This document shows positions 1 through 64,000 of a stretch of DNA of 64,000 nucleotides, one piece after another. The stretch lies in NCBI GenBank assembly GCA_029262515.1, contig JAJCZH010000008.1, positions 1 through 64,000 on the forward strand, in the 5' to 3' direction. The notes beneath the pieces were generated by a model. It ran no database searches, was not told the DNA's origin, and was given only the letters and a program-made list of their open reading frames with translations. Positions within the stretch are counted from its first letter, which is position 1; each line of letters begins with the position of its first letter. The stretch comes from Deltaproteobacteria bacterium (GTDB lineage Bacteria > Desulfobacterota > GWC2-55-46 > JADFVP01). The translations under genes and the position numbers were made by a program.

Positions 1-2574
1 CTCCTCGCGTATCTTAATAATACCGTCTATTGCCGCGCTGCCGACGTTTTTTATTGCCCCGAGCGCGAAACGGATAGAGCGCCCCGAGACCGCAAACATC
101 TTGCCGGACTCGTTAATGTCCGGCGGGTTGACCTCTATTCCCATGTTCCGGCACTCGTTGATATACTTGACCACGTTGTCGGTAGTATCCATATCCGAAC
201 TGAGAAGGGCCGCCATAAATTCCACAGGATGGTGCGCCTTCAAGTATGCCGTCTGGTACGCTATAAGCGCATAGGCCGCAGAGTGGCTCTTGTTGAAACC
301 GTAACCCGCGAACTTTGCCATAAGGTCAAAGATCTTCTCGGCCTTCGGCCTCGGTATTTTATTCTTGGTCGCCCCGTCTATAAACTTGTTACGTTGAACC
401 AGCATCTCGTCGTGGTTCTTCTTGCCCATCGCCTTTCTGAGCACGTCCGCGTCTCCGGGCGTAAAGTGCGCAAGAGAGCGGGCAATCTCCATTACCTGCT
501 CCTGATAGACCATTACCCCGTAGGTATTTTCGAGTATGACCTTCAAGAGCTCATGGTCGTAGACGACCTTGACAACCTTGTGCTTGCGGTTGATAAAGTC
601 GTCTACCATGCCGCTTTGAAGCGGGCCGGGACGGTAGAGCGCGACCGCGGCTATCATGTCCTCGAAGACCTCGGGTTTGAGCTTCCTCAAAAGCTCCTTC
701 ATGCCGGAGCTCTCAAGCTGAAAGACCCCGTCAGTGGCCCCGGATGCGACAAGGGCGTAGGCCTCGGCACCGTCGAGCGGCAGGTTTTCGAGGTCTATCT
801 CTACGCCTTTATTGCTCTTTACGAACTTCAAAGCACGGTCTATTACCGTAAGCGTCTTAAGCCCTAAAAAATCGAACTTTACGAGCCCTATCTTCTCTAC
901 ATCCTTCATCGGAAACTGGGTCGTGATTATACCCTCTTTAGGACCCATGTACAGAGGCAGGTACTCGACCAGCGGCAGGTTCGATATAACGACACCGGCC
1001 GCGTGCGTAGAGGCGTGGCGCGGCAGGCCTTCGAGCGCTCTGGCAACCTCTATCAACTCAGCTACTTTAACATCCTCTTTAACCAGTTTCTGTAACTTAG
1101 GTTCCTTCTCAAGGGCCTTCTCTATCGTTATGTTCAGCTCGGCAGGCACAAGTTTAGCTATACGGTCAACATCCCCGTACGGCATATCGAGCACGCGCCC
1201 GACGTCTCTCAGGCAGGCCCTCGCTCTCATAAGGCCGAAGGTTATTATCTGAGTAACGTTCTTCGCGCCGTATAGATCGGTAACGTACTTTATTACCTCC
1301 TCGCGCTTTTCGTAGCAGAAGTCGATATCGATATCGGGCAGGCTTATCCTGTCCGGGTTCAAGAAGCGCTCAAAGAGCAGGTTATAGGTAATCGGGTCGA
1401 TATTCGTTATGCCGAGCGCATACGCTACCAAAGAGCCGGCGGCAGAGCCCCTGCCCGGGCCCACCGGAATATCTTTGCTGCGGGCATACTCGATAAAGTC
1501 GGAGACGATGAGGAAGTATCCGGGAAAACCCATTCCCTTGATGACCTTCAGCTCCTTATCGAGCCGGTCGTAGTAGTTCCACTCCTTCGACTCCACATCT
1601 TCGCCGCGCTCTCTCATTACCTTCAGGCGGGCCTCTAGTCCCTCCTTCGCTTTTGTCTCTATAATATCGTCAAGCTCCTGGCCCTCGGGGGCCGGGTATT
1701 CGGGCATGTGGATCTCGTCGAGTTTCATCTCAAGGTTGCACCGCTCGGCTATTTCTATCGTATTTTCAATAGCTTCGGGGCAATCTGCAAAGGCCTCGGT
1801 CATCTGCTCCGGGCTCTTGAAGTAGAACTCATCGGTAGAAAAACGCATCCTGTTCGGCGCGCTAACCGTGGTTCCGGTCTGAACGCAGAGCAGGATATCG
1901 TGAACCCGCGCGTCTTCCTTGTTTAGGTAGTGGCAGTCGTTAGTGGCGACTAAAGGGATATTGAGGTCTTTGCCAATCTCAATGAGTCCCGCGTTTACCT
2001 TCTCTTGCTCCGGTATACCGTTATGCTGAAGCTCTAAAAAGAAGCGCCTTTCCGGGAAGATCTCTTTATACTCTGCGGCTATCTTTACCGCCTGCTCTTT
2101 CATGCCGTGAGACCAGGCATAAGCGACCTCGCCGTGCAGGCAGGCGCTGAGCGCGATCAAACCGTCGCTGCACTCGCGAAGAATCTCTTTATCTATACGC
2201 GGTTTATAATAAAAGCCGTCTATATATGCTGTGGAGATGAGTTTGCAGAGGTTGGTGTAACCGGTGGTGTTCATCACCAGCAGTATGAGGTGGTAAGAGT
2301 TAGTGTCGAGTATTGAAGCCTTACTGGGCGGCGTCTTGTCAGTACGCGCACCCGGGGCCACATAGACCTCACAGCCGATAATCGGTTTCACCCCGTTCTT
2401 CATGGCAAGCTCGTAGAACTCAACGGCGCCGAAGAGGTTGCCGTGGTCGGTAACGGCAACCGCAGGCATCTTCATCTCGCGCGCGGTCTTTACCAGCGCC
2501 TCCGGGCGGATTGCTCCGTCGAGAAGAGAGTACTGCGAATGCGTATGAAGATGGACGAAGTTTGAGTGATGCAT
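1..2574 (-). CDS. dnaE: DNA polymerase III alpha subunit (5' part)
   Basis: Catalytic subunit of the replicative polymerase. The gene starts at ATG 2574 and runs off the left edge, so only about the first 858 residues are present (family usually about 1150); the C-terminal OB-fold and tau-binding parts lie outside. The N-terminal PHP domain begins with FVHLHTHSQYSLLDG. The palm carries PGRGSAAGSLVAYALGI and the acidic motif LPDIDIDF, whose Asp residues are about 414, 416 and 418. A later conserved stretch reads YGFNKSHSAAYALIAYQ. No gene overlaps it; the next gene upstream, dtxR, is about 230 bases away and on the same strand. Identity is certain; the end is unknown. Confidence 0.96.
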   Translation of the reverse strand, partial: MHHSNFVHLHTHSQYSLLDGAIRPEALVKTAREMKMPAVAVTDHGNLFGAVEFYELAMKNGVKPIIGCEVYVAPGARTDKTPPSKASILDTNSYHLILLVMNTTGYTNLCKLISTAYIDGFYYKPRIDKEILRECSDGLIALSACLHGEVAYAWSHGMKEQAVKIAAEYKEIFPERRFFLELQHNGIPEQEKVNAGLIEIGKDLNIPLVATNDCHYLNKEDARVHDILLCVQTGTTVSAPNRMRFSTDEFYFKSPEQMTEAFADCPEAIENTIEIAERCNLEMKLDEIHMPEYPAPEGQELDDIIETKAKEGLEARLKVMRERGEDVESKEWNYYDRLDKELKVIKGMGFPGYFLIVSDFIEYARSKDIPVGPGRGSAAGSLVAYALGITNIDPITYNLLFERFLNPDRISLPDIDIDFCYEKREEVIKYVTDLYGAKNVTQIITFGLMRARACLRDVGRVLDMPYGDVDRIAKLVPAELNITIEKALEKEPKLQKLVKEDVKVAELIEVARALEGLPRHASTHAAGVVISNLPLVEYLPLYMGPKEGIITTQFPMKDVEKIGLVKFDFLGLKTLTVIDRALKFVKSNKGVEIDLENLPLDGAEAYALVASGATDGVFQLESSGMKELLRKLKPEVFEDMIAAVALYRPGPLQSGMVDDFINRKHKVVKVVYDHELLKVILENTYGVMVYQEQVMEIARSLAHFTPGDADVLRKAMGKKNHDEMLVQRNKFIDGATKNKIPRPKAEKIFDLMAKFAGYGFNKSHSAAYALIAYQTAYLKAHHPVEFMAALLSSDMDTTDNVVKYINECRNMGIEVNPPDINESGKMFAVSGRSIRFALGAIKNVGSAAIDGIIKIREE

Positions 2575-2803
2575 AGACCTTAAAGATACCACAAAATTGG
2601 AGAACTTCACAAGACGGGATTAAGAAAGATTTCCGTCTGTTCGGTGTTCAGAATACGAGAGTCAGAGAGATCCGGTCAACCAGTGGGGAAAGAGAGTTGA
2701 AAGAGCGACCGCCAAGAGCAGAGACTGCTTCAGTTTGTTTCTTATTTATTAGTCAGTTGCTAATAGTACCTAACATTAAGTATCAATATTAGGATACAGG
2801 GCC

Positions 2804-3463
2804 TCAGTTCACAGTCTTCACATAGATCTCTTTAACTATATCGATGTCGAGCGCAAGAGTGGTCTCGCCGTGTTGCAGCACAAAAGCTGGCCGCTTCTGG
2901 TGGACACGCACCACGCTACCGGGCACTATGCCGAGCGTGGAGAGTTTATCGAGGCGCGTATGCTGCTTGGAGACGATAAAGATAATCCTTCCGGTCTCGC
3001 CGACCTTTAAGCGGTCGAGCGGATTTACCAGCGGGCTTATCTCGCTTCTGGTAGAAAGGCAGCAGTTGCCTTTTGGAATAGGCAGGCCGTGCGGGCAGGT
3101 GGGGGGGTGCCCTATGAGCGTACAGATGCTCTCGGCGACCTCGGGGGTAAGCGTATGCTCGAAGCTGCACGCGTTCTTCTCCATCGATTCCTCATCCATT
3201 GCAAGCACCTCGGTAAGAAGCCTCTCCGCGAGGCGATGCCTGCGGATAGCCTCGCGCGCAAGGGACTCGCCGGTATTGGTCAGCGTAACGGTATCGCTTT
3301 CGACGGTTATAAGGCCATCAGCGCACATGGCGTCTAGCGTGCTCCTGTCAGCCTCCTTCTTCACCTCTTCAATCTCCAGCAGAGCCGCTACAGAGCTTCT
3401 TCCCGATTCGCGCTCGCTCCATATAAACTCCAAGACCTCTTCTACCGCCGTGTCCTGTCCCAT
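2804..3463 (-). CDS. DtxR-family metalloregulator with C-terminal FeoA domain
   Basis: Predicted Fe/Mn-responsive transcription regulator, 219 aa. Seen in order: an N-terminal winged helix (about 1-65), a DtxR dimerisation/metal region with AREAIRRHRLAERLL and a CSFEH segment, a Cys/His-rich stretch (HPPTCPHGLPIPKGNCC), and a C-terminal FeoA/SH3-like domain (about 145-216, with LKVGETGRI and LGIVPGSVVRV). The gene follows feoB by 37 nt on the same strand and so probably ends a fur-feoB-dtxR unit. No separate feoA is present, so the fused domain may be the only FeoA-like module here, an inference. The DtxR/FeoA architecture is known in the family. Start ATG 3463 gives the expected N-terminus. 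Confidence 0.88.
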   Translation of the reverse strand: MGQDTAVEEVLEFIWSERESGRSSVAALLEIEEVKKEADRSTLDAMCADGLITVESDTVTLTNTGESLAREAIRRHRLAERLLTEVLAMDEESMEKNACSFEHTLTPEVAESICTLIGHPPTCPHGLPIPKGNCCLSTRSEISPLVNPLDRLKVGETGRIIFIVSKQHTRLDKLSTLGIVPGSVVRVHQKRPAFVLQHGETTLALDIDIVKEIYVKTVN

Positions 3464-3500
3464 TAAACCCTCCGGTGAATCTTTTCTGAAATAGATAAGA

Positions 3501-5477
3501 TTAGAATGTTACTCCCAAAGACCTGAGAATAAAGTTAAGAACCCCGCCCGCGAAAATTGCGAACGGAAAGATAAAGGCCGTAATAATAAGGGCCGTTGCC
3601 AGACCGCGCTCCTTTATTATTATGAACATATTAGCTATACACGGTACAAAGAGCGTGATGGTCACGAGGCTGACGACCGACTGCACGGCGTCGAGCATGC
3701 CGGCCCGCTGCAACGAGAGCAACCCGGCAGCCCCGTAGTCGCGCCTTAAGAAACCGACGATAAAGGCCTCTGTAGCCTCTATGGGAAGGCCGAGAAAACC
3801 GACGACCAGAGGGCCGGTTACGACCTCAAGGGCGCTAAGGGCCTGGGTCCTGTCTAATATAAAGAGCACCAGCGTACCGAGCACAAAGAGCGGCAACGCC
3901 TCCTTAAGGTACCACTCAACGCGCACAATCGTCTTCAGGATCACATTCTTCATCATAGGTATCCGCATCGGCGGAACCTCCATGATAAAGTCCGACGTAT
4001 CTCCGGGCACGATCTTCGAAGAGAGAAAACCGACAATAAAGATGATAGTGATTACCGAGAACATCCAGACCACTGTAGCCATCAAAGAGATTGAGCTGAG
4101 CATGCCGAGAATAACCCCTAGCTGCGCCGAGCACGGCACGCCGAGCGCAAGCAGCAGGGTTACTATAATACGCTCCTTGCGCGTTTCGAGTATACGGGTG
4201 GTCATTGTGGCCATGGTGTCGCACCCTAACCCCAAGACCATAGGCAGCACGGCCTTGCCGTTCAGGCCCATCAGCCGGAAGATCTTGTCTACCATGATAG
4301 CGAGACGCGGCAGGTAACCGGAGTCCTCTAGAATACTGAAAAAGATAAAGAAGAAGCTGACTATAGGCATAACTATCGCTATCGCATAAGTGAATGCCAT
4401 GGTGATTATTCCGTACTGCCCTACTATGAGGTCGTGAATCAGCCCCGAGGGAAGAACATACTCTACTACGCGCCTTGACCACGGGTTTACGAACCTGCCG
4501 AAGATGAACTCCTCGACGAAATCGACCGCATAACCGGCACCGAGAACCCCGACGAACTGGTACATCAGGTAGAGAACAACCAGAAGAAGCGGAATACCCC
4601 AGACCGGATGCATGGAGATGTTGCCGATAAAACCGGCAAACTTAGAGCCGGATGGCTCTTTTTTGGTAATGACCTTGGCAAGCAGCTTATCGGCTGCCGT
4701 AAGCCTGATGCGGTTGATCAGATAACCGACAGGCTCGGAGTAACGACTCTCCATAGCCGCATTTATGCTCCAGATCTTCTCGATACTCTCCGTGTCGAGG
4801 TTCTTCTTTAACCAGCCGTCGATGGTACTGTCACCGGAGAGGATCATCATGGCAATGGAGCGGCGCGAGATACGGGTCTCTGGCAGCAGCTCGGCTATAG
4901 AGTCTATCGCGGCCTCTATATCTTTCGGGTACTTCAGGGTAGATTTGGTAACCCTGTTGAGCGTAAGTACGTTCTGAATCTTGTCGAGGTTCCAGCCCTG
5001 CGTAGCTATGGTAGGTATTACGTTGAGGTTGAGCGCGTCGGAGAAGCCCTTGAGGTTTATGGATATGCCGCGCTCTCCGGCTTCGTCGTACATATTTAAT
5101 GCAAGGGTAAGCGGCAGGCCCATCTCTAGCAGCTGTATCGTGATAAGCAGACCGCGCCTGATGTTCTTCGAGTCGAGAACCTGCAAAACAGAGGTTATCT
5201 CTTCATCGAGCAGTATGTCGCGCGTCACCTGCTCGTCCTCGCTCATCGGGACTAAAGAATTTATGCCGGGCGAATCGATCAGCTCGATATCGGTGCCTTT
5301 AAGGCGCGCGGGGCCGCGTGAAACCTCAACCGTGGTTCCGGGGTAGTTGGAAACGGTCGCGTACCGGCCGGTAAGCGCACCGAAGATAACGGATTTACCG
5401 ACGTTCGGGTTACCGACAAGTGCGAGTTTCGGCAGCTTGGCGCCTGGTGAGTCTTCTTTTTTATCGGTTGCGTGCAT
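3501..5477 (-). CDS. feoB: Ferrous iron transport protein B
   Basis: Inner-membrane GTP-dependent Fe(II) importer, 658 aa. The cytoplasmic G domain shows G1 GNPNVGKS (22-29), G2 around NYPGTTVEV (44-52), G3 DSPG (68-71) and G4 NMYD. The membrane part has Gate-like repeats, with the conserved GLGCDTMATMTTRILETRKER and PCSAQLGVILGML segments and about ten hydrophobic helices. The residue after GKS is Val rather than the usual Thr, a variation within the G1 loop. It lies 39 nt downstream of fur and upstream of the DtxR/FeoA gene. A Fur-box-like palindrome sits directly before the start codon, which fits iron repression. Confidence 0.95.
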   Translation of the reverse strand: MHATDKKEDSPGAKLPKLALVGNPNVGKSVIFGALTGRYATVSNYPGTTVEVSRGPARLKGTDIELIDSPGINSLVPMSEDEQVTRDILLDEEITSVLQVLDSKNIRRGLLITIQLLEMGLPLTLALNMYDEAGERGISINLKGFSDALNLNVIPTIATQGWNLDKIQNVLTLNRVTKSTLKYPKDIEAAIDSIAELLPETRISRRSIAMMILSGDSTIDGWLKKNLDTESIEKIWSINAAMESRYSEPVGYLINRIRLTAADKLLAKVITKKEPSGSKFAGFIGNISMHPVWGIPLLLVVLYLMYQFVGVLGAGYAVDFVEEFIFGRFVNPWSRRVVEYVLPSGLIHDLIVGQYGIITMAFTYAIAIVMPIVSFFFIFFSILEDSGYLPRLAIMVDKIFRLMGLNGKAVLPMVLGLGCDTMATMTTRILETRKERIIVTLLLALGVPCSAQLGVILGMLSSISLMATVVWMFSVITIIFIVGFLSSKIVPGDTSDFIMEVPPMRIPMMKNVILKTIVRVEWYLKEALPLFVLGTLVLFILDRTQALSALEVVTGPLVVGFLGLPIEATEAFIVGFLRRDYGAAGLLSLQRAGMLDAVQSVVSLVTITLFVPCIANMFIIIKERGLATALIITAFIFPFAIFAGGVLNFILRSLGVTF

Positions 5478-5478
5478 T

Positions 5479-5497
5479 GATATTAATATTCATTTTC
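5479..5497. promoter_or_regulatory. Fur-box-like palindrome before feoB
   Basis: The 19 bases read GATATTAATATTCATTTTC on the plus strand and match the classical E. coli Fur-box consensus at 15 of 19 positions by eye. The site occupies the fur-feoB gap and ends one base from the feoB ATG, so it would cover the feoB ribosome-binding region. The short gap is AT-rich, so some similarity could be chance. Confidence 0.5.
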
Positions 5498-5516
5498 AAC
5501 TAGTGTTTAAAAAAAG

Positions 5517-5948
5517 TCAGGAACAGTCCGAGCAGTAACCGTACAGTTCGAGCTTGTGGTTTACTACGGTAAAGCCGAACTTCCTGGCCGTCTCATCCTG
5601 AAGCTGTTCTATCTTCTGATTCTGAAACTCTTCTATCTTGGAGCATTTCATACAGATTATATGGTCGTGATGGCCGTGTTCCGGCATGTTTTCGTAACGT
5701 GTCTGGCCGTCGCCGAACTGCCGCTCTATCGCAAGGCCGGAGTCGGTCAGCAGTTTCATGGTTCTATAGACCGTGGCGTAACCGACCTTTGAGGTCTTGC
5801 GTTTTACCTTTTTAAGGAGTTCATCGAGGCTAATATGGGTATTGGTCTTGAAAAAGGCATCAGCGATATAATCGCGCTGGGCGGTGGACTTGAGACCCTT
5901 CGTTTCGAGATAAGACTTGAGGGCTTCCATCTTGTTGACTCTTTTCAT
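5517..5948 (-). CDS. fur: Fur-family ferric uptake regulator
   Basis: Iron- or metal-dependent repressor, 143 aa, normal Fur length. An N-terminal winged helix (about 1-85) includes KSTAQRDYIADAF and KVGYATVYRTMKLL, the recognition-helix region. The C-terminal dimer/metal domain has the HGHHDHIIC segment followed by MKC, and a second Cys pair in YCSDCS at the very C-terminus, the usual structural-zinc arrangement. It is the first gene of the fur-feoB-dtxR run and lies about 70 nt from the tRNA-Gly gene. Fur, Zur and PerR cannot be separated from sequence alone; feoB next door favours iron. Confidence 0.88.
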   Translation of the reverse strand: MKRVNKMEALKSYLETKGLKSTAQRDYIADAFFKTNTHISLDELLKKVKRKTSKVGYATVYRTMKLLTDSGLAIERQFGDGQTRYENMPEHGHHDHIICMKCSKIEEFQNQKIEQLQDETARKFGFTVVNHKLELYGYCSDCS

Positions 5949-6018
5949 ACTCTATACCTAACGGGTAGACTGAAAGGGTCTTTTCTTTTACTGCTGAGCA
6001 CAGAAAAAGCATTTTAAA

Positions 6019-6094
6019 TGGAGCGGGAGACGGGGCTCGAACCCGCTACCTCAACCTTGGCAAGGTTGCGCTCTACCAGATGAGCTACTCCCGC
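6019..6094 (-). tRNA. tRNA-Gly (anticodon GCC)
   Basis: Full cloverleaf on the minus strand. The acceptor stem is GCGGGAG/CTCCCGC, the D arm is GCTC...GAGC, and the anticodon stem CAACC/GGTTG encloses TTGCCAA with GCC at the centre. The T arm GCGGG-TTCGAAC-CCCGT has a G-T pair. The discriminator T is followed by an encoded CCA (6019-6021). Confidence 0.97.
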
Positions 6095-6344
6095 GTGCAA
6101 ACTATCGAAAAGCAGAGGCAATAATATCATAACGGTAAAAAGAGTCAAGACTTAATAGGTAAATGAGAACCGGTTTGAATTAATTAATGCTCTTTTTTGA
6201 GCACTCATTTGAGCACCCAAAGGGACAGTTCCGGCTCTAAAAGAAAATAGAGCAACGGCCGTTTGCACAGGAGCCCAATATCTGCTAAAATTTCAACCGT
6301 ATTCGTAACCCACGACACTCTTCTTCGCAAGGAGATCTTCTTTT

Positions 6345-7289
6345 ATGAATCAGACCGACCTGTACGCCAAGCTCGAAGCGCTCGCCGTTAATCTCAACTC
6401 CGTGCTGCGCGGCAAACCGCGCGCCGTGGAGCTTAGCATAACAACGCTGATTGCAGGCGGGCACCTCATAATAGAGGATGTGCCGGGCGTTGGCAAGAGC
6501 ACGCTCGCCCATGCCATTGCCAGGAGCATCGACTCCGGTTTCTATAGAATTCAGTTCACTTCCGATCTTCTGCCCTCCGACGTAATCGGTGTAACGGTCT
6601 ATAGTGAGAGTACCGGAGAGTTCGAGTTCAGGCCCGGGCCGATATTCGCCAATATAGTTCTCGCGGACGAGATAAACCGCGCTACCCCGCGAACCCAGAG
6701 CGCGCTCTTGGAGGCTATGAGCGAGGCGCAGGTCTCGGTAGAACGGAGAAGCATAACCCTGCCCTCTCCATTTATGCTTATAGCCACGGAGAACCCTGTA
6801 GAGTTCTCCGGAACATTTCCTCTTCCCGAATCGCAGCTCGACCGCTTTATGCTCTCGCTCAAGATCGGTTACCCGGCTCCGGAGTATGAAAGAGAAATCC
6901 TCTTCTCTGAAGATACGGCCATAACCGTCAACAACCTGAAAAAAATCATGAGTGCCGAGGAAGTAGCCGTAGCGCAAAGAGCGGTTAAAGGGGTTCGCGT
7001 AACCCCGGAGATCGCCGACTATATCCTCGCAATCGCAACTGCCACTCGAAGCCACAGGCTACTGAGGCTCGGGGTGAGCCCGCGCGGCACTGCCGCGCTC
7101 TACAGGGCGGCCCAGGGGCACGCGCTCGTTAAAGGGCGCGACTACGTAATACCCGACGACGTAAAGGGGCTCGCCAGAGTCGTCTTCGCGCACAGAATAA
7201 TCCCCGTGACCCACACCGGAGAAGAACGACTGCAGGTCACAGGCAACATCATTGAGGAGCTTCTGTCAACAACCCCGGTGCCCCTCTAA
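6345..7289 (+). CDS. MoxR-family AAA+ ATPase
   Basis: Chaperone-like AAA+ ATPase, 314 aa. Walker A is GVGKST (48-53), Walker B is NIVLADEINRATPRTQ, and sensor 1 is LIATENPVE, followed by the MoxR lid region with LRLGVSPRGTAALYRAAQ. An AAGGAG ribosome site lies upstream of ATG 6345. It is followed by a DUF58 gene after 40 nt and then a transglutaminase gene, the classic MoxR-DUF58-TGase trio. By analogy it may help assemble or activate the partner proteins at the membrane. The substrate is unknown. Confidence 0.92.
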   Translation: MNQTDLYAKLEALAVNLNSVLRGKPRAVELSITTLIAGGHLIIEDVPGVGKSTLAHAIARSIDSGFYRIQFTSDLLPSDVIGVTVYSESTGEFEFRPGPIFANIVLADEINRATPRTQSALLEAMSEAQVSVERRSITLPSPFMLIATENPVEFSGTFPLPESQLDRFMLSLKIGYPAPEYEREILFSEDTAITVNNLKKIMSAEEVAVAQRAVKGVRVTPEIADYILAIATATRSHRLLRLGVSPRGTAALYRAAQGHALVKGRDYVIPDDVKGLARVVFAHRIIPVTHTGEERLQVTGNIIEELLSTTPVPL

Positions 7290-7329
7290 TTTCCACTAAT
7301 AGGTAGAACAGTCTTTACGGAGATCTCTC

Positions 7330-8427
7330 ATGCTGCCTAAAGTTCCAATGACGGTTCCCCTTCCGTGGTTCAATTCTATTTTCGGCGCCATAATCGGTTC
7401 GGCCCCCGTCGTAGTTAACAGAGCTCAAAAACCGGCCTCGCGTTGGCCACGCTCGCTCAAGGTTACGCGAGATGGCTGGTGGTTCATAAGCATACTTCTC
7501 TTAATCGGCATGGCAGCAATAAATACCGGCAACAACCTTCTCTATCTGGTGGTTGCCACTCTACTCTCTCTCATAATCATATCCGGCATCATGTCCGAAA
7601 GTACCCTCAAGCGGTTAAGAGTAAAAAGAGAGAGCCTGACGGCAAGGAGCGCTCTCTACAAGAACAGCCCGACACAGGTCTGCCTTGAGGTTGAAAAGAG
7701 CGCGGGTCTGCTTCCCTCTTACTCATTTAAGGTTCAGGAACTTGAGACTGATGGCGTGGAGGCCGCTAAGGCTTACCTGCTGAAACTCGACTCAAAGAGT
7801 TCCGTCAAGGTCTTTAGCGAGTACAACTTCAAGAGACGGGGTCAGGTACTGCTGCCCGGCGTAAGAATCTCCACATCATTTCCGTTCGGACTCTTTATAA
7901 AAGGCAAGCTCTCCAGAGAGTCCGAAGAACTGCTCATCTATCCCGAGATCAGCCCAGTCACCGAAGTCTCGGTAATCGGCAGCAACTTAACTACAGGAAC
8001 GAGTAACTCGAAAAAAGGTCACGGAGTAGAACTTCATAACCTGAGAGAGTACACCTCAGGAGACGACGCGCGTTTTATTCTGTGGAAGAGCGCGCCGAAA
8101 CCTGGGCCGTTACTCTTGAAAGAGTACGAAACTGAACGCGAGCAGAGGGTATCGGTCATTTTCAGAAATACCGAAGGATCAACTAAGGACCCAATCTTAG
8201 AATTTGAACAGGAAGTAGACCGGGCCGCATCTTATGCGGCTCACTTTATCGGACTCGGTTACTCTGTCGGCCTTAAGACACTGAGCGAAGAGATCTCGCC
8301 CCGGGGCGGCAGTAACCAGTTACACCATATACTTCGCACACTCGCACTCATAACTCCGGTTACCACCTCAAGCCCAACGCTCGGCCCGTCCGGTGCCGGC
8401 CCAAGCGTTAAGGTAGTTGCGGCATGA
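7330..8427 (+). CDS. DUF58 domain protein
   Basis: Membrane protein of 365 aa, partner of MoxR ATPases. Two N-terminal hydrophobic segments lie at about 52-70 and 75-92, separated by INTGNNLLY. The C-terminal DUF58 signature is visible: LREYTSGDDARFILWKSA followed by PLLLKEYE. It starts 40 nt after moxR and overlaps the next gene by four bases (ATGA at 8424-8427), so the trio is translationally coupled. DUF58 proteins resemble von Willebrand A-like folds and are thought to work with MoxR; no enzymatic function can be assigned from sequence. Confidence 0.88.
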   Translation: MLPKVPMTVPLPWFNSIFGAIIGSAPVVVNRAQKPASRWPRSLKVTRDGWWFISILLLIGMAAINTGNNLLYLVVATLLSLIIISGIMSESTLKRLRVKRESLTARSALYKNSPTQVCLEVEKSAGLLPSYSFKVQELETDGVEAAKAYLLKLDSKSSVKVFSEYNFKRRGQVLLPGVRISTSFPFGLFIKGKLSRESEELLIYPEISPVTEVSVIGSNLTTGTSNSKKGHGVELHNLREYTSGDDARFILWKSAPKPGPLLLKEYETEREQRVSVIFRNTEGSTKDPILEFEQEVDRAASYAAHFIGLGYSVGLKTLSEEISPRGGSNQLHHILRTLALITPVTTSSPTLGPSGAGPSVKVVAA

Positions 8428-10544
8428 GGGTAAACTATCAGCTTCTAATAACATACTACATGGTTGCGCTCGCCCTCGGCGCCGTGCTCCTGTCGGGCTC
8501 CATGGGAGCAGCCATGCTGACAGGCATTCTTCTGGCAACTCTCGCCTCCCTTTATTTCAACTTGAGAGTAAAGGATAAAATAAGACTGCCCCCGTGGCTC
8601 TGGAGCCTTGCCGCAGCCGGGGTAGTATTACTCTTTGGACTCGATTACATGGCCGGGTCTTCAAAGATTGTGGTAATCGCGTCAAAGTTTTTAACCGTTC
8701 TGCTCGCCCTAAAACTCTTCGACATAAAGAGCGAGCGCGACCACAGGATCGTCTACGCAATTGTATTCTTCCAGCTTCTAGCAACAGCGACAGTGACTGT
8801 AAGCCCGCTCTTTTTTCTCCTGCTCGCGCTCTTTGTACTCGGCGCCATAAACGGCATGACAGTATTCAACATCAGCCGCAGCATTAAAGAGCAGGCCCAA
8901 GAGCATACCGGTGGCAGCAAGAGTGATGCGGAAGGTACCATACCGCCCGGACTCTTCAACATACCCTTTTTTCTCTTTATCGTAACAGTGTCGACACTCT
9001 CACTCATCGTAACGCTCGCGCTCTTTTTTATAATCCCGAGAGTCGGCACCGGACTCTTGAACCGGACTCCATCGAGTTCAACTGCCAGTACCGGTTTTAC
9101 CGAGAGTGTGGAACCGGGGATTATAGGGGAAATAAAGGGCGACTCTACCGTAGTTATGCGTGTAGAGATAAATGGTGAAAGAGTCGGCCTCGGTCCGCTC
9201 TACTTCAGGGGCACGGCACTAGAGCGCTTCGACGGCAGGCGCTGGACGCGCGGTGACAAAGAGCAGAGCCTGATACCGAGTGCCGGACAATCTCTTTTCA
9301 AGATACCGAATGAGGACGAGCCGCACTCCGGTTTAGATACCGGCCCGGTAATCGAGATGTCTATTCTGCTCGAACCGATAAGTACCGAGGTACTCTTTGT
9401 CGCTTCGCGCGCAGAGATGGTCTCCGGTCAGTTCAAGAACCTCTGGACCGATAGCTCAGGCTCTGGCTCACTCTATCTCTCTTCGCCGCCATACAGGCGT
9501 ATTAAATACAGGGTATGGTCGAGATTACCGCTGCCGGTCTCCAGACTAACTCCGCTTAAAGGTTTATATAACCGTACCACAGAAGAGAAAATAGTCGCAG
9601 CCGAAGATGTTGTCAACAAAGAGGTCATAGCGATCACTGAAGCCGACAGAAGGCTTAAGAAACTTGTGGATGAGATAGTAGAGGGTAAAGAGTCTAAACT
9701 CGAAAAGGCCGTTGCGCTGAGGCAGTACCTGCTTGCCGGGTACTCCTACACGCTCAACCCTTTGAAGGGAGACGGACTAAACCCGACAGACGACTTTCTC
9801 TTCTTTACCAGGCAGGGGTACTGCGAACAGTTCGCAACCTCTTTTGCGCTCATGCTTCGGGCGGCGGGCATAGGCTCTAGGCTCGTTACCGGTTACCTTC
9901 AGGGCGAATGGAACGGGTTTGGCAAGTACTACATCATAAGGCAGAGCGACGCCCATAGCTGGGTAGAGGCGGATATTGATGGTTACGGCTGGATTCAGTT
10001 CGACCCGACGCCTCCGGGCGGACTGGTGCCTGTTGCGAAGCGCTCTGATATTATGCTCTACATCGATATGCTTCGGATGAAATGGAACCGGTACGTTATC
10101 AACTATACCTTCGAGGATCAGAGAAGCGCTGCGCTAAAATTTGAAGGAGGCACCAGAGGTTTGGGAAAGTGGCTAAAAGATATTTACGAAGGCAGCATCA
10201 AAAAGAGGCCGTCCCGGCTGCTTCTGCCTCTGATAATCTTGGCACTTACAGTAGCGGTGCTGCTGCTCTATTTGAAAAGAATAAAAAAGGGTAAAAGGGC
10301 CGACCTGCCGTTCTACTATTCGGAGATGTTGGGAATACTTAAAAGTGAGGGCAAGGTAAGAGATGACTCGGAAACCCCAATGGAGTTCGCCCTGCGTATC
10401 GGCAGGCCCGGAGTTATCGAAATTACCGAGGCGTTTCAAAAAGAGCGCTATGGAGGCAAAAGACTCGAAAGCGGTGAGCAGGCAAAGGTAAAAAGGTCTC
10501 TGAGCAGGCTCAAAATGGAACGGGGGAAAGGTCGGGCAGCGTGA
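8424..10544 (+). CDS. Membrane-bound transglutaminase-like cysteine protease family protein (DUF3488-TGc)
   Basis: Protein of 706 aa. The first ~200 residues hold about six hydrophobic helices (DUF3488-like), then comes a soluble region, the transglutaminase core (about 425-535), a late membrane helix (about 593-610) and a DUF4129-like tail. The catalytic triad is visible: Cys467 in GYCEQFATSFALMLRAAG, His511 in SDAHSWVE and Asp527 in QFDPTPPGG. It overlaps the DUF58 gene by ATGA. Family members are TgpA-like periplasmic transglutaminases with unknown substrates. The three-gene operon suggests an envelope-protein modification system; the target is not visible. Confidence 0.9.
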   Translation: MRVNYQLLITYYMVALALGAVLLSGSMGAAMLTGILLATLASLYFNLRVKDKIRLPPWLWSLAAAGVVLLFGLDYMAGSSKIVVIASKFLTVLLALKLFDIKSERDHRIVYAIVFFQLLATATVTVSPLFFLLLALFVLGAINGMTVFNISRSIKEQAQEHTGGSKSDAEGTIPPGLFNIPFFLFIVTVSTLSLIVTLALFFIIPRVGTGLLNRTPSSSTASTGFTESVEPGIIGEIKGDSTVVMRVEINGERVGLGPLYFRGTALERFDGRRWTRGDKEQSLIPSAGQSLFKIPNEDEPHSGLDTGPVIEMSILLEPISTEVLFVASRAEMVSGQFKNLWTDSSGSGSLYLSSPPYRRIKYRVWSRLPLPVSRLTPLKGLYNRTTEEKIVAAEDVVNKEVIAITEADRRLKKLVDEIVEGKESKLEKAVALRQYLLAGYSYTLNPLKGDGLNPTDDFLFFTRQGYCEQFATSFALMLRAAGIGSRLVTGYLQGEWNGFGKYYIIRQSDAHSWVEADIDGYGWIQFDPTPPGGLVPVAKRSDIMLYIDMLRMKWNRYVINYTFEDQRSAALKFEGGTRGLGKWLKDIYEGSIKKRPSRLLLPLIILALTVAVLLLYLKRIKKGKRADLPFYYSEMLGILKSEGKVRDDSETPMEFALRIGRPGVIEITEAFQKERYGGKRLESGEQAKVKRSLSRLKMERGKGRAA

Positions 10545-10575
10545 GAGAAAACGCCAGGTTAAAGATAGATCGGCC

Positions 10576-10605
10576 CTAGCAGTCTCTATTCTAGCAGTCT
10601 CTATT
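10576..10605. repeat. Perfect 15-nt tandem duplication across a stop codon
   Basis: CTAGCAGTCTCTATT occurs twice back to back (10576-10590 and 10591-10605). On the minus strand each copy encodes Asn-Arg-Asp-Cys-stop, so the response-regulator stop codon and its last four codons are duplicated just downstream of the real end. It lies between two convergent genes. Confidence 0.9.
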
Positions 10606-10995
10606 TGCGAGCCCTTCCGTTATGGCGTTGAGCAGTCTCTGCACATCTATAGGTTTAGAGACGTAACCGTCGAAACCCTTGCTCAAGATAGTATCCTCCT
10701 CGCCCTCCATACCCGAAGCCGTAAGCGCTAGTATCGGCACGTTCTTGTTCGCAACATCTGCCTTTATTATTCTCGTAGCCGTTACGCCGTCCATGCCCGG
10801 AAGGTGCAGGTCCATAAGAACAAGGTCGGGGCGAGTCTCGTTAAAGAGCTTTATCGCATCAGTTCCGGTCTTGGCATCTACTACCTCGTAACCGTTCAGC
10901 TCCAGTATCTCGGTTACAAGAACCTGGTTCATATAATTGTCTTCAACAAGAAGAATCTTTATTTTCTCTTCTGCCATATCGTTTGTCTCATCCAT
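10591..10995 (-). CDS. Stand-alone receiver domain (DivK/CheY-like response regulator)
   Basis: Single REC domain of 134 aa with no output domain. Intact features: acidic pocket LLVEDN, phosphoacceptor Asp in PDLVLMDLHLPGMDG, the Thr switch in LALTAS, and Lys in YVSKPID. It follows the hybrid-type histidine kinase gene by 71 nt on the same strand. That kinase has receiver domains lacking phosphoacceptor Asp residues, so this protein is the most likely phosphate acceptor (inference). Start is ATG 10995 or the nearby ATG 10977. Confidence 0.9.
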   Translation of the reverse strand: MDETNDMAEEKIKILLVEDNYMNQVLVTEILELNGYEVVDAKTGTDAIKLFNETRPDLVLMDLHLPGMDGVTATRIIKADVANKNVPILALTASGMEGEEDTILSKGFDGYVSKPIDVQRLLNAITEGLANRDC

Positions 10996-11066
10996 ATATT
11001 CTGTCTCAGTATCAGCAAGAGCATGACTCTGCCACTCTGTCAGGAACGCTCCTGAAATTTCTACCC

Positions 11067-13490
11067 TCAGTAGCCTTTGTAACTTCTCTTGATCTCCTCA
11101 ACAAGTGTATCGCTGAGGCTCTTTTCACCCTGCACCACACTATGTACATTCGGGCCCAGCGCAAGACTCTCATCTTCACTTAACCGGTCCGGAGTACATA
11201 CCAGGAAACTCCGCTCGGCACAAAGACCGTTTGACGTCAACTTGCTTATATTCTCTATCGCGCTATCGCGCTCGCGCTTTAGACAAGCTATGACCAGATC
11301 GGGATCTTTCTGTTCAACCACAGAGCTCAGCTCGTCAACATTCGAGGCTGCATAAACCTCTATTCCTTCGGCTTCAATCCCGGCCTTCACGGGCGCCAGA
11401 TCATCCGGCTCCATACTGAACAGAAGAACGCTCGTTAGCGCACCCTGCTCTTCCCTCTGAGGCATAAGCCGCTTCAGGGTTCTGATAAGTTTATCTTTAT
11501 TAATCGGTTTTTGCAGGTACTCCGCCGCGCCAAGAGACTCTCCCATTTCCCTTTTATAGATAGAGGATATTATAATCACCGGTATCCGCATCGTACCCGG
11601 CGAGCTCTTAAGCTCCCTGATAACCTCCCAGCCGTCCTTTTTCGGAATAGTTATGCCGATAATAATAACCGAGACCTTGTGCTCCTGTACCTTTCTGAGC
11701 AGGTCGAGCCCGTCGGACGCGACTACAATATTATACGGGCAGCCGGTAAGGTATATCTCAAGCAGCCTGTTTATGTCTTCGCTCTCGCTCGCCATCAGCA
11801 GTATCGGACGATTCTCCTCATCGAGGAAACGCTCATCAAATTCGTTTATTACCGGCAGGTCAACCTCGTCGGTACCCTGCGGCAGTTTTACATAGAAAGC
11901 TGACCCCTTGCCCTCTGTACTCTCAAACCAGATACGACCGTTGTGAAGCTCAACGAGCCTCTTGGTAAGCACCAGCCCTAGTCCGGTTCCGGGAGACTCC
12001 GAGGCCTTTGATGAATCTATCTGCTCAAACTCTTTAAAGACCTTGAGCTTGTCCTCCTCCTTAATTCCAATGCCCGTGTCCTTGATGCAGTAGATTATGT
12101 AACGCGTGAGTTCCATGCCGACCGGCTCGGTAATCAGATCCCACTCCACCTTTATCCGTCCGCCGTCAACATTAAATTTTACGGCATTGGAGAGCAGGTT
12201 GGTCATGATCTGCTTAAACTTTCCCTTATCCGCGACGAGCATTGGAGAAGCCGGCACGCTCTTTGTCTCGATAATCATATTACGGTCATGCGCAATCGGC
12301 CGTATTGCACCCAAAACTTCGCCTACTACCTCGAGCATCGGAAATGAACTCGACTGAAGAATCATGCGGCCTGTCTCGATCCGCGAAAGATCCAGTATGT
12401 TGTTGATCAGGCTCAGCAGGTGCTCCCCGCTCGAATGAACAAACTCGGCATACTGTGCCTGCCTTTCGTTCAGGTCCCCGAAAGTCTTCTCTTGGAGTAA
12501 CTCGGAGAAACCTATAATAGAGTTGAGAGGCGTTCTCAGTTCGTGACTCACGTTGGAGAGGAACTGGCTCTTCATTCTGTTTGCCTCCTGAAGGCTGAGG
12601 TTCGACACCTCAAGCTCCTGCTTCTTTCCCGAAAGCTCTTCGTTTGCCAGCCTCAGTTCGTCAGTTCGCGCCTTCACCTTATTTTCAAGGGTTGCGTAAC
12701 TGTCTTCTATGCTGTCAGCCATCTTGTTAAACTCTGTGGCAAGAATACCTATCTCATCCTCCGTCATCACCGGAGCTCGCTCGTCAAAGTCTCCGCTTCC
12801 GATTTTTTTTGCCGACTCTTCAAGCGCTACGATCGGCTTGACTATTGATCGTATAAGAATAATCCATAAACTGCCGGCAACGAGAATGGAGATGAGCGTA
12901 AAGACGAAAGTAACTGCGATTATTACCTTTGAGAAAAAATCTCCTTTCTGGTATGAGGCGTAAGCGCTCTCTCTCTCCACCTCTATAAGCTCCCTGAGCG
13001 CTTCAACCGTATCACTAAAACTCTTGTTACCTTCGAGCCGCACTACGCTGAGCGCGGCATCGCGGTTACCCGACTTTGACAAGTCCTCAACCTTGTCGTG
13101 AATATACCAGTACCCGGCCAGCTTGTGGTTCAACCTGGTATATATCTCTATATTTTGCGGGGCGATGCCGAGAATCTTATACTCGTAGAGCAATTTATCT
13201 ATCTTCTGCTTATGCTCAAGCACAGATATCTCCAGATATGACCTCGAGGAGCTATCGGTCGTAACGGTATGAAGAAACATCTCCTGACGGGCGGAAAGAA
13301 ACTCGTTTTCTATAGAGGAGAGCGTTTCAGCTCTCTTAAAAGAGTTGAGATAGAGCCTCTCTGATACCTTGGCAAGCTGCCCGGCATTATACAGTCCTAC
13401 AATACCGCCGATACCCATCATAACGAGAAGCAGCAGAAAGATAGCTGCCAACTTATTGGAAATGCTGAGATTTTTAAAGACAACAGTCAT
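11067..13490 (-). CDS. Membrane sensor histidine kinase with two degenerate receiver domains
   Basis: 807 aa. Order: TM1 (about 12-33), a periplasmic helical sensor (about 34-188), TM2 (about 189-212), HAMP, coiled coil, HisKA with FLSNVSHELRTPLNSIIGF, and HATPase_c with N-box LLSNAVKFN and GTGLGL. The C-terminus holds two receiver-like domains. In the first, the phosphoacceptor position in VIIIGITIPKKDGW is Gly instead of Asp. The second (about 690-805) has VIACLKRE there and is also unlikely to be phosphorylated. The start overlaps the stop of the upstream sensor gene (TAATG), so the two are coupled. Signal unknown. Confidence 0.9.
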   Translation of the reverse strand: MTVVFKNLSISNKLAAIFLLLLVMMGIGGIVGLYNAGQLAKVSERLYLNSFKRAETLSSIENEFLSARQEMFLHTVTTDSSSRSYLEISVLEHKQKIDKLLYEYKILGIAPQNIEIYTRLNHKLAGYWYIHDKVEDLSKSGNRDAALSVVRLEGNKSFSDTVEALRELIEVERESAYASYQKGDFFSKVIIAVTFVFTLISILVAGSLWIILIRSIVKPIVALEESAKKIGSGDFDERAPVMTEDEIGILATEFNKMADSIEDSYATLENKVKARTDELRLANEELSGKKQELEVSNLSLQEANRMKSQFLSNVSHELRTPLNSIIGFSELLQEKTFGDLNERQAQYAEFVHSSGEHLLSLINNILDLSRIETGRMILQSSSFPMLEVVGEVLGAIRPIAHDRNMIIETKSVPASPMLVADKGKFKQIMTNLLSNAVKFNVDGGRIKVEWDLITEPVGMELTRYIIYCIKDTGIGIKEEDKLKVFKEFEQIDSSKASESPGTGLGLVLTKRLVELHNGRIWFESTEGKGSAFYVKLPQGTDEVDLPVINEFDERFLDEENRPILLMASESEDINRLLEIYLTGCPYNIVVASDGLDLLRKVQEHKVSVIIIGITIPKKDGWEVIRELKSSPGTMRIPVIIISSIYKREMGESLGAAEYLQKPINKDKLIRTLKRLMPQREEQGALTSVLLFSMEPDDLAPVKAGIEAEGIEVYAASNVDELSSVVEQKDPDLVIACLKRERDSAIENISKLTSNGLCAERSFLVCTPDRLSEDESLALGPNVHSVVQGEKSLSDTLVEEIKRSYKGY

Positions 13491-15184
13491 TAGTCGGCGC
13501 CCCCGACATCCTCATCCATCTCAGACACCGCATCATAAAGCAGAGCGATATTAGCAATCTCTCCGCCCGAGTCGTACAATGGAATAGAGGTAATTCTCAA
13601 TTTCTTCGGCACGCCGTTAAAGCTGAACCTCTTGATGGCTCCGGGATCGTAATTGATAATAAACTCGGTCGCATAACCTTCATACGACTTCTTGATAGAC
13701 ATAACCATGCCCTGCTCGACCAACACATCATCTTCAAAGACCCTGAAACTGCCGACAACGTGGTCGTTGCTCCGTACACCTAGAAACTTCTTATGAGTAC
13801 TGTTGATCATGCGGCAGGTTCCGCTTCTGTCATAAATCGCTATGCCGAACGGAAGCTGATTTATCAAGACCTCGAGGAAAGTTTTGGAGTCGTACTCCTT
13901 ACGGAAGCGATTTATGTAACTGATATAGGTACCGAAACCGGATGCTACGGCCTCAAGGTAAGGCAGGTTGTCTATTGAAATGGCGCCTGAATCCGTATAT
14001 GAGACGTAGAGGTAACCGTAGAGCGTCTCGTTAAAGTGTATCTGCACCGAGACCATGGAGTTTAAGCCGTTCTGCTTCATAAGTGCGGCAAAACGTTCGT
14101 TCGGGTACTCATCCATGCTGTCGTAAACAACAACCGAACTGTTTGAACCGATATGAAGGTTCTTGATAAACTGCGGAATTATAGCCCCATCCATACAAAA
14201 ACTTTTACTTACGCCGTTCGACGCCCTGAGCCTCAACCCATGCTCGTCATCGAGATAGACCATTGCGGCGCCGCTACCCACGCACCCGACAACCTCTTTA
14301 ACGCCGGCTTCTAGCACCTCGTCCTGCGAAAGAGACGAAGCGGCAATGGTGTTGATGGCCATGAGCGCCGATATCTGGCATGCCCTGTTGTCGGCCATCT
14401 CCTCAAAGTGCTCACACTGCCTGATCTTAACCTCGCCGTCCTTCTTAATTGAGTCGAGCATAACATTGAGGTCGGCCATCAAGGAGCCCATAACCCCCCT
14501 GCCCTCAACAAAACGCGAGCCGCTCTCGGTGCTCTTTACAAGAAGGGCCGTCATTGAGGCCTCTTTGGCCTGAGATATGATGCGCTTGTATAAGAAGAAG
14601 AAACCGAGGATGAGAACCGAGAAAAACCCGCCAATAGTCCAGAAGACACGGGTACGCGTTTCGAGCAGAACCTGGTTCCTGCTCTCCACAATCAGGCCTA
14701 CGAGCCTGTCGGTAGCCTCCTGAATAAGTATGGTCTTAAGGTCAACCGCATTGTGAATGAGCATGACCTCGCCCTGAGTAGAGGCTTCGCTGAGGCTGCC
14801 GATCTCGGACTTGACTATCTGCCAGTCCTCAACAATAGAGACTAGACCGTCAGAGAGCATGATATTCTCGTTTATAAGATAGAAGTACTTCGGGTTGGTA
14901 ACGAGTTCGTACAGCTCTTTGTCGAGCTTTACGATATCGCTCTTGATGAGGCCAACGGTAGTATCCTCAAAACGGCGCGCGACTATAAACATATCGAGCG
15001 TGTATTCGAGTTTGATGATTGAGACCTGAATAGTGCCGAACCGGTCGTTGAGCTCCTCGAAGAATTCGATCTTGCGGGTCCGTTCGTAAAAAGAGTAGTA
15101 GTCGAACGCGGCCACAAGAAGAAGCACCAGAAAAACGGCCGTAAACTTAAGGTATGTGGAGAAATCTTTTAGAAACTTTGTCAT
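13490..15184 (-). CDS. Membrane GAF/PAS sensor protein without kinase domain
   Basis: 564 aa. An N-terminal TM (about 12-30), a periplasmic helical region, a second TM (about 175-200), a cytoplasmic linker, a GAF-like domain (about 275-415) and a PAS-like domain (about 425-550, with LINQLPFGIAIYDRSGTCR). No HisKA, HATPase, GGDEF, EAL or other output domain is seen; the protein ends just after the PAS domain. Its TAA overlaps the ATG of the downstream histidine kinase, so it may be a sensory accessory that feeds that kinase (inference). The N-terminal layout resembles the kinase's own sensor region. Confidence 0.82.
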   Translation of the reverse strand: MTKFLKDFSTYLKFTAVFLVLLLVAAFDYYSFYERTRKIEFFEELNDRFGTIQVSIIKLEYTLDMFIVARRFEDTTVGLIKSDIVKLDKELYELVTNPKYFYLINENIMLSDGLVSIVEDWQIVKSEIGSLSEASTQGEVMLIHNAVDLKTILIQEATDRLVGLIVESRNQVLLETRTRVFWTIGGFFSVLILGFFFLYKRIISQAKEASMTALLVKSTESGSRFVEGRGVMGSLMADLNVMLDSIKKDGEVKIRQCEHFEEMADNRACQISALMAINTIAASSLSQDEVLEAGVKEVVGCVGSGAAMVYLDDEHGLRLRASNGVSKSFCMDGAIIPQFIKNLHIGSNSSVVVYDSMDEYPNERFAALMKQNGLNSMVSVQIHFNETLYGYLYVSYTDSGAISIDNLPYLEAVASGFGTYISYINRFRKEYDSKTFLEVLINQLPFGIAIYDRSGTCRMINSTHKKFLGVRSNDHVVGSFRVFEDDVLVEQGMVMSIKKSYEGYATEFIINYDPGAIKRFSFNGVPKKLRITSIPLYDSGGEIANIALLYDAVSEMDEDVGGAD

Positions 15185-15266
15185 AGCAGAAAACCGCCTG
15201 CATTATACAATAACCCGGTACAGGGCCGGTTGTGTAGAAAAAGAGAGAGACAGGAAATAGACCTCA

Positions 15267-15839
15267 TCAGTGGAGCAGCCGCAAGACCTGTGTCTGGAAC
15301 TCCTTGAGCTTAAGCGGCTTGAAGAGGCACTCATCCGCGCCGCAACTGAGCATCTTTTCCTTATCTTCACGCCCATAAGCCGTAACCGCAAGTATTCTGA
15401 TGCCGGAGGTGGAGGCGTCTCCCTTGATCCTACTGCATACTTCGAAACCGTCTATTTTCGGCATGCGTATATCTAGAATAAGGAGAAAGGGCCTGAACTG
15501 ACCTACGCGGATCAACGCTTCGTACCCGTCGCAAGCGGTCTCTATCTCACAATCGACCCCCATCGACTCTATCGCACCCTTGATATAATCGACTATCTCC
15601 TGTTCATCATCTACAATCAATACCCTCTTCTTATCCGGGAAGAGGGCGTCTTTTATATCGAGCTTATAACGGGTAAGAAAATCTAAGAAGTCTTCACGAT
15701 TTATCCGGTAATGGCCGCCCGGGGTCCTGAAAGCCTTGATCTTCTTGGCCGCTATCCACTTTTTAACCGCATTGATGGTCACATTACAGAGGCTCGCTAC
15801 CTCGCCTGTTGTATACGGTTTTTTATTTATGTCACCCAT
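15267..15839 (-). CDS. Response regulator with N-terminal MerR/excisionase-type HTH
   Basis: 190 aa. Residues about 8-55 form an excisionase/BldC-like HTH (YTTGEVASLCNVTINAVKKW, then FRTPGGHYRINREDF). Residues about 69-190 form an intact receiver with LIVDDEQEI, Asp in FLLILDIRMPKIDG, Thr in AVTAYG and Lys in LFKPLK. The HTH-before-REC order is the reverse of most response regulators. It is the first gene of the minus-strand module with the GAF/PAS sensor, the kinase and the single receiver. Target sites unknown. Confidence 0.88.
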   Translation of the reverse strand: MGDINKKPYTTGEVASLCNVTINAVKKWIAAKKIKAFRTPGGHYRINREDFLDFLTRYKLDIKDALFPDKKRVLIVDDEQEIVDYIKGAIESMGVDCEIETACDGYEALIRVGQFRPFLLILDIRMPKIDGFEVCSRIKGDASTSGIRILAVTAYGREDKEKMLSCGADECLFKPLKLKEFQTQVLRLLH

Positions 15840-16244
15840 AAGGATATTTCTACTAATAAATTGTTATATTTTATCGAGAAACAGAACACTTAACTTTGAG
15901 ACCGTTACTCTGGTACGACAGGTTTTATGCATCGTTGTGAAAAAGATGAGGGTTTAAACCAGACTCACGACATTGTCTGAGGGGGTGATGATTTTTCTAT
16001 TAGTTATATTATTACCGACTTGTCTGGCAAGGTCAAGAGTTTTATGACTATTCTCAAGACAAGATTTTCAGGCACAAAAGGCATAAAATGAGAGACCAGC
16101 GCAGAATCGCAGTATGAAGTATTTCTAGTGAGGCTGGTTCGGAATTTACCACCGTGCAGTCTATAGCAGTATCAGTGGTACAGAGTAATGCTAGCTAATA
16201 ACTCCCTGTTTCTGTATAGATAATCTTATACTTCACGGGTTCTG
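15840..16244. other. Intergenic, no gene recognised
   Basis: About 400 bases between the HTH-receiver gene and the end of polA. No convincing reading frame, tRNA, riboswitch or strong terminator hairpin was seen. It should contain the promoter of the minus-strand signalling operon near 15850-15900, but no clear -35/-10 pair was identified. Confidence 0.5.
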
Positions 16245-19007
16245 TTACTCGGTTTTAGACCAGCTACAACCTCTCTTCATATTTACCTTTAAGGCGACAT
16301 TAAGGTCCACCACACCCTCCATCTCAGCCTTGACAAGGGCTTCGAGCTCACCCTCTTCGCCTTCGGTTACCTCAAAGAGCAACTCATCATGGATCTGAAG
16401 CAACATACGCGAGGTTAGGCCGCGCTCGCGCAGGGCCGAATCTATCTTAATCATCGCCTTTTTTATTATATCTGCGGCAGAGCCTTGAATAGGTGTATTG
16501 ACCGCCAGGCGAGCACCAAACCTCCGTACGGAGTCGACCGGGCTATGGAGCTCGGGTACAAAACGACGACGGCCATAAAGCGTGGTCACGGCCCCTTCCT
16601 TTGTAGCTGACTCTATCGTGGAATCGACAAAACTCTTGATTGCGCTGTAGTGCGCGAAGTAAGAGTCTATATACTCCTGAGCCTCGCCCATCGATATGTC
16701 GAGTTCACCAGCGAGGCCGTAAGCGCCCATGCCGTAGATAATACCGAAGTTGATCGCCTTGGCCCTGCGCCTCAGTTCATCCGTCACCTCCGCATGCCCC
16801 AACGAGAATATCTCGGAGGCGGTTCTTGTATGAATATCCTCATTATTGTTAAAGGCCTCTATCAAGGTCGGGTCTTCAGCCATATGGGCTACTATACGGA
16901 GCTCGATCTGCGAATAATCGGCGCTTAGAAGCGTAAAACCCTCATCTGCGATAAAGGCGGCGCGAATCCTTGCGGCAAGCTCTCCCCTGATCGGAATATT
17001 CTGGAGGTTCGGCCTCGAACTCGAAAGCCTGCCCGTTGCCGTAACGGTCTGGTTGAAGGTCGTATGGATGCGCCCGGTCCGGGGGTTGATGAGAGCGAGT
17101 ATCGCATCCACATAGGTCGATTTCAGCTTTGCAAGCCCCCTGTAGCCGAGGATCAGACCGGGTATCTCATGCTCCGCGGAGAGCCGTTTCAGAACATCCT
17201 CATTGGTAGAAAAACCGGTCTTCGTCTTCTTTATCGGCTTCAGCCCCAGCTCGTCGAAAAGAACCACAGAGAGCTGCTTCGGCGAGTTGATATTGAACTC
17301 TCTTCCGGCACAAGCGTAGATAGAACGTTCCATATCAGCGAGGCTGATCTCCATCTCTTTTGAAAGCTCCTTAAGATCAACAGCGCTTACCTTGATACCT
17401 AACACCTCCATGGAAGCGAGCACTCTCGAAAGCGGCAGCTCCATCGTGAGGTAAAGTTCTTCAAGCCCCTCCTCTTTGAGTCTTTTATCAAGCAGTCCCG
17501 ATAACGGTATGATATCAAAAGAGTTTCTGGCTACAAATAAAGTATACTCTAACGGCTCTTTATCGGCTTTAGGTACTGAGGTCAAGGCTCGATCAAGGTA
17601 CTCGGCACCGAGTTCGGAAACAGAGTGATCGGTTGCCGCCGGATCTAGCAGGTATGAAGCGATAGTGGTGTCTATGCCGATTCGTGTTATCTCGATTCCT
17701 TTTAGTAACGAATAGATATGGAGTAGTTTGACGTTGTCGGTCTCTTTTACTATAGAACTGTCCGACAGGAGCGCACCGAGAAAAAGGTCGAACTCCTCTC
17801 TTTCTATTCCCTCCGCCCCTACTCCGGCAGGCCCGGTTGTCACGTCTTCGCTCCCAGCATTACCAAAGAGCAACCCCTCCTGCACGGTTACGCTTGAAGC
17901 TGCTTTTACCGGAATATAGTAGCAGCTCCCTTTAGCGCAAGAGGTTGTAATAGCGGCGCCGAGAATCTCCACTGTTGCAGCGTCCTCTCCGGCAGAGTGC
18001 AAGCATATTGCAACCTGACCGCTTGCAATTGACTCTCCCAGTATAGACTTAAGTGTTTGAGGCTCTGTTACCAGCTTTACTTCAACTTCCGGCAAGGCTT
18101 CGTCAGCCTCGCCATCCGGGTCAGACCGATCGCTGCTTTCCGCTTTGGCTTCAGAGGCCACCTCGGATGTAAGGCGCGTAAAACCGGACTCTTTCATAAG
18201 GGTAATAAGCGATACGTAGTCCGGTGATGTTCTGCTGAACCGATCGATATTAAGCTCCAACGGCGGGGCATGATCGAGAGTGGCCAACTGCCTCGATAGA
18301 TAGGCCTGCTCTTTAAACTCCTTGAGCCTGCCGCGTAACTTGTCGGCCTTGACAAGATCGATATTCTCATAAACCCCGTCTATTGAGCCGTATTCATTAA
18401 GCAGCTTAACAGCGGTCTTAGGCCCGACTCCCGGCACTCCGGGAATATTGTCCGATGAATCGCCGGCCAGAGCGAGCAGATCACGTATCGCTTTCGGCGC
18501 CACGCCGAACTTCTCTCTCACCTCGTTCGGCCCGAACTCTTTACCGCTCTTGGCCTCTAGTATCACTGTCTGCGAGTCGACAAGCTGATACATGTCCTTA
18601 TCGCTCGTAACTATGACCACATCGAGCCCCTCACCGGCTGCGCGTCTAGCAACAGCCGCGATAATATCGTCAGCTTCGTATGCCTCAACCTCCAGAACCG
18701 GTATGTTATAGGCATTAAGGAAAGACTTGATCGGGGCGAACTGCTCGGCGAGTTCATTCGGCATTGCGGGACGGTCGGCCTTGTATTCAGGATAGATTTC
18801 ATGCCTGAAGGTAGGACCGCGAAGATCGAATGCAACGGCAATGTAATCTGGCGAGTAGGACTTTAAAAGCTTTCTGAGCGATACGGCAAAACCGTAAAAC
18901 GCATTAGTAGGCGCGCCCGTGGGGCTCGTGAACGTTTGCGGTATCGCATGAAAGGCCTTGTAGACAATTGAGGTGCCGTCGAGTATAAATAGTCTCTTAT
19001 TCTTCAT
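16245..19007 (-). CDS. polA: DNA polymerase I
   Basis: 920 aa, typical length. The N-terminal 5' nuclease (about 1-290) starts KRLFILDGTSIVYKAFHAI and has EAYEADDIIA and VTSDKDMYQLV. The C-terminal polymerase (about 530-920) has motif A DYSQIELRIVAHM, the O-helix region RRRAKAINFGIIYGMG and motif C QIHDELLFEV. The middle 3'-5' exonuclease region looks inactive: where Exo I normally reads DxE, the sequence is VAICLHSAGEDAA, and the Exo II Asn/Asp are not recognisable. It is transcribed divergently from the secreted-protein gene at 19076. Roles are Okazaki fragment maturation and repair. Confidence 0.95.
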   Translation of the reverse strand: MKNKRLFILDGTSIVYKAFHAIPQTFTSPTGAPTNAFYGFAVSLRKLLKSYSPDYIAVAFDLRGPTFRHEIYPEYKADRPAMPNELAEQFAPIKSFLNAYNIPVLEVEAYEADDIIAAVARRAAGEGLDVVIVTSDKDMYQLVDSQTVILEAKSGKEFGPNEVREKFGVAPKAIRDLLALAGDSSDNIPGVPGVGPKTAVKLLNEYGSIDGVYENIDLVKADKLRGRLKEFKEQAYLSRQLATLDHAPPLELNIDRFSRTSPDYVSLITLMKESGFTRLTSEVASEAKAESSDRSDPDGEADEALPEVEVKLVTEPQTLKSILGESIASGQVAICLHSAGEDAATVEILGAAITTSCAKGSCYYIPVKAASSVTVQEGLLFGNAGSEDVTTGPAGVGAEGIEREEFDLFLGALLSDSSIVKETDNVKLLHIYSLLKGIEITRIGIDTTIASYLLDPAATDHSVSELGAEYLDRALTSVPKADKEPLEYTLFVARNSFDIIPLSGLLDKRLKEEGLEELYLTMELPLSRVLASMEVLGIKVSAVDLKELSKEMEISLADMERSIYACAGREFNINSPKQLSVVLFDELGLKPIKKTKTGFSTNEDVLKRLSAEHEIPGLILGYRGLAKLKSTYVDAILALINPRTGRIHTTFNQTVTATGRLSSSRPNLQNIPIRGELAARIRAAFIADEGFTLLSADYSQIELRIVAHMAEDPTLIEAFNNNEDIHTRTASEIFSLGHAEVTDELRRRAKAINFGIIYGMGAYGLAGELDISMGEAQEYIDSYFAHYSAIKSFVDSTIESATKEGAVTTLYGRRRFVPELHSPVDSVRRFGARLAVNTPIQGSAADIIKKAMIKIDSALRERGLTSRMLLQIHDELLFEVTEGEEGELEALVKAEMEGVVDLNVALKVNMKRGCSWSKTE

Positions 19008-19041
19008 TAAATTCTATGTCCATTCTTTCGATACACTGCTG

Positions 19042-19069
19042 TTGACACTTATTAATAGTCGTATATACT
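19042..19069 (+). promoter_or_regulatory. Sigma70-type promoter, predicted leaderless
   Basis: TTGACA at 19042-19047 and TATACT at 19064-19069 are separated by 16 bases. The downstream ATG lies only 6 bases after the -10 element, so the expected transcription start falls on or next to the start codon at 19076. No Shine-Dalgarno is present. Confidence 0.6.
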
Positions 19070-19075
19070 TATAGC

Positions 19076-19618
19076 ATGAATATTAAAGATATTTTAAAGA
19101 TGGTACTAGCCGCGCTCTTTGCCGCTCTTCTGCCTGCCTCGCTCCTTTTTGCGCAGGACAATAGTATCATACGCGCCCTTGAGCTTGTAGAAGAGTTTCA
19201 TGCCGACATGCACAAAGAACTCAAAGGCTCGGCGCCTCCCGTACTCTTGTTAACCCTCAAGAAGAGTTCACTCGAACACAGAGACAAGGTTACCTCGGAA
19301 CTGCAATCGCTTAGCTGGGTAGACCGGCCGGGGCCGCGCAGGCATAAGGCTGTTTATGTACTGGTAGACGACTTTATCTCTACCGAAATCGACTCGGTTT
19401 CGAAGATGAAGAAGGAACTGCACTCAAAAGACCGTAAAAAGATGGAGCTGACTATCCAGAGACTTGAACGTACCCATAAAGAGGCCCTGAAGAAGATAAA
19501 AGGAGCGCGCCTAACCGAGGCATCTAAAGAAAAGAGAAGAAAACCGGTGCCGATAATAGACTCTTCGCCGTATGAAAATAACCCCGAAGGCAAGGGCGGC
19601 GGCATCTGGGAACGATAG
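19076..19618 (+). CDS. Secreted charged helical protein of unknown function
   Basis: 180 aa. An N-terminal signal peptide is clear: Lys-containing n-region, hydrophobic core MVLAALFAALLPASLLF and probable cleavage after FAQ. The mature part is highly charged and helical (Lys/Glu/Arg-rich from about 95 to 165), with SPYENNPEGKGGGIWER at the end. No enzyme motif is seen. It is divergent from polA and preceded by a consensus promoter that leaves almost no 5' leader. An internal ATG at codon 9 could be an alternative start, with a weak upstream site. Not a family I recognise. Confidence 0.72.
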   Translation: MNIKDILKMVLAALFAALLPASLLFAQDNSIIRALELVEEFHADMHKELKGSAPPVLLLTLKKSSLEHRDKVTSELQSLSWVDRPGPRRHKAVYVLVDDFISTEIDSVSKMKKELHSKDRKKMELTIQRLERTHKEALKKIKGARLTEASKEKRRKPVPIIDSSPYENNPEGKGGGIWER

Positions 19619-19766
19619 AACAGTACCTGTACGCAGATTCTTTTCTCAACAAACTGTACTGATTTCACCTGTAGGTCCGTACGCAGGTAAACTCGGTTTT
19701 ATAAACTACCGGTAGAAATCAGCGTAATACACTACTGTCTTCGTCGATAGCATCCAAAGGGCTTTT

Positions 19767-19877
19767 ATGGCCTTCGAGACGACAGCCGTGCCCGAACCCT
19801 CTATGTTGCTCCTTCTAGGAAGCGGGATCATTGGAATGGGGGGGCTCGGTTTTGTAAGAAGGAAGTTTAAGAGATAG
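19767..19877 (+). CDS. Mini-peptide with PEP-CTERM sorting tail
   Basis: 36 aa from ATG 19767, with AAAGG as a modest ribosome site. The peptide is almost only a PEP-CTERM tail: VPEPS, a hydrophobic run LLLLGSGIIGMGG, then the basic end VRRKFKR. In known PEP-CTERM proteins this tail ends a large secreted protein and is processed by an exosortase; here no large domain precedes it, because the frame opens only 13 codons before the ATG (TAA at 19725). It could be a remnant of a lost gene or a true micro-peptide. A terminator follows directly. It aligns without gaps to the peptide at 20146. Confidence 0.62.
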   Translation: MAFETTAVPEPSMLLLLGSGIIGMGGLGFVRRKFKR

Positions 19878-19898
19878 CGCCTGAAACACGGCAAATTC

Positions 19899-19934
19899 CA
19901 AAACCCGCCGGTCTAGATGACCTGCGGGTTTTTT
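19899..19934 (+). terminator. Intrinsic terminator after the PEP-CTERM mini-peptide
   Basis: The stem AAACCCGC (19901-19908) pairs with GCGGGTTT (19924-19931), with an inner GGT/ACC extension, and is followed by a T run. It begins about 20 bases after the mini-gene stop. Confidence 0.82.
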
Positions 19935-20145
19935 ATCTATCCGGTATTGCTAACTTTATGAGATACAATTATTGGCTGGCAAATCAGACTGGTTGAAGGT
20001 ATAGTAAACTGCTGGAAAAAGAGCAAGGTTTGCTGACCTTAATAAGGCTTCAGATATTGACTCTGCGCATATATACTACCGGGTACGGGAGTCTACCCGA
20101 CACCAATTCCGTATTAGGCTCTTTTATTGGAATGGAGGTATCGTA

Positions 20146-20235
20146 GTGCCGGACAACTCAACTCTTTTAATCATTGGCGGCGCTGTCATAGGATTAATCG
20201 TGCTCAACTACATAAAAAAGAAGTATAAACTATAG
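20146..20235 (+). CDS. Mini membrane peptide with exosortase-tail-like architecture
   Basis: 29 aa starting at GTG 20146, seven bases after a perfect GGAGG (20134-20138), so translation is likely. It reads VPDNSTLLIIG, a hydrophobic helix to about residue 20, and a basic end IKKKYKL. It aligns ungapped over its full length with the last 29 residues of the 19767 peptide (VPEPS against VPDNS, LLLLG against LLIIG, RRKFK against KKKYK). A nine-base-pair terminator follows. The PEP motif itself is degenerate. Function unknown; it may be a single-pass peptide or an exosortase-like substrate. Confidence 0.6.
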   Translation: MPDNSTLLIIGGAVIGLIVLNYIKKKYKL

Positions 20236-20256
20236 TTTTTCACAGTAAGAATTAAA

Positions 20257-20290
20257 AAAACCCACTGCTCTTAATGGCCTGTGGGTTTTG
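20257..20290 (+). terminator. Intrinsic terminator after the second mini-peptide
   Basis: AAAACCCAC (20257-20265) pairs perfectly with GTGGGTTTT (20281-20289), followed by a GTTTATTT tail. It lies 22 bases after the mini-gene stop. Confidence 0.82.
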
Positions 20291-20383
20291 TTTATTTCCG
20301 GCTGTAACGCGTAAAGGCAAGACTTAAAGATACGTGTTTCAGGAAATACTCGTCTTGCTGAACCGGTTAAGAAGAGGAGGTCG

Positions 20384-20767
20384 TTACTTGGCAACCACTA
20401 TTGCTCTCCACACATATTTTGAATCGGGTTCGGAACCTCTCGTAATTCCGACCAACCCGGTGCCACCCATTTCCTTAGCCTGCTTTCTGAGTAACCCTAT
20501 CGGGTCATACTCCAACGGATCATAATCAGGGTCATTTTCAGCATGCGTTGGCCCATCAACAGGTGCGACGACCACCTCACCGATAACAACATATCTATAA
20601 GGCACATCATCTAATGAACCGTATGTACCGAAAAACTGGCCAGGCTGTATGGGTTGACGTGACTTGTTGTCATAATGCACAGATTTAACACCTAAGCGCG
20701 GCATTGTACAAGCTTGCAAAAACAGGATTGCAAAAAAAAGTATTACCAGTCTGTATTGTATACGCAT
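20384..20767 (-). CDS. Putative lipoprotein of unknown function
   Basis: About 127 aa from ATG 20767. The N-terminus is basic then hydrophobic (YRLVILFFAILFLQAC), with a lipobox-like LQAC and Cys at about residue 20. The mature part contains PGQFFGTYGSLDDVPYRY and a Gly-rich GGTGLVGI segment, which looks like a small beta domain; I do not recognise a named family. It is the last gene before the yraN-rnhB cluster on the same strand, but with a 155-base gap. The start five codons upstream (ATG 20782) is possible but adds residues before the signal sequence. Confidence 0.72.
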   Translation of the reverse strand: MRIQYRLVILFFAILFLQACTMPRLGVKSVHYDNKSRQPIQPGQFFGTYGSLDDVPYRYVVIGEVVVAPVDGPTHAENDPDYDPLEYDPIGLLRKQAKEMGGTGLVGITRGSEPDSKYVWRAIVVAK

Positions 20768-20922
20768 AGAAAAGCCTTTCATTCGGACTTAACACTTGGG
20801 CTGGGGGCTGGAAACTTGCACCACGCAGGCATACGCCGCCCAATTCAATTGTATTGCACCGCCAACTTTACGTCAATACCTTAACACTGTCGGTTGTATT
20901 AATAAGACCTACCGAACAGGAA

Positions 20923-21285
20923 CTAATCGAAATCCCCGAAGGCGTCTTTAAAGTGCTCTGTCTTGCTCCGGCTTCCATCCATCATAACACCAATCACATC
21001 GAAACGGACATACGGCTCTTCAAGCCCCTTTTGGGCCAGGTAGTCGTGCGAGACATTTATTATATGACGCTGCTTTCGTGCGTCTACCGCTTCGGCCGCG
21101 GTACCGTACCTCTCGGACGTACGTGTCTTTACCTCGACAAAGACGATCGTCTCACCGTCGAGCGCAATAACATCTACCTCGCCGTGTATAGTCTTGAAGT
21201 TAGTCTCTAGGATCGCGTAACCGGCAGAGCGCAGCAACTTAACTGCAACCTCTTCGCCAAACCTGCCTTTTGCGATCTTCGACAT
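20923..21285 (-). CDS. yraN: YraN family (UPF0102) endonuclease-like protein
   Basis: 120 aa, normal length. Core motifs of the PD-(D/E)XK-like UPF0102 fold are visible: KGRFGEEVAVKLL, then GEVDVIALD and the catalytic-type strand FVEVKTR. It follows rnhB by 21 nt in the ffh-rpsP-rimM-trmD-rplS-rnhB-yraN run, the usual neighbourhood. The biochemical role in bacteria is not settled. Confidence 0.92.
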   Translation of the reverse strand: MSKIAKGRFGEEVAVKLLRSAGYAILETNFKTIHGEVDVIALDGETIVFVEVKTRTSERYGTAAEAVDARKQRHIINVSHDYLAQKGLEEPYVRFDVIGVMMDGSRSKTEHFKDAFGDFD

Positions 21286-21306
21286 AAGGACCTTTTTGAA
21301 ATTATC

Positions 21307-21909
21307 TTAAAGAGATAACGAGCTGAGAGGCGAGTAACTCATCCTGTGTACGGGGCTCGGACCGTACTTCTCTATAGCCGTCATGTGGGCCGCGCTGCCG
21401 TACCCTTTGTGGCCCGCAAAACCGTACTCGGGGTAGAGTTGAGAGTACGCATCCATGATACGGTCGCGAACCGTCTTGGCGATAATAGAGGCGGCGGCTA
21501 TTGAGACGCTAAGGGTATCGCCCTTTATTATCGCACTCTGCTTTATTTTCGACTCTATCTCGAAACGGCCGTCTACCAGGAGCCTGTCCGGTATGATACC
21601 TAGAGAGTCTACGGCGTTTCGCATAGCAACAAGCGAGGCCCTGTGAATATTCGTTCTATCGATCTCATCCTGCCATACAAGGCCGACGCCAACGGAGATC
21701 GCGCTTTTATAGATTAAACAGGAGAGTCTTTCGCGTCTCTTGTGAGTCAGTGTCTTGGAGTCGTTTATACCATAGTCTACAGGCCATGGAGAAGAGAAGA
21801 TAACGGCTGCCGCAACAACAGGGCCTGCAAGGGGTCCGCGCCCGGCCTCGTCTATACCGGCTACAAGCCCCGCGCCGTCGTTTAAAGCTTCTTGTTCGTA
21901 GCTGTCCAT
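21307..21909 (-). CDS. rnhB: Ribonuclease HII
   Basis: 200 aa. It removes ribonucleotides embedded in DNA. The conserved GIDEAGRGPLAGPVVAAAV includes the DE active-site pair; LLVDGRF and SIIAKTVRDRIM with YGFAGHKGYGS are also present. It lies between the broken zinc-ribbon gene and yraN on the minus strand. Confidence 0.95.
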   Translation of the reverse strand: MDSYEQEALNDGAGLVAGIDEAGRGPLAGPVVAAAVIFSSPWPVDYGINDSKTLTHKRRERLSCLIYKSAISVGVGLVWQDEIDRTNIHRASLVAMRNAVDSLGIIPDRLLVDGRFEIESKIKQSAIIKGDTLSVSIAAASIIAKTVRDRIMDAYSQLYPEYGFAGHKGYGSAAHMTAIEKYGPSPVHRMSYSPLSSLSL

Positions 21910-21930
21910 GACCTCTGCCAGTAAATAACT

Positions 21931-22191
21931 TTATGTAAAATGTAAAACTTCGCTACTCTCCAGGAACCATCCGTTTGCATTTTTTTCAGGTAAAGACAAA
22001 CCATTCTCTTTAAGATGCTTAATGATTTTATCCTCATGTACGGAAGCCCATCCATCCCAGTTAGAATTATAGCAGGGCATACAAACATTCAAGTTTTATA
22101 GCTGAATATATTTGCCTTCGTACTTACCTTCACCCATCTGATATTTTGAGCCACAAATCTTGCAACAATATGTTATTGCGAGCTTTGACAT
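21931..22191 (-). pseudogene. Small CxxC zinc-ribbon protein interrupted by in-frame TAA
   Basis: From ATG 22191, preceded by a strong AAGGAGG, the frame reads a CCKICGSKY half-ribbon for 31 codons, meets TAA at 22096-22098 (codon 32), and continues in the same frame to 21931. The continuation has the second ribbon half CMPCYNSNWDGW and ENGLSLPEKNANGWFLE. The two halves make one Cys4 zinc-ribbon protein of about 86 aa, resembling small uncharacterised proteins with NWDGW and a GW motif. So it is a recent nonsense allele, or a 31-aa truncated product is made. UAA is not a selenocysteine codon. Confidence 0.75.
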
Positions 22192-22274
22192 AATAGTTAG
22201 ACCTCCTTATAAATTTAATCACTTATAACTTGTTGCAGTAAAGAAAATAACAATAATATGAATACAAAAACAGA

Positions 22275-22304
22275 AGGCCGGCCCCGTTAAAACGAAGCCG
22301 GCCT
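22275..22304 (-). terminator. Intrinsic terminator after rplS
   Basis: AGGCCGGC (22275-22282) and GCCGGCCT (22297-22304) form a perfect eight-base-pair stem. On the minus strand it is followed by TCTGTTTTTG. It lies between rplS and the broken zinc-ribbon gene, so rnhB and yraN may need read-through or their own promoter. Confidence 0.7.
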
Positions 22305-22330
22305 GATAAGTCCAAGAGGAACGAAAAAGC

Positions 22331-22699
22331 TTACTTGCCCTTTTTCGGCTTTCCTACAAAGCGCTTCTCTTTAATGCGTGCCGCCTTGCCGCGAAGCTCT
22401 CTCAAGTAGTAGAGCTTTGCCCTTCTTACGCGACCTTCGGTTACGACTTCGATCTTGCTGATGTTCGGCGAGTTTAGCGGAAAGATCCTCTCAACGCCGA
22501 TACCGTAGGAGATCTTCCTGACGGTAAAGGTAGCCCTGGTGCCGCCTCCGTGCTTTTTGATTACAACTCCCTCGAACTGCTGAATGCGCTGCTTCTCACC
22601 CTCTTTGATCCGAACGCTTACGCGCACGGTATCTCCGGGGTTGAACACCGGCAGATCGGTTCTTATATAACTTCTCTCTACATCTTGTACCAAACCCAT
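22331..22699 (-). CDS. rplS: 50S ribosomal protein L19
   Basis: 122 aa from ATG 22699, preceded by AGGAGG. Motifs: [48 protein letters not shown] and the basic tail [21 protein letters not shown] longer frame to 22756 exists but lacks a ribosome site and adds residues absent from L19. It follows trmD in the usual order, with a gap of about 180 bases. Confidence 0.97.
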
Positions 22700-22878
22700 G
22701 ACTTCCTCCTGATATTTAATAAAATAAAATCTCCATTTTATATCCGTTACAACCATTCAAAAAAAGGACTGCATCGGATTTCAAATCATATATCTTTATT
22801 GCCTCATACCGGTAAAGCGGTATATGGCACGCTACCCCTCTTGCGCACCCGGGTCTCTGTAACAAGAGCCGCCTCTGT

Positions 22879-23637
22879 TCAGAAACCCTCGCTCTGCCGT
22901 TTCAGCTCGTCGACAACCGCTCTCTCTTCAGGGCTCAACTCAAGGGTTTCGAGCAAATCCGGTCTTCTCTCGAAAGTGCGCTTTAAAGACTCAAAACGTC
23001 TCCAGCGCTCTATCTCCTTGTGGTTACCGGAGAGCAACACATCCGGCACACCGGCTCCCTCGAACAACTCGGGCCTGGTATACTGCGGGCCTTCGAGAAG
23101 GCCGTCTGAAAAAGAGTCCGCTTCGCTCGAAGCCGAACTTCCGAGAACTCCCGGAATTAACCTGCCAACGGCATCAACGATTACCAGCGCCGCAACCTCG
23201 CCTCCGGTTATGACGTAATCACCTATGGAGAGCTCCATGTCGACCATCGGCCTGACCCGCTCGTCTACGCCCTCATACCTGCCGCAAAGTATTACTATCC
23301 GCTTCTGTTGGGCCAGCCCGGCGGCTATCTTTTGAGTCAGAGGCCTGCCCTGCGGGGTTACCAGTATCAGTATCGGCGAATCATCTGGAGCCTCTTCAGC
23401 TCCACCCTTTATTGCTACCGCCTTGAGCGCAGCCGCAATCGGGTCCGGCTTCATCACCATACCGGCCCCGCCACCGTATGGAGCATCGTCAACGGTTCTG
23501 TGCGAGTCGGTGGTATACTCTCTTATATCGTGGGCGCGTACCGTAATGGTACCGGCTCTCGCTGCCCTGCCGATTACTCCCTGATCCATAGCGGATGTGA
23601 AGAAGCCCGGCAGTACGGTCAATATATCGAATACCAT
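22879..23637 (-). CDS. trmD: tRNA (guanine-N1)-methyltransferase
   Basis: 252 aa. It methylates G37 of tRNAs with a G36-containing anticodon using SAM. Starts [13 protein letters not shown]; the trefoil-knot SPOUT core has [45 protein letters not shown] and [15 protein letters not shown]. It begins 12 nt after rimM on the minus strand. Confidence 0.97.
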
Positions 23638-23649
23638 TTTTCGAGACTT

Positions 23650-24156
23650 TTACTCTACAAGCCCTTCTAAAAGTCGAACGACGATTTTTCCGTTCGCTAC
23701 ATCTACCTCAATCATAAACTCTTCTATAGCCGGGATCAACACCTCTCCGGTGGTTCCGGCAACCTGCAGCAGGTCGTTGCCTGCTGTCGGCATTATACCT
23801 GTAACGGAACCGACCCTGTCGCCATCTTCACTGTATACGTCGAGGCCGATCAATTCAAAAAGGTAGTACTCTCCGGGTTCGTTCTCCGAAAGCTCGGACT
23901 TGGCTATCAATACTTCAGAGCCGACTAACTCGGCAGAATCGTCGCGCGAGTTGAAACCATCTACAGTAAGAAGAAAAATATTCTTGTTTGTCCTTGCCTT
24001 GAGAACCTCAAGTTCCCTAAGCTTCGCACCAGACTGAAACGTAACCGATGACCAGGTAAAATCTTCTACACCTGCATAGGGAAGAAACTTTACCTCTCCC
24101 TTTAACCCGTGTAAACCGACGATCTTGCCTATAGCAAGAAGCCCGGAGTTACTCAA
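23650..24156 (-). CDS. rimM: Ribosome maturation factor RimM
   Basis: 168 aa with the proposed TTG start at 24156. The family N-terminus LLAIGKIVGLHGLKGEVK starts five residues in, which decides the start; a longer frame from 24228 adds an unrelated basic stretch over the khpA remnant. A PRC-barrel half follows, with LFELIGLDVYSEDGDRVGSV and GEVLIPAIEEFM. The TTG overlaps the khpA stop by eight bases, so translation is probably coupled. It binds ribosomal protein S19 and aids 30S maturation. Confidence 0.9.
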   Translation of the reverse strand: MSNSGLLAIGKIVGLHGLKGEVKFLPYAGVEDFTWSSVTFQSGAKLRELEVLKARTNKNIFLLTVDGFNSRDDSAELVGSEVLIAKSELSENEPGEYYLFELIGLDVYSEDGDRVGSVTGIMPTAGNDLLQVAGTTGEVLIPAIEEFMIEVDVANGKIVVRLLEGLVE

Positions 24157-24262
24157 GGGTTTCGAGCACAGCGCGCTGGGCAAGCTTTGTAGGCGCCGAG
24201 GTAAATACTTCGTCCGGCCGGTGTACAAGTGACTTGAGTATCAACTTGGTCAGCTCTTTCAT
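24149..24262 (-). CDS. khpA: KhpA-like protein lacking its KH core (internal deletion)
   Basis: 37 aa from ATG 24262, with AGGAG upstream. The N-terminus MKELTKLILKSLVHRPDE matches the start of KhpA (normally about 75-80 aa), and the C-terminus KLAQRAVLETLE matches its end, but the middle is gone. The missing ~40 residues include the GKxIGKxG loop that binds RNA. The join stays in frame, and the gene keeps its slot between rpsP and rimM and an eight-base overlap with rimM. It may be a decayed gene kept for translational coupling. Whether a full khpA exists elsewhere is not visible. Confidence 0.72.
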   Translation of the reverse strand: MKELTKLILKSLVHRPDEVFTSAPTKLAQRAVLETLE

Positions 24263-24292
24263 CTACTCCTCCGGTACGGGTACGTAAACGAG

Positions 24293-24556
24293 TCAGCTGG
24301 CGACGGCTTCTGTCTCAGTCTTACCTGCTCTCTTCAAAATTTGACCGACAGTTTCCGACGGTGCTGCGCCCTTGGAAATCCAGTAAGCGATGCGATCGTT
24401 CTTCAGCACCACCTCCGGAGGTTCAACAGTGGGGTTATAGTGGCCTACTATCTCGATAAAACGGCCATCTCTCGGAGACCTCGAGTCCACGACAACTACA
24501 CGGTAAAAGGGTCTCTTTTTGGATCCATGCCTTGTGAGCCTGATCTTAACTGCCAT
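24293..24556 (-). CDS. rpsP: 30S ribosomal protein S16
   Basis: 87 aa, normal length. Starts [20 protein letters not shown]; then [21 protein letters not shown] and [16 protein letters not shown]. It lies 25 nt after ffh and 30 nt before the khpA remnant. A good ribosome site (AGGAGG) precedes ATG 24556. Confidence 0.97.
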
Positions 24557-24581
24557 TGTTGTAAACTACCTCCTGTACTTA

Positions 24582-25931
24582 TTAGCGGTTCATATACGGG
24601 TTCTGTAACTTCTGCATCAGGCCCTGCATACCTCTCGGGCCCGCGCTCTTTAACTTCTTCATCATCTTGCGCATCTGCTTGTACTGATTTATAAACTTGT
24701 TTATGTCCTGCACCCTGGTACCACTGCCCTTGGCAATACGCTGCTTTCTGCTTGAATTGAGGCAGCCGGGGTTGACTCTTTCATGCTTCGTCATAGAGTC
24801 GATTATCGCCTCTATCTTGACGAGTTCACCGTCGTCAATATCTATATCCTTCGCCTTCTTCATGGCGCCGAAACCGGGAACCATGGAGAGGATAGACTCC
24901 ATTGAGCCCATCTTCTTTATCTTCTTGAGCTGATCCTTAAAATCGTCGAGGGTAAAGGAGCCGGAGCTGATCTTCTTCTCCATCTCCTTCGCCTCATCGG
25001 CGCCGACCGTCTCCTGCGCCTTCTCGATGAGCGTCATTACGTCGCCCATATCAAGAATCCTGCCAGCCACCCTTTCAGGATGGAATACCTCGAGGCACTC
25101 TACCTTCTCTCCGGTTCCGACAAACTTGATCGGTTTACCCGTGGTCATGCGCATCGAGAGAGCCGCACCGCCTCGCGCGTCGCCGTCGAACTTCGTAAGC
25201 ACTACACCGGTAATATCGAGGCTGTCGGCAAAACCCTTGGCAGTATTGACCGCATCCTGCCCGGTCATCGAGTCGGCGACAAAGAGTATCTCAGTAGGGC
25301 TCAGTATCGACTTAAGCTCTTCGAGCTCACCCATCAATTGATTATCTATATGGAGACGCCCCGCCGTATCGACCAGCAGGGTATCGTAACCTTTAAGCTT
25401 CGCTACCCTCAGCGCCTCGGTGCAGATCGCAGAGGGAGAATCGTACCCGTCGGAATCGAAACAGTCGACGTTGATATCACTTGCAAGCTTCTTTAGCTGC
25501 AGTACGGCCGCAAGCCTGAAGAGGTCGGCAGGCACGATATACGGATTACGCCCCTTGCCCTTGAGCATATTGGCGAGCTTTGCGGTCGTAGTCGTCTTAC
25601 CGGAACCCTGAAGCCCAACGAGCATTATTACCGAAGGACGCCCCTTGAACTCAAGTTCGGCATTGGTGCCGCCGAGAAGTTCGGCCAGCTCGTCGTGTAC
25701 GATCTGTGTAAACTGCTGCCCCGGCGTAAGGCTTTCGAGAACCTCCTTGCCGAGCGCTTTCATACGGACGTTGGAAACGAACTGCTTAACTACCTTGAAG
25801 TTAACGTCTGCCTCGAGCAGCGCAAGGCGAACCTCTTTCAGGGTCTCCTCAACATTGCTCTCGGAGAGCTTGCCCTGTCCCCTTACGTCTTTGAGGACCT
25901 TTCTAAATTTGCTCGACAGTGAGTCTAGCAT
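24582..25931 (-). CDS. ffh: Signal recognition particle protein Ffh
   Basis: 449 aa GTPase that binds SRP RNA and signal peptides. N domain (1-~90), G domain with GLQGSGKTTTTAKLA, DTAGRL, TKFDGDARGG, and a Met-rich M domain (about 325-449) ending MRKMMKKLKSAG. In the G3-adjacent motif the usual DxxRPAAxxQL is DLFRLAAVLQL, a mild variation. First gene of the ffh-rpsP-(khpA)-rimM-trmD-rplS operon. Confidence 0.97.
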   Translation of the reverse strand: MLDSLSSKFRKVLKDVRGQGKLSESNVEETLKEVRLALLEADVNFKVVKQFVSNVRMKALGKEVLESLTPGQQFTQIVHDELAELLGGTNAELEFKGRPSVIMLVGLQGSGKTTTTAKLANMLKGKGRNPYIVPADLFRLAAVLQLKKLASDINVDCFDSDGYDSPSAICTEALRVAKLKGYDTLLVDTAGRLHIDNQLMGELEELKSILSPTEILFVADSMTGQDAVNTAKGFADSLDITGVVLTKFDGDARGGAALSMRMTTGKPIKFVGTGEKVECLEVFHPERVAGRILDMGDVMTLIEKAQETVGADEAKEMEKKISSGSFTLDDFKDQLKKIKKMGSMESILSMVPGFGAMKKAKDIDIDDGELVKIEAIIDSMTKHERVNPGCLNSSRKQRIAKGSGTRVQDINKFINQYKQMRKMMKKLKSAGPRGMQGLMQKLQNPYMNR

Positions 25932-26056
25932 GCTACCTCTAACAATGTTAACCAGGTCGATTTATAATCAGGCCGGTAAACAGGCCAGCGAATACCGAAT
26001 ATTGGTACTCGCACAAAACCTCTAAAGCGTATCATACACAGAGAGATAAGTAGATT

Positions 26057-26086
26057 ATAATAGACGGTAACCGCTGTTATTGTCAA
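26057..26086 (-). promoter_or_regulatory. Promoter of the ffh operon
   Basis: On the minus strand TTGACA (26081-26086) and TATTAT (26057-26062) are separated by 18 bases. This is about 125 bases upstream of the ffh start. An overlapping TATAAT shifted by three bases could also serve as the -10. Confidence 0.55.
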
Positions 26087-26202
26087 GGTTTTTTATTTTT
26101 TTACCGATATTGAAAGTAGCTAAATTACAGGCACTAATCTTGTGACAGCAAAAGTATCGATGAGGCGTTACACTCCGCCAGCCTGCCCAAACCTTTTCCC
26201 GG

Positions 26203-26230
26203 TTGACAAAAGAGTTACAATTTTGATACT
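26203..26230 (+). promoter_or_regulatory. Promoter with very short leader
   Basis: TTGACA at 26203-26208, a 16-base spacer and GATACT at 26225-26230. The ATG at 26243 lies 12 bases after the -10, so the leader would be about five bases and no Shine-Dalgarno is visible. Confidence 0.5.
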
Positions 26231-26242
26231 TTATACGTCACT

Positions 26243-26527
26243 ATGAACCTCTTCATTACCATAATTTTGCTACTACTCATCACTTTAGCCGCCTTTGCTC
26301 TAAACCTGCCGTTCGGATACTACAGGGGCGGCACCAAGAAGTTTTCCTTCATGTGGTTCCTCTATATCCATGCTCCTATTCCAGCCATCTTCGTAATGAG
26401 AACTCTGGCCGGGTTCAGCATAAAGTACGTGCCTATCTTTATCATCGGCGCCATTGCCGGCCAGGTAATAGGCAGAAGGTACTACTCGAAGCAGCAGCCG
26501 GAGATTATTCCCGAAGTTATCCAGTAA
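26243..26527 (+). CDS. Small conserved-looking membrane protein
   Basis: 94 aa. Two or three hydrophobic helices: residues about 2-22, 34-52 and 58-75, with LNLPFGYYRGG and KKFSFMWFLYIHAPIPA between the first two. The short polar C-terminus is cytoplasmic or periplasmic. It lies before the DciA-like gene on the same strand and after a near-leaderless promoter. I do not know a function; the pattern resembles a small uncharacterised family from Gram-negative bacteria. Confidence 0.75.
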   Translation: MNLFITIILLLLITLAAFALNLPFGYYRGGTKKFSFMWFLYIHAPIPAIFVMRTLAGFSIKYVPIFIIGAIAGQVIGRRYYSKQQPEIIPEVIQ

Positions 26528-26587
26528 CAGCGGTTTTTTATAGTCGAGTCCGTAAATCTCTGTTTTTAAATGGGTCGGAAGCGCCAA

Positions 26588-27154
26588 ATGAAAAAAGAGA
26601 AACCCTCCCGCACTGCCGGCAGGATAGTCTGGCCGAAGTTCCCGAAGAGAAAAAGAGAGTACGGCAGAGAACCCAAGCGCCCGTCTCAGATGAAGTCCGT
26701 CATCACCTCCTTCGGCATAGACGCAATAGAACAGAAACTCAAAGAATACAAGGTCCGAAAGTGCTGGACAGAGGCCGTGGGGGCTAAAATAGCCAAAAAG
26801 ACGGAACCCCTGATGCTTATCGGCTCCACGCTGCATTGCGTGGTATCGTCATCTCCCTGGATAACCGAACTCAATTATCAAAAAAAGACTATTATAGAGA
26901 AAGTTAATGCGGCAGTCGGAGAAGAGATTGTTACCGATATTTTCTTCAAACCCGGCGTTATTAAAGAGAGTCCAGTACAAGAGCCGGATGAAGATCGTAG
27001 CAAAACAGAGGGGGTTCCGGGGGTCAGCCCGGAGATTACAGACGAACAGAGATATTTTATAGAGTCTACCATAAGCTCTATAAAAGACCCCGGCTTAAAA
27101 GAAGCGGTTAGGCGAGCAATGGAGCGGGCGACTGAACCGAAGCCGAAGCCCTGA
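26588..27154 (+). CDS. DUF721/DciA-like protein
   Basis: About 188 aa from ATG 26588, with GGAAG upstream; an in-frame ATG at 26570 is an alternative. A basic N-terminus (RKREYGREPKRP) is followed by a DUF721 core (about 40-120: YKVRKCWTEAVGAKIAKKTE, then LHCVVSSSPWITELNYQKK) and an acidic linker. DciA is the predominant bacterial helicase operator, loading DnaB at origins, and its DUF721 domain has this pattern. The C-terminal tail with ESTISSIKDPGLKEAVRRAM looks like a separate helical hairpin. It ends 17 bases before the selenoprotein gene, probably in one operon. Confidence 0.75.
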   Translation: MKKEKPSRTAGRIVWPKFPKRKREYGREPKRPSQMKSVITSFGIDAIEQKLKEYKVRKCWTEAVGAKIAKKTEPLMLIGSTLHCVVSSSPWITELNYQKKTIIEKVNAAVGEEIVTDIFFKPGVIKESPVQEPDEDRSKTEGVPGVSPEITDEQRYFIESTISSIKDPGLKEAVRRAMERATEPKPKP

Positions 27155-27171
27155 GAAAAGGAGAACCCAGC

Positions 27172-27498
27172 ATGAATGAGGTAGTAGTAGAGATAACCTA
27201 CTGTCTTGAATGAGGTTATCTACCCAGGGCCGCAAGTCTTGCGGCCAGAATAGAGAAACGTTTCAATCTAACTCCGGCCCTTGTTGAGGGAAATAACGGC
27301 ATCTACGAAATCGCCGTAAACGGCCAGACCGTTTATACGAATAGAAGCGAGTGCAGCGTCTTTCCGGTCGATGCTGAGATCTTCGCCATGATAGAAAAAC
27401 AGACGCCGGTAATTTCCGAAGAAGAGGTAGAGGAAAAAGCGCAGGAGGCAGAAACACCTGTTGCATGCGACTGGAAAGAATCGGTTGAAGAGGCGTAA
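27172..27498 (+). CDS. SelW-like (Rdx family) selenoprotein, Sec encoded by TGA
   Basis: 108 aa if TGA at 27211-27213 is read as selenocysteine (residue 14). ATG 27172 is preceded by AAGGAG with good spacing. The N-terminus gives VVVEITYC then LEU, that is CxxU, followed by GYLPRAASLAARIEKRF, the typical Rdx/SelW pattern where the second redox residue is Cys or Sec. The frame continues to TAA at 27498 with GIYEIAVNGQTVYTNR and an acidic tail. A hairpin begins 14 bases after TGA. Standard gene calling splits or misses it. Thioredoxin-like redox function is inferred; partner unknown. Confidence 0.85.
27228..27246 (+). promoter_or_regulatory. Bacterial SECIS-like hairpin
   Basis: GGCCGCAAG and CTTGCGGCC are perfectly complementary around one T; a realistic fold is a seven-pair stem with the loop AGTCT. 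The stem starts 14 bases after the UGA, the position of bacterial SECIS elements, and the loop contains GU as SelB-binding loops do. It lies inside the coding sequence and is compatible with the family's PRAASLAAR codons. Confidence 0.7.
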
Positions 27499-27600
27499 GA
27501 GGTTTACAGGCAACAGAAAAAGCGGTTTGCATGGACAGGCCAGAAGGCCGGAGAGTGGGCACAGCCCACCCACACAACTGGGTTCTTCATAAAATAAAAA

Positions 27601-28209
27601 ATGAATAAAAAACAGTTTAAGATTACAGATAAAAAACTAATAAATGAGGTGCTGAATAGAGCCGAGTACGGAGTTCTGGCATTATATGATGAAAAACCTT
27701 ATGCCGTTCCGGTTAATTTTGTTCATCTCGGCGGTGCGGTGTACTTTCACGGCTCACCGAGAGGCAAGAAAATGAGAATGCTTAGAGCAAATAACAGTGT
27801 CTCGTTTAACGTTGTTGCCGATTCGGTATTAATACCATCTTACTTCAGCAGCACAGAAAACTTAGCATGTCCAGCCTCCGCATTTTATAAGTCCATTATT
27901 ATAGATGGCGAAACTGAAGTGGTCGGCAGCCGTGAAGAGCTGGCAAAGGTATTCTCCGCTATGATGGAAAAACTCCAGCCTGAAGGAAGGTACAAGTCAT
28001 TTGAGTCGTGTGAATATGATGACTCTTTCTCGGAAGTATCAGTTGTTAAAATCAGAGTGCATCAAATATCTGCAAAATTTAACTTCGGTCAATACTTAAA
28101 TCAGGAGCGGTTTCAGATGGTGATTGAACATCTGGAAAAACGGGGTGAACAAATTGATCTGTTAACCGCCAATACAATGAGACAATATAAAAAAGAAGTT
28201 CACTGGTAG
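27601..28209 (+). CDS. Pyridoxamine 5'-phosphate oxidase-like flavin-binding protein
   Basis: 202 aa. An FMN-binding split barrel of the NimA/PNPOx-like kind: YGVLALYDEKPYAVPVNFVH, YFHGSPRGKKMRML, then SVSFNVVAD and YKSIIIDGETEVV. Such proteins bind flavin and sometimes heme; some reduce nitro compounds. AT-rich in codon choice compared with neighbours, and no good ribosome site before ATG 27601. It stands alone on the plus strand, about 100 bases after the selenoprotein gene. Exact substrate cannot be told. Confidence 0.82.
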   Translation: MNKKQFKITDKKLINEVLNRAEYGVLALYDEKPYAVPVNFVHLGGAVYFHGSPRGKKMRMLRANNSVSFNVVADSVLIPSYFSSTENLACPASAFYKSIIIDGETEVVGSREELAKVFSAMMEKLQPEGRYKSFESCEYDDSFSEVSVVKIRVHQISAKFNFGQYLNQERFQMVIEHLEKRGEQIDLLTANTMRQYKKEVHW

Positions 28210-28289
28210 ATTAGCTCATAACAGAAGATTTACCGCCTTAATAGCCCTGAGCTGCTTTCTGAAGGTTGTTTTTAGTTCGCAGGGTAGGC

Positions 28290-28480
28290 CTGTTCCACCA
28301 TCATGTATTGTTACCCTGAGTTTGATTCAGGGTCTGGTTCAAAACAGTGCAACAGCTATTACGCCTTTAGATGCCGAATCGAGTTCAGCATGACATGTTT
28401 TTGTTGGGTTACGCTGCGCCAACCAACCTACGCAACTCCCAAATAGTTGATCAACGCCCGAAAGGGCGCGTTGACCAAAC
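28290..28480. repeat. REP-like and dispersed palindromic repeats
   Basis: Between the flavoprotein gene and the methyltransferase gene several imperfect palindromes occur: ACCCTGAGTTTGATTCAGGGT at about 28313-28333 (an inverted repeat), GATGCCGAATCGAGTTCAGCATGACA-type text near 28369-28395, a GTTGGGTTACGCTGCGCCAACC block near 28408-28430, and a CAACGCCC-GAAA-GGGCGCGTTG hairpin near 28452-28475. They look like intergenic repeats of the kind scattered in many genomes. No gene lies here. Confidence 0.5.
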
Positions 28481-28497
28481 AAAAAGACCGGACGGTG

Positions 28498-29319
28498 TTA
28501 CAGGAAGATCGGCTCTTCGGTGACATTGCCTCCGGTACGGCCCGCCTCTATCAGAAAACGGATGGCGTCGCCTCCGGGGCTAGAATGGATAAAACGGACC
28601 CTCTTCACCTTCAGTTCCGCCTGCTTCAACTCTTTCAACATCTCACCGTAACGTTTCACAGGGTAGATGAAACAGATACTTCCCCTGCCCCCGACAAGAT
28701 ATGACGATACCCGCACAAGGTCAGTCAGGTTTCCATAAACCTCGTTTCGCGCTACGTGGCGCGAAGCACTACCGGAGACCCTGCCGGAACCGGCCTTTAT
28801 ATACGGCGGGTTTGAGACCACAAGGGCGCAGGTCCCGGCTTTATACCTTGCCGGCAGTTCCCTGTAATCGAGATTCTCTATAGATATACGCTCTTTTAAC
28901 TTGTTGGCGCCGACATTTCTGCGGGCAAGTTCCGAAAGCTCGGTCTGGACCTCGATACCTGCAATGCTTTTGAGCGAGCTGCGAAGAGCCAGCATAATAG
29001 CTATTGCGCCGTTACCGGTGCCTATGTCTACAACAGGGGCGTCAATAAACTCAATATCATTACAGTCACTGCAATTTGAGTCTGAAGAATGGGTATCTGA
29101 TGGATGAGTGGCTGACAAAAGCTCACCGCCGAGCCCGTCCGGTATGGCCGAGGGAAGCAGCGTTTTTAACGCTTCGGTGGCAAAATCCGCAAGTAAAAGG
29201 GCATCGGTCGTAAGCCTGTGCCCCTCTCTCTTTTGAACAAGCAGACAGGGTCCGAGCATCTCAACTGTTTCGTCCCTGTTGACACTTACGAGTCCCGGCC
29301 GCTCTGCGCAATAAGTCAT
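28498..29319 (-). CDS. trmN6: tRNA1(Val) adenine-N6-methyltransferase family protein
   Basis: 273 aa class I SAM-dependent N6-adenine methyltransferase of the YfiC/TrmN6 kind. It has the N-terminal HRLTTDALLLADF, the SAM loop VVDIGTGNGAIAIMLALRS, the catalytic VVSNPPYIK and a later GGRGSICFIYP. The linker between about 65 and 90 is Ser/Asp-rich and longer than usual (SDTHSSDSNCSDCND). It follows the DUF1015 gene by 44 nt on the minus strand. TrmN6 modifies A37 of tRNA-Val; the related RNA-methyltransferase families cannot be excluded. Confidence 0.72.
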   Translation of the reverse strand: MTYCAERPGLVSVNRDETVEMLGPCLLVQKREGHRLTTDALLLADFATEALKTLLPSAIPDGLGGELLSATHPSDTHSSDSNCSDCNDIEFIDAPVVDIGTGNGAIAIMLALRSSLKSIAGIEVQTELSELARRNVGANKLKERISIENLDYRELPARYKAGTCALVVSNPPYIKAGSGRVSGSASRHVARNEVYGNLTDLVRVSSYLVGGRGSICFIYPVKRYGEMLKELKQAELKVKRVRFIHSSPGGDAIRFLIEAGRTGGNVTEEPIFL

Positions 29320-29363
29320 ACTACCCTCTGCCTCTTAACAAGCCACTCTCGGAAAAAGAGTGT

Positions 29364-30737
29364 TCAGGCGTTTGTGGTCTCAAGCTCACCCTCAGCGCCG
29401 GTGGAATGGAGATTCATGACGAGCCCTGTGAGTAACTTAGGATAGAAGAAGGTAGACTTCTGTGGCATCACATGGCCTGCCTCTGCCACCGACTTTACCT
29501 GCTCTATGCGCGTGGCATTGAGAAAGAAGACGAACTGGTTATCGGTGCCGTCAAAAGCGTTGAAGGCCTCGTCGTAACTCTTTACATACTGTATATTGGT
29601 CTGTTTCGCCTGCGCCTCCTGAGTAATACCTAAGATCTTGTTGAGTATAAGGGCGTGGAGCACGGTGACGTCGAGGCTCTTGAAAACTTCCGGTATCGTA
29701 TCGCCAAATACCGAGTCCATCGTCTCACTGGTCTTGAGGCTCAAAAGGTAGTAGGCGCTCTTGGAAGCTGCCCCGATACCGATGGTAGTTGTGCTCTCGC
29801 CACTCGTCTTCAAGGCCTCCACAAAGGCCGCCCTGACTTCATCCGAAGTATCATGGTTATATGTAAACTCTTTAAAATCAAAGTATTTTTTGCACTCTTC
29901 TAGAAGCGCATCCGCATCGGCAGAGTCGAGAGAATGGATCACCCTGTGAGTCGGCCCTATGGTCATGCCCTCGTCGTCCATATTAGAGAAGTACATCATA
30001 ACGTAGTTGTACGGCTCGTTACCGGTGTGCACAGGGTTCCTCTCGCTCATGAGCCTTTTGTAGTTCATGCTCGTCTCGTAGCGATGATGACCGTCGGCAA
30101 TAAAGAGGGTCTTCGTCTTCATTATGTCGGCCACAACACCAATGATCTGAGGGTCGTTAACTCGCCATACCCTGTTGGCTATTCCAGAGTCGTCCAGTAC
30201 ATCTATAACCGGTTCAGTGGCCTCGGCAACTTTAGCAAGAAGAGCATTTATCGCCAATTCCGGTTCGGTATAGAGCGAGAAGATCGATGAGAAGTTCGCC
30301 TTGCACGCCTCCATAAGCTTCAACCTGTCGGCCTTGGGGCCTGATAGGGTCTGCTCGTGGGCATGTATTCTGCCCTCGCCGAACTCCTCTATGCGAACTA
30401 GCGACATGAAACCCTTACGCGTCAGAACCTCTCCCTCTGCCGTCGTATAGGTCTGGGTGTAGTAGTAGATGGAGTCCGAGTCGTCGGTCTTGAGTACTCC
30501 GCTATCGAGCCAGCTCTGCAAGTCTGCGGCAGCGTGCGAATAACGGTCGTTACCGGGCGTATCCTCTTCACCGGTCTTGGCAAGAATGAGCCTTATGACA
30601 TTGTTCGGATGGCGCTCGTAGAGCTCATCCTGAAATTTAGTAGAAATAACATCGTACGGAGGGGCCATAACCGAATGGAGGTCCCCGATCTTTTCACTGT
30701 CGTAAAGTAGCCCCGAAAAGGCCTTAATCTCTGCCAT
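29364..30737 (-). CDS. DUF1015 domain protein
   Basis: 457 aa. The whole length fits DUF1015: the N-terminus with FSGLLYDSEKIGDLHSVMAPPYDVIS, then HPNNVIRLIL, IHAHEQTLSGPKADRLKL, FIADGHHRYETSMNYK and YFSNMDDEGMTIGPTHRV. The function of this widespread family is poorly known; it is often found near amino-acid genes. First gene of the two-gene unit with the methyltransferase. A promoter with TATAAT lies 37-65 bases upstream. Confidence 0.88.
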   Translation of the reverse strand: MAEIKAFSGLLYDSEKIGDLHSVMAPPYDVISTKFQDELYERHPNNVIRLILAKTGEEDTPGNDRYSHAAADLQSWLDSGVLKTDDSDSIYYYTQTYTTAEGEVLTRKGFMSLVRIEEFGEGRIHAHEQTLSGPKADRLKLMEACKANFSSIFSLYTEPELAINALLAKVAEATEPVIDVLDDSGIANRVWRVNDPQIIGVVADIMKTKTLFIADGHHRYETSMNYKRLMSERNPVHTGNEPYNYVMMYFSNMDDEGMTIGPTHRVIHSLDSADADALLEECKKYFDFKEFTYNHDTSDEVRAAFVEALKTSGESTTTIGIGAASKSAYYLLSLKTSETMDSVFGDTIPEVFKSLDVTVLHALILNKILGITQEAQAKQTNIQYVKSYDEAFNAFDGTDNQFVFFLNATRIEQVKSVAEAGHVMPQKSTFFYPKLLTGLVMNLHSTGAEGELETTNA

Positions 30738-30773
30738 ATTTGACCATCTCCCTGATAGACTTCTTACCGCTAT

Positions 30774-30802
30774 ATTATAAACCTTTAAATTGAACTTGTA
30801 AC
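30774..30802 (-). promoter_or_regulatory. Promoter of the DUF1015 gene
   Basis: On the minus strand GTTACA (30797-30802) and a perfect TATAAT (30774-30779) are spaced by 17 bases, 37 bases before the start codon. Confidence 0.55.
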
Positions 30803-30987
30803 TCTACTATTTCTGACACCATTTTGTCAATCGGAAATGGTTTTCAAGCAGTTGAGTGTGCCCTAGATACTAAGACGCACCTTGCTAGCAATAGGCTGGC
30901 TTCCAGCTTCCAGTCTTTAAGAATAAACAGGATCGAAGCTCTTCAATGCTTCTCCCATGTTGTATTGTGTATAACTGAATTCACCTG

Positions 30988-31555
30988 TCACTGCAGCGGA
31001 CTTGAATCATTCCGGAACAGACAAAACACCCCATACACGTAATACTTGACCGGTCCCCCCCCTTCTACGGCACGGACATATGCATCTGTTGTTTGTGCTG
31101 CGGTTACAAACCCCTCTTTCTCCTGGCCAGGTTCAACAATAGGTGCCGGACTTACTACGTTGACTCGTAGAATGGCCCCGTAGCAATACTTGCTGGATTA
31201 GGGTAGTGGCTTAAGAAGCCACTTGTGAGAGTAAATGAGCCATTTTCCCGAGAGAAACTCTCTCCATATCTAATAAACCTTATTTGCCCAAGAAACTTTC
31301 GTTCAAATCCATACTGTAATCTTCGTCCTTCAGCTCTTGATATGACTTGAAGACACTGTCACCACCAACAACTGAAATCAGTGAATCAAATTTGCCTATC
31401 TTTTCGAACATGTTACGAACAGACGCTGGATCTGTGTAATCACACTGTACGTCTCCACTACGTGCACCAACATGAACAATTTCGTGTCTCTCAGATAATG
31501 CCTCGTAGACTTTACTCCCAATACGGCCTGACGCGCCAACAATGATTATCTTCAA
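30988..31555 (-). pseudogene. Decayed short-chain dehydrogenase
   Basis: The N-terminal part (31555 to about 31308) is intact: MKIIIVGASGRIGSKVYEAL, a nucleotide-binding Rossmann start, and QCDYTDPASVRNMF. Then one base is missing near 31308: the frame runs into LGK-stop, while the next frame continues FLGQIRFIRYG and NGSFTLTSGFLSHYPNPASIATGP. After GP about 20 residues (the catalytic YxxxK neighbourhood) are deleted, and the reading moves to a third frame with RVNVVSPAPIVEPG and TTDAYVRAVEG before TGA at 30988. So at least one frameshift and one internal deletion. Confidence 0.85.
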
Positions 31556-31624
31556 GGCAACTCCTTCATATCTATACTTCGATGTATTGAATATTAATGG
31601 CGCTAGCTTAAACTCTACGTGCTT

Positions 31625-31945
31625 TTACCCAGAATTTTTCCCTGTTTTCACCAAAAGATCCATAAACGGCTCTCCGTCAAAGAGCATATATTCATCGACC
31701 TTCTCTGTTTCCATATCTGTAAAGTACTTATCCAGTACCGTTTGTCGCTCATGCGCAAGTGGAGTGGCACAGAAACATGTCTCACTCCAGCAAACAGAGC
31801 CGTCTTCAATTACCCTCGCCCGCCCCATTGAGGCAACAATCTCTTTTCCATCCGGTTTTTGACCCGCAATTGTACCGTCAGTCAGTTTTTGAAGATATTC
31901 GGCGGCTTTTTCACGCCTGAACTGCGCCTTGATCTTATAAATCAT
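31625..31945 (-). CDS. Small uncharacterised protein
   Basis: 106 aa from ATG 31945 (MIYKIKAQFRREKAAEYLQK). A soluble alpha/beta pattern with KLTDGTIAGQKPDGKEIVASM, VCWSETCFCATPLAHERQTV and a YFTDMETEKV segment; the CWSETCFC Cys pair is notable. It resembles a small family of hypothetical proteins with this SETxC-TPLAHER stretch. An upstream start at 31969 would add eight residues. It is followed by the broken SDR gene. No function assigned. Confidence 0.7.
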   Translation of the reverse strand: MIYKIKAQFRREKAAEYLQKLTDGTIAGQKPDGKEIVASMGRARVIEDGSVCWSETCFCATPLAHERQTVLDKYFTDMETEKVDEYMLFDGEPFMDLLVKTGKNSG

Positions 31946-32068
31946 AGGATACTCTTGCTTTTTATCCACACGCTGATCACTTACACACTAACCAAACCAA
32001 CTGAACTTCCATGCATATATAAATTATACGCCGGTCTCAGGAGAAACACAGGTATGCCTTTAAACAAC

Positions 32069-32731
32069 CTACGGCTTGGCCACTATCCGCCTCAGGTCGA
32101 GCCGTTTCAGTTTACCTTTATGAAAACGGCCCTCAATCGACGAGTGAATATCGACGTACGGGTACTTCAAAACATACGGCCAGTGTCCCTTTACCCTTTC
32201 AACCTCTATATTTGAGAGTTTTTTGAGTGCATGGTACTCGTAACCGACATATCCGGGCCACTTCTCGGTCGGGGTGCCGAGGCTACCGGTGAACCGGGCC
32301 TCACTCAAACCCAAAGCGAGCCCGCTCTCGGTCGCCACCTCAGGATTAACGAATTTCGAGGCAATACAGCTACCGGCTCCCCTGTAACGAACGTCTCCGG
32401 AGTATAGGGTTATCCGGCTTATCACTCCGCCAGGCTCACCTGCCGAGGCTTCGAAAACAACTTTGGTATTATCATCTGCCGAAGAGACGTAACAGAGCTT
32501 CGCAATACTCCTTTCGCCACTGCCTATTTTCTCAGGGGTCGCATACCCGAGCAGCGCAGTCACTTCCTCGACAGTCGAGGTTCCGGGAGCGAGGCCAAAA
32601 AGAGTCAGGTGAGTTTTTTTTACATCTTCGCGTATCATTGTGGAAACATCTTTTATCTCACCTGGCAACTCTCCGGCATAGACTACTGAAGTTAAGAGCA
32701 ATAAAAAAACAGAAAACAAGAGACTCTTCAT
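32069..32731 (-). CDS. Secreted protein of unknown function
   Basis: 220 aa with a signal peptide: LLFSVFLLLLTSVVYAG and probable cleavage after VYA. The mature region contains LAPGTSTVEEVTALLGYA, which resembles the repeated 'GxsxxevxxllG' pattern of small periplasmic SmpA/BamE-like or lipoprotein folds, and a Tyr-rich segment WPGYVGYEYHALKKL. Cys residues at about 93 and 127 could pair. It lies before recG's end (49 nt) on the same strand but is probably expressed separately. Not a named family. Confidence 0.72.
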   Translation of the reverse strand: MKSLLFSVFLLLLTSVVYAGELPGEIKDVSTMIREDVKKTHLTLFGLAPGTSTVEEVTALLGYATPEKIGSGERSIAKLCYVSSADDNTKVVFEASAGEPGGVISRITLYSGDVRYRGAGSCIASKFVNPEVATESGLALGLSEARFTGSLGTPTEKWPGYVGYEYHALKKLSNIEVERVKGHWPYVLKYPYVDIHSSIEGRFHKGKLKRLDLRRIVAKP

Positions 32732-32779
32732 TATATACCTCCGATCAATTTAACCGTTATTACACTCTTTATAATGGTA

Positions 32780-35314
32780 TCATCCAATTTCCGCCAGCTC
32801 AAGCCGCTCTTTCCACCTTCTGTTCAGCACCTCTTTAATTATAAGTGACTCGGGTTTGAGAAAGTGCGGATCGTTCTTCAAATGTGCCGCAGCCTCTTCA
32901 CGCGCTGATTTTAAAAGGCCCAAATCTCCTAAAGAAGCGGAAAACCGGAACTCCGGCAACCCTGACTGGCGCGTACCGATAAAGTCTCCCGGGCCTCTAA
33001 TCGCAAGATCCTCTTCGGCTACCCTAAACCCGTCCTCGGTCTCTTCCATAACCTTGAGCCTGCGGTAAGTATCTTCGGAGTTCGTCCACTGCGCGAGCAA
33101 GAGGCAGACCGACTGGCGTGTTCCGCGCCCCACCCGGCCCCGAAGCTGGTGCAGTTGGGCAAGGCCGAACCTCTCGGCATGCTCTATAAACATAACGGTT
33201 GCGTTCGGAATGTCTACTCCTACCTCTATCACGGTGGTTGCAACTAAAAGATCGATCCTGCGCTCTTTAAAGTCCCGCATCACGGCCTCTTTTTCGGCGC
33301 TCTTAAGGCGACCGTGGATAAGGCCTACGGTAAAATCGCTAAATGGGCCGCTCTCAAGGGTCTCTTTCATTCGCGTAGCGTCCGCAAGTTGCAGCTCTTC
33401 GGACTCTTCGACCAGAGGACAGACCACATAGGCCTGAGCGCCGCTCTTGAGCTCTTTATGTATAATTTCATACGCGCGCGCCCTCTCCTTCTCTCTCAGT
33501 ATCATCGTATTAACAGGCAGCCTGCCCGGCGGCAGTTCGTCTATAATAGATACTTCGAGGTCCGAGAAGATGGTCATGGTCAGGGTGCGCGGAATCGGGG
33601 TCGCCGTCATGATGAGCATATCAGGAGGCAGTACCGTTCCGTCGGTGCTCCTGATACCCTTGGCCTTAAGCTCGGCCCGCTGCACAACGCCGAAGCGGTG
33701 CTGCTCGTCTATCACGGCCAGAGCTAGCGAATTAAACTCTACGCCCTTTTGAATAAGCGCATGCGTACCGATTATTATGTCAACGCTGCCCTCCGCTATT
33801 TCGGCGTACAACCTCCCTTTCTCTTTCTTTACAATGCCCGAAGTAAGCAGCGCACTCTTAATGCCGATGGGTTCCGTATACTTCAAGATTACATTATAGT
33901 GCTGCTCGGCTAGGATTTCAGTCGGTGCCATTATGGCCGCCTGAAAACCGGCCCCAACCGCTCTGAGCGCGGCTATTAGACTGACTATCGTCTTGCCGGA
34001 GCCGACGTCTCCCTGCAAAAGCCTGTTCATCGGGTGCGGCGCGCTCATGTCGCGCTTGATTTCTCCGAGCACGCGCTCCTGCGCATTGGTCAGTTTAAAC
34101 GGTACGGAGGCTCTCAGGTCTTCTTCGAGTCTCTTTGAGCGTGGTGTACCGGCGCCGAGTTCTACTCCGCGCTCCCTTTTTGAGTTACGCCTTCTAATAG
34201 CGAGACCGGTTTCGAGCATAAATAGTTCGTCAAAAGCGAGGCTTCTCTTGGCGTCTCTTACTATCTTTTCACCGCCCTCTCCGGGAAGGTGCACGGCCTT
34301 GAAAGCGGCAGGCAGGCTCAAGAGTCCGAGACGTAACCGCACCTCAACCGGTACTGCGCTTACCGCAATCGGGGCAAAGGCGTTGAGCGCGCCGAGCACC
34401 AGTTTCCGTATACTCTTCTGATGCATCTTCTCAATCTGGGTATAGACGGGCAGAACCGCGCCTGGGGAACCGCCGCTCTGAGCCGCTTGACTCTCTTCTT
34501 CCACACCTCCCGTACCGACCTCTTCGTCATAGAGTTCGAGGTCCGGGTGTATCATTTCGACCTGTCTGCCATAGGCCGAGACAGTGCCGTAGACTAGGTA
34601 CTTCTTATCCCGCTCAAAACGGTTCATGTACGACGACTTGAAGTTGAACCATTTTAGTTTTAATATACCGCTAGAGTCGCTGACGATAATCTCGTACCCC
34701 CTGCGCCTGCCGTACCGTACCTCGCCCGAGAGCATGACGGTTCCGACAACAAGGGCCTTCTCGCCCTTTTGAAGCTCCCTAATCTTTTGAAGCCTGCTCC
34801 TGTCTTCATACCTTACGGGTATAAAGTAGAGCAGATCCTCAACGGTAAAGATACCGCGCTTGTTGAGAACAGCCGCAAGCCTCGGCCCTACGCCTTTAAC
34901 AAACTGCACCGGCCTTCTTAGCTCTTCAATATTCTCCCGTACACTCTTTCGTGATAGCGACTCTGGCTTAAAGGAAAGAGCAACGGACGTGGCGGCTAAA
35001 ACCGAAGGAGTGCAGACCACAACAGTGGACTTGAGAAGCTTCAGGGCCTGCTCCACCTTGCTCCGTTTCATTTTTGCCGGCTCGGAATCGAAACCGAAAA
35101 AGAGTAACGATAACTCTTCGAGAACAGACTCAACGTCAGCGCCGAGCTTAATGCCGTCTTCGCCGAGCTTTTTTGTCTCTACGGTCAGGGCCGTTAAAAG
35201 CGAGTCCATGCCCTTTAACTTATCTATGGAGGCGTAGTTATCTCTAGAAGCGAATTCGAGCGGTTTTTTTATCACCTCGAAGATAGCGGCTCTCTTTTCG
35301 GAATAGGTCTCCAT
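32780..35314 (-). CDS. recG: ATP-dependent DNA helicase RecG
   Basis: 844 aa. It reverses stalled replication forks. A long N-terminal extension (about 1-130) precedes the RecG wedge/OB domain (PVQFVKGVGPRLAAVLNKRG, then KKYLVYGTVSAYGRQVEMIHP). The helicase motor has Walker A QGDVGSGKTIV, motif II DEQHRFGV, motif III MTATPIPRTL and motif VI QLRGRVGRG. The N-terminal extension is longer than in the E. coli protein (693 aa), typical of some other lineages. It follows kup on the same strand. Confidence 0.96.
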   Translation of the reverse strand: METYSEKRAAIFEVIKKPLEFASRDNYASIDKLKGMDSLLTALTVETKKLGEDGIKLGADVESVLEELSLLFFGFDSEPAKMKRSKVEQALKLLKSTVVVCTPSVLAATSVALSFKPESLSRKSVRENIEELRRPVQFVKGVGPRLAAVLNKRGIFTVEDLLYFIPVRYEDRSRLQKIRELQKGEKALVVGTVMLSGEVRYGRRRGYEIIVSDSSGILKLKWFNFKSSYMNRFERDKKYLVYGTVSAYGRQVEMIHPDLELYDEEVGTGGVEEESQAAQSGGSPGAVLPVYTQIEKMHQKSIRKLVLGALNAFAPIAVSAVPVEVRLRLGLLSLPAAFKAVHLPGEGGEKIVRDAKRSLAFDELFMLETGLAIRRRNSKRERGVELGAGTPRSKRLEEDLRASVPFKLTNAQERVLGEIKRDMSAPHPMNRLLQGDVGSGKTIVSLIAALRAVGAGFQAAIMAPTEILAEQHYNVILKYTEPIGIKSALLTSGIVKKEKGRLYAEIAEGSVDIIIGTHALIQKGVEFNSLALAVIDEQHRFGVVQRAELKAKGIRSTDGTVLPPDMLIMTATPIPRTLTMTIFSDLEVSIIDELPPGRLPVNTMILREKERARAYEIIHKELKSGAQAYVVCPLVEESEELQLADATRMKETLESGPFSDFTVGLIHGRLKSAEKEAVMRDFKERRIDLLVATTVIEVGVDIPNATVMFIEHAERFGLAQLHQLRGRVGRGTRQSVCLLLAQWTNSEDTYRRLKVMEETEDGFRVAEEDLAIRGPGDFIGTRQSGLPEFRFSASLGDLGLLKSAREEAAAHLKNDPHFLKPESLIIKEVLNRRWKERLELAEIG

Positions 35315-35427
35315 ATCACCTGCCGTAACTGTTTTTTTTGAGTACCGTAGAAAGTGCGTTGATCTGTTTTGAATGGGTTCGGCATCAACTCGGGAAAGAA
35401 CCGGGACTTAGCAAAAGCCGAGGCCGT

Positions 35428-37221
35428 CTACATCTCTACCCTGGTTATAACCCCGTGGAGTTTATTGGCCGGAAGCTTGTAGAACTGTATGAAGTTCGGT
35501 GTAACCTTCTTTATAAAAGAGAAGAACTTCCAGATAATATTTCCCGAAGCCACTTCGTCATGGCCGTAGAAGATCGTCTTTTCTTTTATCCCTGCATCCT
35601 CAATTATCTTCATAACGTCGAAGAGCTCAAGGTAACCGGCCTTTATCTCAAAAGAGCGAAGCCCGTCGGCAAGATCCTTTTTAAAGTCGCTCGAAAGACC
35701 GAACGGTTCATCAAGCGTGGTTATGGTGACGATGATATTCTCCTCATAGATAATCGAGTTCTTGAACATAGTATGGACGATATACGGGGCTATCGACTGA
35801 TCCTCCTTTGCAAAGAAGAGCGCGGTTCCTCCGATCATCGGGATCTTGTTGTAGAGCTGTTTATAAGAGAAGAGAAAGGTGTCGAGTTTGAGCGGCCTGA
35901 GAGTTCTGCCAAGTTTCTTCTGGCCCTGCGTATAGACGATGATAACGCTGAAGGGTATGAGCGCAAGCAGTATAGACCAGTAACCACCATGCGGAATTTT
36001 GAACATGTTGGAGGCGAAGTAAGTGATATCGAGTACCGTAATAAAGACGGCCACACCGCTCTTGAAGTACTCTTTCCTGATATAGAAGAGCCACATCATC
36101 AAAATACCGGTTATCGACATACTGCCGGTAACCGCAAGCCCGTAGGCCGCAGCGAGGTTATGCGACTCGCGGAAATGGTTTATCACGAAGAGAACGAAGA
36201 TAAGCAGGAAGTAGTTTACGAAACCGATATAGATCTGGCTCCTCATTTCCGCGCTCTTGTAATCGACCTTGAACATCGGAAGTATATGAGTAGTTATGCC
36301 CTGATAGACGATAGAGAACATACCGGAGATCATTGCCTGAGAGGCGATAATCGTCGCCGCGATAGAGAGGAAGAGGAACGGAATATAGAGGAAACTCGCC
36401 TGATGGAAGATCATCTCAAAGAGCACGAAGTGCGCATCAGGGTTCTGCATAAGGTAGACGCCCTGGCCCATGTAATTAAGGATAAGAACCACAAAGACGA
36501 AGTGCCACGCCTTAACTATCGGCGCGCGTCCGAGGTGCCCCATGTCGGCATAGAGCGCCTCGCCTCCCGTTGCACACAGTATTACCTCTGACAACACAAA
36601 GAAGCCGGCAATGCCGTGCGAGGCCATAAACTTGATACCGTAATAAGGGTTGATCGCCTTAAAGACGTACGGGTAGTCTATTATCGAGACGATACCGGAC
36701 AGAGCAAGCGCCGAGAACCAGAGTACCATAAGAGGCCCGAACGCCCTGGCGACCTTCTCCGTTCCCTTGCGCTGAACGCTGAAGAGGATTATGGCTATGA
36801 CGCACGCTATGGCAACGAGGTAACTCTGCTCGAGGCCTTCGAGACCGGGGATAAGCAGAACCCCCTCCACGGCGCTGAGTATACTGATGGCAGGAGTTAT
36901 TATTCCGTCGCCTATAAGGAGCGAGACCCCTATGAATGCGAGCAGAGAGACGACAGCGATCTTGCGCCCGCTCTTTAAGTGCGGAAGCAGAAGCTCGCGC
37001 AGAACTATCTCCCCGCCCTCGCCCTTGCGGCTTAAAGAAGTGGCCAGCCATGCGTACTCAACGGTAACGAGCAGCAGCAGCGTCCAGAATATAAGCGAGA
37101 GAACGCCGATTATATTGGATGGTGTAGGTTCCAGAAATAAGAAGATTACCGCGAGGGTGTAGATAGGACTGGTACCGATGTCGCCGAAGACGATACCGAG
37201 AGATTTGATAACCATCTTCAT
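35428..37221 (-). CDS. kup: Kup-family potassium transporter
   Basis: 597 aa. The first ~430 residues form about twelve hydrophobic helices, starting [18 protein letters not shown], with [31 protein letters not shown] and YMGQGVYL; the C-terminal ~150 residues are cytoplasmic. The start ATG overlaps the carB stop (ATGA at 37218-37221), so it is translationally coupled to the pyrimidine operon. Kup imports K+ by proton symport. Why it sits behind carB is unclear. A reading frame on the other strand (35338-36591) is a shadow. Confidence 0.94.
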
Positions 37222-40200
37222 TGGGGTATCGAACTCTGCTTGAGAGGTTCAGGATAGTACTCTTGCAGCGGTTTGACGTCGAGCACCCGGTCTGAGATTG
37301 CTCTGATGCCGAGCGCAGCGGCACGCGCTCCCGCAATGGTCGTAAAGTACGGAAGTCCCAGGTCAATAGAGCTTCTCCTTATCGAATACGAATCCGCAAC
37401 CGACTTCGCGCCGAAGGAGGTATTTATAACCATATCAACCTCAAGACTCTTTATCTTGTCAACGATATGAGGCCTGCCCTCATTAACCTTATTCACGAAT
37501 TCAGCCTCTATTCCGTTGGACTTCAAAAACTTTTCCGTACCGCTGGTGGCAATAATTGAAAAACCTATAGCAGTCAACTCTCTCGCTATCTCAAGGGCCG
37601 CCTCCTTGTCTTCGTCACGTATACTGACAAAGACGGTGCCGCCTAGCGGAAGTTTGTTGCCGGCGGAAATCTGCGCCTTGGCAAATGCGCTGCCGAAGTC
37701 GTAGGAAATTCCCATGACCTCGCCGGTCGACTTCATCTCAGGCCCTAAAATTATATCAACCCCCGGAAACTTAATAAAGGGAAATACAGCCTCTTTGACC
37801 GAAGTATACTCCGGCACCACCTCTTTGGTAAAGCCGAGTTCACTGAGGCTTCTGCCTATAGCGAGCTTTGTTGCCAGTTTTGCAAGCGGCCTCCCAATAG
37901 CTTTTGAAACGAACGGTACGGTGCGCGAGGCGCGCGGGTTGACTTCTATGATGTAGACCGTAGAGTCTTTAACGGCAAATTGCACGTTCATCAGGCCTAT
38001 TACGTTCAACTCCTTGGCGAGAAGTTTCGTCTGGCGCCGTATCTCATCCGTTACTTCTTTGGTCAACGAGTACGGCGGCAGCGAGCAGGCCGAGTCGCCG
38101 GAGTGGACGCCAGCCTCCTCTATATGCTCCATAATAGCGCCGATCACGGCAACGGAGCCGTCAGAGATGCAATCGACATCCACCTCTACCGCGCCTTCTA
38201 AGAAACGGTCTACAAGAACCGGGTGCTCAGGCGAGGCATTTACCGCATGCATCATATAGTTCATCAGGCTCGCCGTGTCGTAAACTGTCTGCATGGCACG
38301 GCCGCCAAGCACGTATGATGGGCGCACCATTACCGGGTAACCGAGTTCAGTCGCAATAGCTACCGCCTCTTCGGTTGAGCGCGCAAGACCGCTTTCCGGT
38401 TTCTTTAATGAGAGCCTGTTGAGCAGGTCGTCGAAACGCTCCCTGTCTTCGGCGATATCGATAGAGTCGGAACTGGTACCGAGTATCTTTACACCAGCTT
38501 TCTCCAGAGCAACAGACAACTTTAACGGCGTCTGACCGCCGAGTTGAACGATAACCCCGTACGGCTTCTCCCGTTCTATAATAGCCATTACGTCTTCGAA
38601 AGTAAGTGGTTCAAAGTACAACCTGTCAGAGGTATCGTAATCCGTAGAGACGGTCTCCGGGTTGCAGTTGACCATTATCGACTCAAAACCCTCTTCTTTA
38701 AGAGCAAAAGAGGCATGGACGCAGCAGTAATCAAACTCTATCCCCTGCCCGATTCTGTTTGGCCCGCTGCCTAGTATAATAACCTTCCTGTTCTGGGTCG
38801 GCGCTGCCTCGCACTCGGCCTTCGGTTCAGCCGACTCGTTGATATTATAAAAGGGGCGCTCGTAAGTTGAGTAGAGGTACGGCGTAAAGGCCTCGAACTC
38901 GGCGGCGCAGGTATCTACCGTCTTGAATACCGGCAAAATGGAATGCTTATGCGCAAAGAGACGGAGGTCGGCCTCGCTCTTCTTTATGATACTACCTATT
39001 ATCGCATCCGAGAAGCCGCACTCCTTGGCATGCCTGTAGAGTTCACCAAAGCCATCTTCGTCCATATCCGTGCTCTCAAGCGCCTCTTCAACAAGCCTTA
39101 GCTCCTCAAGGTTATTTAGGAACCAGCGGTCTATGCCCGTAAACTCGTAGATCTTCTCAACATCGAGTCCTGCCCTCAAGGCCTCCATCAGGTACCACAA
39201 ACGCTCCGAGCCGGGTGTCTTCAGGCGCGCCTTCAGTATATCGCTCTCGGCAGTTGTCGGAGTAAAGCTTAGAGTCAGACGCTCCGGCTTTATAAGCTTC
39301 TCGAAACCGAGGCTTCCGACCTCGAGCGAGCGGATCGCTTTACCGAGAGACTCCTTGAAGGTTCTGCCTATGGCCATCGCCTCGCCGACCGACTTCATCT
39401 GCGTGGTAAGAGTGGCATCGGTATTTGGAAACTTCTCAAAAGCGAAACGCGGTATCTTGGTAACGACGTAATCTATTGTCGGCTCGAAAGAGGCCGGAGT
39501 CTTTTTTGTTATGTCGTTAGGGATCTCGTCTAACGTATAACCGACCGCCAGAAGGGCCGCGATCTTGGCAATAGGAAATCCGGTCGCCTTGGAGGCTAGC
39601 GCGCTCGAACGTGATACGCGCGGGTTCATCTCAATGACATAGACCTTGCCGTTATCGGGGTTGACCGAGAACTGGATATTGCTGCCGCCGGTATCTACGC
39701 CGATCTCGCGTATTATGCGCACAGCGTAGTCGCGCATAATCTGGTACTCTTTATCGGTAAGGGTCTGGGCCGGGGCAACGGTAATAGAGTCCCCGGTGTG
39801 AACGCCCATTGGGTCGAGGTTCTCTATGGAGCAGATGATGACGACGTTGTCGTTATGGTCGCGCATCACCTCAAGCTCGTACTCCTTCCATCCTATGACC
39901 GACTCCTCTATCAGAAGCTCGTTCACCGGGCTGCACTCGAGACCGAAGCGCACCATACTCTCGTACTCTTCGCGGTTGTAGGCTATGCCGCCGCCCATGC
40001 CGCCGAGCGTAAATGACGGGCGGATAATTGCCGGAAAGTCCATCCACTCGATTATCTTGTTCGCCTGCTCCACGGTGCGCGCCTGCGCGGAGCGCGGCAC
40101 ATGAAGACCGATCTTCTCCATAGCTACCTTAAAGAGCTCGCGCTCCTCGGCCTTCTCTATGGCAGGGAGTTTCGCGCCGATCATCTCAACGCCGTGCTTC

Positions 40201-40526
40201 TCCAGAACGCCGGACTTGGCGAGTTCCACGCTAACATTCAACGCGGTCTGTCCGCCCATTGTCGGCAGAAGCGCATCCGGTTTTTCTATCTCTATTATCT
40301 TTTCGACCGTAAGCGCGGTAATAGGCTCTATGTAGGTACGGTCGGCGAGACCGGGATCGGTCATGATGGTCGCCGGGTTCGAATTTACGAGCACCACCAA
40401 GTAACCGTCGTCGCGGAGCGCCTTGCAGGCCTGGGTGCCGGAGTAGTCGAACTCGCAGCCCTGCCCGATAACGATAGGCCCCGAGCCTACGATAAGAATC
40501 TTTTTTAAATCAGTCCGTTTTGGCAA
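37218..40526 (-). CDS. carB: Carbamoyl-phosphate synthase large subunit
   Basis: 1102 aa, full length. Two homologous ATP-grasp halves, each with [10 protein letters not shown] or [25 protein letters not shown] and [17 protein letters not shown], and ending in an MGS-like allosteric domain. TTG start at 40526 is chosen because [17 protein letters not shown] is the family N-terminus and AGGAG lies upstream. The TAG stop of the inserted nuclease-like gene is part of that ribosome site (TAGGAG), leaving only 14 bases between the two genes. carA is displaced about 1.5 kb upstream. Confidence 0.97.
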
Positions 40527-40540
40527 AGCTAGCGATGCTC

Positions 40541-41971
40541 CTAATGCTTAAGTTCTTTCATTGTGGGTACTAATTCTACTGCCTGCTTAAAATATTCTTC
40601 AGGGTTTGGTGATAATGTGATGCGCCTTAGTAATTCTTCTATTTCTTCCCTACATATCACAGCGATTTTATGTTTACTAGCAACCTTTAGATCTACGTCA
40701 ACCTCTTCTCGTGCTAACTCTGTAACCATAATAGGCTGAACAACCGTTGGTCCAAACCCACTACCTGAAAGCTTTTTATTTATAAGAACTGTCCTTCGAG
40801 CCAACTTAGATATTTTATCTTTTGTATTTATTGGACCAGTTGTTGCCTCAACAATAAGAACATTTCCATTCGGAGTGGCGGCAATTATATCCGGCCCGTC
40901 TGTCAAGTTGGGCACTTTACCATACTGTAAAACAAAAAAACCTAACATGCTTAATATCAAACCCACTCCAATTTCAAATGATTGAGCTTTTTGGTTACCA
41001 TCTGGGTCTACTAGAATTTCTCTTAATACCTTTAGCTGGTTGTCAAATACTTCATGCATTACAAAGTTTTGATTAAAGCTCTTACTGGGGTCTTGAACAT
41101 ACCACTCATGCAATGCGATACCACCATAACTCAAGAAAGCCTGTAGTAGCGTGGCATCCTTCACATCAACTTCTATAATACAAATATATAAGTCACCTTC
41201 TTTCTTCCAGTCAAAAGATGCACCTGTAACACTCGAACGTTCAACATCTAAATCCTTATGAAAAATTTTATAACCTAACTTAATTTTTAATAAATCAATA
41301 TTGGCTGCAGCATAACACTTTATACTTGCTTTCCTATCTGCAATTATTGAATCATCCGCAATCCAAACGGGTGACATAGCAATAACTTCTATATTTGAGG
41401 AGTTTCCCCATTGCTTCGAAATAGGCAAACCAATAAATTGAAGCAATGCATCGAAGCTAGCAAACGGCTGGTCAGCAGCCTTTAAATCTCAATCAAGTTC
41501 CTCATAACACTTATACCCAGGCTGAGCTAACATTGGCCATAAATCAGCACCACTAACTCTAAAACTCGGACATCGTAATCCTGACATTACCAACTGGTGG
41601 TATGACCCAAAAAAGGCAGTAGAAAAATTATTACTTGAACTGCTCGAAAGAGCCACTTCACTTGCTAACAAGGAAAGCTTTCCTGCAGCAACATTTGAAA
41701 TAAAACTGTCAACTTCTTTAGGGTCTATCTTTTCAATCTCTTTACCAGCAACAATACGCTTCGATTCAAATGTAAAAGGTGCTTCATTAAGTTGTTGTTT
41801 TGCAGAACATAGAATAACACGGGCAAATATAAGCTTTAAACCATCTTTATCTTTAAGAGCAACATAACTGCTTGCTTTCCAGGCAATACTACTCTTCCAC
41901 ACATCAAGCAGTTCATTAAAGCAACCTATATTATTAATTTGATCGGGTTCCATAACTTGATCAAGTTCCAT
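40541..41971 (-). pseudogene. AT-rich PD-(D/E)XK-like nuclease gene with in-frame TGA
   Basis: One frame of 477 codons from ATG 41971 to TAG 40541 is broken only by TGA at 41489-41491. The first 160 residues are an unrecognised N-terminal domain. The second part includes FEIGVGLILSMLGFFVLQYG, then GPDIIAATPNGNVLIVEATT and KDKISKLARR, which fits the E...PD...ExT/K layout of uncharacterised restriction-type nucleases; the usual catalytic Lys is Thr. If the stop is real, a TTG at 41446 could start a C-terminal piece. Codon use is AT-rich, unlike carA and carB, so acquisition is likely. Sec is unlikely: no Cys partner. Confidence 0.62.
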
Positions 41972-41977
41972 AAAAAA

Positions 41978-42010
41978 CCCCCACTCCTTCCCCCCTTATC
42001 CCCCTACCCC
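41978..42010 (-). other. G-quadruplex-forming motif before the inserted gene
   Basis: On the minus strand four G tracts of 4, 5, 6 and 5 bases are separated by loops of 2, 4 and 7 bases. The motif covers the carA stop codon and the ribosome-binding region (AAGGAG) of the nuclease-like gene, so it is in the transcript. It satisfies the usual G4 pattern; folding is not shown. Confidence 0.7.
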
Positions 42011-43143
42011 ATCATCTCAACAAAACGCCTGAAGAGGTAGACCGAGTCGTGCGGGCCGGGCGAGGCCTCGGGGTGGTACTGGACGCTGAAGAGCGGAAGC
42101 TCTTTGTGACTAATACCCTCTACCGTCCTGTCGTTGAGGTTTATGTGCGTCAGCTCGGCGACTCCCTTCATGGAGTCGAGATCGACGGCGAAACCGTGGT
42201 TCTGGGAAGTGATCTCGACCTTTGTCGTAGTGAGGTCCTGCACCGGCTGGTTGCCTCCCCTGTGGCCGAACTTGAGCTTGTAGGTGCTGCCACCGAGTGC
42301 GAGCGAAAGTATCTGATGGCCGAGACAGATTCCGAAGATCGGCTTTTTCCCGAGAAGTTCCTTTATGGTCTCTTTCGCATAACCAACCGCGTCCGGGTCG
42401 CCGGGGCCGTTTGAGAGGAAGATACCATCTGGGGCCATCTTCAGCACCTCTTCGGCGGTTGTAGAGGCCGGCACTACCGTAACGTCACAACCGACGGCGT
42501 GTAAGTTACGCAGTATGTTGCGCTTCATACCGAAGTCGAAGGCGACCACCTTGTACCGTTTTTCATCCTCTTCAATACGGCTGCCCCTCCGGCGGTCGTA
42601 TCCGTACTCAACGTCCCAAAGCCCCTGGCCCCAGTCGTAAGGCTCTGCGCAGGTCACCTCTTTAACAAGATCGCACCCGACGAGGCTCGGTGAGGCAACA
42701 GCCTTTTTTACAAGGGAGCAAGGGTCGAGATCGGTTGTGCTGATAATAGCCTGCATGGCGCCTTTCGAGCGGATTATACGAGTCAAGGCGCGAGTATCGA
42801 TTCCGCAGATACTAACGACACCGTTCTTCTTGAGAAAGGCGTCGAGGCTCTCCTCGCTCCTCCACGAACTCGGCTTCGCGCACGGCTCCTTAACTACAAA
42901 ACCCTCGACCCACGGTTTTATCGACTCCATATCCTCGTCGTTGGCGCCGTAATTGCCCTGCTCGGTATAGGTCATGGTAACTATCTGACCCTTGTAGGAC
43001 GGGTCGGTCAGGACCTCCTGATAACCGGTAAGCGAGGTATTGAAGCAGACCTCACCTATGGTCTCGCCCTCTGCGCCGAAGCTGCGCCCCTCGAAGATTG
43101 TGCCGTCCGAGAGCGCTAAAATTGCCTTGCTGCCAAATTTCAT
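42004..43143 (-). CDS. carA: Carbamoyl-phosphate synthase small subunit
   Basis: 379 aa from ATG 43143 ([22 protein letters not shown]). A longer frame to 43347 exists but adds a stretch unlike CarA, so the inner ATG is chosen. The glutaminase half has the nucleophile Cys in [10 protein letters not shown] and the catalytic His/Glu in [14 protein letters not shown]. It starts 20 nt after pyrC and is separated from carB by the inserted gene. Glutamine-derived ammonia is passed to CarB. Confidence 0.96.
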
Positions 43144-43163
43144 AATGGAAAAACCTTTGTCTG

Positions 43164-44465
43164 TTAAGAGGCCGTAAAGACCGTCTTGCCGCCTACGATA
43201 GTCTGCTGCACGCGCCCCTTCATCGTAACACCGATATACGGCGTATTCTTCGACCTCGACCGGATAGAGTCTGCCTCTACCGTCCACTCGGCCCCCAAGT
43301 CTATAATCGTTATATCGGCTGCGGCCCCGACCCTGATAGAGCCGCACTCTAACCCTATCGCCTTTGCCGGACTTATCGTCATCGCCTCTACCATACGCTC
43401 GAGGCTCAACCTGCCGTCGAGCACAAGGCCGTAAACGAGCGAAAAGGCGGTCTCTAACCCGATGATACCGTTTGCCGCACAGGCGAACTCGACATCCTTC
43501 TCGATGACCGAATGCGGGGCATGGTCGGTGGCTATAGAACCTATGGTGCCGTCATTGAGCCCCTCTATAAGGGCCTCTATGTCGCCGTCTCTTCTAAGCG
43601 GCGGGTTCATCTTCGCATTAGTATCATAACCTATAACGCGTGAGTCGGTTAGCGTTATATGGTGAGGAGCGACCTCTGCGGTTACTTTTACGCCCCTGGC
43701 CTGCGCAGCGCGGATAAGGTCTACCCCGCCTCTGGTAGAGACGTGGGCCACATGAAGCCTGCCGCCGGTAAGTTCGGCGAGTTGAATGTCGCGCGCTATC
43801 ATAGAGTCTTCGGCAACGTTGGGAATTCCCGGCAGACCGAGACGGGTCGAGACCGGGCCTTCGTTCATAACGCCGTCTCTGACAAGCTCCGGCTCCTCGG
43901 CGTGCGTTATTATCGCTTTGCCGACGCCTGCCGAGTACTCTAGCGCGCGGCGCATAAGCCCTGCGTCTTTTACCGGCATGCCGTCATCCGAGAAAGCGAC
44001 GCAACCTGCCTCTTTCAGCTCGCCCATCTCGGTTATGGTCTTGCCCTTGAGCCCGAGACTTACGGCGCCTATTGGAAGAACCCTTACGGCAGCCGACTCC
44101 GCTTGCTTTAAGATATAGCGGGTCACGGACTGGTTGTCGTTTACGGGAAGGGTATTTGCCATACACAAGATAGTCGTAAAACCGCCGGCCGCTGCGGCCC
44201 CGGCGCCAGTGGATACGGTCTCTTTATATTCATAACCAGGTTCACGAAGGTGGGTATGGATATCAACCAACCCCGGCACCACCAGCTTGCCGGTCGCGTC
44301 TATGACATCGAGACCCGGAGCGCCCTCTTCAAGCGGTGAATCGTCGGAGGCTGAGGCCTTTATGCTCGCAACGCGGCCGCCCATTATATAGATGTTACTG
44401 ACCTCGTCGAGCCCAATGGACGGGTCGAGCACCCTGCCGTTCGTTATAACAACTCTGTTTGCCAT
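43164..44465 (-). CDS. pyrC: Dihydroorotase
   Basis: 433 aa from ATG 44465 (a GTG three codons upstream is an alternative). Type I dihydroorotase: [16 protein letters not shown] with the metal His pair, later [16 protein letters not shown] and ATDHAPH with the catalytic Asp. It lies between pyrB and carA in the pyr operon. Cyclises carbamoyl-aspartate to dihydroorotate. Confidence 0.96.
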
Positions 44466-44507
44466 ACTCTCCACTCGATATTATAGGTATTGAACTTTAA
44501 AAAAAGA

Positions 44508-45443
44508 TCAGGCACTGCTCTCCCGCGTGCCGCCGAGCAGCAGGTAGAAGAGCGCCATGCGTATGGCCACGCCGTTCGTCACCTGCTCCAGTATCAACGA
44601 ATACTCGCCGTCCGCCACGCCTGAAGAGATCTCAACGCCTCTGTTGATCGGCCCGGGGTGGAGTATTATTACGTCATCAGAGGCGTATTTGAGTTTCTCT
44701 TCATCAAGGCCCCAGAGCGTCGCATACTCGCGAAGCGACGGCAGGAACGAATCTCCCTGCCGCTCAAGCTGAATCCTCAGCATCATTATCACATCCGCGT
44801 CTTTTATAGCCGTCACGGTATTCGGGGCAACAGTGCAGCCGAGTTCCTCTATACCGACCGGAATAAGAGTGCGCGGGCCGGTGACCACTACTTCTGCTCC
44901 GAGCCTACTGAAACCGACAATATTGGAGCGCGCAACGCGCGAATGCATTATATCTCCGATAATAGCGACCTTGAGCCCCTCGATCCTGCCCTTCTTTTCC
45001 CGCACGGTCATTATATCGAGCAGGGCCTGGCTCGGGTGCTCATGAGCGCCATCCCCGGCATTTATCACCGTGCAATTCAGATACTTCGCCAACATCTCTG
45101 GGGTTCCTGCCGAGGCGTGGCGAACGACGATGCAGTCCGGTTTCATGGCTTCAAGATTGCGCGCCGTATCTTTTAACGTCTCCCCCTTTACCGCAGAGCT
45201 GGTAGAGACCGAGATATTGATAGCGTCCGCGCTCATCCGCTTGGCAGCAATCTCAAAACTGGTACGCGTTCTGGTCGAAGGCTCGTAAAAGAGGTTGATA
45301 ATCGTTCGCCCGCGAAGCGTCGGCACCTTCTTTATCTCGCGGGCCGAGACCTCTTTGAAGCTCTCAGCCGTATCGAATATTAACTCCATTTCCTCGGGAC
45401 TGAGGTCCTCGATGCCGAGCATATCTTTGTTCGTAAGAGGCAT
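44508..45443 (-). CDS. pyrB: Aspartate carbamoyltransferase catalytic subunit
   Basis: 311 aa. Motifs [13 protein letters not shown] (carbamoyl-phosphate binding), [17 protein letters not shown] and [11 protein letters not shown] are present. It starts with [15 protein letters not shown]. No pyrI is next to it, as in many organisms with PyrR control. It follows pyrR by 46 nt. Confidence 0.97.
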
Positions 45444-45489
45444 TTCTATCCGGGTATTAAGGTTAAAATCTGGTAACTCAGCCGAGTAT

Positions 45490-46059
45490 CTATTCTTTAT
45501 CGTCTTTAGACGGGTCGGTAGCGCTCTTTTTCGTTCCTACGACCACGGAATTGACTCCGTCAATCTCTTTGAGGTTAACACTGACCGCCTCTACCATCGA
45601 AGTGGGTATATTCTTTCCGACATAATCGGCTTTTATGGGCAGCTCTCTATGCCCCCGGTCTATCAAGGCCGCGAGCTGTATCGCATGCGGACGCCCAAAG
45701 TCCATAAGCGCGTTCATGGCGGCGCGTACGGTTCTGCCGGTAAAGAGCACATCGTCTACTATAATCACTACGCGCGAATCTATGTCGATAGGTATGTCCA
45801 TCTTCTTGAGCGCAGGGGCCTCTTTCTTTATTGAGATATCGTCCCTGTAGAGCGTGGCGTCAACTGCGCCCGTAGGAACGCTAACGCCCTCTATATCCTC
45901 TATTCTACGGGCCAACCTGAGCGCAAGCTCATAACCTCGCGTCGGAACTCCGAGTATAACTATGGCGTGGGACCCGCCGTTGCGCTCTAAAACCTCGTGC
46001 GCAATGCGCGCAATCGCACGCTCTATGCCCTTCTCATCCATTACTACGCGCTCTTGCAA
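45490..46059 (-). CDS. pyrR: Bifunctional pyr operon attenuator / uracil phosphoribosyltransferase PyrR
   Basis: 189 aa. TTG start at 46059 preceded by GGGAG, with the family N-terminus [23 protein letters not shown]. The PRPP loop [19 protein letters not shown] and the [23 protein letters not shown] region are typical of PyrR. In Gram-positive bacteria it binds RNA when UMP is high and promotes termination; a matching binding motif and terminator lie just upstream. Confidence 0.95.
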
Positions 46060-46084
46060 GGCGTTCTCCCGAATGCGAAAAAAA

Positions 46085-46125
46085 CAAAAAAAAAGACCTC
46101 TACATCTAGATTAGATGCACAGGTC
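46085..46125 (-). terminator. Leader terminator of the pyr operon
   Basis: On the minus strand GACCTGTGCATCTA (near 46112-46125) pairs with TAGATGTAGAGGTC (46095-46108) with two mismatches and a short loop, followed by nine T. It ends about 26 bases upstream of pyrR. Confidence 0.75.
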
Positions 46126-46167
46126 CAGCTATAAATCTTGTATCGAGTTCCACACCGACCCCTTGTT

Positions 46168-46181
46168 AATCTCACAGGATT
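46168..46181 (-). promoter_or_regulatory. PyrR-binding loop motif
   Basis: The minus strand reads AATCCTGTGAGATT, matching the Gram-positive PyrR consensus ARUCCNGNGAGGYU at 13 of 14 positions. It lies about 43 bases before the leader terminator, the expected place for an anti-antiterminator. Confidence 0.7.
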
Positions 46182-46360
46182 ACATTTAAAGGGTTTATCT
46201 GTCTATTTTAAATAAGCCGCGTTAAAGTTGTTGCCGCGTCTACCAACGGACCAAAGATTTATCGCAACAACCCGTAAGTACCGAAAAAATCATACTCTTA
46301 ACTACATTCCGCCTGCCAAAAGAGCAAGACCCAACTAAAGCGAACATACTCGGCCCGAGA

Positions 46361-46759
46361 TCAGTAGAGCATACCGCTATTATCCTTCAGAGGTTCGCTT
46401 ACTTCGACATAGAACTTAAAGGTCTTGGAATAACCGGGCACAAAGTCTATAGTTGTAGAGTACTTAATAGAGATATCCACAGCTTCGTAACCGCGTGTTA
46501 TAATAATATCTTCTAAAGCTATCGGTACGCTCCAGGCCTCTGCCTTGTTAAGTATATTGGCCGTAAGCGCCTCGTCAGAGAACTTGTGAGCCAGCTCCGC
46601 CTCTCTTTCAACCTCTATCTTCATAATGTAGTATGAAAAGTACGGAGGCACAACCATGTAACAGACGTATATGACGACCGTAATAATAAAGAGCCATATC
46701 ATCGTTGAGGATGTGACTGCACCGGCCTGATTGAGCAGGGGCCGCCTTTTAGAGGTCAT
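46361..46759 (-). CDS. Membrane-anchored protein, DUF4845-like
   Basis: 132 aa. One TM (about 20-40: TMIWLFIITVVIYVCYMV) followed by PPYFSYYIMK and a soluble C-terminal domain of mixed strands, ending YVEVSEPLKDNSGMLY. The sequence resembles DUF4845 pseudopilin-like anchors (one N-terminal TM, then EAELAHKF and ALEDIIITRGYEAVDISIKY). It stands alone after ugd on the same strand. Function unknown. Confidence 0.65.
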   Translation of the reverse strand: MTSKRRPLLNQAGAVTSSTMIWLFIITVVIYVCYMVVPPYFSYYIMKIEVEREAELAHKFSDEALTANILNKAEAWSVPIALEDIIITRGYEAVDISIKYSTTIDFVPGYSKTFKFYVEVSEPLKDNSGMLY

Positions 46760-46878
46760 CTTGCCTTCCGCTTCAATTCAAATATATTCTGTTTCGTACG
46801 TAGAGCTTATACCTCTTAAGCGGTTTTTAGTCAACAAAATTCGCGAAAAGGGCAAGCCCGAAGAGAGGTAACTGTGAG

Positions 46879-48183
46879 CTACTCCCTGCCCACCGAGTCG
46901 TACTCGAAACCCATGGAGCGCATATTCTCAGGAATATATACATTTCTAAGGTCGAGCAGCTTCGGGCTCTTCAACAGGCCCTTCACCCGCTCCATATCGA
47001 GCATCCTGAACTGGTTCCACTCGGTAAGTATCAACAGTATATCAGCGCCTTCGGCAACCTCGTACGGGTCTGAGCAGAAGCGGATCTCACCGCTAAGCTC
47101 CTCTTCGGAGTTCGGCATCGCAGCCGGATCAAAGACCTTGAGCTTCGCCCCCTCGTCGGCCAGACGCTGAACGAGAAAAGTTGCGGGAGAGTCGCGTATA
47201 TCATCAGTATTTGGTTTAAATGCTAGCCCTAACGAACCGATTGTTTTACCCTTTACTTCTCCAAGCATTTTCTTGATCTTCTCCAGCATGATTTCACGCT
47301 GCTCCTTGTTAACCTTGACTACGGTCTCAACTATCTGAAACCTGTAACCGCAATCGCGCGCAACCTGGGTAATGGCGAGCGTATCTTTCGGAAAACAGGA
47401 ACCTCCGTAACCGGGGCCCGGGTGGAGAAACTTGGGGCCTATACGGTTGTCGAGTCCCATACCCCTGGAGACCATGCTTACATCCGCCCCAACGCGCTCG
47501 CAGATATTGGCAATCTCGTTTATGAACGATATCTTTGTCGCCAGAAAAGCGTTGGAAGCGTACTTGACTAACTCGGCAGTCTCAATATCGGTTATCACGA
47601 AAGGCGTTTCAAGCAGGTAGAGCGGCGAGTAGAGGTCTTTCAGAATAGCCACAGCCTGATCGCTGCGCGCACCAAGCACAACCCTGTTGGGGCGCATAAA
47701 ATCCTCGACCGCAGAGCCCTCACGCAGAAACTCCGGGTTCGAAGCGACATCGAAGTTATTCTCACCCTCCTGCCCCTCACCTATTATCTCCTCTATAAAC
47801 TTGCCGGTACCAACCGGAACCGTGCTCTTGGTAACTATAACCTTGTAACCGTTAAGGTTACCGGCAATAGTACGCGCAACCTCCTCTATATACGAAAGGT
47901 CGGCAGAGCCGTCCTCTTTAGGCGGCGTACCGACGGCGATAAAGACAACTAGGGCACTCTCAAGAGCGCTCTTCAGATCGGTCGTAAAGTGTAAGCGCCC
48001 CTCTCTTGAGTTCTTGGCGACAAGCTCTTCAAGACCGGGTTCGTAGATTGGGATCTCGCCCCTGTTGAGAGCCTCGATCTTGCTCAAATCCTTATCAACA
48101 CAGGTTACATGGACCCCGAAATCCGCAAAGCAGGTCCCTGTTACGAGCCCGACATAACCTGTACCTATAACGCATATATTCAT
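46879..48183 (-). CDS. ugd: UDP-glucose 6-dehydrogenase
   Basis: 434 aa. N-terminal NAD domain CVIGTGYVGLVTGTCFAD, then STVPVGTG and the catalytic Cys in GYGGSCFPKDTLA; the C-terminal UDP-binding domain has LAFKPNTDDIRDSP. It makes UDP-glucuronate for envelope polysaccharide. The neighbouring membrane proteins may be related, but no glycosyltransferases are seen in this window. Confidence 0.95.
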   Translation of the reverse strand: MNICVIGTGYVGLVTGTCFADFGVHVTCVDKDLSKIEALNRGEIPIYEPGLEELVAKNSREGRLHFTTDLKSALESALVVFIAVGTPPKEDGSADLSYIEEVARTIAGNLNGYKVIVTKSTVPVGTGKFIEEIIGEGQEGENNFDVASNPEFLREGSAVEDFMRPNRVVLGARSDQAVAILKDLYSPLYLLETPFVITDIETAELVKYASNAFLATKISFINEIANICERVGADVSMVSRGMGLDNRIGPKFLHPGPGYGGSCFPKDTLAITQVARDCGYRFQIVETVVKVNKEQREIMLEKIKKMLGEVKGKTIGSLGLAFKPNTDDIRDSPATFLVQRLADEGAKLKVFDPAAMPNSEEELSGEIRFCSDPYEVAEGADILLILTEWNQFRMLDMERVKGLLKSPKLLDLRNVYIPENMRSMGFEYDSVGRE

Positions 48184-48433
48184 ATAGAAAAATCCTCCAA
48201 TTGACAGTATAGACAGGCCGACAGCAACGATAGAGACAATTTCGCGCTATTATATTAAAACTTTAACCACTGCACGCAACCCTTTATCGGTTTCTAACTT
48301 TCAGCGCCAGACGTCTAGAGATTAAGAGGCCACGATTTTGGCAATTCTACCAAAGCGAAAGAGCTTATGCAACCGCATTAGGTAGAAATTGAAAGCATAA
48401 GCACTAGGTCGTAAAGAGGCCGGGACGAGAGAC

Positions 48434-49009
48434 CTACCTGCGAGTTAGTATATCTATGCCGAGAAGGAGGCCCCAGAGGCGCACAATACGGGCGCCTAAA
48501 AGAATGGTGCGCCCTTTTACATAATAAGACTCACCTCCAGTGCCGCGCTCAATCTGCCCGAGTCCCTCAAGGCGCTCAAGACGCGTGGCAAGGCTTATTT
48601 GAACAGGTGAAGCACCGGCAGCAGGAGTTTCCGCTACAGTAAAGAAACCGGACTCTATCTCGTACAACAACCGTATTCGGCGCGCGGTCTCGCTCATATT
48701 GAAGAGGTGAAAGTAAGTATATCCGAGCGCAAGATATACTACCACCGAGTAGAGCACTGTTGAGAGCAACAGACCGTTGTCGAGGGCCAAAGAGCCGAAA
48801 AAAAGAAGAAGAAGCATCATCGGAAAGAGGGTTACAAAGACAGCCTGAAGGCAGACCAGCTGATTTGAGTTTTCCGGGCGTAGCCGGGAGTTTATACGCG
48901 CAAGCAGAGCGTGTATTACTGTTATAAGGACCGGAGAGAGGGTTAAAAGAATCAGGTGCAGCCAGAGAGCGCCCGAACCTCCTACCCCTGAAGATGTCGT
49001 CGTGTACAA
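48434..49009 (-). CDS. Membrane protein with C-terminal winged-helix-like domain (paralogue 2)
   Basis: 191 aa. Three or four TM helices in the first ~105 residues (about 13-30, 48-68, 72-95), then a cytoplasmic domain of ~90 residues with the pattern PVQISLATRLERLEGLGQIERG...YYVKGRTILL, which has the helix-turn-helix-wing rhythm of small wHTH domains. It lies 17 nt after a gene of the same design. Sequence identity between the two is low, but topology and order match. I do not recognise either family. Possibly a membrane-bound transcription regulator or a helix-wing protein-interaction domain. Confidence 0.65.
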   Translation of the reverse strand: MYTTTSSGVGGSGALWLHLILLTLSPVLITVIHALLARINSRLRPENSNQLVCLQAVFVTLFPMMLLLLFFGSLALDNGLLLSTVLYSVVVYLALGYTYFHLFNMSETARRIRLLYEIESGFFTVAETPAAGASPVQISLATRLERLEGLGQIERGTGGESYYVKGRTILLGARIVRLWGLLLGIDILTRR

Positions 49010-49026
49010 GGTTAGCTCCTTCCCGC

Positions 49027-49545
49027 TTACCCGGCGCCGGGCGCCAGCCCTAAAAAACGCCTGAAAAGCATAAAAGGCTTCAATAACATTTTTCCGCGCC
49101 AGGTTACTCTATAACCTGCATTCCTCGAACCGCTCACAAGCCCGGAAGAGAGAAGCTCATTAAGCCGGTCCGTAACCAGATCCGCAGTGTCAAACCCGGA
49201 TTCAAGCAAGCTGAAACTCAACCCGTCCTCACCTCCTTTCTCTATTAACAGCACAATTCTAAGAGAGGGGCAGCGCGCTGAAAGCGCCGGATAGGTCATT
49301 ATATAGGCTGCCGATAAGGCACAGTAGCAGAGCATGACTGCAACAATATCAGTACAAGCAAGAGAGTCCGTATAGGAAATAGAGAGGTAGAGTTGTACAA
49401 TAACCGTAACCACGGGCGCAATAGCAAAGAGGAAAAAGAGCAGAAGCAGGTCTCTGGCCGGACGCAAAAACTGCCAAAACAGTATGTGGAGCAAAAGGGC
49501 AAGAACAAAAGTAAAGAGGCCCAAAAGTAACGCAACGTATGCCAT
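49027..49545 (-). CDS. Membrane protein with C-terminal winged-helix-like domain (paralogue 1)
   Basis: 172 aa. Three to four TM helices (about 5-25, 32-54, 66-85), then a C-terminal ~80 residues with SFSLLESGFDTADLVTDRLNE and LLSSGLVSGSRNAGYRVTWRG, ending in a hydrophobic FMLFRRFLGLAPG. It is the first gene of the pair; a perfect 19-base palindrome lies 22-40 bases before its start codon. It lies upstream of ugd on the same strand with the second paralogue between. Confidence 0.65.
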   Translation of the reverse strand: MAYVALLLGLFTFVLALLLHILFWQFLRPARDLLLLFFLFAIAPVVTVIVQLYLSISYTDSLACTDIVAVMLCYCALSAAYIMTYPALSARCPSLRIVLLIEKGGEDGLSFSLLESGFDTADLVTDRLNELLSSGLVSGSRNAGYRVTWRGKMLLKPFMLFRRFLGLAPGAG

Positions 49546-49566
49546 TGAAGATAAACCGCCTTCCCG

Positions 49567-49585
49567 CCTTGTACCCGGTACAAGG
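49567..49585. promoter_or_regulatory. Perfect palindrome before the membrane wHTH pair
   Basis: CCTTGTACC and GGTACAAGG surround a single C. A perfect nine-base-pair inverted repeat this close to a start codon suggests an operator for a dimeric regulator or a leader hairpin. Confidence 0.55.
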
Positions 49586-49765
49586 TAAAATAGAAAAAAT
49601 CAACCACTACAGTTATACGCACTCAGGAGACTGACGGCAAGTAGAAATACTGCAAAAGATTATAGCAGGGAAATCGCGTGCTGATGATAGTCGGTGAGCT
49701 CAAGTCTTCGTTCACAACAGATGTTATTCTTCAAATGCTATTGTTCAAGCAACTGGCATGAATAC

Positions 49766-49796
49766 AGAATGGCCGCCAAAAAATGGCGGCCATTCT
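49766..49796. terminator. Perfect 13-bp inverted repeat
   Basis: AGAATGGCCGCCA (49766-49778) pairs fully with TGGCGGCCATTCT (49784-49796) around AAAAA. It lies in a 440-base gap between the membrane pair and spoVG, neither of which ends next to it; a bidirectional terminator is possible, but no T run follows on either side. Confidence 0.5.
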
Positions 49797-49988
49797 CAAT
49801 ACTACATTCTACTCGTGTCTGCTCAGATAGACTCAGGAAAAGTCTATATTGTAATACTCAGAAGTTATACTCTCTCGCTTCTATCAGTAAGCTCTATCGA
49901 TAACCCATGACGCTATCTCATGACGCTGTCTGTCGATAACTACCTTACCCGGCGACTACCTCACCGGCAAGCCAACCAGGCCCCGCCC

Positions 49989-50291
49989 TCAAACAATGCT
50001 CTTCTCTCTTTTTTCAACTACAGGGTCCAGCAGGTCACTACATGCCCTCTTGTACTCGTCTATCACCAACTCCTCTAACTGCTCCCTGGTAGACCTGTCG
50101 AGCGGGTGGACAAGATCCCTGTAAGTACCGTCCTTCATCTTCTTTGCAGGCATCGCCACGAAATAACCGCTCGTCCCCTTAATGACCTTCATGTCGCGAA
50201 TAGCGAGGCAGTCACAAATCTTTATGCTGACATACGCCTTCAGTTTATCGTCGCCGTCAACGGGCAACACCTTTACCTCAGTTATATCCAC
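49989..50291 (-). CDS. spoVG: SpoVG family protein
   Basis: 100 aa. Fits SpoVG over its length: MDITEVKVLPVDGDDKLKAYVSI, then RDMKVIKGTSGYFVAMPAKK and DLVHPLDRSTREQLEE. SpoVG proteins bind DNA or RNA with little specificity and occur outside spore formers. Short tail VEKREKSIV. Stand-alone gene. Confidence 0.9.
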   Translation of the reverse strand: MDITEVKVLPVDGDDKLKAYVSIKICDCLAIRDMKVIKGTSGYFVAMPAKKMKDGTYRDLVHPLDRSTREQLEELVIDEYKRACSDLLDPVVEKREKSIV

Positions 50292-50906
50292 CGCACCCTC
50301 CTAAAGTTTCTTAAATAGATGAGACTGCAATATTTACAAACTACCGGCTGCACACAACGGCGCAAACGGTAGCTGAACGGCATCATATACAGAGTAAGAC
50401 AGTTTCCTGAATAAAATATATCACAATTGCAAACAAAATAGTAAGTAAAAAAGGCCGGGAGCAAGAATAATTCTCAACAAGCCATATTACTGTAGCTGAA
50501 AGTTAAGATAACGTAATGCATCTGCGTATGCTACTTATAGTAATCAGAGCTTTTCAGGCCTCACAGTTAAATTCTAGATATGGAGTAAATTTTGCATTAC
50601 TGTAATGTTTATCTGAATTAATCTGACTACTGAAATTACCAATACACGGAGTATATTCCATCACAACAGATAATACAAGATAGAACTATCCTGTATGCCG
50701 CAGCAATAGATTTACCGGTCAGGTATTTGTTCCTCTGCTTTTAAATTAGTGCATACAGTCGAATGTTATATGATTGATTATCCGAGACCCTGAAAACTTA
50801 TTGACATCTACTGTACCTCTGTTAACTTTAGAGTAGTTACAACCTGTCCTATTTTTACAGATTGCACAGGATATTGTGTTTAACCTGCCTGCGGAGACCG
50901 AAAAAA
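50292..50906. other. Intergenic, promoter only
   Basis: About 615 bases between spoVG and glgB. AT-rich; no supportable reading frame. A promoter for glgB is likely at 50801-50828: TTGACA at 50801-50806 and TAACTT at 50823-50828 with 16 bases between. No riboswitch or hairpin recognised. Confidence 0.5.
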
Positions 50907-52835
50907 TTGACAAAGAAAAAGAGTGAGCCGGAAGCCGTTAAGGGACGCATAACCGAGCACGATATCTACCTCTTCAAAGAGGGCAGCCATTTCAACCTGT
51001 ACGGCAAACTGGGCTCGCACAAAACTCTGGTAGACGGAGTCAACGGTGTTTACTTTGCCGTATGGGCGCCGGACGCCGAGCAGGTCTCGGTCATAGGCGA
51101 CTGGAACTACTGGCAGAGCGGCTCGGACAGGCTGGTCGCCAGGACCGACGGTTCCGGCATCTGGGAAGGTTTCGTGCCAACGATAACGGACGGGGCAACC
51201 TACAAATACCATATAACCTCAAGGTACAACGGCCACGCTGGAGAAAAGGCTGACCCCATGGCGCTCGCCTCCGAAAGGCCCCCGAAGACCGCCTCCGTTG
51301 TTCATACTCTCAAGTACGACTGGAACGATGCGGAGTGGATGGCAACAAGAGGCAAGAAGAACGCCTTGGACGCACCGTACTCGGTCTATGAGGTCCATCT
51401 CGGCTCGTGGAGAAGAAACCCGGATGAGAACAACCGCTACCTCTCCTACAAAGAGCTGGCGACCGAACTTACGGCCTATGTCAAGGAGTTGGGCTTTACG
51501 CACGTAGAGCTGCTGCCGATAATGACACACCCGTTCTTCGGCTCGTGGGGTTACCAGTCGCTCGGCTACTTCTCCCCGACCGCGCGTTACGGAGAGCCCG
51601 AAGAGCTGATGCTGCTTATCGATACGCTGCACCAGAACGGCATCGGGGTAATTCTCGACTGGGTACCGTCCCACTTCCCTACCGACGCCCACGGGCTCGG
51701 TTACTTCGACGGCACCCACCTCTACGAACACGCAGACCCGCAAAAGGGCTTCCACCCGGACTGGAGCTCTTATATCTTCAACTACTCGCGCAACGAGGTC
51801 CGCTCCTTCCTGATCTCAAGCGCGCTCTTCTGGCTCGATGAGTACCACATAGACGGCCTGAGAGTAGACGCCGTAGCTTCGATGTTATATCTCGATTACT
51901 CGAGGGAAGAGGGCGAATGGGTGCCTAACGAGTTCGGCGGCAGAGAGAACTTGGAAGCGATCAGTTTTTTACGCCGCTTAAACGAAGCGGTCTACGAGGC
52001 CCACCCGGACGTGCAGACCATAGCCGAAGAGTCCACCGACTGGCCGATGGTCTCGCGCCCCACGCACGTCGGCGGGCTCGGCTTCGGCATGAAGTGGAAT
52101 ATGGGCTGGATGCACGATACTCTCAGCTACATAAAGCAGGACCCGATACACAGAAAATACTTTCACAACCAGCTCGGTTTCTCCATCTGGTACGCCTTTA
52201 CAGAGAACTTCATGCTGCCCTTCTCGCACGACGAGGTGGTGCACGGCAAGGGCTCCATGATAGGCAAAATGCCGGGCGACGAGTGGCAGAAGTTCGCCAA
52301 CCTGCGCGCCCTGTACGGTTACATGTTCGGCCACCCGGGCAAGAAGCTGCTCTTTATGGGCTGCGAGTTCGGGCAGGTCGGAGAGTGGGGGCACGACCAC
52401 AGCCTCGACTGGCACGTGTTGCAGTACCCGGTGCACGGCGGGCTGAAGAGCCTTGTGCGCGACCTCAACTTTCTCTACAAGACGGAGCCGGGCCTTTATG
52501 AGGACGATTTTTCGCACGACGGTTTCGAGTGGATAGATTACTGCAACGCCGAAGACTCGGTGCTCAGTTTCTTAAGAAAGGGAAAGACTACAAACGACAT
52601 CTTTCTGGTGGTGACCAACTTTACGCCTATGGTGCGAGAAGATTACATACTCGGCGTACCGAGGGGCGGAGAGTGGGAGGAGGTTATCAATACCGACTCG
52701 GCGCTCTACGCTGGAAGCGGAATAGGAAACCTCGGCGGAGTAAAAGCGACCGGCAGGGCGTGGCACGACCGGCCGAACTCGTTGCAGATTATCCTGCCGC
52801 CGCTCTCGACCGTGATTTTTAAGAGCAAGGGGTAG
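50907..52835 (+). CDS. glgB: 1,4-alpha-glucan branching enzyme
   Basis: 642 aa from TTG 50907 (an in-frame TTG at 50862 is the alternative). It introduces alpha-1,6 branches into glycogen. CBM48-like N-terminus (YFAVWAPDAEQVSVIGDWNYW), then the GH13 barrel with VLDWVPSHFPTDAHGL-type region, nucleophile Asp in GLRVDAVASMLYLDYSR, acid Glu in TIAEESTDWP, and LPFSHDEVVHGKGSM. Shorter than the E. coli enzyme (728 aa) because the extra N-terminal module is missing. No other glg gene is nearby. Confidence 0.95.
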   Translation: MTKKKSEPEAVKGRITEHDIYLFKEGSHFNLYGKLGSHKTLVDGVNGVYFAVWAPDAEQVSVIGDWNYWQSGSDRLVARTDGSGIWEGFVPTITDGATYKYHITSRYNGHAGEKADPMALASERPPKTASVVHTLKYDWNDAEWMATRGKKNALDAPYSVYEVHLGSWRRNPDENNRYLSYKELATELTAYVKELGFTHVELLPIMTHPFFGSWGYQSLGYFSPTARYGEPEELMLLIDTLHQNGIGVILDWVPSHFPTDAHGLGYFDGTHLYEHADPQKGFHPDWSSYIFNYSRNEVRSFLISSALFWLDEYHIDGLRVDAVASMLYLDYSREEGEWVPNEFGGRENLEAISFLRRLNEAVYEAHPDVQTIAEESTDWPMVSRPTHVGGLGFGMKWNMGWMHDTLSYIKQDPIHRKYFHNQLGFSIWYAFTENFMLPFSHDEVVHGKGSMIGKMPGDEWQKFANLRALYGYMFGHPGKKLLFMGCEFGQVGEWGHDHSLDWHVLQYPVHGGLKSLVRDLNFLYKTEPGLYEDDFSHDGFEWIDYCNAEDSVLSFLRKGKTTNDIFLVVTNFTPMVREDYILGVPRGGEWEEVINTDSALYAGSGIGNLGGVKATGRAWHDRPNSLQIILPPLSTVIFKSKG

Positions 52836-52882
52836 AGGGGGGGGAAAGTTAAACCCCATTCTCAACAAGTCTTAATCTACCT

Positions 52883-53632
52883 TCATAAATTATCAGGTAG
52901 ATTTTTTAAAATATCCAAAACCGTATTATAACCTTCTTGAGTAAGCTTATAACCTTCTATATCTTTATGAATTAACTTTTTATCCCAGTGCTTCCTCAAT
53001 GAGTTATAAACAGATGATCTTGAACGTCTATCCATTGATTTTATAATATCCTTTTGAGGGACGAAAGCCGGATACTCACTGAATAAAAGAACTAATAACT
53101 CTTCACCTACTGTCAAGTTACCATAGACTATTTTTCTACCCCCAAAATCCTCAACTAAAGAAACTACTGGGGTTTGAATAAATTCTATAATTCTTCCTGC
53201 TTTGCTCATATCCGAAGTCATGGCTTGCCTTACTATCTCAGACAATATCCACTGGGCACCTGCATAATTATATCTAAGGTCATAGATATTTGCATCGACT
53301 AACCCCTTATGTGCTATATTACGCTTATTTCGTAGTGCATAACACGAGCGTGCAATTCGTGCACAACATATCTTAAGATCATCCGTTAATAATGTTACGC
53401 GAGACTCTAATGTTCTCAAGTAATTGTCAACATTAGGCTTTTTATCATATTTTCCATTTTCTAGAAACTGTAGAACCTGTACTACTGTCTCAACAAATTT
53501 ACCACAACTTGAACGACCTAATATTCCTGTCTTGCAATCACTTTTTATTTGCAAGAACTCATTCACCAAGTCCTTGGCTAACTCCACCTCTATTATCTTT
53601 GATAACGCCGCTATAAGCTCAGATATTTTCAC
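52883..53632 (-). CDS. HEPN-like protein with winged helix (cassette gene 2)
   Basis: 249 aa, AT-rich. GTG start 53632 overlaps the TAG of the upstream gene by one base (TAGTG). The middle has ARIARSCYALRNKRNIAHKG, whose RN-x5-H fits the HEPN motif R-polar-x4-6-H, and is followed by NYAGAQWILSEIVRQA, as in Abi-type proteins. The C-terminal ~75 residues form a winged helix (LFSEYPAFVPQKDIIKSM, then SRSSVYNSLRKHWDKKLI). HEPN domains are often RNases in toxin or abortive-infection systems. This is an inference from a short motif. Confidence 0.62.
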   Translation of the reverse strand: MKISELIAALSKIIEVELAKDLVNEFLQIKSDCKTGILGRSSCGKFVETVVQVLQFLENGKYDKKPNVDNYLRTLESRVTLLTDDLKICCARIARSCYALRNKRNIAHKGLVDANIYDLRYNYAGAQWILSEIVRQAMTSDMSKAGRIIEFIQTPVVSLVEDFGGRKIVYGNLTVGEELLVLLFSEYPAFVPQKDIIKSMDRRSRSSVYNSLRKHWDKKLIHKDIEGYKLTQEGYNTVLDILKNLPDNL

Positions 53633-54135
53633 TATGACTCAAGCTCAGTGCTGTTCAATAATGCCTTTGCAGCCTTTAAACCTTCACCAGTAACCTTGTA
53701 TTTCTTTTTAGCCTGCCTACTTTTCCCTTCTTTTCTAGTTTGAATAATTAATTGCGGCTTCTTCGTACTGAGCTGAGAAGTAACATCAGTTATATTCGTT
53801 ACTCCATGTCCGAGGTGCCTTAACTCCTTATTAATTTCTGCACCAGTTAGTTCTGACAATCCATTTTTTACCTGCAAAAAAGCTGCTGCTAGTAAAACCT
53901 TATCCTGTTGTGTTTTTGTAATTGCCTTTGCGAACACATCAGATACTGTTTCGTAAGAGAGTAAATCAGAATCATTACCGTTTTCTCTCTCGGAGTCCTT
54001 CTGAGATAAGGATTTATGACCTTCCAATGAAAACTTGTTTACTGTCCACTCTATAACACGAGATTTTGCTTCATCATCTAGCTCTTTGAGTGTGTCAAAA
54101 ACTTCACCCATTGCTTTAACTTCTGGGTCTAGCAT
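53632..54135 (-). CDS. Winged-helix-like partner protein (cassette gene 1)
   Basis: 167 aa from ATG 54135, preceded by GGAGG with six bases between; an ATG at 54147 lies inside that ribosome site and is less likely. The N-terminus LDPEVKAMGEVFDTLKELDDE ends at a WTVNKF helix. The middle is a helical region with SDLLSYETVSDVFAKA, and the C-terminus a wHTH-like KPQLIIQTRKEGKSRQAKK with KYKVTGEGLKAAKALL. It is the first gene of the AT-rich pair and could be the regulator or antitoxin of the HEPN-like product. No named family. Confidence 0.6.
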   Translation of the reverse strand: MLDPEVKAMGEVFDTLKELDDEAKSRVIEWTVNKFSLEGHKSLSQKDSERENGNDSDLLSYETVSDVFAKAITKTQQDKVLLAAAFLQVKNGLSELTGAEINKELRHLGHGVTNITDVTSQLSTKKPQLIIQTRKEGKSRQAKKKYKVTGEGLKAAKALLNSTELES

Positions 54136-54367
54136 AGTACCCTCCATAACTAAAATTACAAAAAACCATATGACAACATAAAACTAATAGTGTCATAATT
54201 AATTCATTTTAGAACAAAGAAAACCACACACACAACCTGGCACACCAAAAACCAATAACTTCCCCCCCCCACCTCGCCCGCTAAAAGAAATTGCAATTAA
54301 ATTGCTCTTATGTAACAGTACCCATGTCGGCAAAATACCGTTTCACATCAACAGACGGAGACCACTA

Positions 54368-54946
54368 ATGAAAAGACTGATCATCGCACTTGTGCTGCTC
54401 GGCACTGTTCTATCCGCGCCCGCAATTGCTACGGACGACGCGCCACTTGGCGCCAGGAGTTCCATATTCAAGGTAGACCATATACGGTTCACTTCGGGCA
54501 TTTTAGAAGACCTCGACATAGACACCGGTATCTACATAGGCATAGAAGAGTACGTGCTGGTCTATCCTTCAGTCTACCTCGGCGGTGAAATTGGGTATGC
54601 GAAACCTAAAGGACAGGTCGGGGGCACAGATGTCTCGGTACAGTACTTGCCGCTGGAAGCAAATTTGAAGTACGTAACCGAAGTCGCCCCTGAGCTTAAA
54701 CTCGGTCTCGGCGGCGGGCTGTCTTATATCTATATAAAAGAGAGAGTCTCAACAGGTCCGACCATCCTCTCCGAAGACGGGTGGCTGGTAGGAGGGCAGA
54801 TATTCACCGATATCAATTATACCTCGGGTCCTTACTTCGGTGGTTTTAACTTCAAGGTTCAGACCACCGAAGAGGTCGGCAGCGGCGCCAACACCTACGA
54901 TTACGGCAACTGGAAGCTCGGCGCACAGGTCGGAATGACCTTCTAA
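54368..54946 (+). CDS. Outer-membrane beta-barrel protein
   Basis: 192 aa from ATG 54368. Signal peptide KRLIIALVLLGTVLSAPAIA, then a mature region of alternating amphipathic strands (YVLVYPSVYLGGEIGYAKP, LPLEANLKYVTEVAPELKLG, GPYFGGFNFKVQTTEEVG) ending in the aromatic C-terminus MTF expected for BAM assembly. OmpW/OprF-like small barrel; ligand unknown. A strand count of about eight fits the length. Confidence 0.82.
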   Translation: MKRLIIALVLLGTVLSAPAIATDDAPLGARSSIFKVDHIRFTSGILEDLDIDTGIYIGIEEYVLVYPSVYLGGEIGYAKPKGQVGGTDVSVQYLPLEANLKYVTEVAPELKLGLGGGLSYIYIKERVSTGPTILSEDGWLVGGQIFTDINYTSGPYFGGFNFKVQTTEEVGSGANTYDYGNWKLGAQVGMTF

Positions 54947-55004
54947 AAACACTCAATATATTAAGAGAATAAAGAACAGGCCAGCAAAATACAGAAGTAG
55001 CCGA

Positions 55005-57413
55005 CTATTCATCTTTACCGAGAAACTTGTGCAGGGTGGCCTTTAAGGCCTCGGCTGTGTATGGCTTGATCAGGGTTCCCTTGAAGCCGTACTTCTCATA
55101 CTCAAGCACAGCCGGGTCTACCGCATAGCCGCTCGAAACGAGCGCCGTAATTCCGGGGTCGATCTTTAGTAACCGCTCCATCGCTCTCTTTCCGCCCATG
55201 CCTCCGCGTATAACAAGGTCTATTATCGCAACGTCAAAAGGTCTGCCTTCGTCCATCGCCTCTTTATACAACCTTACGGCCTCGGTGCCCTCTACCGCCA
55301 CCGCAGCCTCGTAACCGAGCCTGCCGAGAAGATCCGGCAGATAACCGTAAACCGTCTCATCATCTTCAAGGATCAGGACCCTTCTAATGCCTTTCGGTTT
55401 TGCAACCTGTACAACAGGCTCGATAAGGGCCGGCTCTTTGTCGGACGCCGGGAGGTAGAAGTAGAAGGTTGAGCCCTCTCCCGTCACTGTATCGAAACCT
55501 ATATAACCGCCGTGCTCTTTTATGATTGAGTGGACTATCGCCAGACCTAGCCCGTTACCCTTTTCACTGCCAAGGCCCCTTGTGCTAAAGTAGGGGTCGA
55601 AGATCTTGTCCCGGATACTGTCCGGTATCCCATTTCCTTTATCCTTTACCGAGACCTTTACATACCTGCCTTCTTTTATATGCATTGAGAGCAGCTTTGC
55701 GCTGTTTGGCTGAAGCTCAACATTCTCGGCCAAGACCGCTACGGTGCTGCCGCCCGGCATAAACTGGGAGCCGTTGAGCACGAGGTTATGAACAACCTGC
55801 CCTAACTGCGCTTCGTCCACCTCAACCGGCCATAGATCGTCCTGGATATCCAATTGAAGAAGGTAGTTGGAGCCGCTGAGAGTTAAGTTTGCAGTCTCGA
55901 CAAGAAGCCCCTGTATATTTATCACTCTCTTGGCATGGATACCACCGCTTGAGAAAGTTATGAGCTGGTTGCTGAGGGCCCTGCCCTTAAGGGCCGACTT
56001 CTCTGCAGCCTCCAGAACCTCATAGAGTTCATCCGACGGATCGAGGTACGTCTTCGCAACCCCGACATTGACCACAATTGCAGCCATTATGTTATTGAAG
56101 TCGTGAGCAATACCGCCTGCGAGAACACCAACCGACTCAAGCTTCTCCATTTTTCTAAGCTCATCATCCGTTCTCTTGCGCTCTGTTATATCGAGCACAA
56201 GCTCCACAATCTCACTCACAACACCAGAGGCGTCCTTTATAGGTGTCGCTATGATCTGAAAAGCTCTCTGCTCTCCGTCCACCCTTGTCATAATAAATTC
56301 AGACTGCTCTACCAACCCGCTCTTTCTGGCGCTATATGACCCGCACTCCAACTCCTGGCATTTTACCTTGTAGAAGCGTTCACAATGACTTCCGGGCCCT
56401 TGCGTATCCGGACCGAACCACTTATCAAAGATAGTGTTCGACCATATGAGGCGCAGATCAGAGTCCAAGAGGCACAGAGCGGCCTCGATACTGCCTGTAA
56501 TCGCCTCAAGTTTGTTCTTCTCTATACGAAGAGCAGCTTCGACACTCTTGCGCTCGTTTATTTCCTCCTTCAAGCTCAGGGTCCTGGTTTCGACCGTACT
56601 TTCCAGCTTGTCTTGATGCTCGTTCAATTCCCGTTCCACCCGTTTGCGCTCGGCATTCTCCTCGGTCAGCGCTTTGTTAATCTCTTCAAGCTGCCCGGTC
56701 CGCTCCTCAACCATCCTCTCCAGGCTGCCTGAGTACTCCCTCAGGCTTCTTATCATTGGGTTGGTAATACGAAGAAAGAGCAGTGCGCCGATTATCAGTA
56801 TACAGCCACCGGCAGCGCCGGATGCGGCAGCGGCCTTGACAAAAGGCGCCCTGACTTCCGAGAGGTCAATTTTAGCCACTATGCCTAGGTCGAGCACATC
56901 GACCGGTTCGTGCGCCGCAAGAACCATAACCCCGCGATAGTCGAGCCCCACCATCGAGCCGGACTTGCCGCTAAGGGCCGCCCGCATCGGCTCTGCCTTT
57001 TCTGAATCGAATGGGATTGGTTTTAAATTACTATGGCTATGGTGGCGGTGGCTGAGAAGAAAGACGATTCTGTTGCCCTCGAGGCGGGCAAGGGCAAACT
57101 CGCCGGTCTCACCGAAACCCTTAAAGTTGCTGTGCGCCTCGGTCACCTGGCTCAGAGTGGCCTCAACAGGGCCTTTAGAGTAGTCGTTGCTGTAGATGGC
57201 GTCAAAACGGGCTACAGACTCTATTAAACGCGCACGGCTCTGGGCCGTCTCTATCAACCGGGCACGGCCCTGCTCGAATGCCGCGAGGTAGAGCATGGTA
57301 ATAGCAACACCAGAGGTTACGACGCCAACAACGGTCATGATAAGTATTAAATAGAAGACTCTTTTAGTATCCGTCACCATAACGGTACGACCCCAACTAG
57401 ATAATCTGGACAT
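55005..57413 (-). CDS. Hybrid sensor histidine kinase (PAS, HisKA, HATPase, REC)
   Basis: 802 aa. TM1 (about 15-40), a periplasmic sensor (about 41-195), TM2 (about 196-225), a coiled coil, a PAS-like domain (about 315-415), HisKA with GVLAGGIAHDFNNIMAA, HATPase_c with KGNGLGLAIVHSI, and a receiver whose Asp is in VAIIDLVIRGGMGG. Ends with VSSGYAVDPAVLEYEKYGFK-type text shared with the kinase at 58046. The REC is close to intact, unlike the kinase at 11067. Signal unknown. Confidence 0.92.
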   Translation of the reverse strand: MSRLSSWGRTVMVTDTKRVFYLILIMTVVGVVTSGVAITMLYLAAFEQGRARLIETAQSRARLIESVARFDAIYSNDYSKGPVEATLSQVTEAHSNFKGFGETGEFALARLEGNRIVFLLSHRHHSHSNLKPIPFDSEKAEPMRAALSGKSGSMVGLDYRGVMVLAAHEPVDVLDLGIVAKIDLSEVRAPFVKAAAASGAAGGCILIIGALLFLRITNPMIRSLREYSGSLERMVEERTGQLEEINKALTEENAERKRVERELNEHQDKLESTVETRTLSLKEEINERKSVEAALRIEKNKLEAITGSIEAALCLLDSDLRLIWSNTIFDKWFGPDTQGPGSHCERFYKVKCQELECGSYSARKSGLVEQSEFIMTRVDGEQRAFQIIATPIKDASGVVSEIVELVLDITERKRTDDELRKMEKLESVGVLAGGIAHDFNNIMAAIVVNVGVAKTYLDPSDELYEVLEAAEKSALKGRALSNQLITFSSGGIHAKRVINIQGLLVETANLTLSGSNYLLQLDIQDDLWPVEVDEAQLGQVVHNLVLNGSQFMPGGSTVAVLAENVELQPNSAKLLSMHIKEGRYVKVSVKDKGNGIPDSIRDKIFDPYFSTRGLGSEKGNGLGLAIVHSIIKEHGGYIGFDTVTGEGSTFYFYLPASDKEPALIEPVVQVAKPKGIRRVLILEDDETVYGYLPDLLGRLGYEAAVAVEGTEAVRLYKEAMDEGRPFDVAIIDLVIRGGMGGKRAMERLLKIDPGITALVSSGYAVDPAVLEYEKYGFKGTLIKPYTAEALKATLHKFLGKDE

Positions 57414-57729
57414 GCCAACAACCTATTGAAAATAATTGAGGCATGCGCCATTTGCAGGCAAACCTCCAGTCATGACATATACAGACCAATTATGCCGTTG
57501 CGCATTGCAATGTCAAAAGAGCAAGTAATCTCCAGATCGGTCTTTTACCGACTGATAGCTCGTAAAGGTAAAAAAATTGACAGTTTCGGTTCAAATACTT
57601 GCAGTAACTAGCACTAGATAATTCTATAAGTATCTATTTTTGCAGACACAAGAAATTCTACTTGACTTTGACTTTCAATTTCATTATACTTTAGATATAC
57701 CAGCCACAATATGGCAGGAGGTGAGCACA
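57414..57729. other. Intergenic, no gene recognised
   Basis: About 316 bases upstream of the zinc-finger peptide gene and divergent from the 55005 kinase. AT-rich; the frame open from 57640 before ATG 57730 lacks a ribosome site. It must hold two divergent promoters. Confidence 0.5.
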
Positions 57730-57966
57730 ATGTATGAGATGGACGTTATAAATGTAATACCTTTCTTCTTCCTCATAGCTATCGTTACGGTCTATGCCAT
57801 TTTAGCCGCATACACCGGAATAGTCATTGAGGCGCACACCTGTAAAGAGTGCGGCAAGACCATGCCGAGTGATGAGTCCTTTGATAGGCATATGCGTGGA
57901 CATAGCAACCGCGTGATCAAGTTTCCAATCTACAGTAATGACGAACAGAGTAAGATTGCCGCTTAA
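57730..57966 (+). CDS. Membrane-anchored C2H2 zinc-finger peptide
   Basis: 78 aa from ATG 57730, six bases after GGAGGTGA. A hydrophobic helix (about 9-33: IPFFFLIAIVTVYAILAAY) is followed by a classical finger with Cys38, Cys41, His54 and His58, that is CX2CX12HX3H, with the usual Phe (CKECGKTMPSDESFDRHMRGH). A short polar tail ends SNDEQSKIAA. The finger spacing matches the eukaryotic TFIIIA-type and the bacterial Ros-type group. It lies between two closely related hybrid kinases. Function unknown; possible DNA, RNA or protein contact at the membrane. Confidence 0.75.
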   Translation: MYEMDVINVIPFFFLIAIVTVYAILAAYTGIVIEAHTCKECGKTMPSDESFDRHMRGHSNRVIKFPIYSNDEQSKIAA

Positions 57967-57989
57967 CATAAAGAGCATGCACGGCTAGT

Positions 57990-58020
57990 AAAGAGACGCA
58001 TCATGGCGGTGTGTCTCTTT
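57990..58020. terminator. Hairpin between the zinc-finger gene and kinase 2
   Basis: AAAGAGAC (57990-57997) pairs with GTCTCTTT (58013-58020). The palindrome sits between convergent genes and may stop transcription in both directions. Confidence 0.6.
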
Positions 58021-58045
58021 AGCAGCTTACCGACAAGTGTAAATA

Positions 58046-60400
58046 TCAACCGGAGTTACCGAGCAATGCACGTAAGGCCTCTTTCAGGTTCTCAACTGTA
58101 TAAGGCTTCGTAAGAGTCCCCTTGAAACCGTACTTCTCGTATTCGAGTACTGCCGGATCCACCGCATAACCGCTTGAGACCAGCGCCTTGATCCGTGGGT
58201 CTATCTTCAACAGCCTCTCCATCGCCTCTTTGCCGCCCATTCCGCCCCGTATCACAAGATCGACGATCACTGCGGCAAAAGGCCGTTTGTTGGCAATCGC
58301 CTCAGAGTAGAGCTTTACGGCCTCTGCGCCGTCTTTAGCGACTACGGTCTCATAACCGAGTTTTCTCAGAAGTTGTGGCAAGTATATAAAAATCTGCTCG
58401 TCGTCCTCGAGTATCAGGAGCCTGCCGTTAGCCGCCTTCCCAACAGGTTTCACAGCTGCTCCGTCTGCAACCGTCTCATCAACAAGCGCAGGGATGTAGA
58501 AGTAGAAGGTTGTGCCCTCACCTACTTTGGAGTCAAGCCCTATATGCCCTCCGTGCTCTATTACAATGGAATGGACTATGGCAAGCCCTAGCCCGGTACC
58601 CTTAGTGCTGCCGAAACCTCTGGTAGTAAAGTAGGGATCGAAGACCTTGCTCTGTATCTCCTCGGCAATGCCCTCACCGCAGTCTTCTACCGAGACCATA
58701 ACGTATCTGCCCTTTTTGAGCGGTAAAACAGTGTCGGCAAGAATTTCGATATTCTTCGCGGAGACCATAACCGTTCCGCCTTCCGTCATGAACTGGGAGG
58801 CGTTAAGCACCAGATTGTGCAGAACCTGGGTGAGCTGTCCGTCATCTCCCTCAACCTGCCAGAGGTCATCCGGAGTGTGAACCTTTAAAAGGGTATCGGA
58901 ACCGCTAAGGGTGAAACTCGCACTATCGGCAATGAGTTCCTGCAGGTTTAATACCTCCTTTGACGGGATACCGCCGCTTGAAAAGGTTATCAGTTGCTTG
59001 GTAAGGCCGCTGCCCTTCAAAGCCGCCTTTTCGGCGGCGGCAAGAATAGCGTAAGCTTCGTGAGAGGGGTCGAGATACATCTGCGCAAGCCCTATATTGC
59101 CTATAAGCGCTGCCATGAGGTTATTGAAGTCATGGGCGATACCGCCTGCGAGAACCCCTACGGACTGAAGTTTATCCAATTCCCTCAGCTTCTCCTCTGC
59201 CCTCTTCTGCTCCGTTATATCCTGCGCGGTTCCGACAATCTTTACGGCCCTTCCGACCTCGTCATACTCCATCTCCCCGATAGAGTGTATAATGCGCTCC
59301 TCGGCGTTACCGGTTACAATGCGGTATACGGTATCGTACGCTCCGTGACTTTTTGAGGACAGCTCATTCAACTCGTTCCACCTCTCCAGATCATCCGGGT
59401 GGAGCATGTTTCTCACAAGCTCGGCTGTAGGCGTCACCGCGCCAGGAGCAAAACCGAAGATACGGTACATCTGGTCTGACCATACAACCTTATGCGTATC
59501 GAGATACAACGTATAACTGCCGACACCGGAGATCAACTGAGATTTCTTCAAGGCTGCCTCGCTCTCAATGAGCGCCTCTTCATCCTTCTTGCGCTTGGTA
59601 ATATCGCGTACGATACCCTGTACGGCCTTCTCACCGCCTATTTCAACAAGGTTTAAAGAGACCTCGGCAGTAAAAATTTTGCCGTTTTTCTTTATAAAGT
59701 CAGTAACAAAGTTCAGATGCCCGTCTTCAAGTATTTTTTCAAAGGCCCACTTCGATTTCTCCAGAGCCTCTTGCGGATGTAACTCCGGGACACTGAGTGA
59801 CAAGATAGCATCACTGTCATAACCGAACAGCTCGAGGGTTCTCCTGTTAACATTAAGTACCCTACCCTCCAGATCATGTATAAATATCGCATCATTAGAG
59901 TTCTCAAAGAGGTTGCGGAACTTACGTTCACTCTCGGTAAGCGCCTCCTGGTGCCTCATGTTATCGGTAATGTCAATAACAAGTACAAAGAAGCCCTTAA
60001 CCCGACCCCCCTCTTCTACATCCGGCACATAGGTGGCAGCGACATAACGGCTTCCTTTCTTGTAAGGAACAGGTGCCTCAAACCTGGTTAACTCACCAGA
60101 GAGCGCTCTGTCTATATAGACCTTAACAACCTTATAGGCATCGGGGCCCACAACCTCAGAAATACTCCTGCCCAGTAACTCTTCCGGGTTTTTGCCGAAC
60201 CAGTCCGCATAGACTCTGTTGTTAAAGCGGTATTGCTCGTTGGTATCGACATAAGAGACAAGGATCGGCAGGTGGTCGATCAGATGACGGAGTTCATTAA
60301 AGGCGCGTCTCGGGTCCTGATTGCCCGGCTCCGAGAGCTTGCTGCGCAACATATGGAGCTCTTCAATGAGTTGAAGTTTTGTCTTAGCCTCGTCTTTCAT
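58046..60400 (-). CDS. Soluble multi-PAS hybrid histidine kinase
   Basis: 784 aa with no membrane helices. Three PAS domains (about 35-150, 155-270, 285-400), HisKA with GVLAGGIAHDFNNLMAA, HATPase_c with KGTGLGLAIVHSI, and a receiver whose Asp is in AVIVDLVIRGGMGG. From HisKA to the end it is a close paralogue of the 55005 kinase; the input regions differ. It is transcribed convergently with the zinc-finger peptide gene. Signal unknown. Confidence 0.93.
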   Translation of the reverse strand: MKDEAKTKLQLIEELHMLRSKLSEPGNQDPRRAFNELRHLIDHLPILVSYVDTNEQYRFNNRVYADWFGKNPEELLGRSISEVVGPDAYKVVKVYIDRALSGELTRFEAPVPYKKGSRYVAATYVPDVEEGGRVKGFFVLVIDITDNMRHQEALTESERKFRNLFENSNDAIFIHDLEGRVLNVNRRTLELFGYDSDAILSLSVPELHPQEALEKSKWAFEKILEDGHLNFVTDFIKKNGKIFTAEVSLNLVEIGGEKAVQGIVRDITKRKKDEEALIESEAALKKSQLISGVGSYTLYLDTHKVVWSDQMYRIFGFAPGAVTPTAELVRNMLHPDDLERWNELNELSSKSHGAYDTVYRIVTGNAEERIIHSIGEMEYDEVGRAVKIVGTAQDITEQKRAEEKLRELDKLQSVGVLAGGIAHDFNNLMAALIGNIGLAQMYLDPSHEAYAILAAAEKAALKGSGLTKQLITFSSGGIPSKEVLNLQELIADSASFTLSGSDTLLKVHTPDDLWQVEGDDGQLTQVLHNLVLNASQFMTEGGTVMVSAKNIEILADTVLPLKKGRYVMVSVEDCGEGIAEEIQSKVFDPYFTTRGFGSTKGTGLGLAIVHSIVIEHGGHIGLDSKVGEGTTFYFYIPALVDETVADGAAVKPVGKAANGRLLILEDDEQIFIYLPQLLRKLGYETVVAKDGAEAVKLYSEAIANKRPFAAVIVDLVIRGGMGGKEAMERLLKIDPRIKALVSSGYAVDPAVLEYEKYGFKGTLTKPYTVENLKEALRALLGNSG

Positions 60401-60587
60401 ACAAGACCCCTTAAGGTAAAAACAGATATGAATCAGGCAGTATTTGACAGGGTAAGTTGTGATTCATACTTATATTTTACCATTATTAGCGCCGATAGTT
60501 GAAAAAATCTATTACGATAACAAACAGGAATGGATCTTCTGTTCACTCTTGTTAACTCTCTTGTTCACTTTAAAGAAACCGGCAGAC

Positions 60588-61823
60588 TCATTGCTCTTTC
60601 GATATCCTGTAAACAACCCCGGCATAATCGTCGGTCAGGTAGAGCGCGCCGTCAGGGCCCACAACAGGCGCTACAGGCCTGCCCCAAACTCCGCCTCCGC
60701 CGGCGAGCCATCCGGTAACTATATCTATCGTAGCGCCTGATGGGGTACCGTCCTTAAAAGGAATACCAATCAGCTTGTATCCGGTACGTACGCTCCTGTT
60801 CCAGGAGCCGTGAAAAGCTACTAAAAGCATATCTTCGAAATTGAAACCCGGTTGGGACACAAGATCGAGCCCGAAACCGAATGTAATGCCCAGAGGTGCG
60901 GAGTGGGCCTGCATCTCCACCATCGGAGAGGTGGTATCGGCACAACGCATCATGGAGCCGAAATCCGGGTCTACCTTTTTGTCTCCATAACAGTACGGCC
61001 AGCCGTAATCGTTATCGAGCATAATCCTGTTCAGCTCTTCGGGCGGCAGATCATCGCCGAGGTTGTCACGACCATTATCAACCCCCCAGAGTTCGCCCGT
61101 ATAGGGGTGGAAAGCGAGCCCAACGCTATTGCGCAGACCCCGCGCATAAAGCACGCCAGCCTCGGTTTCACCCTCTCCGTCTAACGAAAAACGGAGCACC
61201 GCTGCCCTGCCGTTATCCTTCTCTATGCAGACGTTGCAGGATGACCCTACCGAAACATAGAGACCGTTATCGGGGCCGAGCACAACGCTGCGCGTCCAGT
61301 GCCCTCCGCCTTCAGGAATAAGTTCACTGAGCACCTCGCGGCTCTCGGCCTGAAGATTGCCGTCACTGTCTTTTAAAAGGGTCAGGCGCCCGCTCTCCGC
61401 AACAATCAATCCCTCCGAGGTAAAAGCGAGCCCGTGAGGCCGTTTGAGCCTGCGGGCGAACCCTATGACCGAGTCCGCCACTCCGTTGCCATCTAGATCA
61501 GGCAAGACCACCACCATATTGCGCTTAGGCAACGTAACGTATAGAAAACCGTCAGGGCCGAAGGCCGCCATTCTGGGGCTTCCGAGCCCTGCGGCAAAAA
61601 CCGAGACAGAGAGTCCCTTTGGCACGGTGAGCTTGCCTACCGATACGCCACGGTACTTTTCAGGAACCCCGACCTCAACCTCAACTCTCTTTAAAACAGG
61701 TTCTGACGGGCCGATTATATCCTCTGCACAAGCTGCGGGCGAAAGAGCGGCAGACAGAAAAGCTAAAGCAAAAAATATAACTAAAACAGTATATTGAGAA
61801 TAAAAGTTTATGCTGGTTTTCAT
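60588..61823 (-). CDS. PQQ-dependent soluble glucose/sorbosone dehydrogenase-like protein
   Basis: 411 aa with a signal peptide (YTVLVIFFALAFLSAALSPAACAE). A six-bladed beta-propeller pattern follows: LGSPRMAAFGPDGFLYV, LKRPHGLAFTSEGLIV, ARGLRNSVGLAFHPYTGELWG and GPDGALYLTDDYAGVVYRI, as in GSDH-family proteins. Probably a periplasmic enzyme that oxidises a sugar with PQQ, but no catalytic residue can be verified; an L-sorbosone-type dehydrogenase is the nearest known kind. Confidence 0.85.
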   Translation of the reverse strand: MKTSINFYSQYTVLVIFFALAFLSAALSPAACAEDIIGPSEPVLKRVEVEVGVPEKYRGVSVGKLTVPKGLSVSVFAAGLGSPRMAAFGPDGFLYVTLPKRNMVVVLPDLDGNGVADSVIGFARRLKRPHGLAFTSEGLIVAESGRLTLLKDSDGNLQAESREVLSELIPEGGGHWTRSVVLGPDNGLYVSVGSSCNVCIEKDNGRAAVLRFSLDGEGETEAGVLYARGLRNSVGLAFHPYTGELWGVDNGRDNLGDDLPPEELNRIMLDNDYGWPYCYGDKKVDPDFGSMMRCADTTSPMVEMQAHSAPLGITFGFGLDLVSQPGFNFEDMLLVAFHGSWNRSVRTGYKLIGIPFKDGTPSGATIDIVTGWLAGGGGVWGRPVAPVVGPDGALYLTDDYAGVVYRISKEQ

Positions 61824-61878
61824 AATATAAATATATCAACCGGGCTGAAAGGTTCGTTATCGGTCTTATGCAAATTAA

Positions 61879-63267
61879 TCAGAGTTTATTGAGGCCGTTA
61901 AGTGCCGCTACTTTATACGCCTCAGAGATAGTAGGATGGTTAAATACTATGTCTTTAAAGTAATCGACCTTGCCTCCGTAGTTCATGACCGCCTGACCTA
62001 CGTGGATCAGCTCCGAGGCCTTCTCTCCTATTATATGTACACCGAGCAGTCTCAGGTCTTCGCTGTTGAAGATGAGCTTCAGCATACCGTACTTATCGCC
62101 GCTTATAAGGCTCCTTGCGACTTCATCGAAGAAGGCGGTACCGACCTCGTACGGCACGCCCTTCTCTGTCAACCCCTCCTCGGTCTCCCCGACCATGGAT
62201 ATCTCCGGAATGGTATAGATGCCGAAGGGCATGAGGCCGACATTGTCGCACGTGACGCCCTCTTTCTCAAAAGCGCTACAGACGGCGCGGCGCCCCTGCT
62301 CGCGCGAAGTGGCGGCAAGGGACGGAAAGCCGATAACGTCTCCAACGGCATAGACATTCGGCACAGAGGTCACAAAACTGCCGTCTACCTCAATTAAACT
62401 CCTCTTGCCGAGTTTTACGCCGATAGTATCGAGGTTAAGCTCTTCCACATTGGCTGTTCTTCCCATCGTGTAGAGCAGTTTCTCCGACATGATGCTCTTG
62501 CCGCTCTTGAGCCTTGTTCTGACCCTGCCGGGGCCCTCCACCGCAATATTCACCACCTCTTCGTTCAGTTTGACCGTAATATCGGTATGGCGCATCCAGT
62601 ACATCAGGCTCGTCACTATCTCCTCGTCGGCAAAACCGAGCAGCCGTCCCCTCTTCTCTACAAGCGTTACCTTCACGCCTAAAGAGGCAAAAATGCAGGC
62701 GTACTCGCAGCCTATTACCCCTGCGCCTATTACCGTAAGGGTCGCCGGAATTCGGTCGAGTTCCAGAATCGTATCGCTATCATAGATGTGGCCTGAGTCG
62801 AATGGCACGTCGTCGGGGCGAGCAGGGCTGGTTCCGGTCGAGATGATAATAACAGAACCGGAGTACTCGTCGCGCGCCCCGTCGCTCGTAGTGACTATAA
62901 GGGTATTGGCGTCTTTAAATGAGGCGGTACCGAAGATGATATCAACATTGTTACGCGAGAGCTGATCGACGATGACATCGGTCTGCTTCTTTATGACCTC
63001 GGTCTTTTTATACATCAACTTCCCGAGCCTGAGGTCTCGGCCCAAGGGAACCTGGATACCGAAGACGGAGCGCTGCCTGAGATCCGCCAGATAGAGCGCG
63101 GTCTCCCTGAGCGTCTTGGAGGGCAGCGTACCGGTATTGATGCCTGCCCCTCCGATAGTGGCAAGGCGCTCGATAATGGCGACCTTCTTGCCGAGCTTTG
63201 CGCCCTGTATAGCCGCCTTCTCTCCGCCCGGGCCCGAACCTATTACCAGAATATCATACTCTCTCAA
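61879..63267 (-). CDS. sthA: SthA-like soluble pyridine nucleotide transhydrogenase / flavoprotein
   Basis: 462 aa from TTG 63267 (AGGAGG five bases upstream); a start at 63315 adds an unrelated stretch. FAD site ILVIGSGPGGEKAAIQGAKLG, then GTLPSKTLRE, GAGVIGCEYACIFASLGVKV and NVYAVGDVIGFPSLAATSREQGRR. The position before the INTGTLPSKT motif, where many members of this subgroup carry Cys, is GAG here, so the active-site disulfide of lipoamide dehydrogenases is absent. This fits Si-specific NAD(P)+ transhydrogenases. Confidence 0.85.
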   Translation of the reverse strand: MREYDILVIGSGPGGEKAAIQGAKLGKKVAIIERLATIGGAGINTGTLPSKTLRETALYLADLRQRSVFGIQVPLGRDLRLGKLMYKKTEVIKKQTDVIVDQLSRNNVDIIFGTASFKDANTLIVTTSDGARDEYSGSVIIISTGTSPARPDDVPFDSGHIYDSDTILELDRIPATLTVIGAGVIGCEYACIFASLGVKVTLVEKRGRLLGFADEEIVTSLMYWMRHTDITVKLNEEVVNIAVEGPGRVRTRLKSGKSIMSEKLLYTMGRTANVEELNLDTIGVKLGKRSLIEVDGSFVTSVPNVYAVGDVIGFPSLAATSREQGRRAVCSAFEKEGVTCDNVGLMPFGIYTIPEISMVGETEEGLTEKGVPYEVGTAFFDEVARSLISGDKYGMLKLIFNSEDLRLLGVHIIGEKASELIHVGQAVMNYGGKVDYFKDIVFNHPTISEAYKVAALNGLNKL

Positions 63268-63445
63268 AAGAACCTCCTCAGTAAAAAAGCAGAAAGCAGA
63301 ACTTAAAAAGATCATGTCCTGAACATATTATATCCATAACCGTGCGCTTTACAATAAAAAGGGAGAGAGTAAAATAAGCCGGCTGTACAGAGTCGCTTGA
63401 AAGAGCATAAACGGAAACGGAAAGAGAGGGGATTTAACTTGCATT

Positions 63446-63473
63446 TTGCCGGACCTAAAGTATAAAGTATAAT
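63446..63473 (+). promoter_or_regulatory. Promoter of eno
   Basis: TTGCCG at 63446-63451, a 16-base spacer and perfect TATAAT at 63468-63473. An overlapping set, TTGCAT (63439-63444) with TATAAA (63461-63466), has the same spacing. It lies 75 bases upstream of eno. Confidence 0.55.
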
Positions 63474-63521
63474 AACGACTCGACAGTATTGAAAGAGTAG
63501 ATACCGTACAGAACATATTAA

Positions 63522-64000
<479 letters not shown>

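Follow-up and report, generated by a model that had tools for sequence, protein, structure and literature searches.

SelW-like selenoproteins with a CxxU motif have been recognised as a bacterial family for some twenty years (PMC1088965, PMC1794560, PMC2398784). Two surveys, Sargasso Sea (PMC1088965) and GOS (PMC2398784), found them to be the most abundant family, and among the Deltaproteobacteria they occur, for example, in Geobacter sulfurreducens and Desulfotalea psychrophila (PMC1794560); a 2026 review lists them under PF10262, as SELENOW-like (PMC13188914). The locus described here, positions 27172-27498 (+) of a 64,000-nt stretch of DNA (the window), shares with these bacterial selenoproteins the fold, the core-domain length and the CxxU pair, as well as the position of the SECIS hairpin and the accompanying selenocysteine (Sec) machinery. 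Judged from its sequence, it is almost certainly a SelW-like (Rdx family) selenoprotein gene, for which we infer both Sec insertion and biochemical function. The protein is an ordinary member of a well-known selenoprotein family, and the finding leaves knowledge of selenium use unchanged; its contribution is a SelW-like lineage linked to dciA, from a genus represented here by genomes of uncultured deltaproteobacteria.

The gene comprises 108 codons plus a TAA stop (27496-27498). Its ATG start codon (27172-27174) lies 8 nt behind a GGAG at 27160-27163 (+), a probable Shine-Dalgarno sequence, in agreement with a first-pass annotation that had proposed an ATG with a ribosome site at this position. 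The frame translates as MNEVVVEITYCLE-TGA-GYLPRAASLAAR... up to the TAA and contains a single in-frame TGA, at codon 14 (27211-27213), such that Cys11 (TGT), Leu, Glu and Sec14 make up a CxxU motif, C11-L-E-U14, at 27202-27213 (+). Both this motif and an intact frame continuing to 27498 had been anticipated, and both are present in the sequence.

When the TGA was translated as Cys, the read-through protein matched the Pfam Rdx profile PF10262 with 45.3 bits across residues 6-75 (cut-off 22.6 bits), and TIGR02174 (CXXU_selWTH) with 39.1 bits over nearly the entire profile (cut-off 34.2 bits), supporting the SelW-like identity originally suggested. Assignment to the NF041051 SelTWH_Campy equivalog was rejected, as the match, although covering nearly the entire profile, reached 61.6 bits against a cut-off of 88. 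A profile built from the read-through protein and its relatives matched solved SelW-related proteins. The AlphaFold model of the read-through protein had a mean pLDDT of 76.9, with 85-92 per block in residues 1-50 and values below 60 in the C-terminal tail only. Foldseek searches with this model returned bacterial SelW-related structures as top matches, the best being 2obk (E 9.9e-07), with mouse SelW also among the matches; the solved bacterial proteins 2obk, 2fa8, 3dex and 2p0g share the fold of the model, but are only 24-32% identical to the protein in the listed alignments. The predicted beta-alpha-beta-beta-beta-alpha thioredoxin-like fold is that of the Rdx/SelW family, as is the placement of the CxxC/CxxU pair between the first strand and the first helix, with C11 and U14 modelled at the end of strand 6-11, ahead of helix 17-31.

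Among 59 close genomes searched, matches occurred only in the source genome and in two further members of its genus. A search of genome contigs with a genus-only alignment recovered these two under the public names Deltaproteobacteria bacterium Dive96_bin3.294 and Proteobacteria bacterium C1.bin.21; the contig search with the single read-through protein as query gave no match. Each of the two orthologues carries one in-frame TGA, at the codon corresponding to codon 14, and keeps both the hairpin and the upstream dciA neighbour. In the source genome this neighbour is a DciA-like gene at 26570-27154 (+; PF05258, 64.6 bits), directly upstream across a 17-nt gap, just as the first-pass annotation had placed it. 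Comparison within the genus gave dS of 1.1-2.2 and dN of 0.23-0.28 in the region 3' of the TGA, and with dS well above dN this part is therefore under purifying selection as protein. Across the phylum, Rdx proteins were detected in 37 of 247 genomes, with an in-frame TGA in 34 of the 37 matches (that of the source genome included). Among the loci that were read, the TGA falls exactly in the CxxU at 28, and one locus (L020) has Cys (TGT) at this position, so that homologues with Sec or Cys at codon 14, the support that had been looked for, do exist. An in-frame UGA is accordingly kept at the active-site Cys/Sec position, as is characteristic of bacterial selenoprotein genes, and neither of the observations named in advance as contrary (absence of selA/selB/selD, or homologues with a stop or an unrelated residue at codon 14) was made. 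The protein query had no match in the other searched genomes of the order, many of which have selA yet gave no match, and the gene is therefore patchy in its distribution; a plasmid search also gave no match.

The first-pass annotation had pointed out that the organism would need SelA, SelB, SelC and SelD, and all of these components were found in the source genome (completeness 98.45%): selA (487 bits), selB (291 bits, together with its neighbours), a Sec-type selD with an in-frame TGA (355 bits) and a tRNA-Sec with a UCA anticodon (67.4 bits). The selB and selD genes are adjacent and lie on the same contig as the 27172-27498 gene. The tRNA-Sec lies on a different contig from selB/selD or selA, and ARAGORN did not find it beside either. 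In the same-genus genome G002, selA was not found, likely owing to an assembly gap, since the rest of the machinery (selB, Sec-type selD, tRNA-Sec) was found there; for the same reason we rejected the reading of a Sec gene without machinery in G002. Formate dehydrogenase alpha is the other common selenoprotein, and its profile (TIGR01591) had no match above cut-off in the source genome. By its sequence, the selD of the source genome (G000:C8:239042-239965 (-), locus L015:2438-3571) is a selenoprotein gene too, with its in-frame TGA at the active-site NCAG-U-ASK, directly downstream of selB; in genomes G001-G003 the selD genes show the same arrangement, each with a single in-frame TGA and a position behind selB.

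Bacterial SECIS (bSECIS) elements are expected to have a loop of 3-9 nt with a G in its first two positions, a stem of 4-16 bp, a spacing of 16-37 nt and an MFE <= -7.5 (PMC13188914). Downstream of the TGA, GGCCGCAAG (27228-27236) is the exact reverse complement of CTTGCGGCC (27238-27246), with its first base 14 nt past the TGA. The exact 9+9 inverted repeat was thus reported correctly in the first-pass annotation, with one correction: the stem has 8 bp, since RNA cannot form the innermost G-C pair of the DNA repeat. The folded hairpin (27228-27246, +) pairs 27228-27235 with 27239-27246 and exposes the loop GUC (27236-27238), which contains the GU that had been predicted there. With this loop, the 8-bp stem, 22 nt between the UGA and the loop G, and a folding energy of -14.3 kcal/mol over the 24 nt of the hairpin region, it conforms to the bSECIS rules.

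Taken alone in a single gene, the hairpin is weak evidence and exceeds chance only moderately, since it encodes a peptide, AASLAA, that is close to a palindrome. Among synonymous recodings, 9% fold equally well or better, and 2.2% retain all 8 pairs (the recoding rows run through locus L042; the frame of L043 contains a TAG). Conservation and covariation of the hairpin among relatives, by comparison, place it well beyond chance. In 22 relatives, 86.9% of the stem cells are paired, and the stem covariation score is 0.445, compared to 0.169 in shuffled and at most 0.124 in slid controls, with changes on both sides in four stem pairs. In relatives that have ASGLEA for AASLAA both hairpin arms change together. 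An Rfam scan of the region returned a chance match only, under the gathering score.

The gene, its family, the machinery and the hairpin are established at the sequence level, and the known behaviour of the Rdx/SelW family suggests how they would operate together. We propose that ribosomes decode codon 14 as selenocysteine through SelB, which would carry Sec-tRNA-Sec and attach to the hairpin immediately 3' of the UGA. The product would be a SelW-like (Rdx) selenoprotein with a thioredoxin-like fold, whose CxxU pair would act as a thiol/selenol redox couple on a partner.

Two other explanations would dispense with Sec at this codon. A Cys-type Rdx gene could have been broken by a TGA mutation or a sequencing error, leaving a pseudogene in which the hairpin is a by-product of AASLAA, as its modest standing in a single gene would allow; we regard this as very improbable, given that both same-genus relatives and most Rdx matches in the phylum carry the same TGA, that the sequence 3' of it evolves under purifying selection, and that the genome holds the full Sec machinery. 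Less probable still is a chance open frame, with a 13-residue peptide ending at the TGA as the true product. TGA is a stop codon in table 11, and the table-11 ORF list does not include the 27172-27498 gene, as a chance frame would predict, but the family match runs across the TGA, homologues have Sec or Cys at that position, and here too the purifying selection downstream speaks for a translated protein. What table-11 ORF calling overlooked is, on the selenoprotein reading that we favour, a genuine selenoprotein gene.

By alignment, the sole distinctive trait of the protein is a genus-wide segment with a third cysteine, Cys61, encoded by TGC at 27352-27354 (+) within NRSECSV. This cysteine is common to all three genus members and missing in the other aligned Rdx proteins: where bacterial SelW-like proteins read (F/Y)SKKxxGRFP, the genus has YTNRSECSV(F/L)P, with NRSECSV at the position where other Rdx members mostly carry GRF. 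That the genus constitutes a distinct SelW subfamily, in which C61 would resolve a selenenyl intermediate in a three-residue Cys/Sec/Cys mechanism, seems to us unlikely. The protein also has an acidic C-terminal tail of about 30 residues, unlike bacterial SelW-like selenoproteins; two of the three genus members have it, and the third does not.

Further features surround the locus. The selenoprotein gene is adjoined by a flavin-binding pyridoxamine-phosphate-oxidase-like gene (27601-28209, +), whose product resembles Nim 5-nitroimidazole reductases, though far under the family cut-off (60.7 against 260). Upstream of dciA, and conserved there in both same-genus relatives, 26243-26527 (+) encodes a 94-aa hydrophobic protein, probably a membrane protein, which had no match in Pfam or NCBIfam. 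The sequence GGGTCTGGNTCA occurs once in the 64,000-nt window. Finally, the intergenic segment 28310-28395 contains CCCTGAGTTTGATTCAGGGTCTGG...CGAATCGAGTTCAGCATGACATG, and similar motifs lie behind the orthologue at L018; this is possibly a dispersed genomic repeat.
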